From positions 1-39,630 of IMG/VR virus record IMGVR_UViG_3300022872_000013: a DNA stretch of 39,630 bases; one strand, given 5' to 3'. Below the pieces are notes generated by a model. The model saw only the letters and a program-made list of their open reading frames with translations. It was not told where the DNA came from and ran no database searches. Position numbers and translations under genes: made by a program. This DNA is from a virus. Shown in pieces: positions 1 to 39,630 of this stretch (position 1 is the stretch's first letter; each line of letters opens with the position of its first letter).

Positions 1-861
1 CGTGCATGTTGTTCCACTGCAAGACCACGTTCCGACCGTGGTGCCTGGGCTAAAACTGTAGCCATCGTTCATCAGAATTGACGAGCTCGCCATGTAGTAT
101 ACGGTCGTCGATGGGTTGTACTGCACGCCGCTCCCGCCGCCGCCCGTCGAGCTGATCGTCACTGGACCCGTGCCGCCGCTCGGTGAGATGGTCACGTTCG
201 TGCCGGCAATGATCTGGGAGACGCCACCCAGGTTCGCCAGCGCCCCTGCTGCTGTGGTTGCGCCCGTGCCGCCATTAGCAACGCTTACTGGTGTAGGAAT
301 TTCACTAGGCGAGCAACCCCAAAAGCTACCTGAGTATACTCGATAACAAGAGCTGTTTACATTATAGTAGACACTTCCTGGAGTAAGCTGAAGTACCGCT
401 TCTATATCAGCGTAGCCATAATTTCCAATAGTAGCTGGAAATCTTGGCGCTGGGATAGTGGCATCAACTAAAGAAGTAATATTCTGTGAAACTCCAGTAG
501 TTATCGTAGTCACTATACCACACTTCGAAGTAGAAAGTGGGCATACAGTAAACTGCCACTGACTTCCAGAAGGACAGACTTGATTATTATCATACGTTGT
601 AACAGTAAATGCACCTGTTCCATCGAGAGTTAGCGGTCCCTGAGATAGAACTGCTGGATTGAGCGCTCCGCTACCATTACAGAGTTTGTAAGCACTCAAG
701 CTAGGATTCGCAGGATTCGGAACAAACTGTACCGTCACTGTGCCATTTGTCCACAGTGTACTATCTGAGTCGGTAACAGTGGCTGATACAGTGGTAGTCT
801 GCGCAAAAGAAATGCTACTCACAAAGAGTAGCACCCCAAGAAAAACAAGATACTTTTTCAT
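1..861 (-). CDS. Tail fibre-like protein with signal peptide, 3' end cut by window
   Basis: This reading frame stays open from its ATG to the window edge (287 residues visible, C-terminus missing). Residues 1-21 look like a Sec signal peptide: MKK, a hydrophobic core, then SFA before QTTT. Residues 22-190 are a Thr/Ser/Gly-rich beta-type region with several cysteines. At about residue 193 it carries the NGGTGATTAAGALANLGG element, a short motif shared by many phage tail fibres and side-tail proteins. Inferred role: receptor-binding fibre or host-surface protein. It is the last visible gene of the leftward operon, with GGAGG just upstream of the ATG. DNA encoding residues beyond about 190 is much richer in G+C than the rest, which suggests a swapped distal domain. 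A host-derived secreted protein is the main alternative. Confidence 0.75.
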   Translation of the reverse strand, partial: MKKYLVFLGVLLFVSSISFAQTTTVSATVTDSDSTLWTNGTVTVQFVPNPANPSLSAYKLCNGSGALNPAVLSQGPLTLDGTGAFTVTTYDNNQVCPSGSQWQFTVCPLSTSKCGIVTTITTGVSQNITSLVDATIPAPRFPATIGNYGYADIEAVLQLTPGSVYYNVNSSCYRVYSGSFWGCSPSEIPTPVSVANGGTGATTAAGALANLGGVSQIIAGTNVTISPSGGTGPVTISSTGGGGSGVQYNPSTTVYYMASSSILMNDGYSFSPGTTVGTWSCSGTTCT

Positions 862-869
862 ACATCCTC

Positions 870-2180
870 CTAGAGCCAGCCGTTGGTTTCAAGAAATTGA
901 TAACGCTTGAGAGTTACTTTGTTGATATCAGTACGATACTGCATGTTTGGGATGTTGATCTTACTGAGAGCTTTATCACACTGTGCCGCAGCCGCTTCAA
1001 TGGTGTCTCCAATACCAATCGGAGCGCAGACATAACCGTAATTGCCACTGGTAATAAGAGACTTCTTATCCTTAGAAAGTTTCACATCATACATATACGT
1101 ATGTGTGAGTTGCTCAATGTCCTCTGGATCAAGTCCCTCAATCGGAACATCCTTGGCTTTACTAATTCTTATCTCCGTAGGATAAGGTGGTATTGAGAGT
1201 GTGACCGACATTCCATATGGCGCTTTCCACTTAATTTGCGGTATCTGAAAAGAGGCTACCCGTTGTAGCATTTCGCCAAAGCCAGGACCATACATCGCAG
1301 CTATTGTAGAGTCGGCAAGATAACCAAATCGCGGCGTCCACTCTAGTCCATAAGCTGTATCTTCTGTGACAATGGTATTAAGATCAATCATACCGGTAAA
1401 ATGATTCTCTTGTAAAAATGGAATAATCTTTTTCAGCCCTTCTCGATAGAGCTTAGACTCTTCAGAGATAGCAAAGACCAGATTACCAGAGCATCCAGTG
1501 TTCGGACCCTTACCTTCATTCATAAACTTCTTCTCTTCAAGAGTACAAGAGAGCATGTAGAAGTCTGTGCCATTAAAATAACCCATCACTGATGCCTCAG
1601 TACCTTTGACAAATTCTTGTAAAATGAATAGTTGATTCTTTGACAGCGCATACAATCTATCAATCACCTTAAGCATATCCGGCGCATCTTTAGCAACATA
1701 CGTCAGTGCCTTATCATCATTCCCACCTGGACCCTCATAGGGTTTATAGACGTATCTCTTCCCTTCCTTATTTATATACGCCTTCCCCTCCGAAGCTGTA
1801 GCGAATTCCTGATACGGCGGCACCACAATCTTGGCTTGCTCCATTGCTTCCAAGCCAAACTTCCTATCATCCTCCAAGGCTTCTTCAAATGAGCCGTCTC
1901 CTAATGTCGGCGCTTCTAATCTAGATGCGTCAGCCTGTTTTGGTTTGCCTGTTAGATCGAACAAGGATAAATCATATCCCTTATACGATGGATACCCGTA
2001 TCCTCTGAGTGTTCGTCTATGATCCAGCGATAGCTTCTTAGGGGGCGGAATAAGCCCCCTAAGAACGTCTTCATAATACTCTGGCTTAGACAAAAAGTAG
2101 TCTACACTATGACCTTCCGCAAGGAGGCGTAGGATAAACCACGCGCCCATTCCACAATATGAAGACATTGCTATTTTCAT
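870..2180 (-). CDS. PurD-like ATP-grasp ligase
   Basis: 436 residues from the chosen ATG, which lies 2 bases after the preceding stop codon; a longer frame to 2243 would overlap that gene. The protein begins MKIAMSSYCGMGAWFILRLL, like the N-terminal nucleotide-like fold of phosphoribosylamine-glycine ligases. The ATP-grasp core follows: YVYKPYEG, FILQEFVKGTEASVMGYFNG, EEKKF...GKGPNTGCSGN, and the metal-binding end GMIDLN...YGLEWTPRFGY, matching the PurD pattern GPNTGG...EFNARFGDPE. Length is also PurD-like. Related ATP-grasp proteins occur in other phages, where their substrate is unknown. No other purine gene is nearby, so I do not infer purine synthesis. It may ligate an amino acid or peptide to a nucleotide, cell-wall or DNA-modification substrate. 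Confidence 0.85.
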   Translation of the reverse strand: MKIAMSSYCGMGAWFILRLLAEGHSVDYFLSKPEYYEDVLRGLIPPPKKLSLDHRRTLRGYGYPSYKGYDLSLFDLTGKPKQADASRLEAPTLGDGSFEEALEDDRKFGLEAMEQAKIVVPPYQEFATASEGKAYINKEGKRYVYKPYEGPGGNDDKALTYVAKDAPDMLKVIDRLYALSKNQLFILQEFVKGTEASVMGYFNGTDFYMLSCTLEEKKFMNEGKGPNTGCSGNLVFAISEESKLYREGLKKIIPFLQENHFTGMIDLNTIVTEDTAYGLEWTPRFGYLADSTIAAMYGPGFGEMLQRVASFQIPQIKWKAPYGMSVTLSIPPYPTEIRISKAKDVPIEGLDPEDIEQLTHTYMYDVKLSKDKKSLITSGNYGYVCAPIGIGDTIEAAAAQCDKALSKINIPNMQYRTDINKVTLKRYQFLETNGWL

Positions 2181-2182
2181 CA

Positions 2183-2569
2183 CTAACTCGCTTTCATCTT
2201 TTGTTGATTGTTGAATGCGCCAGGACGTTTTTCTTTCAACCATTCTACATAGTTTGCTGGGAGTTCTGAAAAAGTATAAACAAGATTATCAATCTTGAAT
2301 AAGTCCTTGTCAAAACTATACCAGAAATTTCGTTTAAGTTTTTCAAAGCCATCTTTTGAGAAGACTCCTAGATAGTCAACCTTGCAATACCATCTAGGAC
2401 ATTGCTTGCTAAATTCTCCAAAAGCTTCCTTGCGACGGATACGTAGCATGACTTTGAATCTCCAGAGATGTAACCAAAGCTGGAATTTAGTGTACCCATC
2501 AGAGTTCCAGTTAATTCCCTGATGAGTACACTGATTTTCTAGCTTTCTGTGAATGAATGGTACTTGCAT
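2183..2569 (-). CDS. Hypothetical protein, 128 aa
   Basis: Not recognised. It is rich in aromatic and basic residues (WNSDGYTKFQLWLHLWRF, then RIRRKEAFGEF) and has no signal peptide or clear membrane segment. The ATG follows GGAGCAGGGAG. The stop codon is separated by two bases from the start of the ATP-grasp gene, so the two are probably translationally coupled and may act together. Base composition matches its neighbours. Confidence 0.75.
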   Translation of the reverse strand: MQVPFIHRKLENQCTHQGINWNSDGYTKFQLWLHLWRFKVMLRIRRKEAFGEFSKQCPRWYCKVDYLGVFSKDGFEKLKRNFWYSFDKDLFKIDNLVYTFSELPANYVEWLKEKRPGAFNNQQKMKAS

Positions 2570-2588
2570 CTCCCTGCTCCTTTGTTAG

Positions 2589-2747
2589 TTACTTGTTATT
2601 CTTTCCAGCGTGATCTGTTTTCTGGTTTTCATGTGGCTTCTTACCGCCACCACTGCCACAGCCTTTGGCTTGTGAACCACTGGCTTGCACACGTTCCTGC
2701 ATTGCCCGTGCTTCTTTGAGTGAGAGTGCTGCACTTTGACCGCTCAT
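2589..2747 (-). CDS. Small Gly/Lys-rich protein, 52 aa
   Basis: A 52-residue frame starting MSGQSAALSLKEARAMQERV, then a Gly-rich linker (GCGSGGGKKPHENQK) and a basic C-terminus. An ideal ribosome site, AAGGAGGA, lies 5 bases before the ATG, and the ATG overlaps the stop of the preceding 627 aa gene in an ATGA arrangement. This makes real translation likely despite the small size. Function unknown; the N-terminal half could form a short helix, so a minor virion protein or accessory to the ejection proteins is possible. Confidence 0.65.
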   Translation of the reverse strand: MSGQSAALSLKEARAMQERVQASGSQAKGCGSGGGKKPHENQKTDHAGKNNK

Positions 2748-4627
2748 GGATTCCTCCTTCCTTTGTAACTGAGATGCTTTCTAATTCTTGAAGGCTTAGA
2801 AGATTCTTCTTTTTGCTCCTTCAAGGTTGGAAAAAGTCTGTGAGAGAGTGGTTTGCCTATGACTGGAATCATTTGAGTGACATCTCTGCCAAGTGGATTT
2901 ATTGACTTTCCTCTCAGTGCATTCGCAGCATCGCTTATATCTGTGATGCCCATTCCAATCATAGGACCGACAACAGCATTTGCAAGACGACTACCTTTGA
3001 TAGCTTGGGTGTAGTTATAGTACGCACCCATAGCACCAATGTGAGCAAGCATGTCAAAATAAGTGCCTGCAAAATTACCGAAAGAGTCAGGATGAGTAAG
3101 ACTCTTGTAATCCTTTTGCATTGATGCTTGCGCTTGCTGTAGTGAGCCTGTTCGAGCAAAAAGTTCTAAACTCTTCAACATCGGTGCGACGTAGGGAAAA
3201 ACAATACCAAGTGTGCCGACAAACTGTGCGATACCTTTAACATCACCAGCCTTAAACTGCTTCCGTAACTCTCGACCAATATATGTAGCCTCCGAAGATA
3301 CAAAAGAGTGGTACATAAAAGCAGAACGCATAAAGAAATTAGCATTTCCATACATAGACTGGTCGATCGTCTTATTAACAAAAAATCTGTTATTGACAAA
3401 ATGATATACACCCTTCTGAAGTTGCCCTTCAGTAAGTTTTCCGCCTTGCTTTTGTACATCTGCTATGTCAATACCCATCTCAGCAAGTTCAGCAAGAGAA
3501 CGCTTATCGCCTCTGAGTGCATTGGTCGCCCAGAACTGAGCAGAATGAAATCCTACAGCCGCCGCAGCAGAGAGCTGCTTCAAGCGCATATAGTTAAATC
3601 CCGGCTGATGAATTGTCTTTCTGATAATCTCCGCGGCAGTTGGCTGATTGGTCCACTGAGCTAACTTGCCGCTGCGAGCTAGAATTTCTGAATGTACAAC
3701 GTCCCACTCAGTATTTGCCAGAATACCTGAAGCCTCTAGCGTCGAGTGCATTTCATCTTCATTCATCCGAAGTAGTGCTTTACCCACTGCCTGTAACGGT
3801 GCCGACGCACCAAGATGAAAATACTGTCCTATATGTGGTATCGCTACAAATGGAATCTGTACAAGCCTTAGCACTTCTTGTGCAGTACGCTCAGGATTAG
3901 ATGCTGGTGTATAAGTAGGATCAACATTCAACTTAGGAATCTGCTTATCTTCTGAGAGTGCTCGGAACTTATTCACGGTATTAATAGACTGATTCATCTG
4001 AACTTTAGCAGAAGATTTCGTAACATCGCCGCCGCGTTCGTGGAAGGTACGAGTGTCCTTGAGTTCATTTGATACTATGTCAGCGATTCTGCGACCATTG
4101 AGTTGAACTCTAGGATCAGGATATTCTAGCATCGAAGCAATCAATGGAGTAACATTCTGCATCTTATCACCAACCGAGCCGTTCAAAGCGGTAAGTCGAG
4201 CTTGAGAACGATTCTTAATATCGAGTTCTTTTAATGTCAACCCAGCATTATCACTAGCTCCAGTCGTAGGATTTATACCACGTTGAATGATTCTATTTGT
4301 GACTTGTTGAATAGGATGCCCAGTTTTCATAGCGTGAGCATGGAGATCAGCAACCGTTGTCTTATGAATGGGCAGCGCATTTCTTGTAACATCTGAACTC
4401 TGATGCCAGTCAAGAACAGCCTTAGAGTCTTTAGTACTCTCTCCCAACGCTACAGACCTTAATCTCTGATATTCTCCAAGCTGTGCTTTAACAGCTTTTC
4501 CCTCTGGGGATATATCAAGTTCCCACTCCTTGTTTCCTACGAGTGACAACAACTTAGAGCCAACGCCGCCTTCATGCTCTAAACTCTTTGCCCACATTTC
4601 TCCAAGAGGTGCTAATAGACCGCCCAT
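2744..4627 (-). CDS. Large virion (ejection-type) protein, 627 aa
   Basis: Start ATG shares one base with the stop of the upstream 857 aa gene (TAATG), with GAAAGGA about 10 bases before. The N-terminal half is hydrophilic and helical. From about residue 260 there are several hydrophobic or amphipathic helices (PFVAIPHIGQYFHLGASAPL, GIVFPYVAPMLKSLELFA, AVVGPMIGMGITDISDAA), ending in a basic tail. Very large, helix-rich proteins in this position of podoviruses are typically internal virion proteins that are ejected with DNA and form a channel through the envelope. The region FFVNKTIDQSMYGNANFFMR recalls C-terminal domains of giant phage polyvalent proteins. The functional call is by position and composition only. 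Confidence 0.7.
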   Translation of the reverse strand: MGGLLAPLGEMWAKSLEHEGGVGSKLLSLVGNKEWELDISPEGKAVKAQLGEYQRLRSVALGESTKDSKAVLDWHQSSDVTRNALPIHKTTVADLHAHAMKTGHPIQQVTNRIIQRGINPTTGASDNAGLTLKELDIKNRSQARLTALNGSVGDKMQNVTPLIASMLEYPDPRVQLNGRRIADIVSNELKDTRTFHERGGDVTKSSAKVQMNQSINTVNKFRALSEDKQIPKLNVDPTYTPASNPERTAQEVLRLVQIPFVAIPHIGQYFHLGASAPLQAVGKALLRMNEDEMHSTLEASGILANTEWDVVHSEILARSGKLAQWTNQPTAAEIIRKTIHQPGFNYMRLKQLSAAAAVGFHSAQFWATNALRGDKRSLAELAEMGIDIADVQKQGGKLTEGQLQKGVYHFVNNRFFVNKTIDQSMYGNANFFMRSAFMYHSFVSSEATYIGRELRKQFKAGDVKGIAQFVGTLGIVFPYVAPMLKSLELFARTGSLQQAQASMQKDYKSLTHPDSFGNFAGTYFDMLAHIGAMGAYYNYTQAIKGSRLANAVVGPMIGMGITDISDAANALRGKSINPLGRDVTQMIPVIGKPLSHRLFPTLKEQKEESSKPSRIRKHLSYKGRRNP

Positions 4628-7200
4628 TAGAATTGTATCCTTTCATAGTCGCCGGTCTGAGTTTGTAAGTCAGATATCATACTGTCAATATCTGAGATAC
4701 TTTCTTGAGACCTCATGCTTTTTGGACCTTTGGCATATTCTTGCATACGAAGAGCACTCAGAGTTTTGTGTGCTGAAAGTGCTTGTCTCCGCGCCTCAGA
4801 ATCAGCAGCGAACATATTCTTGAGATTGCGTTTCTCTTGTAAATGCTTCTCCTGCAAGAGCTCTTGTTGCCACTCAGTCGAGTTCCACATATCATCCTGA
4901 GTGCTACGGAAGATGTTAGATTCCTTTGGCCAGCGCCCAGAACCTAGGAAGTTATCCATGTGATTGTACATGGCCTTGGCATAGTACATGAGCTGAGGCT
5001 CTGAAGGCTTCCTGCCGCTCATAAACTTCTGCACTTTCATAGTATCAATGAGCCGCTGCTCAAGTTCTTTACCAAACTCACGTGGCATTAAGTGAGTATA
5101 ATTGTACATAAAAGCAAGAAAGTTCGGATTCTGAGTTCCTTCACGAGTATTCTGATTCTCAAAAAACACGCCAGCATCTTTTAGAGCTTTTGGATAAAAG
5201 TGATTAGAAAGATCATCTTTGAAATCCTCATCACTCATATTCTCAAAGAACTGTGCGAGAGTTTTACCCTGACTCTTAGCAGCCGCCATGTGCTCACGAA
5301 GACGTACTTTGTAATCAGGTACCTTATCATACCGTACCGAAGGTTGGCCAAAGCGATCGGTCTTGTATTCAGTACGCGTCTTGATTGCAGGAATGGCCTT
5401 ATCCTTCAAAGCAATAGATGTAGCTTTCTTAACTGGATTCTGTGTCAGTCGTTTCTCTGCCTGCGCTGCCGCTCTAGCCTGATCCTTTGCCATCTTTTGC
5501 TGAGCCATCTTCTCTACTTGCTCTGGCTTTACCATCTTCGCAGCGGCAGGATCTTTAGCAAGTTCTGCCATTACTTTCGCTTTGTAGAATTCAAGCGTAC
5601 GCTTTGTACCAGGAGTCGATGCTTCTTTAGCAATCTTTGTTGCTGCTTGTTCTTGGACTCCTTCTACGTGTGTGTTGAGAGAACTCCCAGCATCCATGAT
5701 AAGCTGATTAAGTCTTGTAGAAAGAAACTTAAAATCCTCACTTCCAGCTTCGATAGAGCTAAGTTTCTTCTCGCCAAGCAATGAGCGAATAAAAGTTGCC
5801 GAAGCCAGTACCGGCGCATATTGGGCAGGGTCTTCATTGAGCATGTTCATCTCATGTTCTTTGATCGCCGCTTTGCTCATACCAGACTCTTCCATCTTAG
5901 TAATGTGATTAAGAGCTGCGACATAGATAGCTTGCTGTCCAGGTATACCAGCAACGATAAGATTGTTACCTACTTCCTTCTGATGATCCTCATATCTCTC
6001 TGCATCTGTAGCAGGACGTAGACCTTTCTGCGCCAACTCTAGTTTAGCAACGTGTCTCTCCACTGCATCCTTAGCTACACCTTGTACCACGTCACCAAGT
6101 TTCTTTTTTCCCATTCCAGCAACATCAAACATGCCATGAAACACTGCATAGCCTAGTGCATCTTGCCATGCCTGATCTTTGTCCTCTTGTTTGCGAGTAG
6201 CTTTGCCATAGGCATAACCTTCTGCTCCTGCCATTAAATAACCAAATACTTGCTTTCCAGCAGGACTCTTCATAAGCTGCGCTGTTAGATTGCCACCTTT
6301 GACTACGCCAGTACCTTCTCCCATGGCAACATACATCGGCAACTGTGCAGCTTGTTCTGCTACGAATGAGGTCGCATGGTTCAGCCAGCCATCATAATTT
6401 GGTAATGCCGCTGCCCAGAACTCATGCTCATCTGTCTGACGTTGTGCGCCACGATTGACAGCTTCGGTTAACTTAGAATCATGCTTAACTGAAGCAATCT
6501 GATTGTGTAAATCTACTGCTTGTTCATGCCACGGCTTAGCTAAATGCGCTTGTCGCTGTGCATCAGGAAGTGCGCGTTCTTTTTTCTCATTTTGGTACAG
6601 TTGTACTGCATCATCTACAGCATTGCCAACTGCATTATAAACATACTGTCCTGCTCTAGCAAGACTCGGCAATCCTTCATTCCATCCATGTGCAAGACTG
6701 TGCATGATGGAATTGTTGTAAGAGTCTTCGATGTTATAGTTCGTAGCTTCCTTGTATGCTTGCTTGAGCCACAACTCTTTACTCATCGGCGCAATCTTCA
6801 TGCCGCCGTACATTGGAGCAATCATCTTGTCATAGTAGTGTGATGCGACAGTTTGTTTTTGATCTTCTGTGAAATGTGACAGCTCAGCATCATTAGCTAT
6901 AGTCTTCCAACGGTGCAGAGAATTAGCTAAGCCATCGTAAGGATTAGTTAACTTATACGGATTGAGCTTCGGATTCTTCAATGCCTCAATCTTGTCATGC
7001 CGATTCATCGAGTCAATTGAAGCATACTTCTGCTTTAGCGCCGTTGCTCTAGTAGCTTGCTGCTGTGCCTCTTGTTGCCTCACGATTACATCATGAAGTG
7101 GGCTAGTAGTTTTCGTCGTCTTCGTCTGGGTCGGCGGCGGTGTCTGAAAGCCAGGTAGAGGCTGAGTTGAGACTGCTGCTGGTACCTGAGGTTGATCCAC
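4627..7200 (-). CDS. Giant virion (ejection-type) protein, 857 aa
   Basis: The frame can begin at GTG 7209 or GTG 7200. I prefer 7200 because AAGGAAGGAGG lies about 8 bases before it, whereas it directly abuts the first GTG. The N-terminus is Pro/Thr/Gln-rich, then long helical stretches alternate with hydrophobic patches (NHATSFVAEQAAQLPMYVAM, then GKQVFGYLMAGAEGYAYGKA). The middle (about 500-620) is Lys/Ala/Gln-rich coiled-coil. No catalytic motif was recognised. It lies between a 478 aa coiled-coil protein and the 627 aa protein; the three are the best candidates for the core or ejection proteins. It overlaps the end of the upstream gene by 98 bases in another frame. Confidence 0.75.
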   Translation of the reverse strand: MDQPQVPAAVSTQPLPGFQTPPPTQTKTTKTTSPLHDVIVRQQEAQQQATRATALKQKYASIDSMNRHDKIEALKNPKLNPYKLTNPYDGLANSLHRWKTIANDAELSHFTEDQKQTVASHYYDKMIAPMYGGMKIAPMSKELWLKQAYKEATNYNIEDSYNNSIMHSLAHGWNEGLPSLARAGQYVYNAVGNAVDDAVQLYQNEKKERALPDAQRQAHLAKPWHEQAVDLHNQIASVKHDSKLTEAVNRGAQRQTDEHEFWAAALPNYDGWLNHATSFVAEQAAQLPMYVAMGEGTGVVKGGNLTAQLMKSPAGKQVFGYLMAGAEGYAYGKATRKQEDKDQAWQDALGYAVFHGMFDVAGMGKKKLGDVVQGVAKDAVERHVAKLELAQKGLRPATDAERYEDHQKEVGNNLIVAGIPGQQAIYVAALNHITKMEESGMSKAAIKEHEMNMLNEDPAQYAPVLASATFIRSLLGEKKLSSIEAGSEDFKFLSTRLNQLIMDAGSSLNTHVEGVQEQAATKIAKEASTPGTKRTLEFYKAKVMAELAKDPAAAKMVKPEQVEKMAQQKMAKDQARAAAQAEKRLTQNPVKKATSIALKDKAIPAIKTRTEYKTDRFGQPSVRYDKVPDYKVRLREHMAAAKSQGKTLAQFFENMSDEDFKDDLSNHFYPKALKDAGVFFENQNTREGTQNPNFLAFMYNYTHLMPREFGKELEQRLIDTMKVQKFMSGRKPSEPQLMYYAKAMYNHMDNFLGSGRWPKESNIFRSTQDDMWNSTEWQQELLQEKHLQEKRNLKNMFAADSEARRQALSAHKTLSALRMQEYAKGPKSMRSQESISDIDSMISDLQTQTGDYERIQF

Positions 7201-8539
7201 TAGACGCACCTCCTTCCTTTACATCGGCCTTCTTAGAATACTCCTTCATAAGACTATCTGCTGCCTGACCAAACGTTGTCTGAGCTTGCTTAGCAGTCTC
7301 TAATTGCTGGTCAAGATTGGAAACTATCGAAGCATTATAATGTTTTTGCTCAGCTTGGGCTCTCTGAATCTGTAATTCAGATACAGTCTTAGCCAAAGAA
7401 GCTTTTGTTACCGCTGTCTTAGTCTGGAATTCCTGATACGCTTTCAATTGTACTGCTGAGTCGGCGCCTTTTAACGACAACTTAGCTTTGAAAGTAGCGA
7501 GGTCTTTAGACCCTGTCGCTGCAATTTCCTTGAGTCGATAACCAAACTGTGTTTTCGCTAAGTCTTGTCGAGCATTTATCTGCTCGTGCATCCTATCCCA
7601 AGCATCTTGACTCTTGAAAAGGCTAACCGCGTCAGCATGATCTTCGCGGCGCTGCTCAAGAGAAGCTGTATTATTAGCACGTACCTGAGCACTTAAGAGT
7701 GGCATCAATGCCTTCGTCGCCGCAGCATTAGCTTTCTGCGCTTCCATGTATGCCGCATACTGCGCTTGTGCCATCTGATTTGGTGCCATAGTCTGAGGTT
7801 GTGACTTAGCAAACGCCGTACCAAAATTCTGCGCGCCTTGCTGATTAGCTTGCTGTTGATGCTGTTGCTGTGCTTGCTTAGCAAGTTGCTTCTTCTCTTG
7901 CATGGTCTTAGCGTTTTGAATGGCTTTCTTCACTGCGTCATGTTCTTCGGTCTTGTTCTCAGAGGGATCGATATAATTGATATTGAGTCCCTTTGCAAGA
8001 GCCTTACGTAGTTTAGGATCAGAGGTAATACCATCTCGCACAGCGGTATTCTTAGTAATAAGCTCTTGTGCTTTCGCCGCTGTTGCGTTATCACCAATAG
8101 CCGTAGCAGAATCATGTTGCTGTTGAGCTTCATCTATCGCTGCCTGCGCCGTGAAGAGCTTCGTCGCCGCATCTGTGAGGTGCGCTTGTTTTTGCTGACG
8201 TTCCGCCGCGACTGCCTTACTAATAACATTCCCAGCAGAAGTCAAAAGATTTGCTATCCCTTGACCCTTAGCAGCTTTCGCACCTACCATTTGTCTATGA
8301 TCAAGAGGTTGCTCCGATGCTGAATTAGTTGGACGAAGCATAGAGGAAGGAATTTGTCCTACATGCTGTCCAGAGACAGGAGTAATAGCTTGTCGCATTA
8401 GATTCTGTTGCGTAGCAGTATCACCCTGAATTTGTTTGAGCAACCCTCCAACGTCAAGTCCTCCCCCACCTGTAGAAGCAGGTACGGTAGGAGTCTCTGC
8501 TTCAGGCCACGCTAGCGTATTACCTTCAACTTCACTCAT
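7103..8539 (-). CDS. Gln/Ala-rich coiled-coil virion protein, 478 aa
   Basis: Start chosen at MSEVEGNTLAW, which has AAGGAG 6-7 bases upstream and begins just after the preceding stop; the frame extends to 8623 only through a non-ATG start inside that gene. Residues about 90-430 are very rich in Gln, Ala and Lys (for example KKQLAKQAQQQHQQQANQQG) with heptad-like spacing, indicating long alpha-helical coiled coil. The tail is Ser/Gly-rich and ends acidic (DPDEDDENY). Composition and position next to two giant proteins suggest an internal virion or ejection protein. The last 98 bases also encode the start of the next gene. Confidence 0.75.
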   Translation of the reverse strand: MSEVEGNTLAWPEAETPTVPASTGGGGLDVGGLLKQIQGDTATQQNLMRQAITPVSGQHVGQIPSSMLRPTNSASEQPLDHRQMVGAKAAKGQGIANLLTSAGNVISKAVAAERQQKQAHLTDAATKLFTAQAAIDEAQQQHDSATAIGDNATAAKAQELITKNTAVRDGITSDPKLRKALAKGLNINYIDPSENKTEEHDAVKKAIQNAKTMQEKKQLAKQAQQQHQQQANQQGAQNFGTAFAKSQPQTMAPNQMAQAQYAAYMEAQKANAAATKALMPLLSAQVRANNTASLEQRREDHADAVSLFKSQDAWDRMHEQINARQDLAKTQFGYRLKEIAATGSKDLATFKAKLSLKGADSAVQLKAYQEFQTKTAVTKASLAKTVSELQIQRAQAEQKHYNASIVSNLDQQLETAKQAQTTFGQAADSLMKEYSKKADVKEGGASSGSTSGTSSSLNSASTWLSDTAADPDEDDENY

Positions 8540-8549
8540 CTCAAACTCC

Positions 8550-9230
8550 TTAGACTGTGCTTTCCGTTTTTCCTGCTGCGACCATTCCAGACCCAGCATT
8601 AGAGTTTCCAAAGAAACCGCCAACCATATTCATCATACCACCAGCTATTTCCCAAGGCATCGCAGCTTGATCTGCTGTCTCTTGGGCTGCTGCGGAGGAA
8701 ATGCCACCAAGAAGTTGTGCTTCTAAACTTTGTTGACTCTGAGTTAGAGAAGCACTCTCACCAGCAATAGATGCCGTTTCTTGAGCTTGAAGGTTAGAGT
8801 CAGCGATTGCCGCCACAGAAGAATTAGCACTTACTCCACCAGCACCGAGAGCAGCGTTAGTGTTTGCTAGTGCGGTCTCCATCTGAGGTTGCAGAGAAGC
8901 CGTATATTCTTTGAGAGTTTCCGAATTAGTCCCACTTATAGAACCTACCAAACTGTCAAGCTCATTTCCAACACCTGTACCATAGATGTCATCTAACTGC
9001 GATTGTAAAGCTGCGTTAGATGAGCTAGCTACTGTACCTGATGAAGGTGTTATACTGGAAGATACAGAAGAAGCCGCAGGTACAAGTGGATTAGAAGAAG
9101 ATGCACCTATAGTGCTCGTACTTGCTCCAGGAAGCGTCAATGCTGCCGAACCTGTACCTGCTTTACTTGTCGTGGATGTTTGGTTATTTCCTGCCGGATT
9201 AGAGTACGGCACCAGGCTATTTGTGGCCAT
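8550..9230 (-). CDS. Ser/Ala-rich virion-associated protein, 226 aa
   Basis: Starts at the ATG overlapping the previous stop by one base, with GGAGGGTGTA before it. Residues 1-85 are low-complexity Ser/Thr/Ala/Gly. Residues 85-180 are helical with many Gln/Ala (QSQLDDIYGTGVGNELDSLV, then TQSQQSLEAQLLGG). The end is Met/Gly-rich (WEIAGGMMNMVGGFFGNSN), which could insert into a membrane. Small proteins of this composition beside ejection proteins often belong to the ejectosome, but no family was recognised. Confidence 0.7.
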   Translation of the reverse strand: MATNSLVPYSNPAGNNQTSTTSKAGTGSAALTLPGASTSTIGASSSNPLVPAASSVSSSITPSSGTVASSSNAALQSQLDDIYGTGVGNELDSLVGSISGTNSETLKEYTASLQPQMETALANTNAALGAGGVSANSSVAAIADSNLQAQETASIAGESASLTQSQQSLEAQLLGGISSAAAQETADQAAMPWEIAGGMMNMVGGFFGNSNAGSGMVAAGKTESTV

Positions 9231-9994
9231 TACACCCTCCCCATTCTGAGACGGAATCTACGTGATGTTGTTGCTTGATCTCGATTACGTTGTGAGGTAC
9301 GTTGAAAAATTAATCCTGGTGCACCCTCAATTCCAGCGCTGGTCTGAAACTTCTGATCTCCATACAAAGAGGTATGAAGTTCTGAACGCTTGTTCGCAAG
9401 ATTAACCTGCGGCGCTATCCTAATAGCCGCAGCATACTCAAGAATCTCTTGCCACTCATCAGCCATCATTATCTGCTGTGCTGAAAAAGTCGTAGCTAAA
9501 AGCGCAGTATTAATAACAGTCTGTGTGAGTGGATGTTGAGTCTGATAGCGCATGTAACAATTGTATGCTTGATCAGGCATAGAAGCAAGATAGATCAAGT
9601 TATTGTTCCGTGTCCAGTAGATTGGAAGCCCTGGAATGTTTAACAAGACTTCAATAGAATCAGGACTACGAAACTTCAAATCATAGCCAGAGTTTGTTGC
9701 AAGATTCGAGAGCGAAGGTACTCCATAAGGATTGTTAAACAGAAAAAATGAGTTTACCTTCTTTACATCCAGCGGAGCGTCAGCAGTTTGCAAAAAGAAA
9801 CTTGCTGCATAGTTATTCTGAAAAGCGACCAAACTAACAAGCGGTCCCGTATCCTCAAGAAGTGGGTGCTTGTAATCTTCTGTTAACTCAAGCACAGACT
9901 TCCTAATAGCTTCCATCATTACAATGTCAGCCGTCGTCCGATTCATCAAAAGTCCTTGAATTCCTGCAACACAATCACCAGCTAGAAAGCTCAT
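9230..9994 (-). CDS. Neck/tail adaptor protein
   Basis: 254 residues, ATG preceded by AAGGAG. The mid-section reads LPIYWTRNNNLIYLASMPDQ then AYNCYMRYQTQHPL, and further on DEWQEILEYAAAIRI. This pattern (a value printed as 'x-P-x-P-D-x-A-Y', aromatic strands, then a helix with W-x-x-x-x-x-Y-A-A) is typical of the adaptor/tail-tubular A family of podoviruses (T7 gp11, P22 gp4), which forms the ring under the portal and carries the nozzle. Its place beside the 947 aa nozzle-like gene supports this. Assigned by motif and synteny; fold search would confirm. Confidence 0.65.
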   Translation of the reverse strand: MSFLAGDCVAGIQGLLMNRTTADIVMMEAIRKSVLELTEDYKHPLLEDTGPLVSLVAFQNNYAASFFLQTADAPLDVKKVNSFFLFNNPYGVPSLSNLATNSGYDLKFRSPDSIEVLLNIPGLPIYWTRNNNLIYLASMPDQAYNCYMRYQTQHPLTQTVINTALLATTFSAQQIMMADEWQEILEYAAAIRIAPQVNLANKRSELHTSLYGDQKFQTSAGIEGAPGLIFQRTSQRNRDQATTSRRFRLRMGRV

Positions 9995-10003
9995 GCAAAC
10001 TCC

Positions 10004-10420
10004 TTAGAAAACGTAGACCGTGTGCGATGCTGTGGGATCAGTTGTTGTGAGTGTAATCTGATCACTATCTGGCGGCGCCGTTCTTGAGACTGGCGCATTC
10101 TTGTCTTGATCTACAACATGAAATCCTATCGGTTGTCTTTTCAGCCCATGATTAATCACAAGGCTTCCACTCGCAGGCCAATTGTATGCTGCTCCAGTAT
10201 CAGTAGCACTAGTTGCTGCAATTCGAATCAATGTGCCAGAGCCATTCCCTTTGTCAAACTGCGTGTATACTCCAGCATTGGTTCCAGCGCTAGTCGGCGC
10301 ACTTCCCTTAGCCGTACCCATATCAACATTACCACTAAGTGTTTGCTGTACACCTTGTGTCCATTGACGGTGCGAATCCGAAAGAGTGTGCGCAAATGTG
10401 TTAGGATCATACGGTCTCAT
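10004..10420 (-). CDS. Small virion/tail-associated protein, 138 aa
   Basis: ATG overlaps the stop of the 947 aa gene by one base (TAATG). The C-terminal half (LVINHGLKRQPIGFHVVDQD, then ITLTTTDPTASHTVYVF) is a compact beta-type pattern I associate with small domains attached to phage tail or receptor-binding proteins. The N-terminal part is polar (SDSHRQWTQGVQQTLSGNVD). Function not known. Co-translation with the nozzle-like gene suggests a tail accessory subunit. Confidence 0.65.
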   Translation of the reverse strand: MRPYDPNTFAHTLSDSHRQWTQGVQQTLSGNVDMGTAKGSAPTSAGTNAGVYTQFDKGNGSGTLIRIAATSATDTGAAYNWPASGSLVINHGLKRQPIGFHVVDQDKNAPVSRTAPPDSDQITLTTTDPTASHTVYVF

Positions 10421-13263
10421 TATACTGGCCTCTGTTTTGGATCATAAGATGCAAATTCTGCGATCTTTACAATGTAAACCTTAGCCGAATCTGCATTTGT
10501 AAAGCTTGGAATAGTTACCGTAAGTTGCGGAGAGTGCACTGTAAAAGCTCCTGATGTAGTTACCGAAGAAGGAAAAACTTGAAACTCTGTCGGTGTGGTC
10601 ATATTTAGTGATCCACTAGCAAGAGCCAAAGAACCAAAAGTTATACCGTTAAAACTAAAGTTCAAACTACAAGCTCCAGTAAGAACCCCCAGCAACGAAA
10701 CATACAAACCATCAATTGTAATATCACGTCCGAAACTAATCTCCTCGACTGGAAAAGTCACAGTCGGATCAAAGACGTTTATAGAAGCTGGCCCAGGTAC
10801 GCCATCAACAAGTTTCCAAAAAGTAGGTGCGATTATACCTGAACTAACTGTAGTCTGTTGTTGCGCTTGCACTAGTTGATTAGAGTCTTGTATATCCGCA
10901 GACTCGCTCACATTTGAGTTTGCAAAAACACCCGAAAAAGAATTAAGAGTTTGTCCACCAGCCTGATTACGAATTGTAAGTTGTGTCCAGGTTTTATTCA
11001 AAGCATTGAACAAAAATGAGACAGTATCCAATTGAAAACAGAAGAGTACTACAATATCCTGGCCCGCGTAAACTGCACATGAGGCGGCACTTAGAAAACC
11101 TTGTGAGCCTTCTATCAAGGCAAAGAAAGAAGGTTTTATTTTCTGTCCTATAGAACTGATTGAATTGGATACTTGATAAATGTCAGAGTTTCCTACAAAG
11201 GCGCCAGTTTGATTATACTGACAAATTAAAGAAGTTGTCTGTGAACCCTCTCCTTCATCTCCAAGTCCAATGTGAGCAAAGTTAAATGGTGAAGTTGCGT
11301 TTCCTGTAGCTGTGGCATAGCTTATTCCTTGCGAGCGAATAATAAAAGCGGTACCATTACTTACAACCAACCCAGTAAGATAATCTCCAATATCTGCAAG
11401 TTGCGCGAAACCTGCTCCTGTGACATTTCCTGAGATGTTAGTAGGATTCCATTCATCTAAAGCATTTGCAGCACTCCAAAGAAACATCATATCTTGTGCT
11501 GTGTCTACTATGCCAGGAGCGTCAATTTTAGCAAGCCCAATCAAAGAACCTGCAAACTTTCTAAGTATCCGAACACCTTGATATAGTGTAGAGATAGCAA
11601 AAGCTCCAGGACCACCGTACTTGATGATTGAAGGTCCAATGTTAGCTATGTAAAGCACTCCACCTACAGAAGCTATCGAGGCTTTCGGAGAAAGTGTTGT
11701 AGAAAGTGTTGAACCTGAACTATCAGTACCACCTGTAAGATTCTCTGGTGAACGAGCAGGAAAGTAGTAATAGTAAGTTCCTCCTACAACATAAGACAAG
11801 TCTTGGACTGTTATACTATTTCCAATAACTCCACCAGTATAAGCAGTAAAAACTAAAGCTCCTAAACCAGAATTTACAGTTGCCGTAACATTAGGATCAG
11901 CAGAAGTAGCGGCACCGGTAAAAGTCGCAGTACCATTGATATCAGCAGCCATGTTAGTAAGTATGTCTGCTGCACTACTACCAATCATGGTAGTAATTGG
12001 TACAGGAGCAAGAGTAAGATTAGAAGCTGAACTTCCATAAGACCCAGCTACATATCCAGCAGAGGGAGATCCACTGCTTATGAAATTCCAGTCTAAAATT
12101 CCTCCACCACCTCCCACAGAAATAACTTGTATCTGTGCTGCACCATTAGCAGCAGCCAAAGCTGCCGTAGAACAATTGCTCGCTTGTTGCAGTATATAAT
12201 AACTACCCCCTGCAATATAGCTAGCTCCTCCATGGTCACCCGTAAAAGATGAGATACCTCCACCTGAATCAAAAACCGTTAACGATGCGATAGTACCGTC
12301 AGGATTCAGTGTGTCAATTTGTCCGTTAGCACCTGAACCTGTCACAGATGCCGTAGAGTAGGTAAATTGACCAACTGTGACGGTATATGTGTTAATTCCA
12401 TTTGGACCAGAAATTTTCAAAACAACATTTACTACCGGGGTGTAAGATAGGGTAGCTGGACCTACTACATAACCAGTACCTGCAAAATTAAGTACATGTG
12501 TAGGCTGTGGATAGCCCCAGTAAGTCGTATACGAATTTGACACTATGTGAAAACCTGTAATCGCTCCACCAGCTCCAATAGAGTCCACTACAATTTGACC
12601 AGTAACATTAACTCCAAGAGCTGTTGACTGACTCACATAATAGTTGTCTCCTACTACATAGTTGGTGCCTCCTGAGATAGTTATAGAGGCAATAGAACCA
12701 GGAATATAAATGCTATTTACCGCTGCGATACCAAAATTAGAAATTGAGGTTATATTTACAATAGCTCCTGTGCCATTTGAACTAGGCGCACTTCCAGAAG
12801 TAAGAAGATCTAAAGTTAAAGAAGCTGTCGTTGCTGGAGTTGCGGTGTCAAAGATAGTAAAGACAAGTGTGTCATTCCAGATAGTGCTTAATGAGGCAGG
12901 ACTCCAGGCAGTCATATAAAAAGTATACTCTACTCCAGTTGTAACTCCAGTTACAGCTACAGCCGTATAGCCAAGTGCATAATTAAGAGTTCCCCATTTT
13001 GTACTGTAGAAGTTACCAAATCCAATTAACAATACTCCTGCTGTTCCATTCCATAAAGTAGGCACTGGCGCAGAATTTACAGATACCGCAACAAGTTTGT
13101 TATCTACGATAATAAATCCATCGCAGTTAGTAAAGCACGCCGGATCAATATAAGCCGGCGGCGCAGACGTATCCACGCCGCCGAAAGGAGACTCTTTTCC
13201 GCCGTAGGTAATCTCAAGCCCGATATTACCATTAGCGAGTTCTTCTGCCTTGATAGCGCCCAC
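10420..13263 (-). CDS. Tail nozzle/hub-like protein, 947 aa
   Basis: Starts with GTG, with AGGAG 6 bases upstream. The first part (GNIGLEITYGGKESPFGGVD) resembles the entry strand of podoviral nozzle proteins, which begin by listing the points where they contact the adaptor. Residues about 80-540 are Gly/Thr/Ser-rich beta repeats. From about 570 there is a propeller-like section: DMMFLWSAANALDEWNP, DIGDYLTGLVVSNGTAFIIR, FNFAHIGLGDEGEGS, GAFVGNSDIYQVS. These recur in P22 gp10/T7 gp12-like proteins. Length is at the upper end for that family; the Gly-rich insert may be an extra surface domain. Inferred role: DNA exit nozzle and fibre attachment. Confidence 0.6.
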   Translation of the reverse strand: MGAIKAEELANGNIGLEITYGGKESPFGGVDTSAPPAYIDPACFTNCDGFIIVDNKLVAVSVNSAPVPTLWNGTAGVLLIGFGNFYSTKWGTLNYALGYTAVAVTGVTTGVEYTFYMTAWSPASLSTIWNDTLVFTIFDTATPATTASLTLDLLTSGSAPSSNGTGAIVNITSISNFGIAAVNSIYIPGSIASITISGGTNYVVGDNYYVSQSTALGVNVTGQIVVDSIGAGGAITGFHIVSNSYTTYWGYPQPTHVLNFAGTGYVVGPATLSYTPVVNVVLKISGPNGINTYTVTVGQFTYSTASVTGSGANGQIDTLNPDGTIASLTVFDSGGGISSFTGDHGGASYIAGGSYYILQQASNCSTAALAAANGAAQIQVISVGGGGGILDWNFISSGSPSAGYVAGSYGSSASNLTLAPVPITTMIGSSAADILTNMAADINGTATFTGAATSADPNVTATVNSGLGALVFTAYTGGVIGNSITVQDLSYVVGGTYYYYFPARSPENLTGGTDSSGSTLSTTLSPKASIASVGGVLYIANIGPSIIKYGGPGAFAISTLYQGVRILRKFAGSLIGLAKIDAPGIVDTAQDMMFLWSAANALDEWNPTNISGNVTGAGFAQLADIGDYLTGLVVSNGTAFIIRSQGISYATATGNATSPFNFAHIGLGDEGEGSQTTSLICQYNQTGAFVGNSDIYQVSNSISSIGQKIKPSFFALIEGSQGFLSAASCAVYAGQDIVVLFCFQLDTVSFLFNALNKTWTQLTIRNQAGGQTLNSFSGVFANSNVSESADIQDSNQLVQAQQQTTVSSGIIAPTFWKLVDGVPGPASINVFDPTVTFPVEEISFGRDITIDGLYVSLLGVLTGACSLNFSFNGITFGSLALASGSLNMTTPTEFQVFPSSVTTSGAFTVHSPQLTVTIPSFTNADSAKVYIVKIAEFASYDPKQRPV

Positions 13264-13272
13264 AAGAGACTC

Positions 13273-13551
13273 CTACTTAGTAGCCATAAACAAATCGATT
13301 TCTCCAGCAAACGTTCCAGAGAAGGTTAAAGGCCCAGAGAGCCAACCAAGTTCAAAGAACTCGATGTTATCATCTACAGTATTAGAGGTAAAGGTATAGG
13401 CTCTACCTGCTACATCTGTGATGATAAACGTCTGTCCCGCTGCGGTGGAACCAGTCCAGAGGCCGCCCTTAAACTTAACATTCGCTGTGCCAAAAGGAGT
13501 AGTTCCTGGGGCAGTGATTTTCCAGATACGACCTGAGTAATCGTTTGCCAT
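13273..13551 (-). CDS. Small structural protein, 92 aa
   Basis: A beta-rich small protein (FGTANVKFKGGLWTGSTAAG, then ITDVAGRAYTFTSNTV and SGPLTFSGTFAGEIDLFMAT) with aromatic and Gly residues spaced like a single barrel or jelly-roll. ATG has AAAGGAG upstream. It lies between the 228 aa head/neck protein and the nozzle-like gene. Not recognised as a family; a capsid or tail accessory subunit is the likeliest role. Confidence 0.65.
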   Translation of the reverse strand: MANDYSGRIWKITAPGTTPFGTANVKFKGGLWTGSTAAGQTFIITDVAGRAYTFTSNTVDDNIEFFELGWLSGPLTFSGTFAGEIDLFMATK

Positions 13552-13566
13552 CTCGGTACTCCTTTC

Positions 13567-14253
13567 TTAGTTGAAGTTGTAGTGACAATGAAATACAACA
13601 CCGTAGACGACAGCAGAGCCACCAGCTTGAGTGGTCAGGTTAAGATTAAGCAAGATCTCCGCATCTGCCGATGTAATCATCGCAGGAGTTGTAACCGGCA
13701 CGTTTGTTACATAAGGTAGCGCTTGTACTGCGGTTGGAAGACCATTAGCTCCAAGAGCAACCAAGTTTGTAACCGCCGGTGCGGTATTATTTGCAAACAC
13801 TGTCTTCGTCAATCCAACAGTGGCAGTTGTAAGAGCCGCACCAGTGACAGTATAGATGACATCCATGCTATCAATCTGCATACCCTTGGGAATCGGTCCA
13901 CGTTGCATATTCCCAAGCGTTGCCAAGTTAGCAGCAAGAATCGGCGGAATTCCTGGCGGCAGAGCCAGTGGACCACTGGTGTTTGCTACAGTCGTAGGTC
14001 CAGCAACTCCTGCGGCTGTACCAAACTGCTCTTGGTCATACGAAGACGCATACACACCAGTACGTAGCCAAGGCTCGACATTCGAGAACAACGTAGCAGC
14101 AAGTGAAGCTGCTAGCGTCTGGCCAGCAAGTCCGGCACCCTGCGTCGCGTTCAAAGCATGTGCTGACGTGTCGATAAAATCGTCAAAACCTAGAAAAAAC
14201 TGAAGGTCTGGATAGGACATGTTTCCTTCAAACCTTCCTTCAGAAATACTCAT
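13567..14253 (-). CDS. Head/neck structural protein, 228 aa
   Basis: Starts at ATG 14253 with AAGGAG 6 bases before; a second ATG 12 codons in (MSYPDLQFF) also has GAAGGA and is possible. The N-terminal third is polar and helical (FDDFIDTSAHALNATQ). The C-terminal half is a beta-rich Thr/Val/Ala region (IDSMDVIYTVTGAALTTATV, then ADAEILLNLNLTTQAGG) ending in an aromatic strand. No family recognised. Downstream of the capsid gene, it could be a head-completion or minor capsid protein. Confidence 0.65.
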   Translation of the reverse strand: MSISEGRFEGNMSYPDLQFFLGFDDFIDTSAHALNATQGAGLAGQTLAASLAATLFSNVEPWLRTGVYASSYDQEQFGTAAGVAGPTTVANTSGPLALPPGIPPILAANLATLGNMQRGPIPKGMQIDSMDVIYTVTGAALTTATVGLTKTVFANNTAPAVTNLVALGANGLPTAVQALPYVTNVPVTTPAMITSADAEILLNLNLTTQAGGSAVVYGVVFHCHYNFN

Positions 14254-14283
14254 AACATCTCCTTTTCCAGCGCCTTCGCGCTC

Positions 14284-14565
14284 TTAAACTAGGAAATCTT
14301 CTACTTCTTCTGCAAAATCTGGATTACGAAGTTTCTCTACAGGAGCGAATTCTTCTTTTCCATCAGTGAGCACCTGTGCTATACGAATGTCCCGTTCACC
14401 AAGAAGTCCTGGGATGCCATGAGAATCCTGACACTCAGGCCCAAGAAGAAGTCCACGTTCCCACTTACACAGTGCAATCTTTACTTTCTTATCGCACCGA
14501 TCACAGTAGTGCCACGGTCCTGTCCAGAATGTGTGTCGTAATCCGGTTTGTGCGAAGAAGCTCAT
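14284..14565 (-). CDS. Zinc-ribbon protein, 93 aa
   Basis: Contains HYCDRCDKKVKIALCKWERG followed by LLLGPECQDSHG: a C-x2-C pair, then two more Cys, giving a four-ligand zinc-ribbon layout. Similar small proteins with a 'TGPWxxCDRC' start are commonly found just downstream of major capsid genes in phages; their function is unknown, possibly a head-tail joining or DNA-associated role. The C-terminus is acidic (NPDFAEEVEDFLV). GAGGA lies about 7 bases before the ATG. Two strong hairpins separate it from the capsid gene. Confidence 0.7.
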   Translation of the reverse strand: MSFFAQTGLRHTFWTGPWHYCDRCDKKVKIALCKWERGLLLGPECQDSHGIPGLLGERDIRIAQVLTDGKEEFAPVEKLRNPDFAEEVEDFLV

Positions 14566-14584
14566 TTTGAATCCTCAGAGTATT

Positions 14585-14645
14585 GAGGGCGATCGGAGCA
14601 GGTTCAAATCGCCCTCTTTACTATCACAGTAAAACTCTACTGTGA
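14585..14645 (-). other. Tandem hairpins after the capsid gene
   Basis: Two perfect inverted repeats follow the capsid stop codon on the transcribed strand. The first is TCACAGTA/TACTGTGA (14624-14645, 8 bp, 6-base loop). The second is GAGGGCGAT/ATCGCCCTC (14585-14616, 9 bp, 14-base loop). Neither has a run of T after it, so they are not classic terminators. They may be partial terminators or 3' stabilisers that set high capsid mRNA levels relative to downstream tail genes. Confidence 0.6.
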
Positions 14646-14648
14646 AAC

Positions 14649-15608
14649 CTACGGTCCCTGCGTGCCCCACACTCCCTGCCACCGCGGGCACCAAGCAGCA
14701 ACGCGCATCCTCGTTTTCTGCTTGATAGCATCCGTATCGAAGTCGTCGTCAAAATCTGTCGTCGGCGCCTCACGATTAATGACTTGGAGCGCATGGTCTG
14801 ACTTCTGTGCCACAAGGAACCACGCACTAGGAGAGTTGAGCCAAGGAACTTCGAGATTCTTGTAGTCTTCAGGCAACAGAGAATTGATAGTGTTATCCCC
14901 TGTATAAGGCTTACCCGGAGAACCAAGAATCTCACGAACCAGGAACCGAAGTTCTGGGGGAGTAATGAGATTTTCCCAACGAAGCCGAATCGGGAAGCCC
15001 ATGTTATCCACCATGCGAGCAGCGTGATTAGTAGCAAGTTGAAGACCTGCTACCGAGAAGTCCACATCTACCGCAGGACGGTTAGGATAGGTACCGGGTG
15101 CTGAAATAACTCCAGCTAGACCAGGACCAATTTGTGTAGCCTGTGCACCACCAAGCAGAGCGTGGGCGTTATAGAAAAGAGGATTACCATCAAAGGTTGT
15201 GACCTGTGAGGTAAAACCTTGATTGAACACATTCCACGCAATCATCTCTTTGGTAAACGCCGCCGACCGTGCCAGCAACGTCGGACCTTTCTTACCAACA
15301 AGTCCGTACTTGTCATCATCGTATAGTTCCTTAGAGGTTCTAATTCCAAGGGAGTATGTCAGTGGCTCAACCCTCTTAGAAGCACCCTGCTTCATTTCTG
15401 TATAAGAGGTAGAGACATTTTCAGGCTTCTCAAGTAACACTGAGATACCTGCCATTTCCAACTCTTGTTCATACTCAGAATCCGAATCTACTTCATGGAA
15501 CACCTTCGGATAATCTGACGCTTTGAGCTGGCTATCGAGGCAGTCGAAGTAAATCTTCTTAAGCCCCGGCTGCATTAACTGTGCAAATTTTGCTCTAACT
15601 TGAGGCAT
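14649..15608 (-). CDS. Major capsid protein (HK97 fold, gpT-like)
   Basis: 319 residues. Recognised from the Mu gpT-like major capsid pattern: NPLFYNAHALLGGA, NRPAVDVDFSVAGLQLATNH, AARMVDNMGFPIRLRW, ITPPELRFLVREILGSPGKP, YTGDNTINSL, NSPSAWFLVAQKSDHALQ, FDDDFDTDAIKQKTRMRVA and the closing GVWGTQG. Length is within the family range, without an N-terminal prohead protease or delta domain, so a separate scaffold is expected; a candidate lies two genes upstream. ATG has AAGGAG 8 bases upstream. It forms the icosahedral shell. Confidence is high from several conserved blocks in the right order. Confidence 0.92.
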   Translation of the reverse strand: MPQVRAKFAQLMQPGLKKIYFDCLDSQLKASDYPKVFHEVDSDSEYEQELEMAGISVLLEKPENVSTSYTEMKQGASKRVEPLTYSLGIRTSKELYDDDKYGLVGKKGPTLLARSAAFTKEMIAWNVFNQGFTSQVTTFDGNPLFYNAHALLGGAQATQIGPGLAGVISAPGTYPNRPAVDVDFSVAGLQLATNHAARMVDNMGFPIRLRWENLITPPELRFLVREILGSPGKPYTGDNTINSLLPEDYKNLEVPWLNSPSAWFLVAQKSDHALQVINREAPTTDFDDDFDTDAIKQKTRMRVAAWCPRWQGVWGTQGP

Positions 15609-15624
15609 AAATGATCTCCTTCGA

Positions 15625-16245
15625 TTAGGCTACTTGAATCGCTGCGGTTAGAAAGACAAAGTTAACCAAGGAATTAAGCCCTGGTCCCATAGGAAGACCG
15701 ACAACCTGCACGACAGCAGTGCCACCAGTCTTGCCGCCGTCAACATACCACCAACCGTTAGCATCCTTAGTCATGCCATAGGTAGCACCAATAGTTGCTT
15801 GAGTTGTGGTCCAGTTTGCAGCTACTGTACCAGTGCTGTTGTCAAAAAGAGCCTGAAAGATATTATCTTGATTCGGCTCAATATACAACGTGCGACCGTC
15901 TGTGACTGGAGTATCAAGAGCAATATTCACACCCAGAGGCTGATTGACTACAGCACCCCAGACCTGAATTGCAATATTTCCGGTAACTCCACCAAACGGA
16001 AGAATCGGAGCACCAAGACCCGCACTCCCAAGATTGGCGCCAAAAGATTCTGAAATTCCCAAAATCCCAGCGGTGACTGTAACACCATCCCATGCTTGTA
16101 CAAACCCAGCACCGTTCAACTGCACTGGAGTACCTGACCAGAAAGTTTGACCTGCTGCTTCCGCGATGGAGCTGGTATACGGCGTAGTCCCCGCCTTCTC
16201 CAGCACTTGTAGAATCGGCAGATGCGTAGTAAGATTCGCCGGCAT
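15625..16245 (-). CDS. Capsid decoration/head-stabilising-like protein, 206 aa
   Basis: Begins with a short linker (MPANLTTHLPILQVL) then SSIAEAAGQTFWSGTPVQLN and AWDGVTVTAGILGISESFG. This 'E-A-A-G-Q-x-F-x-x-G-x-P-V' layout with a Gly-rich beta barrel is what I see in capsid-associated proteins encoded next to gpT-like capsids. Inferred role: surface decoration or capsid reinforcement. AAAGGAG lies upstream of the ATG; the gene sits directly before the capsid gene in the operon, with 16 bases between them. Confidence 0.6.
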   Translation of the reverse strand: MPANLTTHLPILQVLEKAGTTPYTSSIAEAAGQTFWSGTPVQLNGAGFVQAWDGVTVTAGILGISESFGANLGSAGLGAPILPFGGVTGNIAIQVWGAVVNQPLGVNIALDTPVTDGRTLYIEPNQDNIFQALFDNSTGTVAANWTTTQATIGATYGMTKDANGWWYVDGGKTGGTAVVQVVGLPMGPGLNSLVNFVFLTAAIQVA

Positions 16246-16270
16246 ATGCGCTCCTTTAGTTACTGTTGGG

Positions 16271-16289
16271 ACGGTGCCTGCTACACCGT
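16271..16289 (-). other. Small intergenic hairpin before decoration gene
   Basis: ACGGTG/CACCGT, 6 bp with a 7-base loop, lies in the 54-base gap between the 200 aa gene and the decoration-like gene on the transcribed strand. No T-run follows. It may be an mRNA processing or stability element; weak on its own. Confidence 0.3.
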
Positions 16290-16299
16290 GAGGTTAGTG

Positions 16300-16902
16300 T
16301 TAGACGACTGGATCGTAGAATGAGCCTGCTTCTGGGTGCATAGGAACTTCCTGAAGATCGAAAGTATTTGCAATCCGAGCCGAAGGCGGTCTACGGTTGT
16401 TTCCAAGTTGACGTTGAGAGAGTTCTAATCCTGCACGACGTTTGCCATACAGAATGCGTTTGTGAACACGTAACGCTATAACATCGACATAGCGATACAA
16501 CTTATCAGAATCAAAGACTAGCGGAAGCTTGAAATCAGGATGTACATGCTCTGGCCTCAAATACTCATATCCTTCTGCCATAAGCTGTCCAATCCTACGC
16601 TGATCCTGTGAAGCCCAGACAACTTCATACTCAGGATCTTTCAACTTAATATTCATGTAATCTGGCACTTCATGCTCGATTGCAGGAATATAAGTCGAAG
16701 CTTTGTAGGCTTCCCTCTCAGTCATTGTAGCCCAGTTCGGTTCTTTTGGCTGCGCTGCTTCTACGTGGTCTTTTCTGTTCTTAGCCAGAACACGCTGAAT
16801 TGCATCCTCAAGATCTTTGGCTGAGGTAGCAGGATTACTCACTACTCCAGCCAGCTCCTTAGCAACACTTCCCGCTTCAATTTTATGATTGATCTCAGGC
16901 AT
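16300..16902 (-). CDS. Hypothetical head-module protein, 200 aa
   Basis: Polar, mixed alpha/beta protein, not recognised. The N-terminus is helical and charged (KDLEDAIQRVLAKNRKDHVE). A central block (PEYEVVWASQDQRRIGQLMA, then EGYEYLRPEHVHPDFKLP) is followed by RYVDVIALRVHKRILYGKRR and a C-terminal proline-rich tail. Start has AAGGAAGGAG upstream and overlaps the scaffold-like gene by 8 bases. Position between a scaffold-like and a decoration-like gene suggests a head-assembly role, but homology is not evident. Confidence 0.65.
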   Translation of the reverse strand: MPEINHKIEAGSVAKELAGVVSNPATSAKDLEDAIQRVLAKNRKDHVEAAQPKEPNWATMTEREAYKASTYIPAIEHEVPDYMNIKLKDPEYEVVWASQDQRRIGQLMAEGYEYLRPEHVHPDFKLPLVFDSDKLYRYVDVIALRVHKRILYGKRRAGLELSQRQLGNNRRPPSARIANTFDLQEVPMHPEAGSFYDPVV

Positions 16903-17629
16903 AACCGACTCCTTCCTTATCTAAGATTTCAGCGTAAGCCTTCGGCGTAAACCCAAGATGCTTAGCAGCGCGTTTGACGTTTTCATCTGCTTCAAGTCCA
17001 GCAAGACGATCTTTGTTGTCATCTGCTACACTTGTGTTCCCAGCAGCACCCGAACTTGTGCCACGACTGCCTTCGGAACTAGCAAAACGGTTCTTGAGTT
17101 TGCCTTCAACAAGCTCAGGAGTATGCTTGCCAAGAACTGTGTGATAGCAATTCTCAACATTCTGCGCATTGTTTCTAAATGCCGCTGGCTGACTCTCAAG
17201 AAGCGCATCGACTTCACGCTTAATGTCTCCGTGATAATAAGGAAATCTTTCAGCATTCTCGAAAACTTCACGCTTAATTCGATCTGCACGAGAGAGCAAA
17301 ACCTCGTTAGTCAGAGGCTGCGTAGCAAGAGCAATAGCTTCCTTGGTCTTGCCTTCGAGCATCAAAGACTCAATACGCTCTTCAAGTTCTGCTTGTGTTT
17401 CAGTGTTCTTAGTCGCAGTCGCTGTACGAGTAGCCGCCGCATCCTTGGCAGTCTGCGTTTCTACAAACTTATTAATCCCTGCAAGTGACTCAAGAATCTG
17501 CGTTACTTTCGGTGTAAGATCAGCCGCCGCATTAGCGCCAGCTTCAATCTTAGTTGTCAACTCATCAGGAAGAGTGAACTCCTCTGTTCCATCTTCCTTC
17601 GATTTCTTCTGCCATGAGAAGAGTGCCAT
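16895..17629 (-). CDS. Scaffold-like protein, 244 aa
   Basis: Charged, helical protein with long coiled-coil-like stretches (NTETQAELEERIESLMLEGK then TKEAIALATQPLTNEVLLSR), a Gly/Ser-rich linker near 200 and a compact C-terminal helix (AAKHLGFTPKAYAEILDKEG). This design, helical body plus small C-terminal capsid-binding domain, and its place between portal and capsid genes, fit an internal scaffolding protein. Full AAGGAGGTG ribosome site upstream, with the ATG overlapping the preceding stop (TAATG), implying high expression. Confidence 0.6.
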   Translation of the reverse strand: MALFSWQKKSKEDGTEEFTLPDELTTKIEAGANAAADLTPKVTQILESLAGINKFVETQTAKDAAATRTATATKNTETQAELEERIESLMLEGKTKEAIALATQPLTNEVLLSRADRIKREVFENAERFPYYHGDIKREVDALLESQPAAFRNNAQNVENCYHTVLGKHTPELVEGKLKNRFASSEGSRGTSSGAAGNTSVADDNKDRLAGLEADENVKRAAKHLGFTPKAYAEILDKEGVGYA

Positions 17630-17946
17630 TAGATTTCACCTCCTTCTTGAGAGTGTTTCATTTTAAGTACACTTGCTTCTTGGTATTTTTGCTGCTCTTC
17701 AAGTGTTCTGAGTCGTTGTGGAAGTTCCAAGAAAACTTCCGTAACTCTTAACTGTGTACTAATTCTTACTGAGAGTGCTTTGATTTCTTCCGCCGACAGC
17801 TTAGTGGTGTCAAATCTTGCCCAGTTAAATGCTTCCCTCTGAAGATTCTTGAGCATTTCCACTACCGGCTGGAACTCCTCCTTGAGCCATAGCTCCTGAA
17901 GGGACACTCGATACGGTATTAGATCCTCGATTTTGTTGATTTCCAT
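17629..17946 (-). CDS. Small helical protein nested in portal tail, 105 aa
   Basis: Start chosen at MEINKIEDLIPYRVSLQELW, with GGAG 6 bases upstream; earlier in-frame codons lie deep in the portal gene and encode an implausible Cys/basic stretch. The protein is helical and charged (SAEEIKALSVRISTQLRVTE, then QRLRTLEEQQKYQEASVLKM). Its first 122 bases overlap the portal 3' end in a different frame. Not recognised. Position between portal and scaffold suggests a head-assembly chaperone or connector factor. Confidence 0.6.
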   Translation of the reverse strand: MEINKIEDLIPYRVSLQELWLKEEFQPVVEMLKNLQREAFNWARFDTTKLSAEEIKALSVRISTQLRVTEVFLELPQRLRTLEEQQKYQEASVLKMKHSQEGGEI

Positions 17947-19804
17947 TGCCTGCTCCTGCTCCTGCTTGTGCCTGCATTTGCTGCATAGCGGTTTCAATAA
18001 TCTGTGACACGTCAGGAAGCAACGCATCAGGATTATCACGGTTAAAGTTACGCGCCAAGGTCATAGCAGAGACTCTTGTCGCAAGAAGCATATCCAGATA
18101 ATACTTCTTCAAATCTGGCGGTATGCCTTCAGAATTGATCGCTTGGATAATCTGTGCTTGACTCTGATAGAAGCGATCAAGCCTATCCGAGATGAGAATG
18201 TCATTTTGCTTTTCGAGTTCTTTGTTAGCAGATGCCGATGCTGGACGAAGACGCAGTCCTAGTGTGCCATCACGATAGAGATCTAACGCCTTCTTCAGTT
18301 TATCTGCATCTCTGCCATACTTCTTAAGCTTCTCACCAATACCAAAGTTTGAGTACATTGTGAGAAACTTGCATCCTAACTTCACATGTGCCGAGCGCAT
18401 GTCACCGGTACGAAGGTTGTTGCGATTATTCTGCTGCGCCATGACCATTGAAGTTCCAGCGGCACTGTAGATACCGCGCTTCTGATTTACAATCCCACCA
18501 CCAGTACCACCAGAAGCGGGATCAACTCCAGTACGTTCCTTGGCTATTGCCATATGAAATTGATCTGGCCCATCGCTATAACCTACATCAGCGCCGGCCT
18601 TAATGTGCTCGATCTCATCTTTACGTCCCGGCAATACAACGCCAGGAAACACATCCAGTATAGACCCAAGCTTACATTCTGGGTCCGCACGCCATACTCC
18701 CAGCATTGCCATGTTACGATTGTTAGTGCGCCAGTTATTATTGTTCGATAATTCCTTTTGCACCATGTGAATCATCTCAGCAAAACCTGTACCAAGATAA
18801 GACTCATCATCGTAGGCTAATTTCATGTCCTGATATGGGAGCATGTTCTTAGGATAGTTATTAAAAGCTACCCACAAAATCTTTTCTGTACGCTTGTGGT
18901 ATTTTGCCTGGAAAGAATACTCCTTGCCTTGGATCCAGTAAGTAAAGAATACTGTGTAGTTATACCACCGCGCTGCACCAGTATCTACGCCAGAAGAGTC
19001 AATAGAGAACTGCTCATTAATCTCCCGTTCCATCTCTGTTTCTTGAACAGCGTCAGGATTACTAAGCAATGATTCAATATCACTCTGTTTGTAGTAAGGA
19101 CTCTTCGCTTTAAGATCCTGCACTGCCCACATATCAAGAGAATCAATATGTCCAAAGAGCTTCATGTTCTCTAACTTCGGCACAGAAGGATCAAAGATAA
19201 AACGATTCAGCGGCAACAACTCAGGATGAGGACCATCGCGCTTGGTAATGATATGCTCTTCTGATTTGACTGGGCCATCTTCTTCTGAAGTACCGCCGCT
19301 CTTATACTCCATTACTACCTGTTGTTCAAACTCATATGGCGTGTAGATGATTCCTGTGCCATACTTAATCGCACTGTGAAATGCGCTCTGCTCAACCCTG
19401 TATAGGTCTAACTCATCCGGCGCATATGCCATGTCCATCAAAAAGTTTTGTACAACCTGCTTGAGTTCTTCGCCGTCTTTTCCTGGTAGGCCGCCACTCA
19501 TTGTAGCTGCCCAGAGCGGATCATACATATAAATACCACCCATGATACGAGCCAACAACTCATCTGATGCTGTACCGATGATTGGGATTACTAAGTTCGC
19601 CGCGCCCGGCCATGGCCAATCGGCTTCTTTATTCTTTGGCCGTGCCTTGTACAAGCGCACATACTCTGGCAACTTCTCAGTTCTAAAAGTCTGCAACCGT
19701 CTATCGAGATGTGCAATCTTATCCTTGATAAAATCACAAATCTCCCGATAGTTATCAGGTCCAATAAGTTCCGGCGTTACTTGCGTGGGTGGTTGATATG
19801 GCAT
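17825..19804 (-). CDS. Portal protein
   Basis: 659 residues, in the range of podovirus portals. Recognised from the N-terminal KEADWPWPGAANLVIPIIGT block, a conserved start of the portal fold, and from the helical stem and crown layout (FAEMIHMVQKELSNNNNWRT, IVNQKRGIYSAAGTSMVMAQ, LRPASASANKELEKQNDILI). A Gln/Gly/Ser low-complexity tail (from about 610) overlaps the next gene. It forms the 12-subunit ring at one capsid vertex through which DNA is packaged by the terminase encoded upstream. The ATG overlaps the stop of the preceding small gene (TAATG), so translation is probably coupled. Confidence 0.9.
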   Translation of the reverse strand: MPYQPPTQVTPELIGPDNYREICDFIKDKIAHLDRRLQTFRTEKLPEYVRLYKARPKNKEADWPWPGAANLVIPIIGTASDELLARIMGGIYMYDPLWAATMSGGLPGKDGEELKQVVQNFLMDMAYAPDELDLYRVEQSAFHSAIKYGTGIIYTPYEFEQQVVMEYKSGGTSEEDGPVKSEEHIITKRDGPHPELLPLNRFIFDPSVPKLENMKLFGHIDSLDMWAVQDLKAKSPYYKQSDIESLLSNPDAVQETEMEREINEQFSIDSSGVDTGAARWYNYTVFFTYWIQGKEYSFQAKYHKRTEKILWVAFNNYPKNMLPYQDMKLAYDDESYLGTGFAEMIHMVQKELSNNNNWRTNNRNMAMLGVWRADPECKLGSILDVFPGVVLPGRKDEIEHIKAGADVGYSDGPDQFHMAIAKERTGVDPASGGTGGGIVNQKRGIYSAAGTSMVMAQQNNRNNLRTGDMRSAHVKLGCKFLTMYSNFGIGEKLKKYGRDADKLKKALDLYRDGTLGLRLRPASASANKELEKQNDILISDRLDRFYQSQAQIIQAINSEGIPPDLKKYYLDMLLATRVSAMTLARNFNRDNPDALLPDVSQIIETAMQQMQAQAGAGAGNGNQQNRGSNTVSSVPSGAMAQGGVPAGSGNAQESSEGSI

Positions 19805-20067
19805 TAGAGGACGCCTGCGTTACTTTGAGTTGTTATCGAAGTGCCTGCAATGACTGTGGTAGTCTTTGGTGCAGTCAACTGAAGCTGCGGCGCTGGTATC
19901 GTAGCACTAAAGCTCTTGAAATCCGCAATCAGCAGACTTAAGAACTTATAAATGAATGTGTATACTACATTACCATTTGGTACAGGTAAAGCCTGTACCA
20001 AAGCCGAGGCGACAGAATTAACAACGTAGAAGATCAGTGCAAGTTGTAATGGTACTGAGATAACCAT
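19804..20067 (-). CDS. Small membrane protein, holin-like, 87 aa
   Basis: Contains a hydrophobic N-terminal segment (VPLQLALIFYVVNSVASALV) and a second near residues 36-50 (YTFIYKFLSLLIADFKSF), followed by a polar Pro/Thr tail. GTAGGAG precedes the ATG. Together with the next two small membrane proteins it forms a three-gene group between terminase and portal, a plausible holin/spanin set, but no endolysin lies beside it. Membrane location is likely; function unproven. Confidence 0.6.
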   Translation of the reverse strand: MVISVPLQLALIFYVVNSVASALVQALPVPNGNVVYTFIYKFLSLLIADFKSFSATIPAPQLQLTAPKTTTVIAGTSITTQSNAGVL

Positions 20068-20076
20068 TTCTTACTC

Positions 20077-20313
20077 CTACTTATGTATCATCGCAAAAAA
20101 AGTTGCGATAGCTACGACGGTAGCGATTACTGCTGAGCCAGCGAGAGAAAGAGCAAGAACATTTGCTTTACCATCCTTCACCGCTGTTAAAGCAGCGTTT
20201 AGAGCTTTTTCATGAGCCTTCTCACGTTCATCCATGATAGCAAGGAGATGGATCTTCAGTGTATTAAAGGTCCATCCAATTTCATTATCATGACTCTCTG
20301 AGATAGCGCTCAT
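20077..20313 (-). CDS. Small membrane protein, C-terminal anchor, 78 aa
   Basis: Start chosen at MSAISESHDNEIGWTFNTLK, with AGGAG 5-6 bases upstream; a longer frame to 20391 would run into the neighbouring gene. A charged helix (MDEREKAHEKALNAALTAVK) is followed by one C-terminal transmembrane helix (ALSLAGSAVIATVVAIATFF). This helix-then-anchor topology resembles small phage holin or anti-holin partners. Function inferred only from topology and neighbours. Confidence 0.65.
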   Translation of the reverse strand: MSAISESHDNEIGWTFNTLKIHLLAIMDEREKAHEKALNAALTAVKDGKANVLALSLAGSAVIATVVAIATFFAMIHK

Positions 20314-20321
20314 TAAAACTC

Positions 20322-20543
20322 CTAAAAATGCTTTGCTATGACTGCGGCTAGTGTGGCTAAGACACTGGCTAAAGTAGCACAACTTAGCCATACGATCGCA
20401 GCAAGTTTTGTCTCGGCGCTTGTCATTCTGGACACTAGAGAGGGTTCTCCATTTCCTTCAATCACAATACGCCTAAGCGTTCTTACATCGCTCTCGATGT
20501 CCTTAACAAGCTGACAAGGCACAGTCGCACACGTATCACCCAT
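20322..20543 (-). CDS. Small membrane protein, XhlA/holin-like topology, 73 aa
   Basis: The N-terminal half is a charged coiled-coil-like helix (LVKDIESDVRTLRRIVIEGN, then SLVSRMTSAETKL); the C-terminal half is one transmembrane helix (AAIVWLSCATLASVLATLAA). This topology matches XhlA-type holin helpers. GGGAG lies 6 bases before the ATG. It is directly downstream of the large terminase gene. Called by topology only. Confidence 0.65.
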   Translation of the reverse strand: MGDTCATVPCQLVKDIESDVRTLRRIVIEGNGEPSLVSRMTSAETKLAAIVWLSCATLASVLATLAAVIAKHF

Positions 20544-20559
20544 TCCCTGCTCCCCCGTA

Positions 20560-22431
20560 CTAGGCTGCTGCTGCCCTCATTCTTTGAGCAAACAGTGACT
20601 TCTGCTTTAACATAAAATCATCGACACGTTCTTGTGAAACTTTGTCAAATTTCCAAATCTGAGGACCATAAGAGAGAACATCAAGCAAGTCAATAAGACC
20701 TTTCCGTTGCCCATATTGTTCTACTTCTTCTTTGAACTCGGTACAATTATTCGTGTCTAACCAAAGTTCATGGCGCTCTACGATTGGAATGAAATTTTCA
20801 ATTCGTTCTGCTTTAGCGTTTGCGTTCTGTGGAGTCTTGAGAGGAAGAAACTGGATACCAACAAGCTCTGGATGATCGTGCTTGTGTTCTTCGACGAAGT
20901 AGTTTAGATGATAAAGCAAATACTTCTGTGCTGCCACTGCTTCGACGTAGACAACACGAAGCTTCCATTTGACTGCGAGAAAAAATATCTGCTTAACAAA
21001 ATCATCTATAGGACAAGCTTTGGCCCATTGATCGAGTAAGTAAACTCTGCGAGGATCACGCTCTACTCCAGTAACCGCAATAGCATGACGGCACCGACCG
21101 TCTTTGCCGGCTTCTTGGCCTAAGTGTGAACCTCCGTGATTCGGATCAACTGTCATATAACGATCCAGATTGCGTGGAAAGACATCTTTTATTACATCGC
21201 CTTCTGCTACATGATGACGAATGACAATGCGATACTGCTGAGGATGAGAAGTCTCAAAGTATCTGCTAACTATCGAAGATTCCTTCGGCACCGCCAATGC
21301 ACCAGTTACTTTTTCAAAGTTAAAATAGCGAAAATCCGCCATATTAAACTTGGCTTTAGAAGGATCAATAGGATAGTTAAGAAACTGACAAGAAAAATGA
21401 TAGCTGCCAAGACGGCGCTTCCAGCGTAGTAACTTCTCCCGTGTGAAAGCCTCTGGGAATATTGGATCACCGAAAGGATGAAGAGAGCAACAACCACCCA
21501 GAGCGGAATGAGTAGTCCAACTAAAATAAGGCTCTTCCTGACGTATGTGCGAATTGAGGTCATCATGCGACCACCTGTTACCTACGACTATCTCGTCAAA
21601 GTCTCTACCGGGATTATCCGGGTCTGAATCTGTAGCACCGACCAGGATTTGATGATAATCGATTGTATCGGCCATAACAATACTGGATTTTCTGGCTTCT
21701 CTTCCCACAAGATCATCTTGCACCACGACGTTGTAATGACGTGATTGTAGGGCCGCGCCGACTCCGATAAAATCGAAAGTACCTTCTCCCTGTCCACGTC
21801 CAGCAGGAGTTCGTCTTTGATGAAGAGATTCATTTGTCCACGTCTCCTTTTCAGTTGGAATTATTTCTGGAAATAGGTGACGGAAGAATGAATTGTTTTC
21901 GTAGTGGTTTGAGATTCGGATACCCAGTTTGATTGCGTTCTTGATAGTCTCGGACACCAAGAGGATGCGTATGTCTTGGCTGTGGGTTCGACGCATCCAC
22001 TCAATGTAGAGATCAGAGTAACCAACTGAAGTAAAGAAATCTTCTTCCCGTTTGCCAAAAGGTAATGCTCTCCAAATCGAAAAGCACTCGCTGTAGACTG
22101 TACTTTTGAAATGGTCACGGGGAATCTCGATTCCTTCCTTAAGGCCATCTTTCATTACAGTAAGACACATCTGATAATGAAGATTCTTTGCTTTGTCGGA
22201 GTTCTTAGAAAAGCGATTCTTGCCCATGACAACGGTGCTGAAATAGTAAAGGTCCATCAAAGCATTAGCGCGAAAGACTTGCTTTTTCTCTGCGGCATTT
22301 TTACAAAGATCCGTGGGAATGAGATTGTAACCAAGAATAGTAGAACGCGGCACGAAGGTATCCCCAGTCTCTCCTACTTCAAGAGTCCTGAGGATATCTC
22401 GCACCGTTTGTTCTATTTCACGTTGGCTCAT
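20560..22431 (-). CDS. terL: Terminase large subunit
   Basis: 623 residues. The ATPase half has a divergent P-loop (IPRDHFKST, residues about 103-111) and Walker B VVVQDDLV with the paired acids needed for ATP hydrolysis. The nuclease half has the RNase H-like acidic residues: YMTVDPNHGG, VYVEAVA and DLLDVLSYG. It is the motor that packages DNA through the portal and cuts the concatemer. The ATG overlaps the preceding stop codon (ATGA). Length and motif order match other phage large terminases. The packaging mode (cos, headful, terminal repeats) cannot be read from the sequence. Confidence 0.93.
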   Translation of the reverse strand: MSQREIEQTVRDILRTLEVGETGDTFVPRSTILGYNLIPTDLCKNAAEKKQVFRANALMDLYYFSTVVMGKNRFSKNSDKAKNLHYQMCLTVMKDGLKEGIEIPRDHFKSTVYSECFSIWRALPFGKREEDFFTSVGYSDLYIEWMRRTHSQDIRILLVSETIKNAIKLGIRISNHYENNSFFRHLFPEIIPTEKETWTNESLHQRRTPAGRGQGEGTFDFIGVGAALQSRHYNVVVQDDLVGREARKSSIVMADTIDYHQILVGATDSDPDNPGRDFDEIVVGNRWSHDDLNSHIRQEEPYFSWTTHSALGGCCSLHPFGDPIFPEAFTREKLLRWKRRLGSYHFSCQFLNYPIDPSKAKFNMADFRYFNFEKVTGALAVPKESSIVSRYFETSHPQQYRIVIRHHVAEGDVIKDVFPRNLDRYMTVDPNHGGSHLGQEAGKDGRCRHAIAVTGVERDPRRVYLLDQWAKACPIDDFVKQIFFLAVKWKLRVVYVEAVAAQKYLLYHLNYFVEEHKHDHPELVGIQFLPLKTPQNANAKAERIENFIPIVERHELWLDTNNCTEFKEEVEQYGQRKGLIDLLDVLSYGPQIWKFDKVSQERVDDFMLKQKSLFAQRMRAAAA

Positions 22432-22697
22432 TGCAAACTTTCTACAACTGAGTAAACTGGTTTTTCGACACTCACTCTTAGAGGAGTCAGCGGTCTGTTA
22501 AACGTCAAGAGAGTCACATAAAAACGAGCGCCAAAAAATATCGCCAATCGTGCTCTCCAACTTAACTTCCAGCAAGTGACAACTTCTCCATCTGGAGTCC
22601 TACTTGCTGGAAGAGGAATATACTCAGGTTGATCCTCTGCATAAACTACCGATTCCAGTAATTCAATCTTAGGATCAATCGGTATAAGAATTTTCAT
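22428..22697 (-). CDS. Conserved small phage protein next to terminase, 89 aa
   Basis: Start chosen at MKILIPIDPKIELLESVVYA, which has AGGAG upstream; a longer frame starts 14 codons earlier without a good site. The core CWKLSWRARLAIFFGARFYV followed by LTFNRPLTPLRVS matches a small protein I have seen repeatedly beside phage terminases ('C-W-x-L-S-x-x-E/A-R ... F-x-R-P-L-x-P'). Function unknown. It overlaps the terL start by 4 bases. Confidence 0.7.
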   Translation of the reverse strand: MKILIPIDPKIELLESVVYAEDQPEYIPLPASRTPDGEVVTCWKLSWRARLAIFFGARFYVTLLTFNRPLTPLRVSVEKPVYSVVESLQ

Positions 22698-22787
22698 TTC
22701 TGCTCCTGAAAATGAGTTTAACTTCCGGTGGCGCTTCACGCCGCAGATGGCATCACAGTAGTTGCAAAGGTCTCTGTTGTTACTTGA

Positions 22788-23324
22788 TTAAACCTTGCTT
22801 ATACCAAGCGTAGGATTCGCATCGACTGCCTTGTTCCACTGATTCTTTTGCTGAGACACTGGAGAATGAAAAAGGCTGCGCTCAAATCCTGGCACAAGCG
22901 TCTGGACTTTGGCTGTGGTCTTCGATGCTACGTGAGCTTGAAACATAGCAGTTGTCTCTTCTGGTGTCGCAGCTTCGTCTTCAGCTACAGCGGCGGTTGA
23001 AGTTGTCGTAACTGCTGAGTTAGCTGTAACAATCCCAATGATGGTCGTAATACCTGCCAAGATGAGATTGCCGTAAACGACATAAGCAGTTGGAATAGGC
23101 AGAGCATCGAAGACTGTCTCGAAAGCATCTAGAGCTTCGATAACATCCTGTGCAACTGTTCCTGAAGTCCAATTTGTCAACGCAGCCGCAGCCGTTTTAT
23201 AAGCTGTAAGCGCTGCAATACCTTCGGTTGTATTTGCGAGATTAAGTGCGGTAAGAAGCGACTGAAGCTCTGGCTCAAGACCAGTCATCAATGCTCCTAC
23301 GGTTTCTGCTGCTTTTTTGCACAT
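22788..23324 (-). CDS. Putative membrane-associated protein, 178 aa
   Basis: AAGGAG precedes the ATG. Residues 1-80 are Ala/Thr/Leu-rich helices; residues about 82-105 (YVVYGNLILAGITTIIGIVT) form a probable transmembrane helix; the C-terminus is polar and basic (SQQKNQWNKAVDANPTLGIS). It resembles the 87 aa membrane protein further along the operon in the 'LPIPTAYVVYGNL' / 'LPVPNGNVVYTFI' stretch, so the two may be related. Function unknown. Confidence 0.65.
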   Translation of the reverse strand: MCKKAAETVGALMTGLEPELQSLLTALNLANTTEGIAALTAYKTAAAALTNWTSGTVAQDVIEALDAFETVFDALPIPTAYVVYGNLILAGITTIIGIVTANSAVTTTSTAAVAEDEAATPEETTAMFQAHVASKTTAKVQTLVPGFERSLFHSPVSQQKNQWNKAVDANPTLGISKV

Positions 23325-23335
23325 TTTGCTGCTCC

Positions 23336-23422
23336 TTAGTCAATGTTAGTTGTCATACATTCTACCCAGTACAGCCACTCAAAACACGGAGGACCGAAAA
23401 TTGGGCTAAACACGTCTCTCAT
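23336..23422 (-). CDS. Possible 28 aa peptide gene
   Basis: The gap between the two larger genes holds a short frame, MRDVFSPIFGPPCFEWLYWV then eight more residues, with GGGAG about 8 bases before the ATG. Its composition (Pro, Cys, Trp) is peptide-like, not random-looking. A shorter 15 aa frame just upstream also has GGAG. Neither can be proven at this length. Confidence 0.3.
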   Translation of the reverse strand: MRDVFSPIFGPPCFEWLYWVECMTTNID

Positions 23423-23512
23423 CGTAAGCGCTCCCACAAGAAAGCATCTTCATAGTCTCCATAAAAATCTGGCACATACTGCGGAACTGAGAGTTTCTTT
23501 TTGAATCTCCAT

Positions 23513-24241
23513 CTAGTTCACCGTTCCATCTGTAGGAAGAATCTCCAGAAGTTGCGCATCGAACTCGCCAGTTTCCGCGGCATCCTCTAGAGACTTGAGT
23601 GCTGCTTCTTGGTCGATAGCGCTAAGTGTGTGCGAGTTTGAGAATTCTGTGTTCGCCGCCACTGCAATAGCAGAATGTTCCGAGCCACCTAGCGGAGGCG
23701 CTATGCCACGAATAGCACTGATGATGCTTCGAGAAGCCTCATCTGCTTTCTCGAAGTCGAACATATCTACTGGCTTTACTTCTGTCTTAGATATTTTGGC
23801 GAACGAACCTTCACGATCAAGGATGTCTTGAGCCAAAGCAACTTTATGCTTGCGCTCAGCAAGAGTGGTTCCTTGTGATTGGACTTCATTCGCCAAAACT
23901 TGGAGTGCTGCTGGGAGCATTTGAGTGAGCATCTCGCGGCGCTGGCTCTTAATCATTTCCAGATTAGAGTCCATGTCGATGATTATGCCGTGGGTGATTT
24001 TAATGCGAGCGTTGAGGTAGTCGGCGGACTTTTTGATATAGCGTAGACGCTGTACAGAGACACAGAGCATCGAAGCTATCGCAGCTTCACCAAATCCAGC
24101 AGCTTCGAGACGTACAATCTTCTCAAGACGCTGCAACTTCTTGAACATGTTCTTCTGCGCTGGCTTAGAACCAAGACGCCCGGTCTTAGGATTGAGCGAG
24201 CCACCGTAGTGTAGGTGTCCGAAATTTGAGGAGGATGCCAT
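23513..24241 (-). CDS. Terminase small subunit-like protein
   Basis: 242 residues. Contains a helix-turn-helix-like segment, GFGEAAIASMLCVSVQRLRY, followed by a charged helix (KKSADYLNARIKITHGIIID) and a long acidic C-terminal region. Small terminases combine an N-terminal DNA-binding helix-turn-helix with an oligomerisation helix and a tail that contacts the large subunit; the position shortly before terL fits. The ATG overlaps the preceding stop. Alternative: another DNA-binding regulator. No direct sequence match claimed. Confidence 0.65.
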   Translation of the reverse strand: MASSSNFGHLHYGGSLNPKTGRLGSKPAQKNMFKKLQRLEKIVRLEAAGFGEAAIASMLCVSVQRLRYIKKSADYLNARIKITHGIIIDMDSNLEMIKSQRREMLTQMLPAALQVLANEVQSQGTTLAERKHKVALAQDILDREGSFAKISKTEVKPVDMFDFEKADEASRSIISAIRGIAPPLGGSEHSAIAVAANTEFSNSHTLSAIDQEAALKSLEDAAETGEFDAQLLEILPTDGTVN

Positions 24242-24495
24242 TATTTCCGCGCCGCCTGTTTCTTGTGTTCAGATTGAGCTGCTTTATAGGAATGACCTTG
24301 CTTCTTGGCCTTAGCTGTCGAGTCTTGCTGTCTGCGAAAAGAAGCATTAGCGTCTTGGACCATCTTATCAGCATAAGCATGATCCGTAGTATCTTTCTTG
24401 AGCGAGGGCGTGGGAATAGACTCTATAAAACGCCGAGCCTTATTCACTCCACTGATGATCGAATCTGCAAGATCACTACCTGTGTCTGTCATCAT
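24241..24495 (-). CDS. Hypothetical protein, 84 aa
   Basis: Starts MMTDTGSDLADSIISGVNKA; the second Met is an equally good start. The C-terminal half is strongly basic and polar (SFRRQQDSTAKAKKQGHSYK, ending AARK), suggesting nucleic-acid contact or intrinsic disorder. The ATG overlaps the previous stop (ATGA). Not recognised. Confidence 0.6.
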   Translation of the reverse strand: MMTDTGSDLADSIISGVNKARRFIESIPTPSLKKDTTDHAYADKMVQDANASFRRQQDSTAKAKKQGHSYKAAQSEHKKQAARK

Positions 24496-24689
24496 TTACC
24501 ATCCGCACCCTTAAAGCGTTTGAGAGTTTTGTCATGTCGTTGGATTCTGGATGCTTCGAGTGGCTCTACAGCGTTGGTATCTGTAGGAGTGGGTTTTTCT
24601 ACCGTGGAAGGTTTTCGTGGGAAGCTTTTGTGCTTCGTGCGTGGGCCACCGCCGACGCTAGTGTGAATCTTAATCTCAGACTCTGCCAT
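24492..24689 (-). CDS. Basic, disordered small protein, 65 aa
   Basis: Lys/Pro/Thr-rich throughout (GGGPRTKHKSFPRKPSTVEK, then HDKTLKRFKGADGK). AAGGAGAAG lies about 11 bases before the ATG. Low-complexity and positively charged, so possibly disordered or nucleic-acid binding. Function unknown. Confidence 0.55.
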   Translation of the reverse strand: MAESEIKIHTSVGGGPRTKHKSFPRKPSTVEKPTPTDTNAVEPLEASRIQRHDKTLKRFKGADGK

Positions 24690-24880
24690 TAGGATTCTTC
24701 TCCTTCGCGGTTTCGAGACTCCAGAAGCCCTGTGTAGTTGGAGAAATGCGCCGAAAGTGCGCGGCGAAGAGGACTAGGATCGTAAGAATGTACGAAAGTC
24801 GCCTTCAGTTTCTCGAAGGTCACATCTCCTCCGTCGATATTCTCATACACATTTTGTGTACTTGTGCACTTCGAGTCCAT
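24689..24880 (-). CDS. First gene of leftward operon, 63 aa (or 44 aa)
   Basis: Two starts are possible. The ATG at 24880 has no ribosome site and sits about 6 bases after the -10 box of the operon promoter, so the mRNA would be leaderless. The GTG at 24823 has GGAGGAG 4-6 bases upstream and would give 44 residues (VTFEKLKATFVHSYDPSPLR onward) behind a 57-base leader. The second looks more like other genes here. Protein is small and mixed-charge; not recognised. Confidence 0.5.
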   Translation of the reverse strand: MDSKCTSTQNVYENIDGGDVTFEKLKATFVHSYDPSPLRRALSAHFSNYTGLLESRNREGEES

Positions 24881-24886
24881 GTTTTA

Positions 24887-24916
24887 AGTGTACCACGTCT
24901 CCGGCGGCGGCGTCAA
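24887..24916 (-). promoter_or_regulatory. Promoter of the leftward operon
   Basis: On the minus strand TTGACG (-35, 24911-24916), an 18-base spacer and TACACT (-10, 24887-24892) precede the first leftward gene. Only sigma70-like promoter I see for the 24 kb leftward operon. The expected start site is at or next to the ATG at 24880. Confidence 0.6.
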
Positions 24917-25226
24917 GTGTATGCGAGCTAATTCGTGGGCGAAAAATACTCATTCTCAGGCGCATACAACTCCGCATGTACGCGTGGGCGCATGTACATA
25001 GCACAACTCTACTCACACCACACCCACGCATATACGCATGTTTGTGCGCATGTTCTAGCATGTACATTCAATCATAGTAGAAGCTGTAGTTTCAGAATTT
25101 CTGAAAAAATTAGTAGGAGCGTCCCCCCACCTTCATTCACGAGGATGGAATTTTTGAGGCGGAGGAAACATAAAGCGGTGGGTGAGTAGATGAGTATGGG
25201 AGTACATGAGTACAGAGTGTGCGCTT

Positions 25227-25248
25227 GTGTTTACTAGAGAGTAAACAC
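25227..25248. promoter_or_regulatory. Operator-like inverted repeat
   Basis: Perfect 8-bp arms GTGTTTAC and GTAAACAC around TAGAGA. It shares the GTTTA half-site with the palindrome AGTTTAATGTTAAACT 14 bases later (25262-25277), so the pair may bind one repressor. Confidence 0.4.
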
Positions 25249-25261
25249 TACAGGTAGATAT

Positions 25262-25277
25262 AGTTTAATGTTAAACT
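25262..25277. promoter_or_regulatory. Operator-like palindrome
   Basis: AGTTTAA/TTAAACT with a 2-base centre, too tight to fold as RNA, so more likely a protein-binding site. Candidate second operator beside the inverted repeat at 25227-25248. Confidence 0.4.
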
Positions 25278-25486
25278 TGTTGAAAATAGTTGTGCGCAGA
25301 GAGTGAAACTGAGCTACACTTTAAGAGTGGAAGGAAACATAAGACACTTCCATACGGCTCAGGCCACGGTAATGATTAGGTTATATGTTGACAATTGAAT
25401 GGACAAGCGCACAGAGGTGAATACGTGTAATGCGTATGTGTGGAAACACTCTGACTCTCAGAGGTGCGCGCACAGTCTAAGGTAGG

Positions 25487-25602
25487 CTGTGCTAGGCTCA
25501 TGTACAATCACTGAGCATAGACGCGGTGAAGTATGCAATCCGCTGTTAACATGTTACAGCATTGTTACGACTCATAAGCTGTAGAGAGTGAGCCTAGCAC
25601 AG
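25487..25602 (+). ncRNA. Structured leader candidate 1
   Basis: Closed by a perfect 14-bp stem, CTGTGCTAGGCTCA (25487-25500) with TGAGCCTAGCACAG (25589-25602). Inside lie GCGG/CCGC (25523-25544) and GCTG-T-TAACATGTTA-CAGC (25542-25560), which share two bases and are alternatives; TAACATGTTA is itself a 10-bp palindrome. A 10-base direct repeat, GCACAGTCTA, occurs at 25470 and 25597. The first rightward gene begins 30 bases later. Folded RNA leader or paired protein-binding sites are both possible. Confidence 0.4.
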
Positions 25603-25631
25603 TCTATCGACTGTACATGGAGAAAACAAAC

Positions 25632-26153
25632 ATGAGTAACGAAACCAATGTATCTGAGTTGAAGTCAGTGAAAGTGACTGACTCCAAAGCGACACTAGCG
25701 AGCGGAGTTGTTGAATTTAATCCGCTGTCAGTGTTGAATGAACGTCAGCGCATCGCCCTTGCAGCAAAGTGGGGCGCACTCAAGCAAGCTGAGCGGGATG
25801 CGTATGTAGAGTATAGCTCTGCGGGCGTTACAGATAGCGCTACACTCTACGTTATCGCTTCAATCCTCACTGAGGCGAATAACAAAATCTTCAGTGACAG
25901 CCGTGGTGAGTATCTGGGGATAATGCAGCAATGGTATCAGAGTTTGACCAGCGCGGAAGCTTCGATCAAAAACTACGCCGAGAACGAGTTGCAAAAGCTA
26001 GCCGATAAGACCACGGGCGCACAGCAACTCACACTGCTTTCAGCGTTAAAGGCGAAGCTACTGGCCAACCGCACATTCTTGCCAGAACCGGTAGAGAAGT
26101 CATTTCGCGCTCTGTGCAGGTTCTATGGATTCGACTTGAATATGGTCAAGTGA
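25632..26153 (+). CDS. Hypothetical protein, 173 aa
   Basis: Start chosen at MSNETNVSELKSVKVTDSKA with GGAGA 9 bases upstream; an ATG five codons earlier has no ribosome site. The protein is soluble and helical (LNERQRIALAAKWGALKQAE, then ENELQKLADKTTGAQQLTLL). Not recognised. First gene of the rightward arm, so probably expressed early. A strong hairpin follows its stop codon. Confidence 0.7.
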   Translation: MSNETNVSELKSVKVTDSKATLASGVVEFNPLSVLNERQRIALAAKWGALKQAERDAYVEYSSAGVTDSATLYVIASILTEANNKIFSDSRGEYLGIMQQWYQSLTSAEASIKNYAENELQKLADKTTGAQQLTLLSALKAKLLANRTFLPEPVEKSFRALCRFYGFDLNMVK

Positions 26154-26173
26154 CAGAGTGTGCGCGTGTGCAG

Positions 26174-26207
26174 AATAAGCACAGAGAGAATATCCTCTGT
26201 GCTTATT
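26174..26207 (+). terminator. Terminator-like hairpin after first rightward gene
   Basis: AATAAGCACAGAG and CTCTGTGCTTATT form a perfect 13-bp stem with an 8-base loop, 21 bases after the stop codon. The A-rich and T-rich ends of the stem could act in both directions, though the downstream T-run is short. Confidence 0.6.
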
Positions 26208-26234
26208 TCTGTGCATGTGTGCGTGGGTGCATGT

Positions 26235-26249
26235 ACTCTCTCTCTCTCT
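26235..26249. repeat. CT dinucleotide run
   Basis: About seven CT units directly after a GCATGTAC word (26229). Simple repeat in a non-coding stretch; may mark slippage or a polypurine/polypyrimidine tract near the origin candidate. Confidence 0.6.
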
Positions 26250-26262
26250 TGTACTAGAATGT

Positions 26263-26690
26263 GAGAGGGTACTCCAGTACCCCCTGTAAAGCGATGATTC
26301 GATTGACTTTAACCTCTTACCCTATACATGCGTCCGAAAAAATGACACGCGATGGTGGGGCGAAGGGCATAGGCGGATTCCGAAATGCATGAATTCGTCT
26401 AGGAAAAACAAACGTAGCAAAAACGTTCTTTTAATGTATAGGTAAGTAAAAATATATTATTTATCATATATACAAAGAACAGAAGAAGAAAAGAGTTTTA
26501 GCAAAAGAATGAGATGTGGTATGAGCGAATGAGATGTGGTATAAACTTTCTCTTCTACTGATCTTTGCACACGCGCCGCGCCGAGGGCATGAGATGAGGC
26601 ATCGCGTGTCAAAAATTCCGACGTATGCATAGGGGTGGAGGTTAAACCCCGTCGAATGAATGACATAGAGAGGGTATTCGACTACCCCCT
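26263..26690. other. Candidate replication origin (inverted repeat with AT core and iterons)
   Basis: Two 58-base arms (26297-26354 and 26600-26657) are inverted copies matching at 44 of 58 positions without gaps, including the 12-base core CATCGCGTGTCA. Each is flanked on its outer side, 10-11 bases away, by a related palindrome (GGGTACT-CC-AGTACCC at 26267 and GGGTATTCGACTACCC at 26671). Between them, 26431-26470 is 35/40 A or T, and GAATGAGATGTGGTAT occurs at 26507 and 26527, with a 13/16 copy at 26587: spacing 20 and 60. Inverted repeat, AT-rich unwinding core and phased iterons are hallmarks of replication origins. No gene is convincing here. Confidence 0.55.
26507..26602 (+). repeat. 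20-bp-phased iterons
   Basis: GAATGAGATGTGGTAT at 26507-26522 and 26527-26542 are identical; 26587-26602 matches 13 of 16. Starts differ by 20 and 60 bases, so copies lie on nearly the same helix face. Likely binding sites for an initiator or regulator. Confidence 0.6.
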
Positions 26691-26705
26691 TCCCATCTAA
26701 TTGTC

Positions 26706-26735
26706 TTGACAAACACACTCTCTCAGGCGTATGAT
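26706..26735 (+). promoter_or_regulatory. Promoter for the 177 aa gene
   Basis: TTGACA (26706-26711), an 18-base spacer and TATGAT (26730-26735). It lies directly beside the right flank of the origin candidate and 27 bases before the ATG, so its start site gives a short leader. Confidence 0.75.
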
Positions 26736-26762
26736 AAAGAGAGTTGAGGAGGATAGGTTTAG

Positions 26763-27296
26763 ATGGTAGATAGGACGCAGTTTCCAGAGTTTCAGGAGTA
26801 TGTACAAGCGTTGTTATTGTACAAACAAGTCAAGAGTGCGTATCCAAAGTTTTTAGAGCGTTTTGGACACTGGCAAACGTCTAAGAATCCTCTTGAGCGT
26901 GCAAAGTTTTATGATGAGAAAGAAAAGAATTCACAAGTATGTAAGGACTACTACGCTGTGAAAAAGCGTTATAAAGAAACCATCGCACGTGCTGAGCTTG
27001 AGGCAAGAGGTTATAAACTCTCTGCTACAGCTCTTGCTGAGATTGCTGCTATTGAAATACCTGTATCAATGCAGGATATTATTAATAGCAATAAGACCGT
27101 AGCGAAAGAAGCTGCACATTTGTTTAATCCTTATGTCAGGAGAACTCTCAGAGAGTTAGCTATTGTTGAGGGAAGAGAGGTTAAACCTGAATGGATGGAG
27201 ACTGAAGAAGAACTCTCTCAGTCTATGGAGCAGTTTAATCCTGATGTCTCAGCGGATGGTAAGATTATGTTTGATGAGGAGTTTGACAAACTCTAA
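26763..27296 (+). CDS. Hypothetical protein, 177 aa
   Basis: GAGGAGG about 10 bases before the ATG. Soluble and helical, with many Lys/Glu/Tyr (FERAKFYDEKEKN-like stretch around residue 45; KDYYAVKKRYKETIARAELE) and an acidic C-terminus (EEELSQSMEQFNPDVSADGK). Not recognised. It is driven by its own sigma70-type promoter immediately beyond the origin candidate, so an initiator or early regulator is possible, but no DNA-binding motif is visible. Confidence 0.75.
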   Translation: MVDRTQFPEFQEYVQALLLYKQVKSAYPKFLERFGHWQTSKNPLERAKFYDEKEKNSQVCKDYYAVKKRYKETIARAELEARGYKLSATALAEIAAIEIPVSMQDIINSNKTVAKEAAHLFNPYVRRTLRELAIVEGREVKPEWMETEEELSQSMEQFNPDVSADGKIMFDEEFDKL

Positions 27297-27564
27297 GGAG
27301 TCGGCACATGCGTACATGCGTACATGCTTGAAGCGCCTCAATCTCAAGCTTAATCTCAATCTCAACCTAAGCATTGTCTATGCGCACATGCATCTGAAAA
27401 TTAACAAGTTCTAACGACGTTCCTTGGACCGGAACAATGATGACACTATAACGTAGTATAACCTTAACAATCGCCAAGCGGCAGAAGGAGACTCTTATGC
27501 ACATTTGTAACTAAACTGTGTACACCCTGGTACTATCATCCATCTAATGTGGAGAGAAAACCAC
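27297..27564 (+). other. Non-coding stretch with GTACATGC repeats
   Basis: No convincing gene. Two adjacent GTACATGC words (27312 and 27320) are the reverse complement of the GCATGTAC words near 25 kb. A run of short AATCTCA-like repeats follows (27338-27370). GTTCC/GGAAC (about 27419-27435) is a small hairpin. A five-codon frame after GGAG near 27497 is too short to call. Confidence 0.45.
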
Positions 27565-27687
27565 TGGCAGACTTGCTCTGCCATAGACGCTACAAGAGTT
27601 GCGAGTTTGATTTGTACCAGACCATGCCTATCATATGTAGGTGATGCTGAAAACCGCAAACTTTAGATACTGGCGTAGCGTCTATGG
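27565..27687 (+). ncRNA. Structured RNA candidate 2 with exclusive hairpins
   Basis: A perfect 13-bp closing stem, CCATAGACGCTAC (27581-27593) with GTAGCGTCTATGG (27675-27687), encloses TTGCG/CGCAA (27599/27655) and a hairpin around CCTA/TAGG (27627/27638). A separate perfect hairpin, TGGCAGA/TCTGCCA (27565-27583), shares three bases with the closing stem, so the two forms exclude each other. The small membrane protein gene starts 40 bases later. Looks like a leader that can switch fold, or an independent RNA. Confidence 0.4.
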
Positions 27688-27726
27688 GAGCGCAAGATGC
27701 TTCATAAACAAGGAGAACATGTACAC

Positions 27727-27864
27727 ATGCCCTATCGCATAACCAGAGAAGGAAACATCTCACACACGTCACTGCACTGGCTCTTGAAACTAGAGCGTAC
27801 GTGTTGGATTTTAGCAATCATCACTGTAGGATGTATCATAACATTCTACACACTCAAATGGTAA
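27727..27864 (+). CDS. Small single-pass membrane protein, 45 aa
   Basis: Frame MPYRITREGNISHTSLHWLL then a transmembrane helix (CWILAIITVGCIITFYTL) ending KW. AAGGAG lies about 11 bases upstream. Polar N-terminus, one hydrophobic helix, short C-terminal end: the form of many small phage membrane proteins that inhibit superinfection or act in lysis. Function unknown. Confidence 0.5.
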   Translation: MPYRITREGNISHTSLHWLLKLERTCWILAIITVGCIITFYTLKW

Positions 27865-27935
27865 CCAGCGACCCTTGGTCGCCGTCTGTCTATGTAGTAC
27901 AAGTGCAGTAATTATCTTCACAGGAGAATAAGCAA

Positions 27936-28145
27936 ATGCGTAGCACACAGTTTCATGAGTCTCACGATGTCAGCGCCAGAGAGATTGAAGAAACCTGGAG
28001 ATTTGCTGATGCAACTCCACGAGTAGACGCAGCGCGGATGCGCTTGACGACGACACCACAACATGATAAGCAGCCGACATTCGTAAACTATTCAAAGCAA
28101 CGTCGGCTTGCACGTAAGACAAAGCTGCAAGCGCAAGCGTCCTGA
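27936..28145 (+). CDS. Basic small protein, 69 aa
   Basis: CACAGGAG precedes the ATG. N-terminus acidic/polar (HESHDVSAREIEETWRFADA), C-terminus strongly basic (FVNYSKQRRLARKTKLQAQA), suggesting nucleic-acid binding. Not recognised. A strong hairpin follows the stop within 10 bases. Confidence 0.65.
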   Translation: MRSTQFHESHDVSAREIEETWRFADATPRVDAARMRLTTTPQHDKQPTFVNYSKQRRLARKTKLQAQAS

Positions 28146-28154
28146 GTTTCATAA

Positions 28155-28206
28155 AGCGCATTGGAGGTATCATAAGAGTCATTTTCTTACTCTCCTCCAA
28201 TGCGCT
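28155..28206 (+). terminator. Terminator-like long hairpin
   Basis: AGCGCATTGGAGG (28155-28167) pairs perfectly with CCTCCAATGCGCT (28194-28206), 13 bp, and AGAGT/ACTCT can stack inside. It starts 9 bases after the stop of the 69 aa gene. No clear T-run follows, so it may instead protect the transcript or be part of the structured series. Confidence 0.5.
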
Positions 28207-28224
28207 ATACATGCGAACATGCTT

Positions 28225-28397
28225 TTTGTCGAAAGTAGAATGTAGTGACGACTATCGCCAATCGCTATGACTTACTTAGTTCTCATATGTGCTCTGAGTA
28301 AGTTCAAATACAGTGAATTGGTACGATGTAGACGAGAACTATCATCAGAAGTTTAGCTAAGCAGAGCCTGCTTGTTAAGCTTCCTACTTTCGACAAA
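28225..28397 (+). ncRNA. Structured RNA candidate 3 with H-type pseudoknot
   Basis: Closed by perfect 14-bp TTTGTCGAAAGTAG (28225-28238) with CTACTTTCGACAAA (28384-28397). Inside, ACTTACT (28270-28276) pairs with AGTAAGT (28297-28303). The very next bases, TAGTTCTC (28277-28284), lie in that loop and pair with GAGAACTA (28334-28341) outside it: an H-type pseudoknot of 7 and 8 perfect pairs with adjoining stems. AAGCAG/CTGCTT (28359-28373) is a further hairpin. No convincing gene reads through. It starts after a terminator-like hairpin and ends 6 bases before candidate 4. Confidence 0.5.
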
Positions 28398-28403
28398 GCG
28401 CAG

Positions 28404-28493
28404 GTTCTGTAGGACCGAGTACAGAGAGTGCGGGGAACACTCTCTTGAAGCAATAATCGAACAGCCTATAATGCTTCCTCGGCCCTACAGAGC
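28404..28493 (+). ncRNA. Structured RNA candidate 4, three-way junction
   Basis: P1: 28404-28419 with 28478-28493, 16 positions with one G-U and one A-C mismatch. P2: AGAGAGTG/CACTCTCT (28423-28430/28438-28445), perfect 8 bp. P3: GAAGCA/TGCTTC (28447-28452/28472-28477). Junction linkers are 3, 1 and 0 bases, compact enough to stack. The 3' end of P1 (AGAGC, 28489-28493) can instead pair with GCTCT (28498-28502), just before the AAAAGGAG ribosome site of the next gene. This layout resembles a riboswitch or thermosensor. No known family recognised. Confidence 0.5.
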
Positions 28494-28519
28494 TAACGCT
28501 CTAAAAGGAGAATACGAAA

Positions 28520-28783
28520 ATGCCAGAAGAACAGACGAAATTTTTGCTGCCAAAACTCCACTCTCTGCATCCAGCGGATAATTCACTGGAGATTTTGCTC
28601 ATTCTCATGTTCAAAGCAGCCTACAACATTACCGAAGCAGACGCCGAACGTATCCATGAATTTGCCATGTCCATGTTCTATGAAGGCTGCGTCGTAGGTT
28701 CTGAAACAGTCATGGCAGCTCTGCAAACTCAACTAGAACTCCGCAAAGCAGCCTCCACGCCGTCTTCAAATTTGGTCAACTAA
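28520..28783 (+). CDS. Hypothetical protein, 87 aa
   Basis: AAAAGGAG 8-9 bases before the ATG, directly after structured RNA candidate 4. Helical, with hydrophobic patches (NSLEILLILMFKAAYNITEA) that look like a soluble helical core, and a polar end. Not recognised. If the upstream RNA is a switch, this gene is its target. Confidence 0.65.
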   Translation: MPEEQTKFLLPKLHSLHPADNSLEILLILMFKAAYNITEADAERIHEFAMSMFYEGCVVGSETVMAALQTQLELRKAASTPSSNLVN

Positions 28784-28827
28784 GCCAAAAAATCCTTCAA
28801 AGATGCTAATTTCAGGCATCTTAGCCC

Positions 28828-28856
28828 TTGACAACCATCGCCGCGAGGCGTACAAT
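28828..28856 (+). promoter_or_regulatory. Promoter for the 95 aa gene
   Basis: TTGACA (28828-28833), a 17-base spacer and TACAAT (28851-28856): a near-consensus sigma70 promoter 19 bases before the ATG. The AT-rich TTTAAGAATGG after the -10 box recurs, with changes, after TACACT at 25315. Confidence 0.8.
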
Positions 28857-28875
28857 TTAAGAATGGAGAAGTGAC

Positions 28876-29163
28876 ATGGCAGAAGAATCAGCAACAACAC
28901 AAACAATCAACGTTCCTCATCCCACGCCCACGCCAGTGTCTACCGTGTTTCCACAAGAGATTGAAGTAACACTCATTCTCAAGCTCACAGTCGGTTCTCA
29001 GGAAAAGCGTGACGACTGGCTAGAGCCAGGAACAAATGTCATTCAGATTTATGCGCTGGCTGATGTTTTTGACATTCTTGGTAACGATGGAGTTATTTTG
29101 AATTCCCTCAATGGCCTTACACTGTCACAGATTCAGAACGCACTCAACACACGCGAAATCTAG
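28876..29163 (+). CDS. Hypothetical protein, 95 aa
   Basis: GGAG lies about 9 bases before the ATG. N-terminal 25 residues are Thr/Pro-rich and probably disordered; the remainder is a compact mixed domain (EIEVTLILKLTVGSQEKRDD, then ADVFDILGNDGVILNSLNGL). Not recognised. Driven by its own promoter and followed by hairpins. Confidence 0.65.
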   Translation: MAEESATTQTINVPHPTPTPVSTVFPQEIEVTLILKLTVGSQEKRDDWLEPGTNVIQIYALADVFDILGNDGVILNSLNGLTLSQIQNALNTREI

Positions 29164-29176
29164 TTGCGGCACCCCG

Positions 29177-29215
29177 AAGAATACAAACTCACACTCAGAT
29201 GTGAGGTGTATTCTT
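29177..29215 (+). terminator. Hairpin after the 95 aa gene
   Basis: AAGAATACA/TGTATTCTT (9 bp) with CTCACA/TGTGAG (6 bp) stacked inside, both perfect, 13 bases after the stop. The T-run is weak (TTCTTTAGG). Acts as terminator or as the first helix of the RNA that follows. Confidence 0.5.
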
Positions 29216-29298
29216 TAGGACGGAGTCGGAAGAGACTCTTGGGCAGCAGAAGAATCGGTCACTTCTGTTAGGCCATTCTCCTCTCTTCCTCCGTCCTA
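29216..29298 (+). ncRNA. Structured RNA candidate 5
   Basis: TAGGACGGA (29216-29224) pairs with TCCGTCCTA (29290-29298); after a 3-base bulge, GGAAGAGA (29228-29235) pairs with TCTCTTCC (29282-29289): 17 perfect pairs. Inside, GGC/GCC (29242/29272) and CAGAAG/CTTCTG (29247/29262) continue the arm. The motif TAGGAC-x-GAGT also begins P1 of candidate 4, so the two may be related. Before the next ribosome site, CCGGC/GCCGG and GCGC/GCGC hairpins follow. Confidence 0.45.
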
Positions 29299-29393
29299 GA
29301 GAGTACATCCGGCAGCGCCGGTAACTCTAGAATCTCCTTCATTGGAGAAGTTGCAACTATCTCAACAGCGCTAAAGCGCAAGGAGCACTACAA

Positions 29394-30002
29394 ATGGCAG
29401 ATGTAAACGTAATGGAGCAGGCGGGTGCGCTCTCTCAGGAAAGGCTCACCTATCGTAAGTTCGTCAAACTGGGAACCGATGCAGAAGGCAAGACTGTTAT
29501 CGAGAAGAAGGCAGTAAAATCCGAATCCGACAAGAAAGAGCCGGAGAAGTTGGACGACGGCACCGTTAATCCTCATGCCGGCGTTGCAGTTTCATGGACC
29601 GGACCTGCTAAGGATGGACTCTCACTCTTTAACGAGAATGAGTTTATCCGCTATCAGGTCAAGACGTGGGCTGGTGCTGAGACGCTGGTTCCAGAAGAGT
29701 CCCAGCGCGTCTATATCTTCCAATATGGCCTAAACGCGATTCAAACAGCTCGTGCGATTGGCTATATGGATGAGTTGAAGGAAAATGAGAGCGAACCTAC
29801 GCCAGCACATGATGGTGAGACTATTGATCTCAAGGATGCTATCAACGAAACTCCTCAGCGTCGTGCTACCACGGATGTTGACAAGCTCATCAAGCAGCTC
29901 ACTGCTATGGGTATTCCGGCTGATAAGCAGGTTGAATTCTTGAAGCTGCTTCAGACTGCGAATGAGACAGCGACAGATGAGACAGAGCCTGTTGAAGCTT
30001 AA
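29394..30002 (+). CDS. Hypothetical protein, 202 aa
   Basis: AAGGAG about 9 bases before the ATG. Well-folded-looking central part (LTYRKFVKLGTDAEGKTVIE, ENEFIRYQVKTWAGAETLVP, then YIFQYGLNAIQTARAIGYMD) with an acidic, helical C-terminus. Highly charged and soluble. Not recognised. A classical terminator follows, so it is the end of its transcript. Confidence 0.75.
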   Translation: MADVNVMEQAGALSQERLTYRKFVKLGTDAEGKTVIEKKAVKSESDKKEPEKLDDGTVNPHAGVAVSWTGPAKDGLSLFNENEFIRYQVKTWAGAETLVPEESQRVYIFQYGLNAIQTARAIGYMDELKENESEPTPAHDGETIDLKDAINETPQRRATTDVDKLIKQLTAMGIPADKQVEFLKLLQTANETATDETEPVEA

Positions 30003-30037
30003 GTTTTCCCTTCCGAGGATTTGCTGAAAATGCAGCA

Positions 30038-30079
30038 TACGGAGTACGTTCTGGGAATGACGTACTCCGTAGCTTTTTT
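30038..30079 (+). terminator. Rho-independent terminator
   Basis: TACGGAGTACGT (30038-30049) pairs perfectly with ACGTACTCCGTA (30060-30071), 12 bp, 10-base loop, followed 2 bases later by six T. It ends the transcript of the 202 aa gene. Confidence 0.9.
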
Positions 30080-30098
30080 AATCTCTGTGTTCATCATG

Positions 30099-30190
30099 GT
30101 CCCATAGACAAGCCTTCTCGTGGCGGGACTATAAGTAAACGTAGCGATACTACGTTGAAACTAATTGTCTACAGATAGCCTAAAGCTATC
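30099..30190 (+). ncRNA. Structured RNA candidate 6a, possible pseudoknot
   Basis: GTCCC (30099-30103) pairs with GGGAC (30125-30129) and GCC/GGC (30112/30122) extends the arm, leaving TAGACAA (30105-30111) bulged. That bulge is perfectly complementary to TTGTCTA (30165-30171), which would form a pseudoknot. Two perfect hairpins accompany it: AACGTAG/CTACGTT (30138-30156) and GATAGC/GCTATC (30174-30190). It begins 20 bases after a terminator, so needs its own promoter (none seen) or read-through. Confidence 0.45.
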
Positions 30191-30195
30191 GTCTA

Positions 30196-30257
30196 AGCAC
30201 AGGGATACGGGAGTCCAAGGCCCGTATCTTAAACTAGCAAATAAAGCTGCCTGTGCT
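30196..30257 (+). ncRNA. Structured RNA candidate 6b
   Basis: AGCACAGG (30196-30203) with CCTGTGCT (30250-30257) encloses, with no gap, GATACGGG (30204-30211) with CCCGTATC (30221-30228) around a 9-base loop; AGC/GCT (30236/30246) may form a third short helix. The next gene starts 33 bases later. Compact junction like candidate 4. Confidence 0.45.
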
Positions 30258-30290
30258 AAAAACAACGCCAAAGGAAAAGGAAAACACAAA

Positions 30291-30530
30291 ATGCCTACAA
30301 CAGCAGAATTAATGCGGCATTTGAACAATGCTGAGAAACGTGCTGTACGAGCGCACAGAATTCTAACCCACGCTTTCGTTACGTCACGCGAAAGTTTTTG
30401 TCTGAAAATGCGCTACAAAAGTTTGGATGAGTTACCTAACAATGGCAAGGCTCGTGAAGCAGCTGTCCGAATTGAAAGTGAAAATTGGGCACGTTGGATC
30501 AAAGAAGCTGAAAAAGCAGGACTTCGGTAA
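30291..30530 (+). CDS. Hypothetical protein, 79 aa
   Basis: Start chosen at MPTTAELMRHLNNAEKRAVR; the longer frame upstream reads through the helices of the preceding RNA candidates and has no ribosome site. AAAGGAAAAGG precedes the ATG. Basic, helical protein (LMRHLNNAEKRAVRAHRILT, then WARWIKEAEKAGLR). Not recognised. Confidence 0.65.
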   Translation: MPTTAELMRHLNNAEKRAVRAHRILTHAFVTSRESFCLKMRYKSLDELPNNGKAREAAVRIESENWARWIKEAEKAGLR

Positions 30531-30599
30531 CTAAGTCAAAAACTCAATCATTACTCACATTCTTAGCAGCGTCGCTGCGGGAAGGTATAAGGTACGTGT

Positions 30600-31169
30600 A
30601 TGTTCGTGTACTATGAACATCACAAAGATGCCTCTGGCAAAATTGTGCTCACAGAGCTGCGTCTCTCTTCTTGGGGAGATGGTAGACTCTCAATCAACTT
30701 CAACTCTACGGTTGAAAAAGTAGCCTTTGAAATGTGCAAGCTAGGGCTAAAGTATGCTCCAATAGCACAACGAAGCCACGACGAGTCTAACAAAGTTTGG
30801 AGTTACTTTGACGAGTGGGGTGAACTCACTCTACGGCGGCTCAGAGACATTACCGACGCAGTCTTAATGCCGATTCAGTGTATTGAGGTTGAAGACCTAG
30901 CAGCACAGGCCATAAACAATCGCATCTCATTCACTGGCAAAGGTCAACGTCTCAAGCCAGAAGACTTCTTCTACAACTACGGCAAACCTGTAGCAGCGCC
31001 GCAAATGACGAAGGAAACCGTAGCACAAAGACTCAAGCAGCTTATGGGCGATACGCTGAATAAATCCTCCTATCGTCGTGCGGCGTTGAAGTATCATCCT
31101 GACAGAAATAACGGCGATGGTACGAAGATGAGTGAGCTAAACTCACTCTGGAGTGTGTACAATGACTAA
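30600..31169 (+). CDS. J-domain fusion protein, 189 aa
   Basis: The C-terminal 35 residues contain the hallmark HPD tripeptide in SSYRRAALKYHPDRNNGDGT (HPD at 166-168), with the following Asn-Asp loop and a closing helix, as in DnaJ J-domains, which stimulate the ATPase of DnaK. The N-terminal 120 residues (ELRLSSWGDGRLSINFNSTV and beyond) are an unrecognised domain that may bind the client. No Gly/Phe or zinc region of full DnaJ is present. Inferred role: recruit host DnaK to a phage complex, such as replication initiation, as other phages recruit it. AAGG lies upstream. Confidence 0.75.
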   Translation: MFVYYEHHKDASGKIVLTELRLSSWGDGRLSINFNSTVEKVAFEMCKLGLKYAPIAQRSHDESNKVWSYFDEWGELTLRRLRDITDAVLMPIQCIEVEDLAAQAINNRISFTGKGQRLKPEDFFYNYGKPVAAPQMTKETVAQRLKQLMGDTLNKSSYRRAALKYHPDRNNGDGTKMSELNSLWSVYND

Positions 31170-31332
31170 AGTAACTTTCTGTCTAGCCCCAACTACCGCC
31201 GTTCGTTGTCCACATTGTGCCAATCAATGCACTTTATTGATACATAAACTCAATGCAAAGACACCTTCTTTTTACATTTGCTGGTTTTGTCATGCGGTAT
31301 TTCAGGTAGGTAAAGGTGAAGTCTTAAGTTAA
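31162..31332 (+). CDS. Zinc-ribbon mini-protein, 56 aa
   Basis: ATG lies inside the end of the J-domain gene (8-base overlap). Contains CPHCANQC and ICWFCHAVF: two C-x2-C pairs about 21 residues apart, a zinc-ribbon layout. Could bind nucleic acid or proteins. Too short for most gene finders but in-phase with neighbours and followed at once by AAGGAG of the next gene. Confidence 0.65.
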   Translation: MTKVTFCLAPTTAVRCPHCANQCTLLIHKLNAKTPSFYICWFCHAVFQVGKGEVLS

Positions 31333-31343
31333 GGAGAAAACCA

Positions 31344-32114
31344 ATGTCCTTCAGCATCACCAATCCTAGGAATGCCATAGACGCCAAGCGAGCAGCTATC
31401 GAAGCTCGTAAAGCGTCTACGGCGTCTGCCGGTGCGAATCCTGCGGCAATTATCCGCTATCTTCCACCCGGCGAGTGCCCAGACCGAAACCGTATCGTCT
31501 TTGACGACTCTGGTTCTATGGGCGGTTATATTGAGGATGCAAAGCGTGGGGTAGTAGAGTTCCTGCGCAATTGTATTCCAAATCAAACTGCTGTAGCGGT
31601 GCATTTTATGAACACAAAAGAATGGTCTACTGAGTTGAGAAGTAATCTTCTTGAGTTATCTACAGATATTCAAGAAGCTCGTTTGAATATTGGCGGTACA
31701 CCATTCTTTAACACTCTTAAGAAAGCTCTTGAAGCTACGCCCACGCTCACACGCTTGATCGCTTTTACTGACGGCTCGCCGACTGACCAGTTACAATCCG
31801 AAGGAAATAATGAAATTGTAGAAGGCTGGAATACCAGTGGTACTTGGATAGCTTCAGCAAATGTCATCATCAAGATTGCCAAGTCAATCAGCACCGGCAT
31901 ACCAATTGACACAGTGTTCTTTGGCAGCGAAGACCGGCAGAGAGAGATAGAACTTCTCAAGTATCTCTCTGCCCAAACTGGCGGATACTTTCTGCATTTC
32001 GATCCGTCCAAAGTGAATTTTTCACAGGCGTTCAAATACTTGGCGCCGTGTCACAGATTAATGCTTGCATCCAGTAGCTTCAGAGCATCCATTGAAAGTG
32101 GGAGGCAGAAATGA
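31344..32114 (+). CDS. von Willebrand factor A domain protein, 256 aa
   Basis: Complete metal-ion-dependent adhesion site: FDDSGSMGG (D54-x-S56-x-S58), T119 in NIGGTPFFNTL and D143 in AFTDGSPTD. Such vWA domains bind Mg and act as protein-protein switch modules. The N-terminus (ITNPRNAIDAKRAAIEARKA) is a polar helix; there is no signal peptide or membrane segment, so it is cytoplasmic. AAGGAG precedes the ATG. It overlaps the next gene (ATGA) and stands in one transcription unit with a helix-turn-helix protein and an FtsK-like ATPase, suggesting a common function. Confidence 0.85.
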   Translation: MSFSITNPRNAIDAKRAAIEARKASTASAGANPAAIIRYLPPGECPDRNRIVFDDSGSMGGYIEDAKRGVVEFLRNCIPNQTAVAVHFMNTKEWSTELRSNLLELSTDIQEARLNIGGTPFFNTLKKALEATPTLTRLIAFTDGSPTDQLQSEGNNEIVEGWNTSGTWIASANVIIKIAKSISTGIPIDTVFFGSEDRQREIELLKYLSAQTGGYFLHFDPSKVNFSQAFKYLAPCHRLMLASSSFRASIESGRQK

Positions 32115-32341
32115 AAAGTGGCCCACGTCCATGGAATAAGTCAAATAGGCTTATTCCTTTTGTTCTGATAGCAAAAGAACTTGGGGTCTCTGTACGAACT
32201 GTACATCAGGACTACAAAAGCGCAATTCAAAAACTGAAAGCTCAGAACAAGTACAAAGAACTTCTTCGCGCTGGTTCAGTAGAGTGCAATAAGAATTTCT
32301 GTGCGCTCTATTCTGACGGAGGCTCGAATGCTTCCCTCTGA
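32111..32341 (+). CDS. Helix-turn-helix DNA-binding protein, 76 aa
   Basis: Central FVLIAKELGVSVRTVHQDYK then SAIQKLKAQNKYKELL reads as a helix-turn-helix of sigma region 4/LuxR type (I-A-x-x-L-G-V-S-x-x-T-V). Small size and basic N-terminus suit a transcription regulator. GGGAGG lies upstream and the ATG overlaps the vWA stop. The last residues overlap the FtsK-like gene start. Inferred to regulate this cluster. Confidence 0.7.
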   Translation: MKSGPRPWNKSNRLIPFVLIAKELGVSVRTVHQDYKSAIQKLKAQNKYKELLRAGSVECNKNFCALYSDGGSNASL

Positions 32342-33560
32342 AGCCGCAGCTAAACAATCCGAAACCCTCTCACAATATCCTCCTCTCGTACAAAAGCAAG
32401 TTATCACTCTCACTCGGAAGATGTTTGTCCTAGGTTTCGGCGCACTCTTCAATCGTATGGTCGAGGGGCCAGTGGTACGAACATTCTACTTCAAACCCCT
32501 CGGCGAGCCTAAATTTTCTTCCATTCTCAACAAAGAAGAAGAACTTGCTGGCAGTCTCGCCGTAGAATCCGTTCGTATTGAGCGTTTTCTCGGCGAAATT
32601 GCTATTTCTGTGCCGCGTGAAGATAGACAGACTATACAGTTTGACTCTTGTCTTCACAAAATGATGACCTCACCACTCACTCGTGGAATGGCGCTGCCAC
32701 TCTTAATGGGCCAGTCCACCATAGGAGAACATCTCTATGCTGATCTTGCTCAACAGCCGCATTTACTGGTGTCGGGAGCTACTAATTCAGGCAAAAGCGT
32801 CTACACAGCACAGCTTATTTGCTCGCTTTCTCTTTTTCGCACTCCAGAGGAGCTTGAGTTTGTGCTTGTGGACACTAAGAATCTTGATCTGGTATTGTTC
32901 AAGGGACTTGAACATGTTAAGTATGTCCTTGATAACATATCCGACCTCAGAGCCGCACTTACAGCAATGCTTGAGGAGGTTAGGTTACGAAACCAACAAA
33001 TGTCAGGATTAGCGCGAAATATCGGAGAGTGGAACGCTTTAAATGCAGGTGCTTACTGGAATCCTGACTGTTTTAGAAGTGTAGGAGCCAGTAATGGTAT
33101 GGGTGATAAAAAAATGAAGTACAAAATCCTTATCATCGACGAACTAGCGGATGTGCTCGATCAAGATGCAGGATATCTCTCACAGATTGAGCGTAAGATG
33201 CGTCCACCTTCGATTCACTCACTCTTAAAAACCATCGCACAGATTTCCCGCGCCGCTGGAGTGCATCTCATTCTAGCGACACAACGGCCATCGGTTAAAG
33301 TACTCTCTGGAGATATTAAGGCAAATTTTCCAGCAAGAGTATGTTTCAAGCTCCCAAGTAGCGTAGATTCTCGCGTTGTTCTCGATGAGAATGGTGCGGA
33401 GAACTTACTTGGTATGGGAGATTACTTGTACAAAATCGCAGGCTCCGATACCGTCAAGCGAGCGCACAGCGCGTTCGTATCGATCAACGATATTGCTAAC
33501 ATTCTCGCACAGAATGAGAACATAAGGAGACAGTATACCAATGCCGGTAGTAAGATGTAA
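32328..33560 (+). CDS. FtsK/SpoIIIE-type DNA translocase, 410 aa
   Basis: Start chosen at MLPSEAAAKQSE with GGAGG 5-6 bases upstream. Motor core: Walker A GATNSGKS (about 150-157), the following VDTKNLDLVLFKGLEHVKYV, Walker B ILIIDELAD (D271/E272), AGVHLILATQRPSVKVLSGD and FPARVCFKLPSSVDSRVVLD ending ENGAENLLGMGDYLY. These are the diagnostic blocks of FtsK-family pumps. There are no N-terminal membrane helices and no gamma winged-helix C-terminus, so it is a soluble minimal pump. Phages rarely carry one; roles could be genome segregation, plasmid-like upkeep or displacing host DNA proteins. Confidence 0.9.
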   Translation: MLPSEAAAKQSETLSQYPPLVQKQVITLTRKMFVLGFGALFNRMVEGPVVRTFYFKPLGEPKFSSILNKEEELAGSLAVESVRIERFLGEIAISVPREDRQTIQFDSCLHKMMTSPLTRGMALPLLMGQSTIGEHLYADLAQQPHLLVSGATNSGKSVYTAQLICSLSLFRTPEELEFVLVDTKNLDLVLFKGLEHVKYVLDNISDLRAALTAMLEEVRLRNQQMSGLARNIGEWNALNAGAYWNPDCFRSVGASNGMGDKKMKYKILIIDELADVLDQDAGYLSQIERKMRPPSIHSLLKTIAQISRAAGVHLILATQRPSVKVLSGDIKANFPARVCFKLPSSVDSRVVLDENGAENLLGMGDYLYKIAGSDTVKRAHSAFVSINDIANILAQNENIRRQYTNAGSKM

Positions 33561-33732
33561 ATACTGTAACAGACCGATAACACGCGATAAATACGGCAGT
33601 GGTTTTTGGCTTCACAAGAAAACCAAGAGTGTACCGACAATGTACTTCTCCTGTTCTATGTACTCCAGAACAAAGTCGAAACGTGTTCTAGGTCTATCAT
33701 ACGCAGCACCAAAAACCAAAGGAGCTAACTGA
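33541..33732 (+). CDS. Small zinc-finger-like protein, 63 aa
   Basis: Begins MPVVRCKYCNRPITRDKYGS, a C-x2-C knuckle, with a His and another Cys later (WLHKKTK, YFSCSMY). Highly basic overall. AAGGAG about 11 bases before the ATG, overlapping the end of the FtsK-like gene by 20 bases. Likely nucleic-acid-binding; not recognised. Confidence 0.6.
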   Translation: MPVVRCKYCNRPITRDKYGSGFWLHKKTKSVPTMYFSCSMYSRTKSKRVLGLSYAAPKTKGAN

Positions 33733-34181
33733 TGACACAATCTAGACAAGAAGCAGAACATTTGATGGAGCAACAGCACTATCCTCCCGATTATCAGGAA
33801 GAGTTTGATGAGGAAGATACTTGTGAAAGATGTGGTAGTGTGCTCATCAACGAAGAAACTCTATGTGATGCTTGTATCAAAGAACTTCGTGAACTAGAAC
33901 AGGAGCCAGAAATGAAACTCAAAATATTCAAGTATCCGCTAACCATGGACGGCGATACAACTCTTGAACTTCCACGCAACGCTCAAATACTGAGCGTTGG
34001 CGCACAAAATAGCCAGCTTTATTTGTGGGCACTCGTAGACACTGAAATAGGCGTGATAGAATCACGTTATTTTCGTAGTCTAGGCACTGGATGGCCGATA
34101 ACAAAACCTGGAAAGTTTATCGGAACAGTATTCTTTTTTGAAAGCAACCTTGTACTTCATGTATTTGAGGTGAATCTATGA
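33732..34181 (+). CDS. Zinc-ribbon plus DUF7352-like protein, 149 aa
   Basis: N-terminal 60 residues are acidic with a zinc ribbon (TCERCGSVLINEETLCDACI). The C-terminal 90 residues (MKLKIFKYPLTMDGDTTLEL, ILSVGAQNSQLYLWALVDTE, GTGWPITKPGKFIGTVFFFE, VLHVFEVNL) match a small phage family usually annotated DUF7352. An internal ATG (33912) with AGGAG 6 bases upstream marks exactly this domain boundary, so a short form may also be made. Function unknown. Confidence 0.7.
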   Translation: MTQSRQEAEHLMEQQHYPPDYQEEFDEEDTCERCGSVLINEETLCDACIKELRELEQEPEMKLKIFKYPLTMDGDTTLELPRNAQILSVGAQNSQLYLWALVDTEIGVIESRYFRSLGTGWPITKPGKFIGTVFFFESNLVLHVFEVNL

Positions 34182-34591
34182 AATACTACTACGATCGCTA
34201 CTGGGGCTGCTTTTTCAAACGCTCCATCGAAAACGGCACTGGTCCAGCAACTCTTGACAATGGTATAAAACCCACCGACCTAGAGCTTATCGGCGTTGGC
34301 TATAGTGGCCGTCCTGGTATGCTCAACGACATTCACTCACAAAACATTGCTGACCAAGGTCCGCTTCCAGCAGGAACCTACACCTTCTCTGGTCCATTTA
34401 CTGATCCTAAGCGCGGTCCACAATGTTGGCGGCTCGAACCAGCACCAACGAATCGTATGTTCGGTCGGTGTGCGTTTATGAACCACGGAGATACTAGCGA
34501 CATGTCTCACGATGCTTCTGATGGTTGTATCATTAGCCCACACTGGGTGAGAAACCTATGGACTGATGGAGATACACTTGAGGTACTGTGA
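34178..34591 (+). CDS. L,D-transpeptidase-fold peptidoglycan enzyme (DUF2778/Tlde1-like)
   Basis: 137 residues. Pattern IGVGYSGRPGMLNDI, QGPLPAGTYTF, AFMNHGDTSD and HDASDGCIIS: His103 then Ser-x-Gly-Cys117-Ile, the catalytic layout of the YkuD/Tlde1 fold, which cuts or exchanges L,D-bonds in peptidoglycan. No signal peptide, so it needs a holin or other route to reach the wall, as for endolysins. GAGGTG before the ATG, overlapping the previous stop. It is the last gene before a terminator. Candidate endolysin; alternative is an early cell-wall remodelling enzyme. Confidence 0.65.
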   Translation: MKYYYDRYWGCFFKRSIENGTGPATLDNGIKPTDLELIGVGYSGRPGMLNDIHSQNIADQGPLPAGTYTFSGPFTDPKRGPQCWRLEPAPTNRMFGRCAFMNHGDTSDMSHDASDGCIISPHWVRNLWTDGDTLEVL

Positions 34592-34616
34592 GCACATTCA
34601 CACTAGCTCACTCGGT

Positions 34617-34655
34617 AGGCCGATGCCCGTCTCATGGGGTCGGCCTCCATTTTTT
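34617..34655 (+). terminator. Rho-independent terminator
   Basis: AGGCCGA (34617-34623) pairs with TCGGCCT (34640-34646) with CCC/GGG able to stack inside, followed by CCA and six T. It closes the transcription unit ending at the peptidoglycan enzyme. Confidence 0.85.
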
Positions 34656-34699
34656 CATAGGTCCGAGGGAAGTCGTTGAAAAGATGCGGGTTATGGCGC

Positions 34700-34728
34700 T
34701 TGACAGACTTGTATACAAGGGGTAGAAT
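34700..34728 (+). promoter_or_regulatory. Promoter with spacer palindrome
   Basis: TTGACA (34700-34705), 17-base spacer, TAGAAT (34723-34728). The spacer contains the perfect 12-bp palindrome CTTGTATACAAG (34708-34719), an ideal operator: a bound repressor would block RNA polymerase. The start codon follows after only 6 bases, so the mRNA should be leaderless. Confidence 0.8.
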
Positions 34729-34734
34729 GGTCAT

Positions 34735-34968
34735 ATGCCTCACACCCCGCCGTTGACCACCGCATCGACCGTCCGAATCTTCCAAGCCCAAGCCGACGCT
34801 CTGAAGGTAGATTATCCAAGACTTTCTACTAGCGCGCTTGTGCGTGTACTATTACAACTATTCTTAACTAAAAAAATTCCAGAAGCATACCCTCTTGCGC
34901 TAGAGGAAATGATCCGTGCTGACGAAGCACAGAGGCGCCAAGTGACAAAACGAGTTTCTGTAGCATAA
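34735..34968 (+). CDS. Small regulator-like protein, leaderless mRNA, 77 aa
   Basis: The ATG lies 6 bases after the -10 box and lacks a ribosome site, so translation should be leaderless. The core (DYPRLSTSALVRVLLQLFLT then KKIPEAYPLALEEMIRADEA) looks like a small helical dimer, with the S-T-S-A-L-V-R pattern seen in ribbon-helix-helix DNA-binding proteins. The 12-bp palindrome inside its promoter suits self-repression by such a dimer. Family not proven. It is first in the second rightward operon. Confidence 0.7.
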   Translation: MPHTPPLTTASTVRIFQAQADALKVDYPRLSTSALVRVLLQLFLTKKIPEAYPLALEEMIRADEAQRRQVTKRVSVA

Positions 34969-34987
34969 GTGTGTAAAAGGAGAATAA

Positions 34988-35719
34988 ATGTCTGATGAGA
35001 CAGAAGATGAACTCGTCGAGCAAGTTGACGAGTCTTTTGTACCTACCGATGATCCTGAGGAAATCTCTGTGGAAGAAGCAGCGACAACGGATATTCCGCT
35101 TGCAGCTACGACTACTGAGCCGGAAGAAGTGGGTCATTTAACAGCAACGGTGTGCGATTGCTGTCTTGAGCTTAATCTCACACATCCAACTTCAGTGATA
35201 ACTTGCGCACGATGTGGTCAAGCGTTTTGCTTTCATTTTGCGTCTACTATAGATGCGCAGTATTGTGTGAATTGTCTGAGTGATGTCTCGGTGTCGAAGA
35301 GTATAATCACTAAGACTTATGAGCACAAAAACGCCGAAGGGCAGACAGTGTTTTATCGGCGCAGGGCTAGAGAGATACAGATTAATGGTCTTGACTGGCT
35401 ATTTGCGCAGCGTAAGATCAATGAGCTGTCGGATGTTGAGCTTGATCTTAGTATTGAGTATCACAGAAACATCCTATCGCTGATGATTACTGAGCAAGAG
35501 CAACGTCGTACAGCTAAGATGCACCGTTATGCTGGCGTCAAGGTTCACATTCCAACGCCGACGACAACGGGAGTGCATGATTCTACTACAACAACGATTA
35601 AGAAGACTCGAACAATCTCTAAGACGAAGGCCCAAGAGCAGATTGCGGCATTGCTAAAGCAGATGCAGGCTAAGGGCATGACGATGGATAAGATAGCAGC
35701 GATGCTTAAGAAAGCGTAG
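34988..35719 (+). CDS. FYVE/RING-like zinc protein, 243 aa
   Basis: AAAAGGAG before the ATG. Acidic residues 1-50 are followed by an eight-ligand zinc module: C56-x2-C59, C73-x2-C76, C81-x-H83, C93-x2-C96 (visible as CARCGQAFCFHF and YCVNC). The order matches cross-braced FYVE/RING-type treble clefs. The rest is helical (FAQRKINELSDVELDLSIEY) with a Thr-rich hinge and basic, Met/Lys-rich C-terminal helices (KAQEQIAALLKQMQAKGMTM). Could be a protein- or nucleic-acid-binding scaffold. Function unknown. Confidence 0.7.
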   Translation: MSDETEDELVEQVDESFVPTDDPEEISVEEAATTDIPLAATTTEPEEVGHLTATVCDCCLELNLTHPTSVITCARCGQAFCFHFASTIDAQYCVNCLSDVSVSKSIITKTYEHKNAEGQTVFYRRRAREIQINGLDWLFAQRKINELSDVELDLSIEYHRNILSLMITEQEQRRTAKMHRYAGVKVHIPTPTTTGVHDSTTTTIKKTRTISKTKAQEQIAALLKQMQAKGMTMDKIAAMLKKA

Positions 35720-35723
35720 GAAA

Positions 35724-35924
35724 ATGACAAAGGTACAACTTGAAGACACATTGAAGGCAAGACAAGCAGAGATTGTAAGTCTTCGTGAAAATCAAAGAAA
35801 GCTGACAGAAGAAATAAGACAATCAGCTAGTGAAATGTTTAAACTACGTAGTGAACGTGAGCAGGTCTGTGCAACTCTCGCAGCCGTGGGAAAACTTCTT
35901 GCAATCTCTTATGGAGAACTCTAG
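35724..35924 (+). CDS. Coiled-coil protein, 66 aa
   Basis: Almost wholly heptad-like helix (LEDTLKARQAEIVSLRENQR, KLTEEIRQSASEMFKLRSER). AGGA close before the ATG. Its stop directly abuts the nuclease gene start, so it is probably coupled to it and may dimerise with or modulate the nuclease. Not recognised. Confidence 0.6.
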   Translation: MTKVQLEDTLKARQAEIVSLRENQRKLTEEIRQSASEMFKLRSEREQVCATLAAVGKLLAISYGEL

Positions 35925-36983
35925 ATGAAACCTTCCGGTCAGTTGATTGAGTTTCTCAATCGTACACCGCTTCCGTGGGTACGCTATGATGAGGCTAAAC
36001 AGAAGTTGATTGTCGTGATAGATAACCACATGTTGAGCACGTATAGAAATTGTCCTCAACATTTCTTCTACTCCAACGTCCAAGGTTACCAAAAGAAATC
36101 CGGTGTCAAAGAAGGAGAAAAAGAACGTGCGTGGTATTTGGACTTTGGCGTTCTACTTCATAAGATGCTGGAGATGTACTATCAGGAGTTTAAGAATCCT
36201 GACTTTGATGTTACTAAGTGGGCTTCTGTTCGTGCTATGGCCGAGTGGCAGGAAATGAGAATGGATGTTCACTCAGAGCACAAGGAGTTTAAGGTTATCG
36301 GCGGCGCGTTTGGTTTCGCTGGCTTGTTAATGCAGTATGCGTCTGTAATGTCACCGTTGAATGAGAAGATCAGAGTTCTTGGTACAGAAGTCTCATTTGG
36401 TAGAAACGGCGAAGTGCCTTTGTTCATCGGCGAGGATATTGAAATCTATCTTGCTGGTCGGATGGACCTGATTGTAGACGATGGCTATTTCATCTGTCCT
36501 ATGGATCATAAGACTATGGGCGCTTTTCGCGGCGATCCTGGGATGCAATTTGAAACGGAGGAAGGTCCAACAGGGTACATTTATGCACTCTCGAAGATTC
36601 TTCCGCAGTTTGTACCAGCAGACCAACTCTTGAAGCGTGATTGCTCGAAGATTCTGATGAACTTAATTCAGAAGAAACCAGCTTCCACACCGCAAGAACG
36701 ATTTAAGCGTGTGCCGATTAGGAAGACGTCAGAGCAGCTCGAAGCCTATCGTTATAGGATGTTTGCAACTGTACAGCATCTAATTCTCGATACAGAAAGT
36801 TTTGCAGCTAGTTTTCCTCTCTGGCGCAATACAACAGCTTGCACGAACTGGCACATGACAACGTGTGCTTTCAGAGATGTTTGTCGTCAGAGTTCTAGGG
36901 ACGCAGAACAATCTACGCTAACCAATGGCTTTCTCAAGATGCCGATCTGGGATACTGAGAAAGTTACACCCACAACGTTTTGA
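35925..36983 (+). CDS. Cas4/AddB-like PD-(D/E)XK nuclease, 352 aa
   Basis: Hallmarks: LSTYRNCPQHFFY (Cys43), GVLLHKMLEMYY (His79), AGRMDLIVD and CPMDHKTMG (the acidic D and D-x-K catalytic pair), and a C-terminal cluster C-x7-C-x5-C in TTACTNWHMTTCAFRDVCRQ. The four Cys can hold a 4Fe-4S cluster as in Cas4 and AddB exonucleases. Likely a 5'-3' exonuclease making 3' single strands for recombination. Followed by a RecA-like ATPase and SSB-like gene, a common phage recombination module. GGAGAA upstream. Confidence 0.85.
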   Translation: MKPSGQLIEFLNRTPLPWVRYDEAKQKLIVVIDNHMLSTYRNCPQHFFYSNVQGYQKKSGVKEGEKERAWYLDFGVLLHKMLEMYYQEFKNPDFDVTKWASVRAMAEWQEMRMDVHSEHKEFKVIGGAFGFAGLLMQYASVMSPLNEKIRVLGTEVSFGRNGEVPLFIGEDIEIYLAGRMDLIVDDGYFICPMDHKTMGAFRGDPGMQFETEEGPTGYIYALSKILPQFVPADQLLKRDCSKILMNLIQKKPASTPQERFKRVPIRKTSEQLEAYRYRMFATVQHLILDTESFAASFPLWRNTTACTNWHMTTCAFRDVCRQSSRDAEQSTLTNGFLKMPIWDTEKVTPTTF

Positions 36984-37001
36984 GCAGGAGAAGGAGTTAA
37001 C

Positions 37002-37307
37002 ATGCTCATAGAAGGAAAGACTTACTTGTCACTCGCAGAGCATCCTGAGATACAGGTGACAAAGTGTCAGCAGGTGCTCTCTAACCACATGCAATGCTGG
37101 AGAGCAGGGGATTTTCAGATCACTACAATCACTCTGACGCCAACAGAAGCCGAGCCGGATCATGTAGACATTCTGACTTATCAGAAGTGCCGTGCTCATG
37201 CTGCATGGGAGCAGGATGCTGATGCTAAGACTGCGGCAAAAGAGGCAGCCCAAGCAGCAGAGAAGGCTACCATAGCAGCAAATTCCAACGCCGCTACAAA
37301 GAAGTAG
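37002..37307 (+). CDS. Hypothetical protein, 101 aa
   Basis: AAGGAG 5 bases before the ATG. Residues 1-65 form a compact mixed domain (GKTYLSLAEHPEIQVTKCQQ, then AGDFQITTITLTPTEAEPDH) with three Cys; the C-terminus is an Ala/Lys/Glu helix. Not recognised; lies between nuclease and ATPase of the recombination module. Confidence 0.65.
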   Translation: MLIEGKTYLSLAEHPEIQVTKCQQVLSNHMQCWRAGDFQITTITLTPTEAEPDHVDILTYQKCRAHAAWEQDADAKTAAKEAAQAAEKATIAANSNAATKK

Positions 37308-37325
37308 CATAAGAAGGAGCAGGAA

Positions 37326-38105
37326 ATGTCTACTTCACCATTCACAAATATGCTAGGAGTGCGCTCTGAGGATGTACATGCCACAGAGCGCCTCAAGATT
37401 GCGATCATGGGAAAACCGAAGAGTGGGAAGAGTTGGTTTGCTGCAACGGCGCCGGGTCCGATTAGATATTATGACTTTGATGATCGTGCTGAGTCGTTGG
37501 AAGGCAAGCCAAATCTGTTCATTCTTTCTAGACCAACAATGTTGCAAATAGAGACAGACCTTGCAGTGATGAAAGCGAATAAGACTAAAGGTCTGGCTCT
37601 TCCAACAACTATTGTCTTTGACTCTGTTACGTTCATGGTAGATGCTATGGATGCAGAAATACGAAGACAGCAACCTGGTTTGTATAAAGGTATCAAAGTT
37701 GGAAACTCGACTTTGGTATACAAAGGAAAAGACTGGGATGCGGTGGTTGGTAAACAGAACTATATGCGCTATCTCGTTGGTGAATTGACGTATCTTGGTG
37801 TTAATTTCATCTTTGTTTTTCACGAAAAAGATGAAAAAGAAGGTACTTCGACGCCAGATGAGACTAAGTACACTGGTTTACAAACTGTTAATCCGCAGTA
37901 TCTCGCAGAGTGCATGAGCCTTTTTAACGAGGTTTATCGCATTCAAGTGAACGGCAAGCAACAATATGAGGTTACTTGCAAACCTACCTACAATGTAAGA
38001 GCTTCCACAACAATGCTTTTGGATGTTCTTGAACCGCCAAACATCATGGACATGATTGCAAAACACAAAAAGAAAAGAGAGGAACTGACCAATGGCAAAA
38101 GGTAA
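37326..38105 (+). CDS. RecA-like AAA ATPase (Sak4/phage nucleotide-binding type)
   Basis: P-loop GKPKSGKS at 29-36, then IRYYDFDDRAESL, Walker B-like TTIVFDSVTFM and FIFVFHEKDEKEG before the sensor-like region. Matches the AAA_24/Sak4 family of phage single-strand annealing ATPases. GAAGGAGCAGG precedes the ATG. With the upstream exonuclease and downstream SSB-like protein it forms a recombination and repair set acting on phage DNA. The 3' end overlaps the next gene by 14 bases. Confidence 0.85.
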   Translation: MSTSPFTNMLGVRSEDVHATERLKIAIMGKPKSGKSWFAATAPGPIRYYDFDDRAESLEGKPNLFILSRPTMLQIETDLAVMKANKTKGLALPTTIVFDSVTFMVDAMDAEIRRQQPGLYKGIKVGNSTLVYKGKDWDAVVGKQNYMRYLVGELTYLGVNFIFVFHEKDEKEGTSTPDETKYTGLQTVNPQYLAECMSLFNEVYRIQVNGKQQYEVTCKPTYNVRASTTMLLDVLEPPNIMDMIAKHKKKREELTNGKR

Positions 38106-38313
38106 GTTGTACACGTACGCTGTTCTATATCATCCTAAAGTTGTAAAGGATGCTGCGGGAAATGAGATTCAGGAAAAGTCAAGTATCCTAGTCTCGCCGA
38201 CTTCAACTATTGCTACCACGGATGCAGAGATTCAGATCACTGCTTCTCGTAGCATCCCAACAGAGTATCTTGACAAACTTGAGCAGGTTGAGATTGTAGT
38301 TCGCCCTTTGTAG
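38092..38313 (+). CDS. Conserved small phage protein, 73 aa
   Basis: Compact beta protein (GKLYTYAVLYHPKVVKDAAG, then SRSIPTEYLDKLEQVEIVVR) of a small conserved family I recognise in many phages, with the I-P-x-x-Y-L-D-K-L-x-Q-V-E-I-x-V-R-P ending; function unknown. ATG inside the end of the ATPase gene. A zero-frame C-CCT-TTG heptamer sits directly before the stop codon; see the frame-shifted extension. Confidence 0.75.
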   Translation: MAKGKLYTYAVLYHPKVVKDAAGNEIQEKSSILVSPTSTIATTDAEIQITASRSIPTEYLDKLEQVEIVVRPL

Positions 38314-38483
38314 CCCTGCTTAGAGGTGATTATTGTATAGATTGGAGAAATGCTGAAGAAGGTCCAATCTATTCCAATGCCAGGCAGGGCGCTAGAATTG
38401 CAAAAGGTGTTTACGATATGCAGAGACAAGCGGAATTAATGATGCTCATGCAAGAGAAGACCGGTTGTTATGAGAAGCGTTGA
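38310..38483 (+). other. Possible -1 frameshift extension of the 73 aa gene
   Basis: The -1 frame is open from the slippery-looking C-CCT-TTG (38304-38310) through VALLRGDYCIDWRNAEEGPI, YSNARQGARIAKGVYDMQRQ and on to KTGCYEKR, then TGA at 38481. It has no ATG, GTG or TTG before codon 38 or so, yet reads like real protein. Downstream RNA can fold: GCCCTGC/GCAGGGC (38313/38384) and ATAGATTGGA/TCCAATCTAT (38337/38363), 10 perfect pairs. Alternatives: a separate gene with a rare start, or a non-coding RNA. A competing 29 aa frame starts at 38350. Confidence 0.35.
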
Positions 38484-38532
38484 CTCGACAATCCACAAAA
38501 GTTTTAACTCAAAGAAATAAGGAGCAGCACAC

Positions 38533-39033
38533 ATGGCATTTCAAATGTCCTATCAGAAAGAAGAACTCTCTGGAGCATTGCCCGTACCAGCAGGATGGTA
38601 CACACTACAAGTCAAGAACTTCCGTCCGAAGGCGTCGAAGGATAAAGAGTCAGTGTCACTCAATGCTGAGATGGCTATCATTGACAACTCAGAGTATGAT
38701 GGACGCAGAGTATTTGCGGGTCTTAATTCTAAGGCCGGCTTTATCATCTTCGACTTCGTTCATGCTTGCGGATTTCAAATGGAGGAGATTCAGGATGAGT
38801 TCGCAGGAACCGAAAAGGCCAAGCTGACACCGCCGGGGATTTTTGAAGGCTCGGATACACATCCTGATGATCCATCGCAGTGGAAGTATCAAGGACCACT
38901 CTTGAACGTGACGTTGGACGTTGAATTGGCGGAGACAGAATATCAAGGTAAGAAGCGTAATGAGGTTCGCCAGTTTAAATGCAAGGTTCCGGGTTGCACA
39001 GAGAAACATAATACGAACCTGATCAAGAACTAA
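38533..39033 (+). CDS. Single-stranded DNA-binding-like protein (DUF669-type), 166 aa
   Basis: AAGGAG 8 bases before the ATG. Begins SYQKEELSGALPVPAGWYTL then QVKNFRPKASKDKESVSLNA, the layout of DUF669-type phage OB-fold proteins ('E-x-x-x-L-x-x-G-x-Y-x-x-x-I-x'). The C-terminus has a C-x4-C (KVPGCTEKHNT region) and basic tip. With the nuclease and ATPase it completes a recombination module and probably coats single strands. Confidence 0.7.
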   Translation: MAFQMSYQKEELSGALPVPAGWYTLQVKNFRPKASKDKESVSLNAEMAIIDNSEYDGRRVFAGLNSKAGFIIFDFVHACGFQMEEIQDEFAGTEKAKLTPPGIFEGSDTHPDDPSQWKYQGPLLNVTLDVELAETEYQGKKRNEVRQFKCKVPGCTEKHNTNLIKN

Positions 39034-39062
39034 GCAGACGGAGCGGGTGGCACAGCACCTGC

Positions 39063-39237
39063 TTAATGCTAGAGGACCAGTCCGAACTCTGGTCCGCGCA
39101 TTAAAATTCAGCAGTAGCGCAACCAACGCAGGAAAGGGGGTGATGCCCAATGCGCCTCGAATAACAGAGAGTAAATCATCAGTGCTGACCCGGCGCTCTT
39201 AGGCACCGTATAGAGCCAGCCGCAACCAACACGGTGC
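39063..39237 (+). ncRNA. Structured intergenic RNA candidate 7
   Basis: The 259-base gap before the next gene holds TTAATGC/GCATTAA (39063/39098) with GGACCAG/CTGGTCC (39074/39089) in one arm, and GCACCGT/ACGGTGC (39203/39231). GCAACCAAC is repeated at 39119 and 39222. CATCC/GGATG (about 39266-39279) lies near the ribosome site of the following gene. No gene reads through. It resembles the 25-30 kb structured leaders in design, not in sequence. Confidence 0.4.
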
Positions 39238-39292
39238 ATTAAGTTTGGAAGGAGACGAGGTTGGCATCCTGCGGGATGGATTGGAGAATAAG

Positions 39293-39472
39293 ATGAGCAT
39301 CTCGATTGGTGGATTAGACTACGGACTTCCACAGTGCAAAGAATGTGGAATTTATAGCCTATCTGTTCGTATGGGTCGTTGCGATGTATGTCGTCTACTT
39401 TGGGCAAAAAATCGTATCTCTGGAAGATTAAATTTTCGACCTAAGCGCAAAGAATCGGAGGCAGTACGATGA
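39293..39472 (+). CDS. Zinc-ribbon mini-protein, 59 aa
   Basis: Start chosen at MSISIGGLDYGLPQCKECGI with TTGGAG 6 bases upstream. Cys pairs CKEC and CDVC are separated by 13 residues, a typical zinc ribbon; the C-terminus is basic (KNRISGRLNFRPKRKESEAV). Probably binds nucleic acid. The stop overlaps the next ATG (ATGA). Confidence 0.65.
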   Translation: MSISIGGLDYGLPQCKECGIYSLSVRMGRCDVCRLLWAKNRISGRLNFRPKRKESEAVR

Positions 39473-39630
39473 CCGAAGATGAGCGGATCGTAAGAGAGGC
39501 GTGGGAGTGGGTAGGAACTTGGGTTCGTGACCTTGATAGCTACGGAACCGATCAATTTAACATCGCAATCTTCTTTTCTGAAAAAGACGCTAAGCGGCAC
39601 GACAATCCTTATCAGCATTGGCAAGAAGAT
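39469..39630 (+). CDS. Partial gene at right edge
   Basis: Frame from ATG 39469 stays open to the end of the window (54 residues): MTEDERIVREAWEWVGTWVR, then DLDSYGTDQFNIAIFFSEKD. Coupled to the preceding gene by a 4-base overlap. Rich in Trp and acidic residues. Too little to identify. Confidence 0.55.
   Translation, partial: MTEDERIVREAWEWVGTWVRDLDSYGTDQFNIAIFFSEKDAKRHDNPYQHWQED

Follow-up and report, generated by a model that had tools for sequence, protein, structure and literature searches.

A mirrored intergenic region at the AT-richest point of a soil-phage genome, read as a candidate replication origin fused to an early promoter

Introduction

Does a large inverted repeat between two small genes of an uncultured soil phage mark the place where its replication begins, or does it serve some other purpose? 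The sequence analysed, here called the window, is IMG/VR record IMGVR_UViG_3300022872_000013, a complete virus record of 39,630 bases in which end repeats are absent. Three relatives (G004, G005 and G006) have circular maps of 48.8-49.7 kb, each with a 123-nt end overlap, so that the window probably represents a large part of a ~49 kb genome. Leftward genes of the window comprise structural genes and the large terminase gene (20560-22431), and the rightward genes, from ~25.6 kb, include FtsK-like, VWA, DnaJ-like, PD-(D/E)XK exonuclease and Sak4 proteins among their products. The continuation of the same rightward half in G004 encodes a family-A DNA polymerase and a DUF3987 primase/helicase-like protein, which together with the exonuclease and Sak4 are the phages' own replication-type genes. 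A 137-aa protein with a Tlde1 domain (34178-34591, + strand; Pfam PF10908, E 9.4e-11) was unexpected in the early gene region.

For the host, the 178-aa protein and the terminase were used as queries and gave no match in GTDB genomes. No DNA match to the window was found among GenBank phages, and the terminase had only distant matches there (20-26%), to phages of filamentous cyanobacteria and an archaeal virus among others. Among IMG/VR loci, 24 carried the 178-aa gene and more than 100 the terminase. One related record, G001 (loci L135-L139; 99.6 kb), has its phage part at ~23.9-70.1 kb joined to unrelated phage-like DNA and is probably a chimeric assembly; a prophage in host DNA was rejected, as the flanks resemble another phage (RNA ligase, polynucleotide kinase).

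Throughout this soil-phage family, the region between the 178-aa gene and the 177-aa gene carries mirror arms around the AT-richest spot. From sequence comparison we propose, at a probability of roughly 0.6, that this region (26.25-26.76 kb in the window) is a phage replication origin, or replicator, fused to an early promoter.

Results

Geometry and conservation of the mirrored region

The region and its neighbours were laid out as follows.

25617..26153, + strand: 178-aa gene (p178), conserved left neighbour, from sequence comparison and an AlphaFold model
26174..26207, unstranded: 13-bp perfect hairpin after the 178-aa gene, a probable terminator; most relatives have a palindrome here
26255..26354, unstranded: left arm of the quasi-palindrome (BLAST core 26264-26354)
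26421..26480, unstranded: AT core, the record's AT-richest 60 bp (83%; densest 40 bp at 26437-26476)
26507..26602, + strand: three lineage-restricted, iteron-like 16-mers (starts 26507, 26527 and 26587)
26600..26699, unstranded: right arm of the quasi-palindrome (BLAST core 26600-26690)
26706..26735, + strand: sigma-70 promoter of the 177-aa gene (TTGACA-N18-TATGAT)
26763..27296, + strand: 177-aa gene (p177), candidate arm-specific partner (initiator or regulator), from co-variation

The arms are 100 nt each, complementary without gaps at 70 of 100 positions and separated by 245 nt (self-BLAST E 5.5e-8), and are single-copy in each genome. In a whole-record scan (up to 700 bp) the quasi-palindrome scored 32.9, the best of the record, against 18.2 for the runner-up and a mean best score of 14.0±1.2 (highest 17.6) in 120 dinucleotide shuffles. 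The inverted repeat named in the original prediction was thus recovered and is longer than had been stated, as were its 40-base stretch with 35/40 A or T (26437-26476) and its strong promoter at 26706. The predicted 44/58 arm match was not reproduced; the best 58-nt window matched at 42/58 (26294-26351 / 26603-26660).

Approximately 18 related phages were compared, in which the order between the same two genes is left arm, AT core, right arm, near-consensus promoter, gene, and this layout is kept in nearly every relative, even where BLAST fails to align the DNA. The mirror region outscores every other quasi-palindrome of its record in 6/9 records (G000, G001, G002, G004, G008 and G009), in G008 by a hair. 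The arms are weak and outscored by other hairpins in G005, G006 and G007; both dyads (described below) are still in place there, together with an exact inverted box of 12 nt in G007 and an inverted box matching at 16/17 nt in G005. The architecture is clear in L163 and L189, whose terminases are 61-67% identical to the queries, and suggestive in L174 (terminase 49%); it was not seen in L186 and L187, the relatives furthest away (terminase 35%). Comparison in relatives had been proposed as a check, and symmetric arms kept across lineages at the genome's AT-richest point favour the reading as an origin. Judged by layout, sites of initiator type are repeated beside the AT element and keep their position across lineages.

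The AT-richest 60 bp of the whole record lies within ~30 bp of the mirror centre in 8/8 phage-only records, where it may represent the AT-rich unwinding element of an origin; in the chimeric G001 the core is the AT-richest in the phage part among the top windows listed. Between loci L015 and L051 the core is shared (93% over 189 nt), whereas the arms differ and p177 is 29% identical; the core therefore moves independently. The iterons of the original prediction are present in the window (exact at 26507 and 26527, 13/16 at 26587) but in no other lineage tested: none of 15 further sequences from this position has them, not even those of the closest relatives, whose arms are the same. They therefore resemble a local duplication and were rejected as a conserved element; a conserved, helically phased direct-repeat array of the kind that defines an iteron-type origin was not found in these lineages.

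In three circular genomes, cumulative GC skew, also proposed as a check, was lowest at 1.3-5 kb from the site and highest at 0.5-3.3 kb from the antipode. These extremes are compatible with an origin but confounded with gene direction, which they follow, and skew at fourfold sites was uninformative, with no replication signal.

Dyads, promoters and a possible loop operator

All arms have in common a weakly conserved 25-bp dyad that approximates TAAGTCG-N11-CGACTTA and is A/T at its centre, and a third copy lies at a second promoter.

26287..26311, unstranded: left 25-bp dyad, TAAAGCGATGATTCGATTGACTTTA, by direct reading and in mirror register with the right dyad
26643..26667, unstranded: right 25-bp dyad, 38 bp upstream of the -35 box
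34669..34693, unstranded: third 25-bp dyad copy, 6 bp upstream of TTGACA (34700) of the replication operon
34735..34968, + strand: 77-aa ribbon-helix-helix-like protein, candidate dyad binder, by sequence pattern in the window and five relatives

Some lineages, among them that of the window, match this dyad weakly in the left arm, and for the left dyad of the window's clade the weight matrix prefers an overlapping position (26295-26319), itself a weak match. Across 18 lineages the two arm dyads are separated by 273-361 bp, and the point midway between them falls 0-36 bp from the AT peak. The third dyad, ~8-9 kb downstream, has a counterpart just upstream of a sigma-70 promoter in G001, G002, G005, G006, G007, G008 and G009; the gene that follows it is of ribbon-helix-helix type by sequence pattern in 6/8 records, and the 77-aa protein has no Pfam match.

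The near-consensus promoter is present on the right side in 18/18 lineages and as a rule missing on the left, where a mirrored promoter was sought and generally not found (G006 has TTGACA in the mirror position). Distances from dyad to -35 box cluster at 6-8, 14-17, 28, 36-38 and 46 bp, mostly one helical phase, with one exception at 32 (Rayleigh p ~5e-5 at 10.5 bp, a rough value, as the lineages are non-independent). Given this phasing and the third dyad at a promoter, the dyad-binding protein most likely acts on promoters too.

These observations are the strength of the main rival explanation, a transcriptional loop operator, in which a repressor or activator array on both arms closes a ~340-bp loop with the AT core at its apex and controls the promoter of the 177-aa gene, while replication starts elsewhere. 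The strong right-hand promoter in every lineage, the two phased dyads and the third dyad at 34.7 kb speak for it, and in a symmetric loop the core would come to lie at the apex. It leaves unexplained why the core is the AT-richest spot of the genome in every record, long A-tracts included (long A-tracts are stiff rather than flexible), and why the side that lacks a promoter has mirror copies of the long outer and inner boxes; we regard it as a serious contender that is nevertheless rather unlikely. A dyad at a promoter far from the region and the helical phasing speak for transcription control and count against the reading as an origin.

Many of the promoter spacers (26706-26735, 34700-34728 and counterparts in relatives) carry a lineage-specific palindrome between -35 and -10, such as CAGCCGCTGCAATGCGGCTG in L015, ACCCCCCAAGGGGGT in L109 and TTGTATACAA at 34.7 kb, as if operators had changed specificity too.

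Paired turnover of the arms and co-variation with p177

Arm pairing was tested with one sequence per lineage in 11 lineages. The best partner of the left arm was its own right arm in 11/11, and the mean score of own pairs was 65.4 against 22.3 with permuted partners (maximum 47.9 in 20,000 permutations), while arm similarity between lineages was at background level. Since arms match their own partner and not the arms of other lineages, the compared sequences indicate that the arms have been fully replaced between lineages and that left and right have nonetheless stayed alike.

In these sequence comparisons, arm type goes with the 177-aa gene rather than with the 178-aa gene or other genes. All members of the window's clade have 178-aa proteins that are 85-96% identical, ~90% even where the arms differ, and at this p178 identity (~85-96%) arm scores were 150-178 where p177 is 83-89% identical, 34-60 at 56-64% and ~20 at 44-50%; the pair L011/L016 scored 104 at a p177 identity of 92%. 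By terminase, FtsK, VWA and DnaJ-like proteins, L018 and L011 are equally distant from the window (FtsK 84 and 85%), whereas p177 is 81% identical in L018 and 54% in L011 and so tracks the arms. Outside the clade, the contrast of L028/L092 (p178 62, p177 74, arms 92) with L028/L051 (p178 80, p177 35, arms 33) repeats the pattern. Besides p177, small adjoining genes that are not common to all relatives also follow the arms. Cassette exchange may account for part of the co-variation, the right arm being next to p177; the left arm, though it adjoins p178, follows p177 too.

The original prediction had called the 177-aa gene an orphan, which it is not, having relatives that adjoin the same repeat, and had suggested it as the initiator. 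Its co-variation with the arms is in keeping with that role. The AlphaFold models are helical, p177 being a long helical hairpin with an acidic tail (pLDDT 74) and p178 having no known fold (mean pLDDT 81), and comparison of both with the PDB by sequence and by fold gave nothing usable; as they match no solved structure and p177 shows no known DNA-binding fold, the claim is weakened.

A co-varying protein beside a unique, non-coding, symmetric site is also what is seen in partition cassettes, and the region might be a partition, packaging or other nucleoprotein site (centromere-, pac- or cos-like). We consider this improbable: the large terminase gene is ~4 kb away, across the divergent junction, none of the genes scanned was recognised as ParA-like, and no prophage or plasmid-like copy was found in GTDB genomes.

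Long-range complementarity that co-varies might also be produced by a structured RNA, a long hairpin transcribed across the region. Mismatches between the arms, however, were G.T in 121 cases and A.C in 101, without strand bias, the folding of single arms did not surpass that of shuffles on either strand (mean z -0.5 to -0.7), and no Rfam match was obtained. With no clear G.T excess and no excess folding of single arms, the constraint acts on DNA rather than RNA, and this explanation is very unlikely. Least credible is a MITE-like remnant of a mobile element with terminal inverted repeats, which the inverted ends and length of ~445 bp resemble, since the region has a fixed place in every lineage, arms unshared between lineages and no second copy in any genome; an insertion element, which would be multiple-copy or mobile in position, was rejected accordingly.

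Structured RNAs elsewhere in the window

Three further elements were noted outside the mirrored region. At 28205-28412 (+ strand, 208 nt) a large branched RNA fold of -77.7 kcal/mol (shuffles -48.1; z -7.4) is closed by TTTTTGTCGAAAGTAG/CTACTTTCGACAAAG and matches no Rfam family at E<=1. A second structured RNA at 27550-27705 (+ strand; z -5.1) has ends, GGCAGA-CTTGCTCTGCCATAG ... CTATGGGAGCGCAAGATGCTC, that are strongly conserved around an interior that varies greatly among relatives; hairpins resembling it, closed by long stems (often TATTCTCTAGG...CCTAGAGAGTA), are found again in G001-G008. A type-P5 twister ribozyme at 39033-39092 (+ strand; 46.2 bits) exceeds the Rfam gathering score, and among eight relatives a weaker match was found in G009 only.

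Discussion

We favour the reading of the region as a replication origin fused to an early promoter on what was observed of it, namely its symmetry, AT maximum, conservation, co-variation, phasing and uniqueness. The AT core would be the unwinding site. The inverted arms would be composite modules, with lineage-specific outer and inner boxes around the family-wide dyad, and would seat complexes of initiator and regulator at matching positions left and right of the core. This would open the core and send two forks away from each other, each along one of the divergent gene halves of the circular map. The probable reader of the lineage-specific boxes is the 177-aa protein, expressed from the promoter beside them, either by itself or as part of a complex. 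For the dyads the probable reader is a dimeric regulator, with the ribbon-helix-helix-like 77-aa protein as a candidate; such a regulator would also control the promoters of the 177-aa gene and the replication operon, and the promoter of the region would be autoregulated.

Of the original interpretation as an origin, the conserved symmetric arms at the AT peak stood and co-variation with p177 was added, while the iterons did not stand. Because the arms also carry the dyad used at promoters, they may have a regulatory role, alone or together with replication. Neighbours in which no initiator or DNA-binding fold is recognisable, and the weak arms of G005, G006 and G007, are further points against an origin.

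By the tests made, the region belongs to none of three known classes of origin, although it resembles each in part. Archaeal ORB origins have inverted boxes on either side of an AT-rich region, and these boxes diversify jointly with the initiator gene next to them (PMC4010727). The phage region is alike in architecture only, with inverted boxes around an AT element that co-diversify with an adjacent gene; it differs in its bacterial-type promoters, its two composite 100-nt arms and a small helical neighbour without a known fold. An adjacent AAA+ Orc1/Cdc6 initiator was not found, the 177- and 178-aa proteins and their G004 counterparts having no significant Pfam or PHROG match. In oriS and oriL of herpes simplex virus, initiator boxes in inverse orientation surround a bent, destabilised AT-rich spacer (PMC12543377). 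Inverted boxes around an AT-rich spacer are found in the phage region also, but its spacing and arms are much larger, its sequence is unrelated and no UL9-like helicase was seen among the genes scanned. The phage lambda origin has inverted-repeat sites for a dimeric initiator by a 40-bp AT-rich region and is coupled to transcription (PMC5043065). Inverted sites by an AT-rich stretch and coupling to a promoter are shared in part; lambda has its sites within the initiator gene, to one side of the AT region, whereas here they are mirrored on both sides and intergenic, and the iterons are unconserved.

A bolder proposal is that a small, all-helical protein of the 177-aa family, matching no known fold, reads the lineage-specific mirrored arms and that the two specificities turn over together, as in plasmid incompatibility or archaeal ORB/Cdc6 pairs, which would make this a new type of replicator and initiator. 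We put it forward tentatively. If it is true, many mutually independent origin specificities would exist inside one phage family. Origins are seldom recognisable in uncultured phages, and here comparison by itself allows one to be predicted, from a mirror centre, an AT maximum and a neighbour that co-varies. Because the arms have turned over completely and yet kept their pairing, they provide a natural series of matched pairs of DNA site and protein, with which the question of the protein that sets origin specificity would be directly testable.
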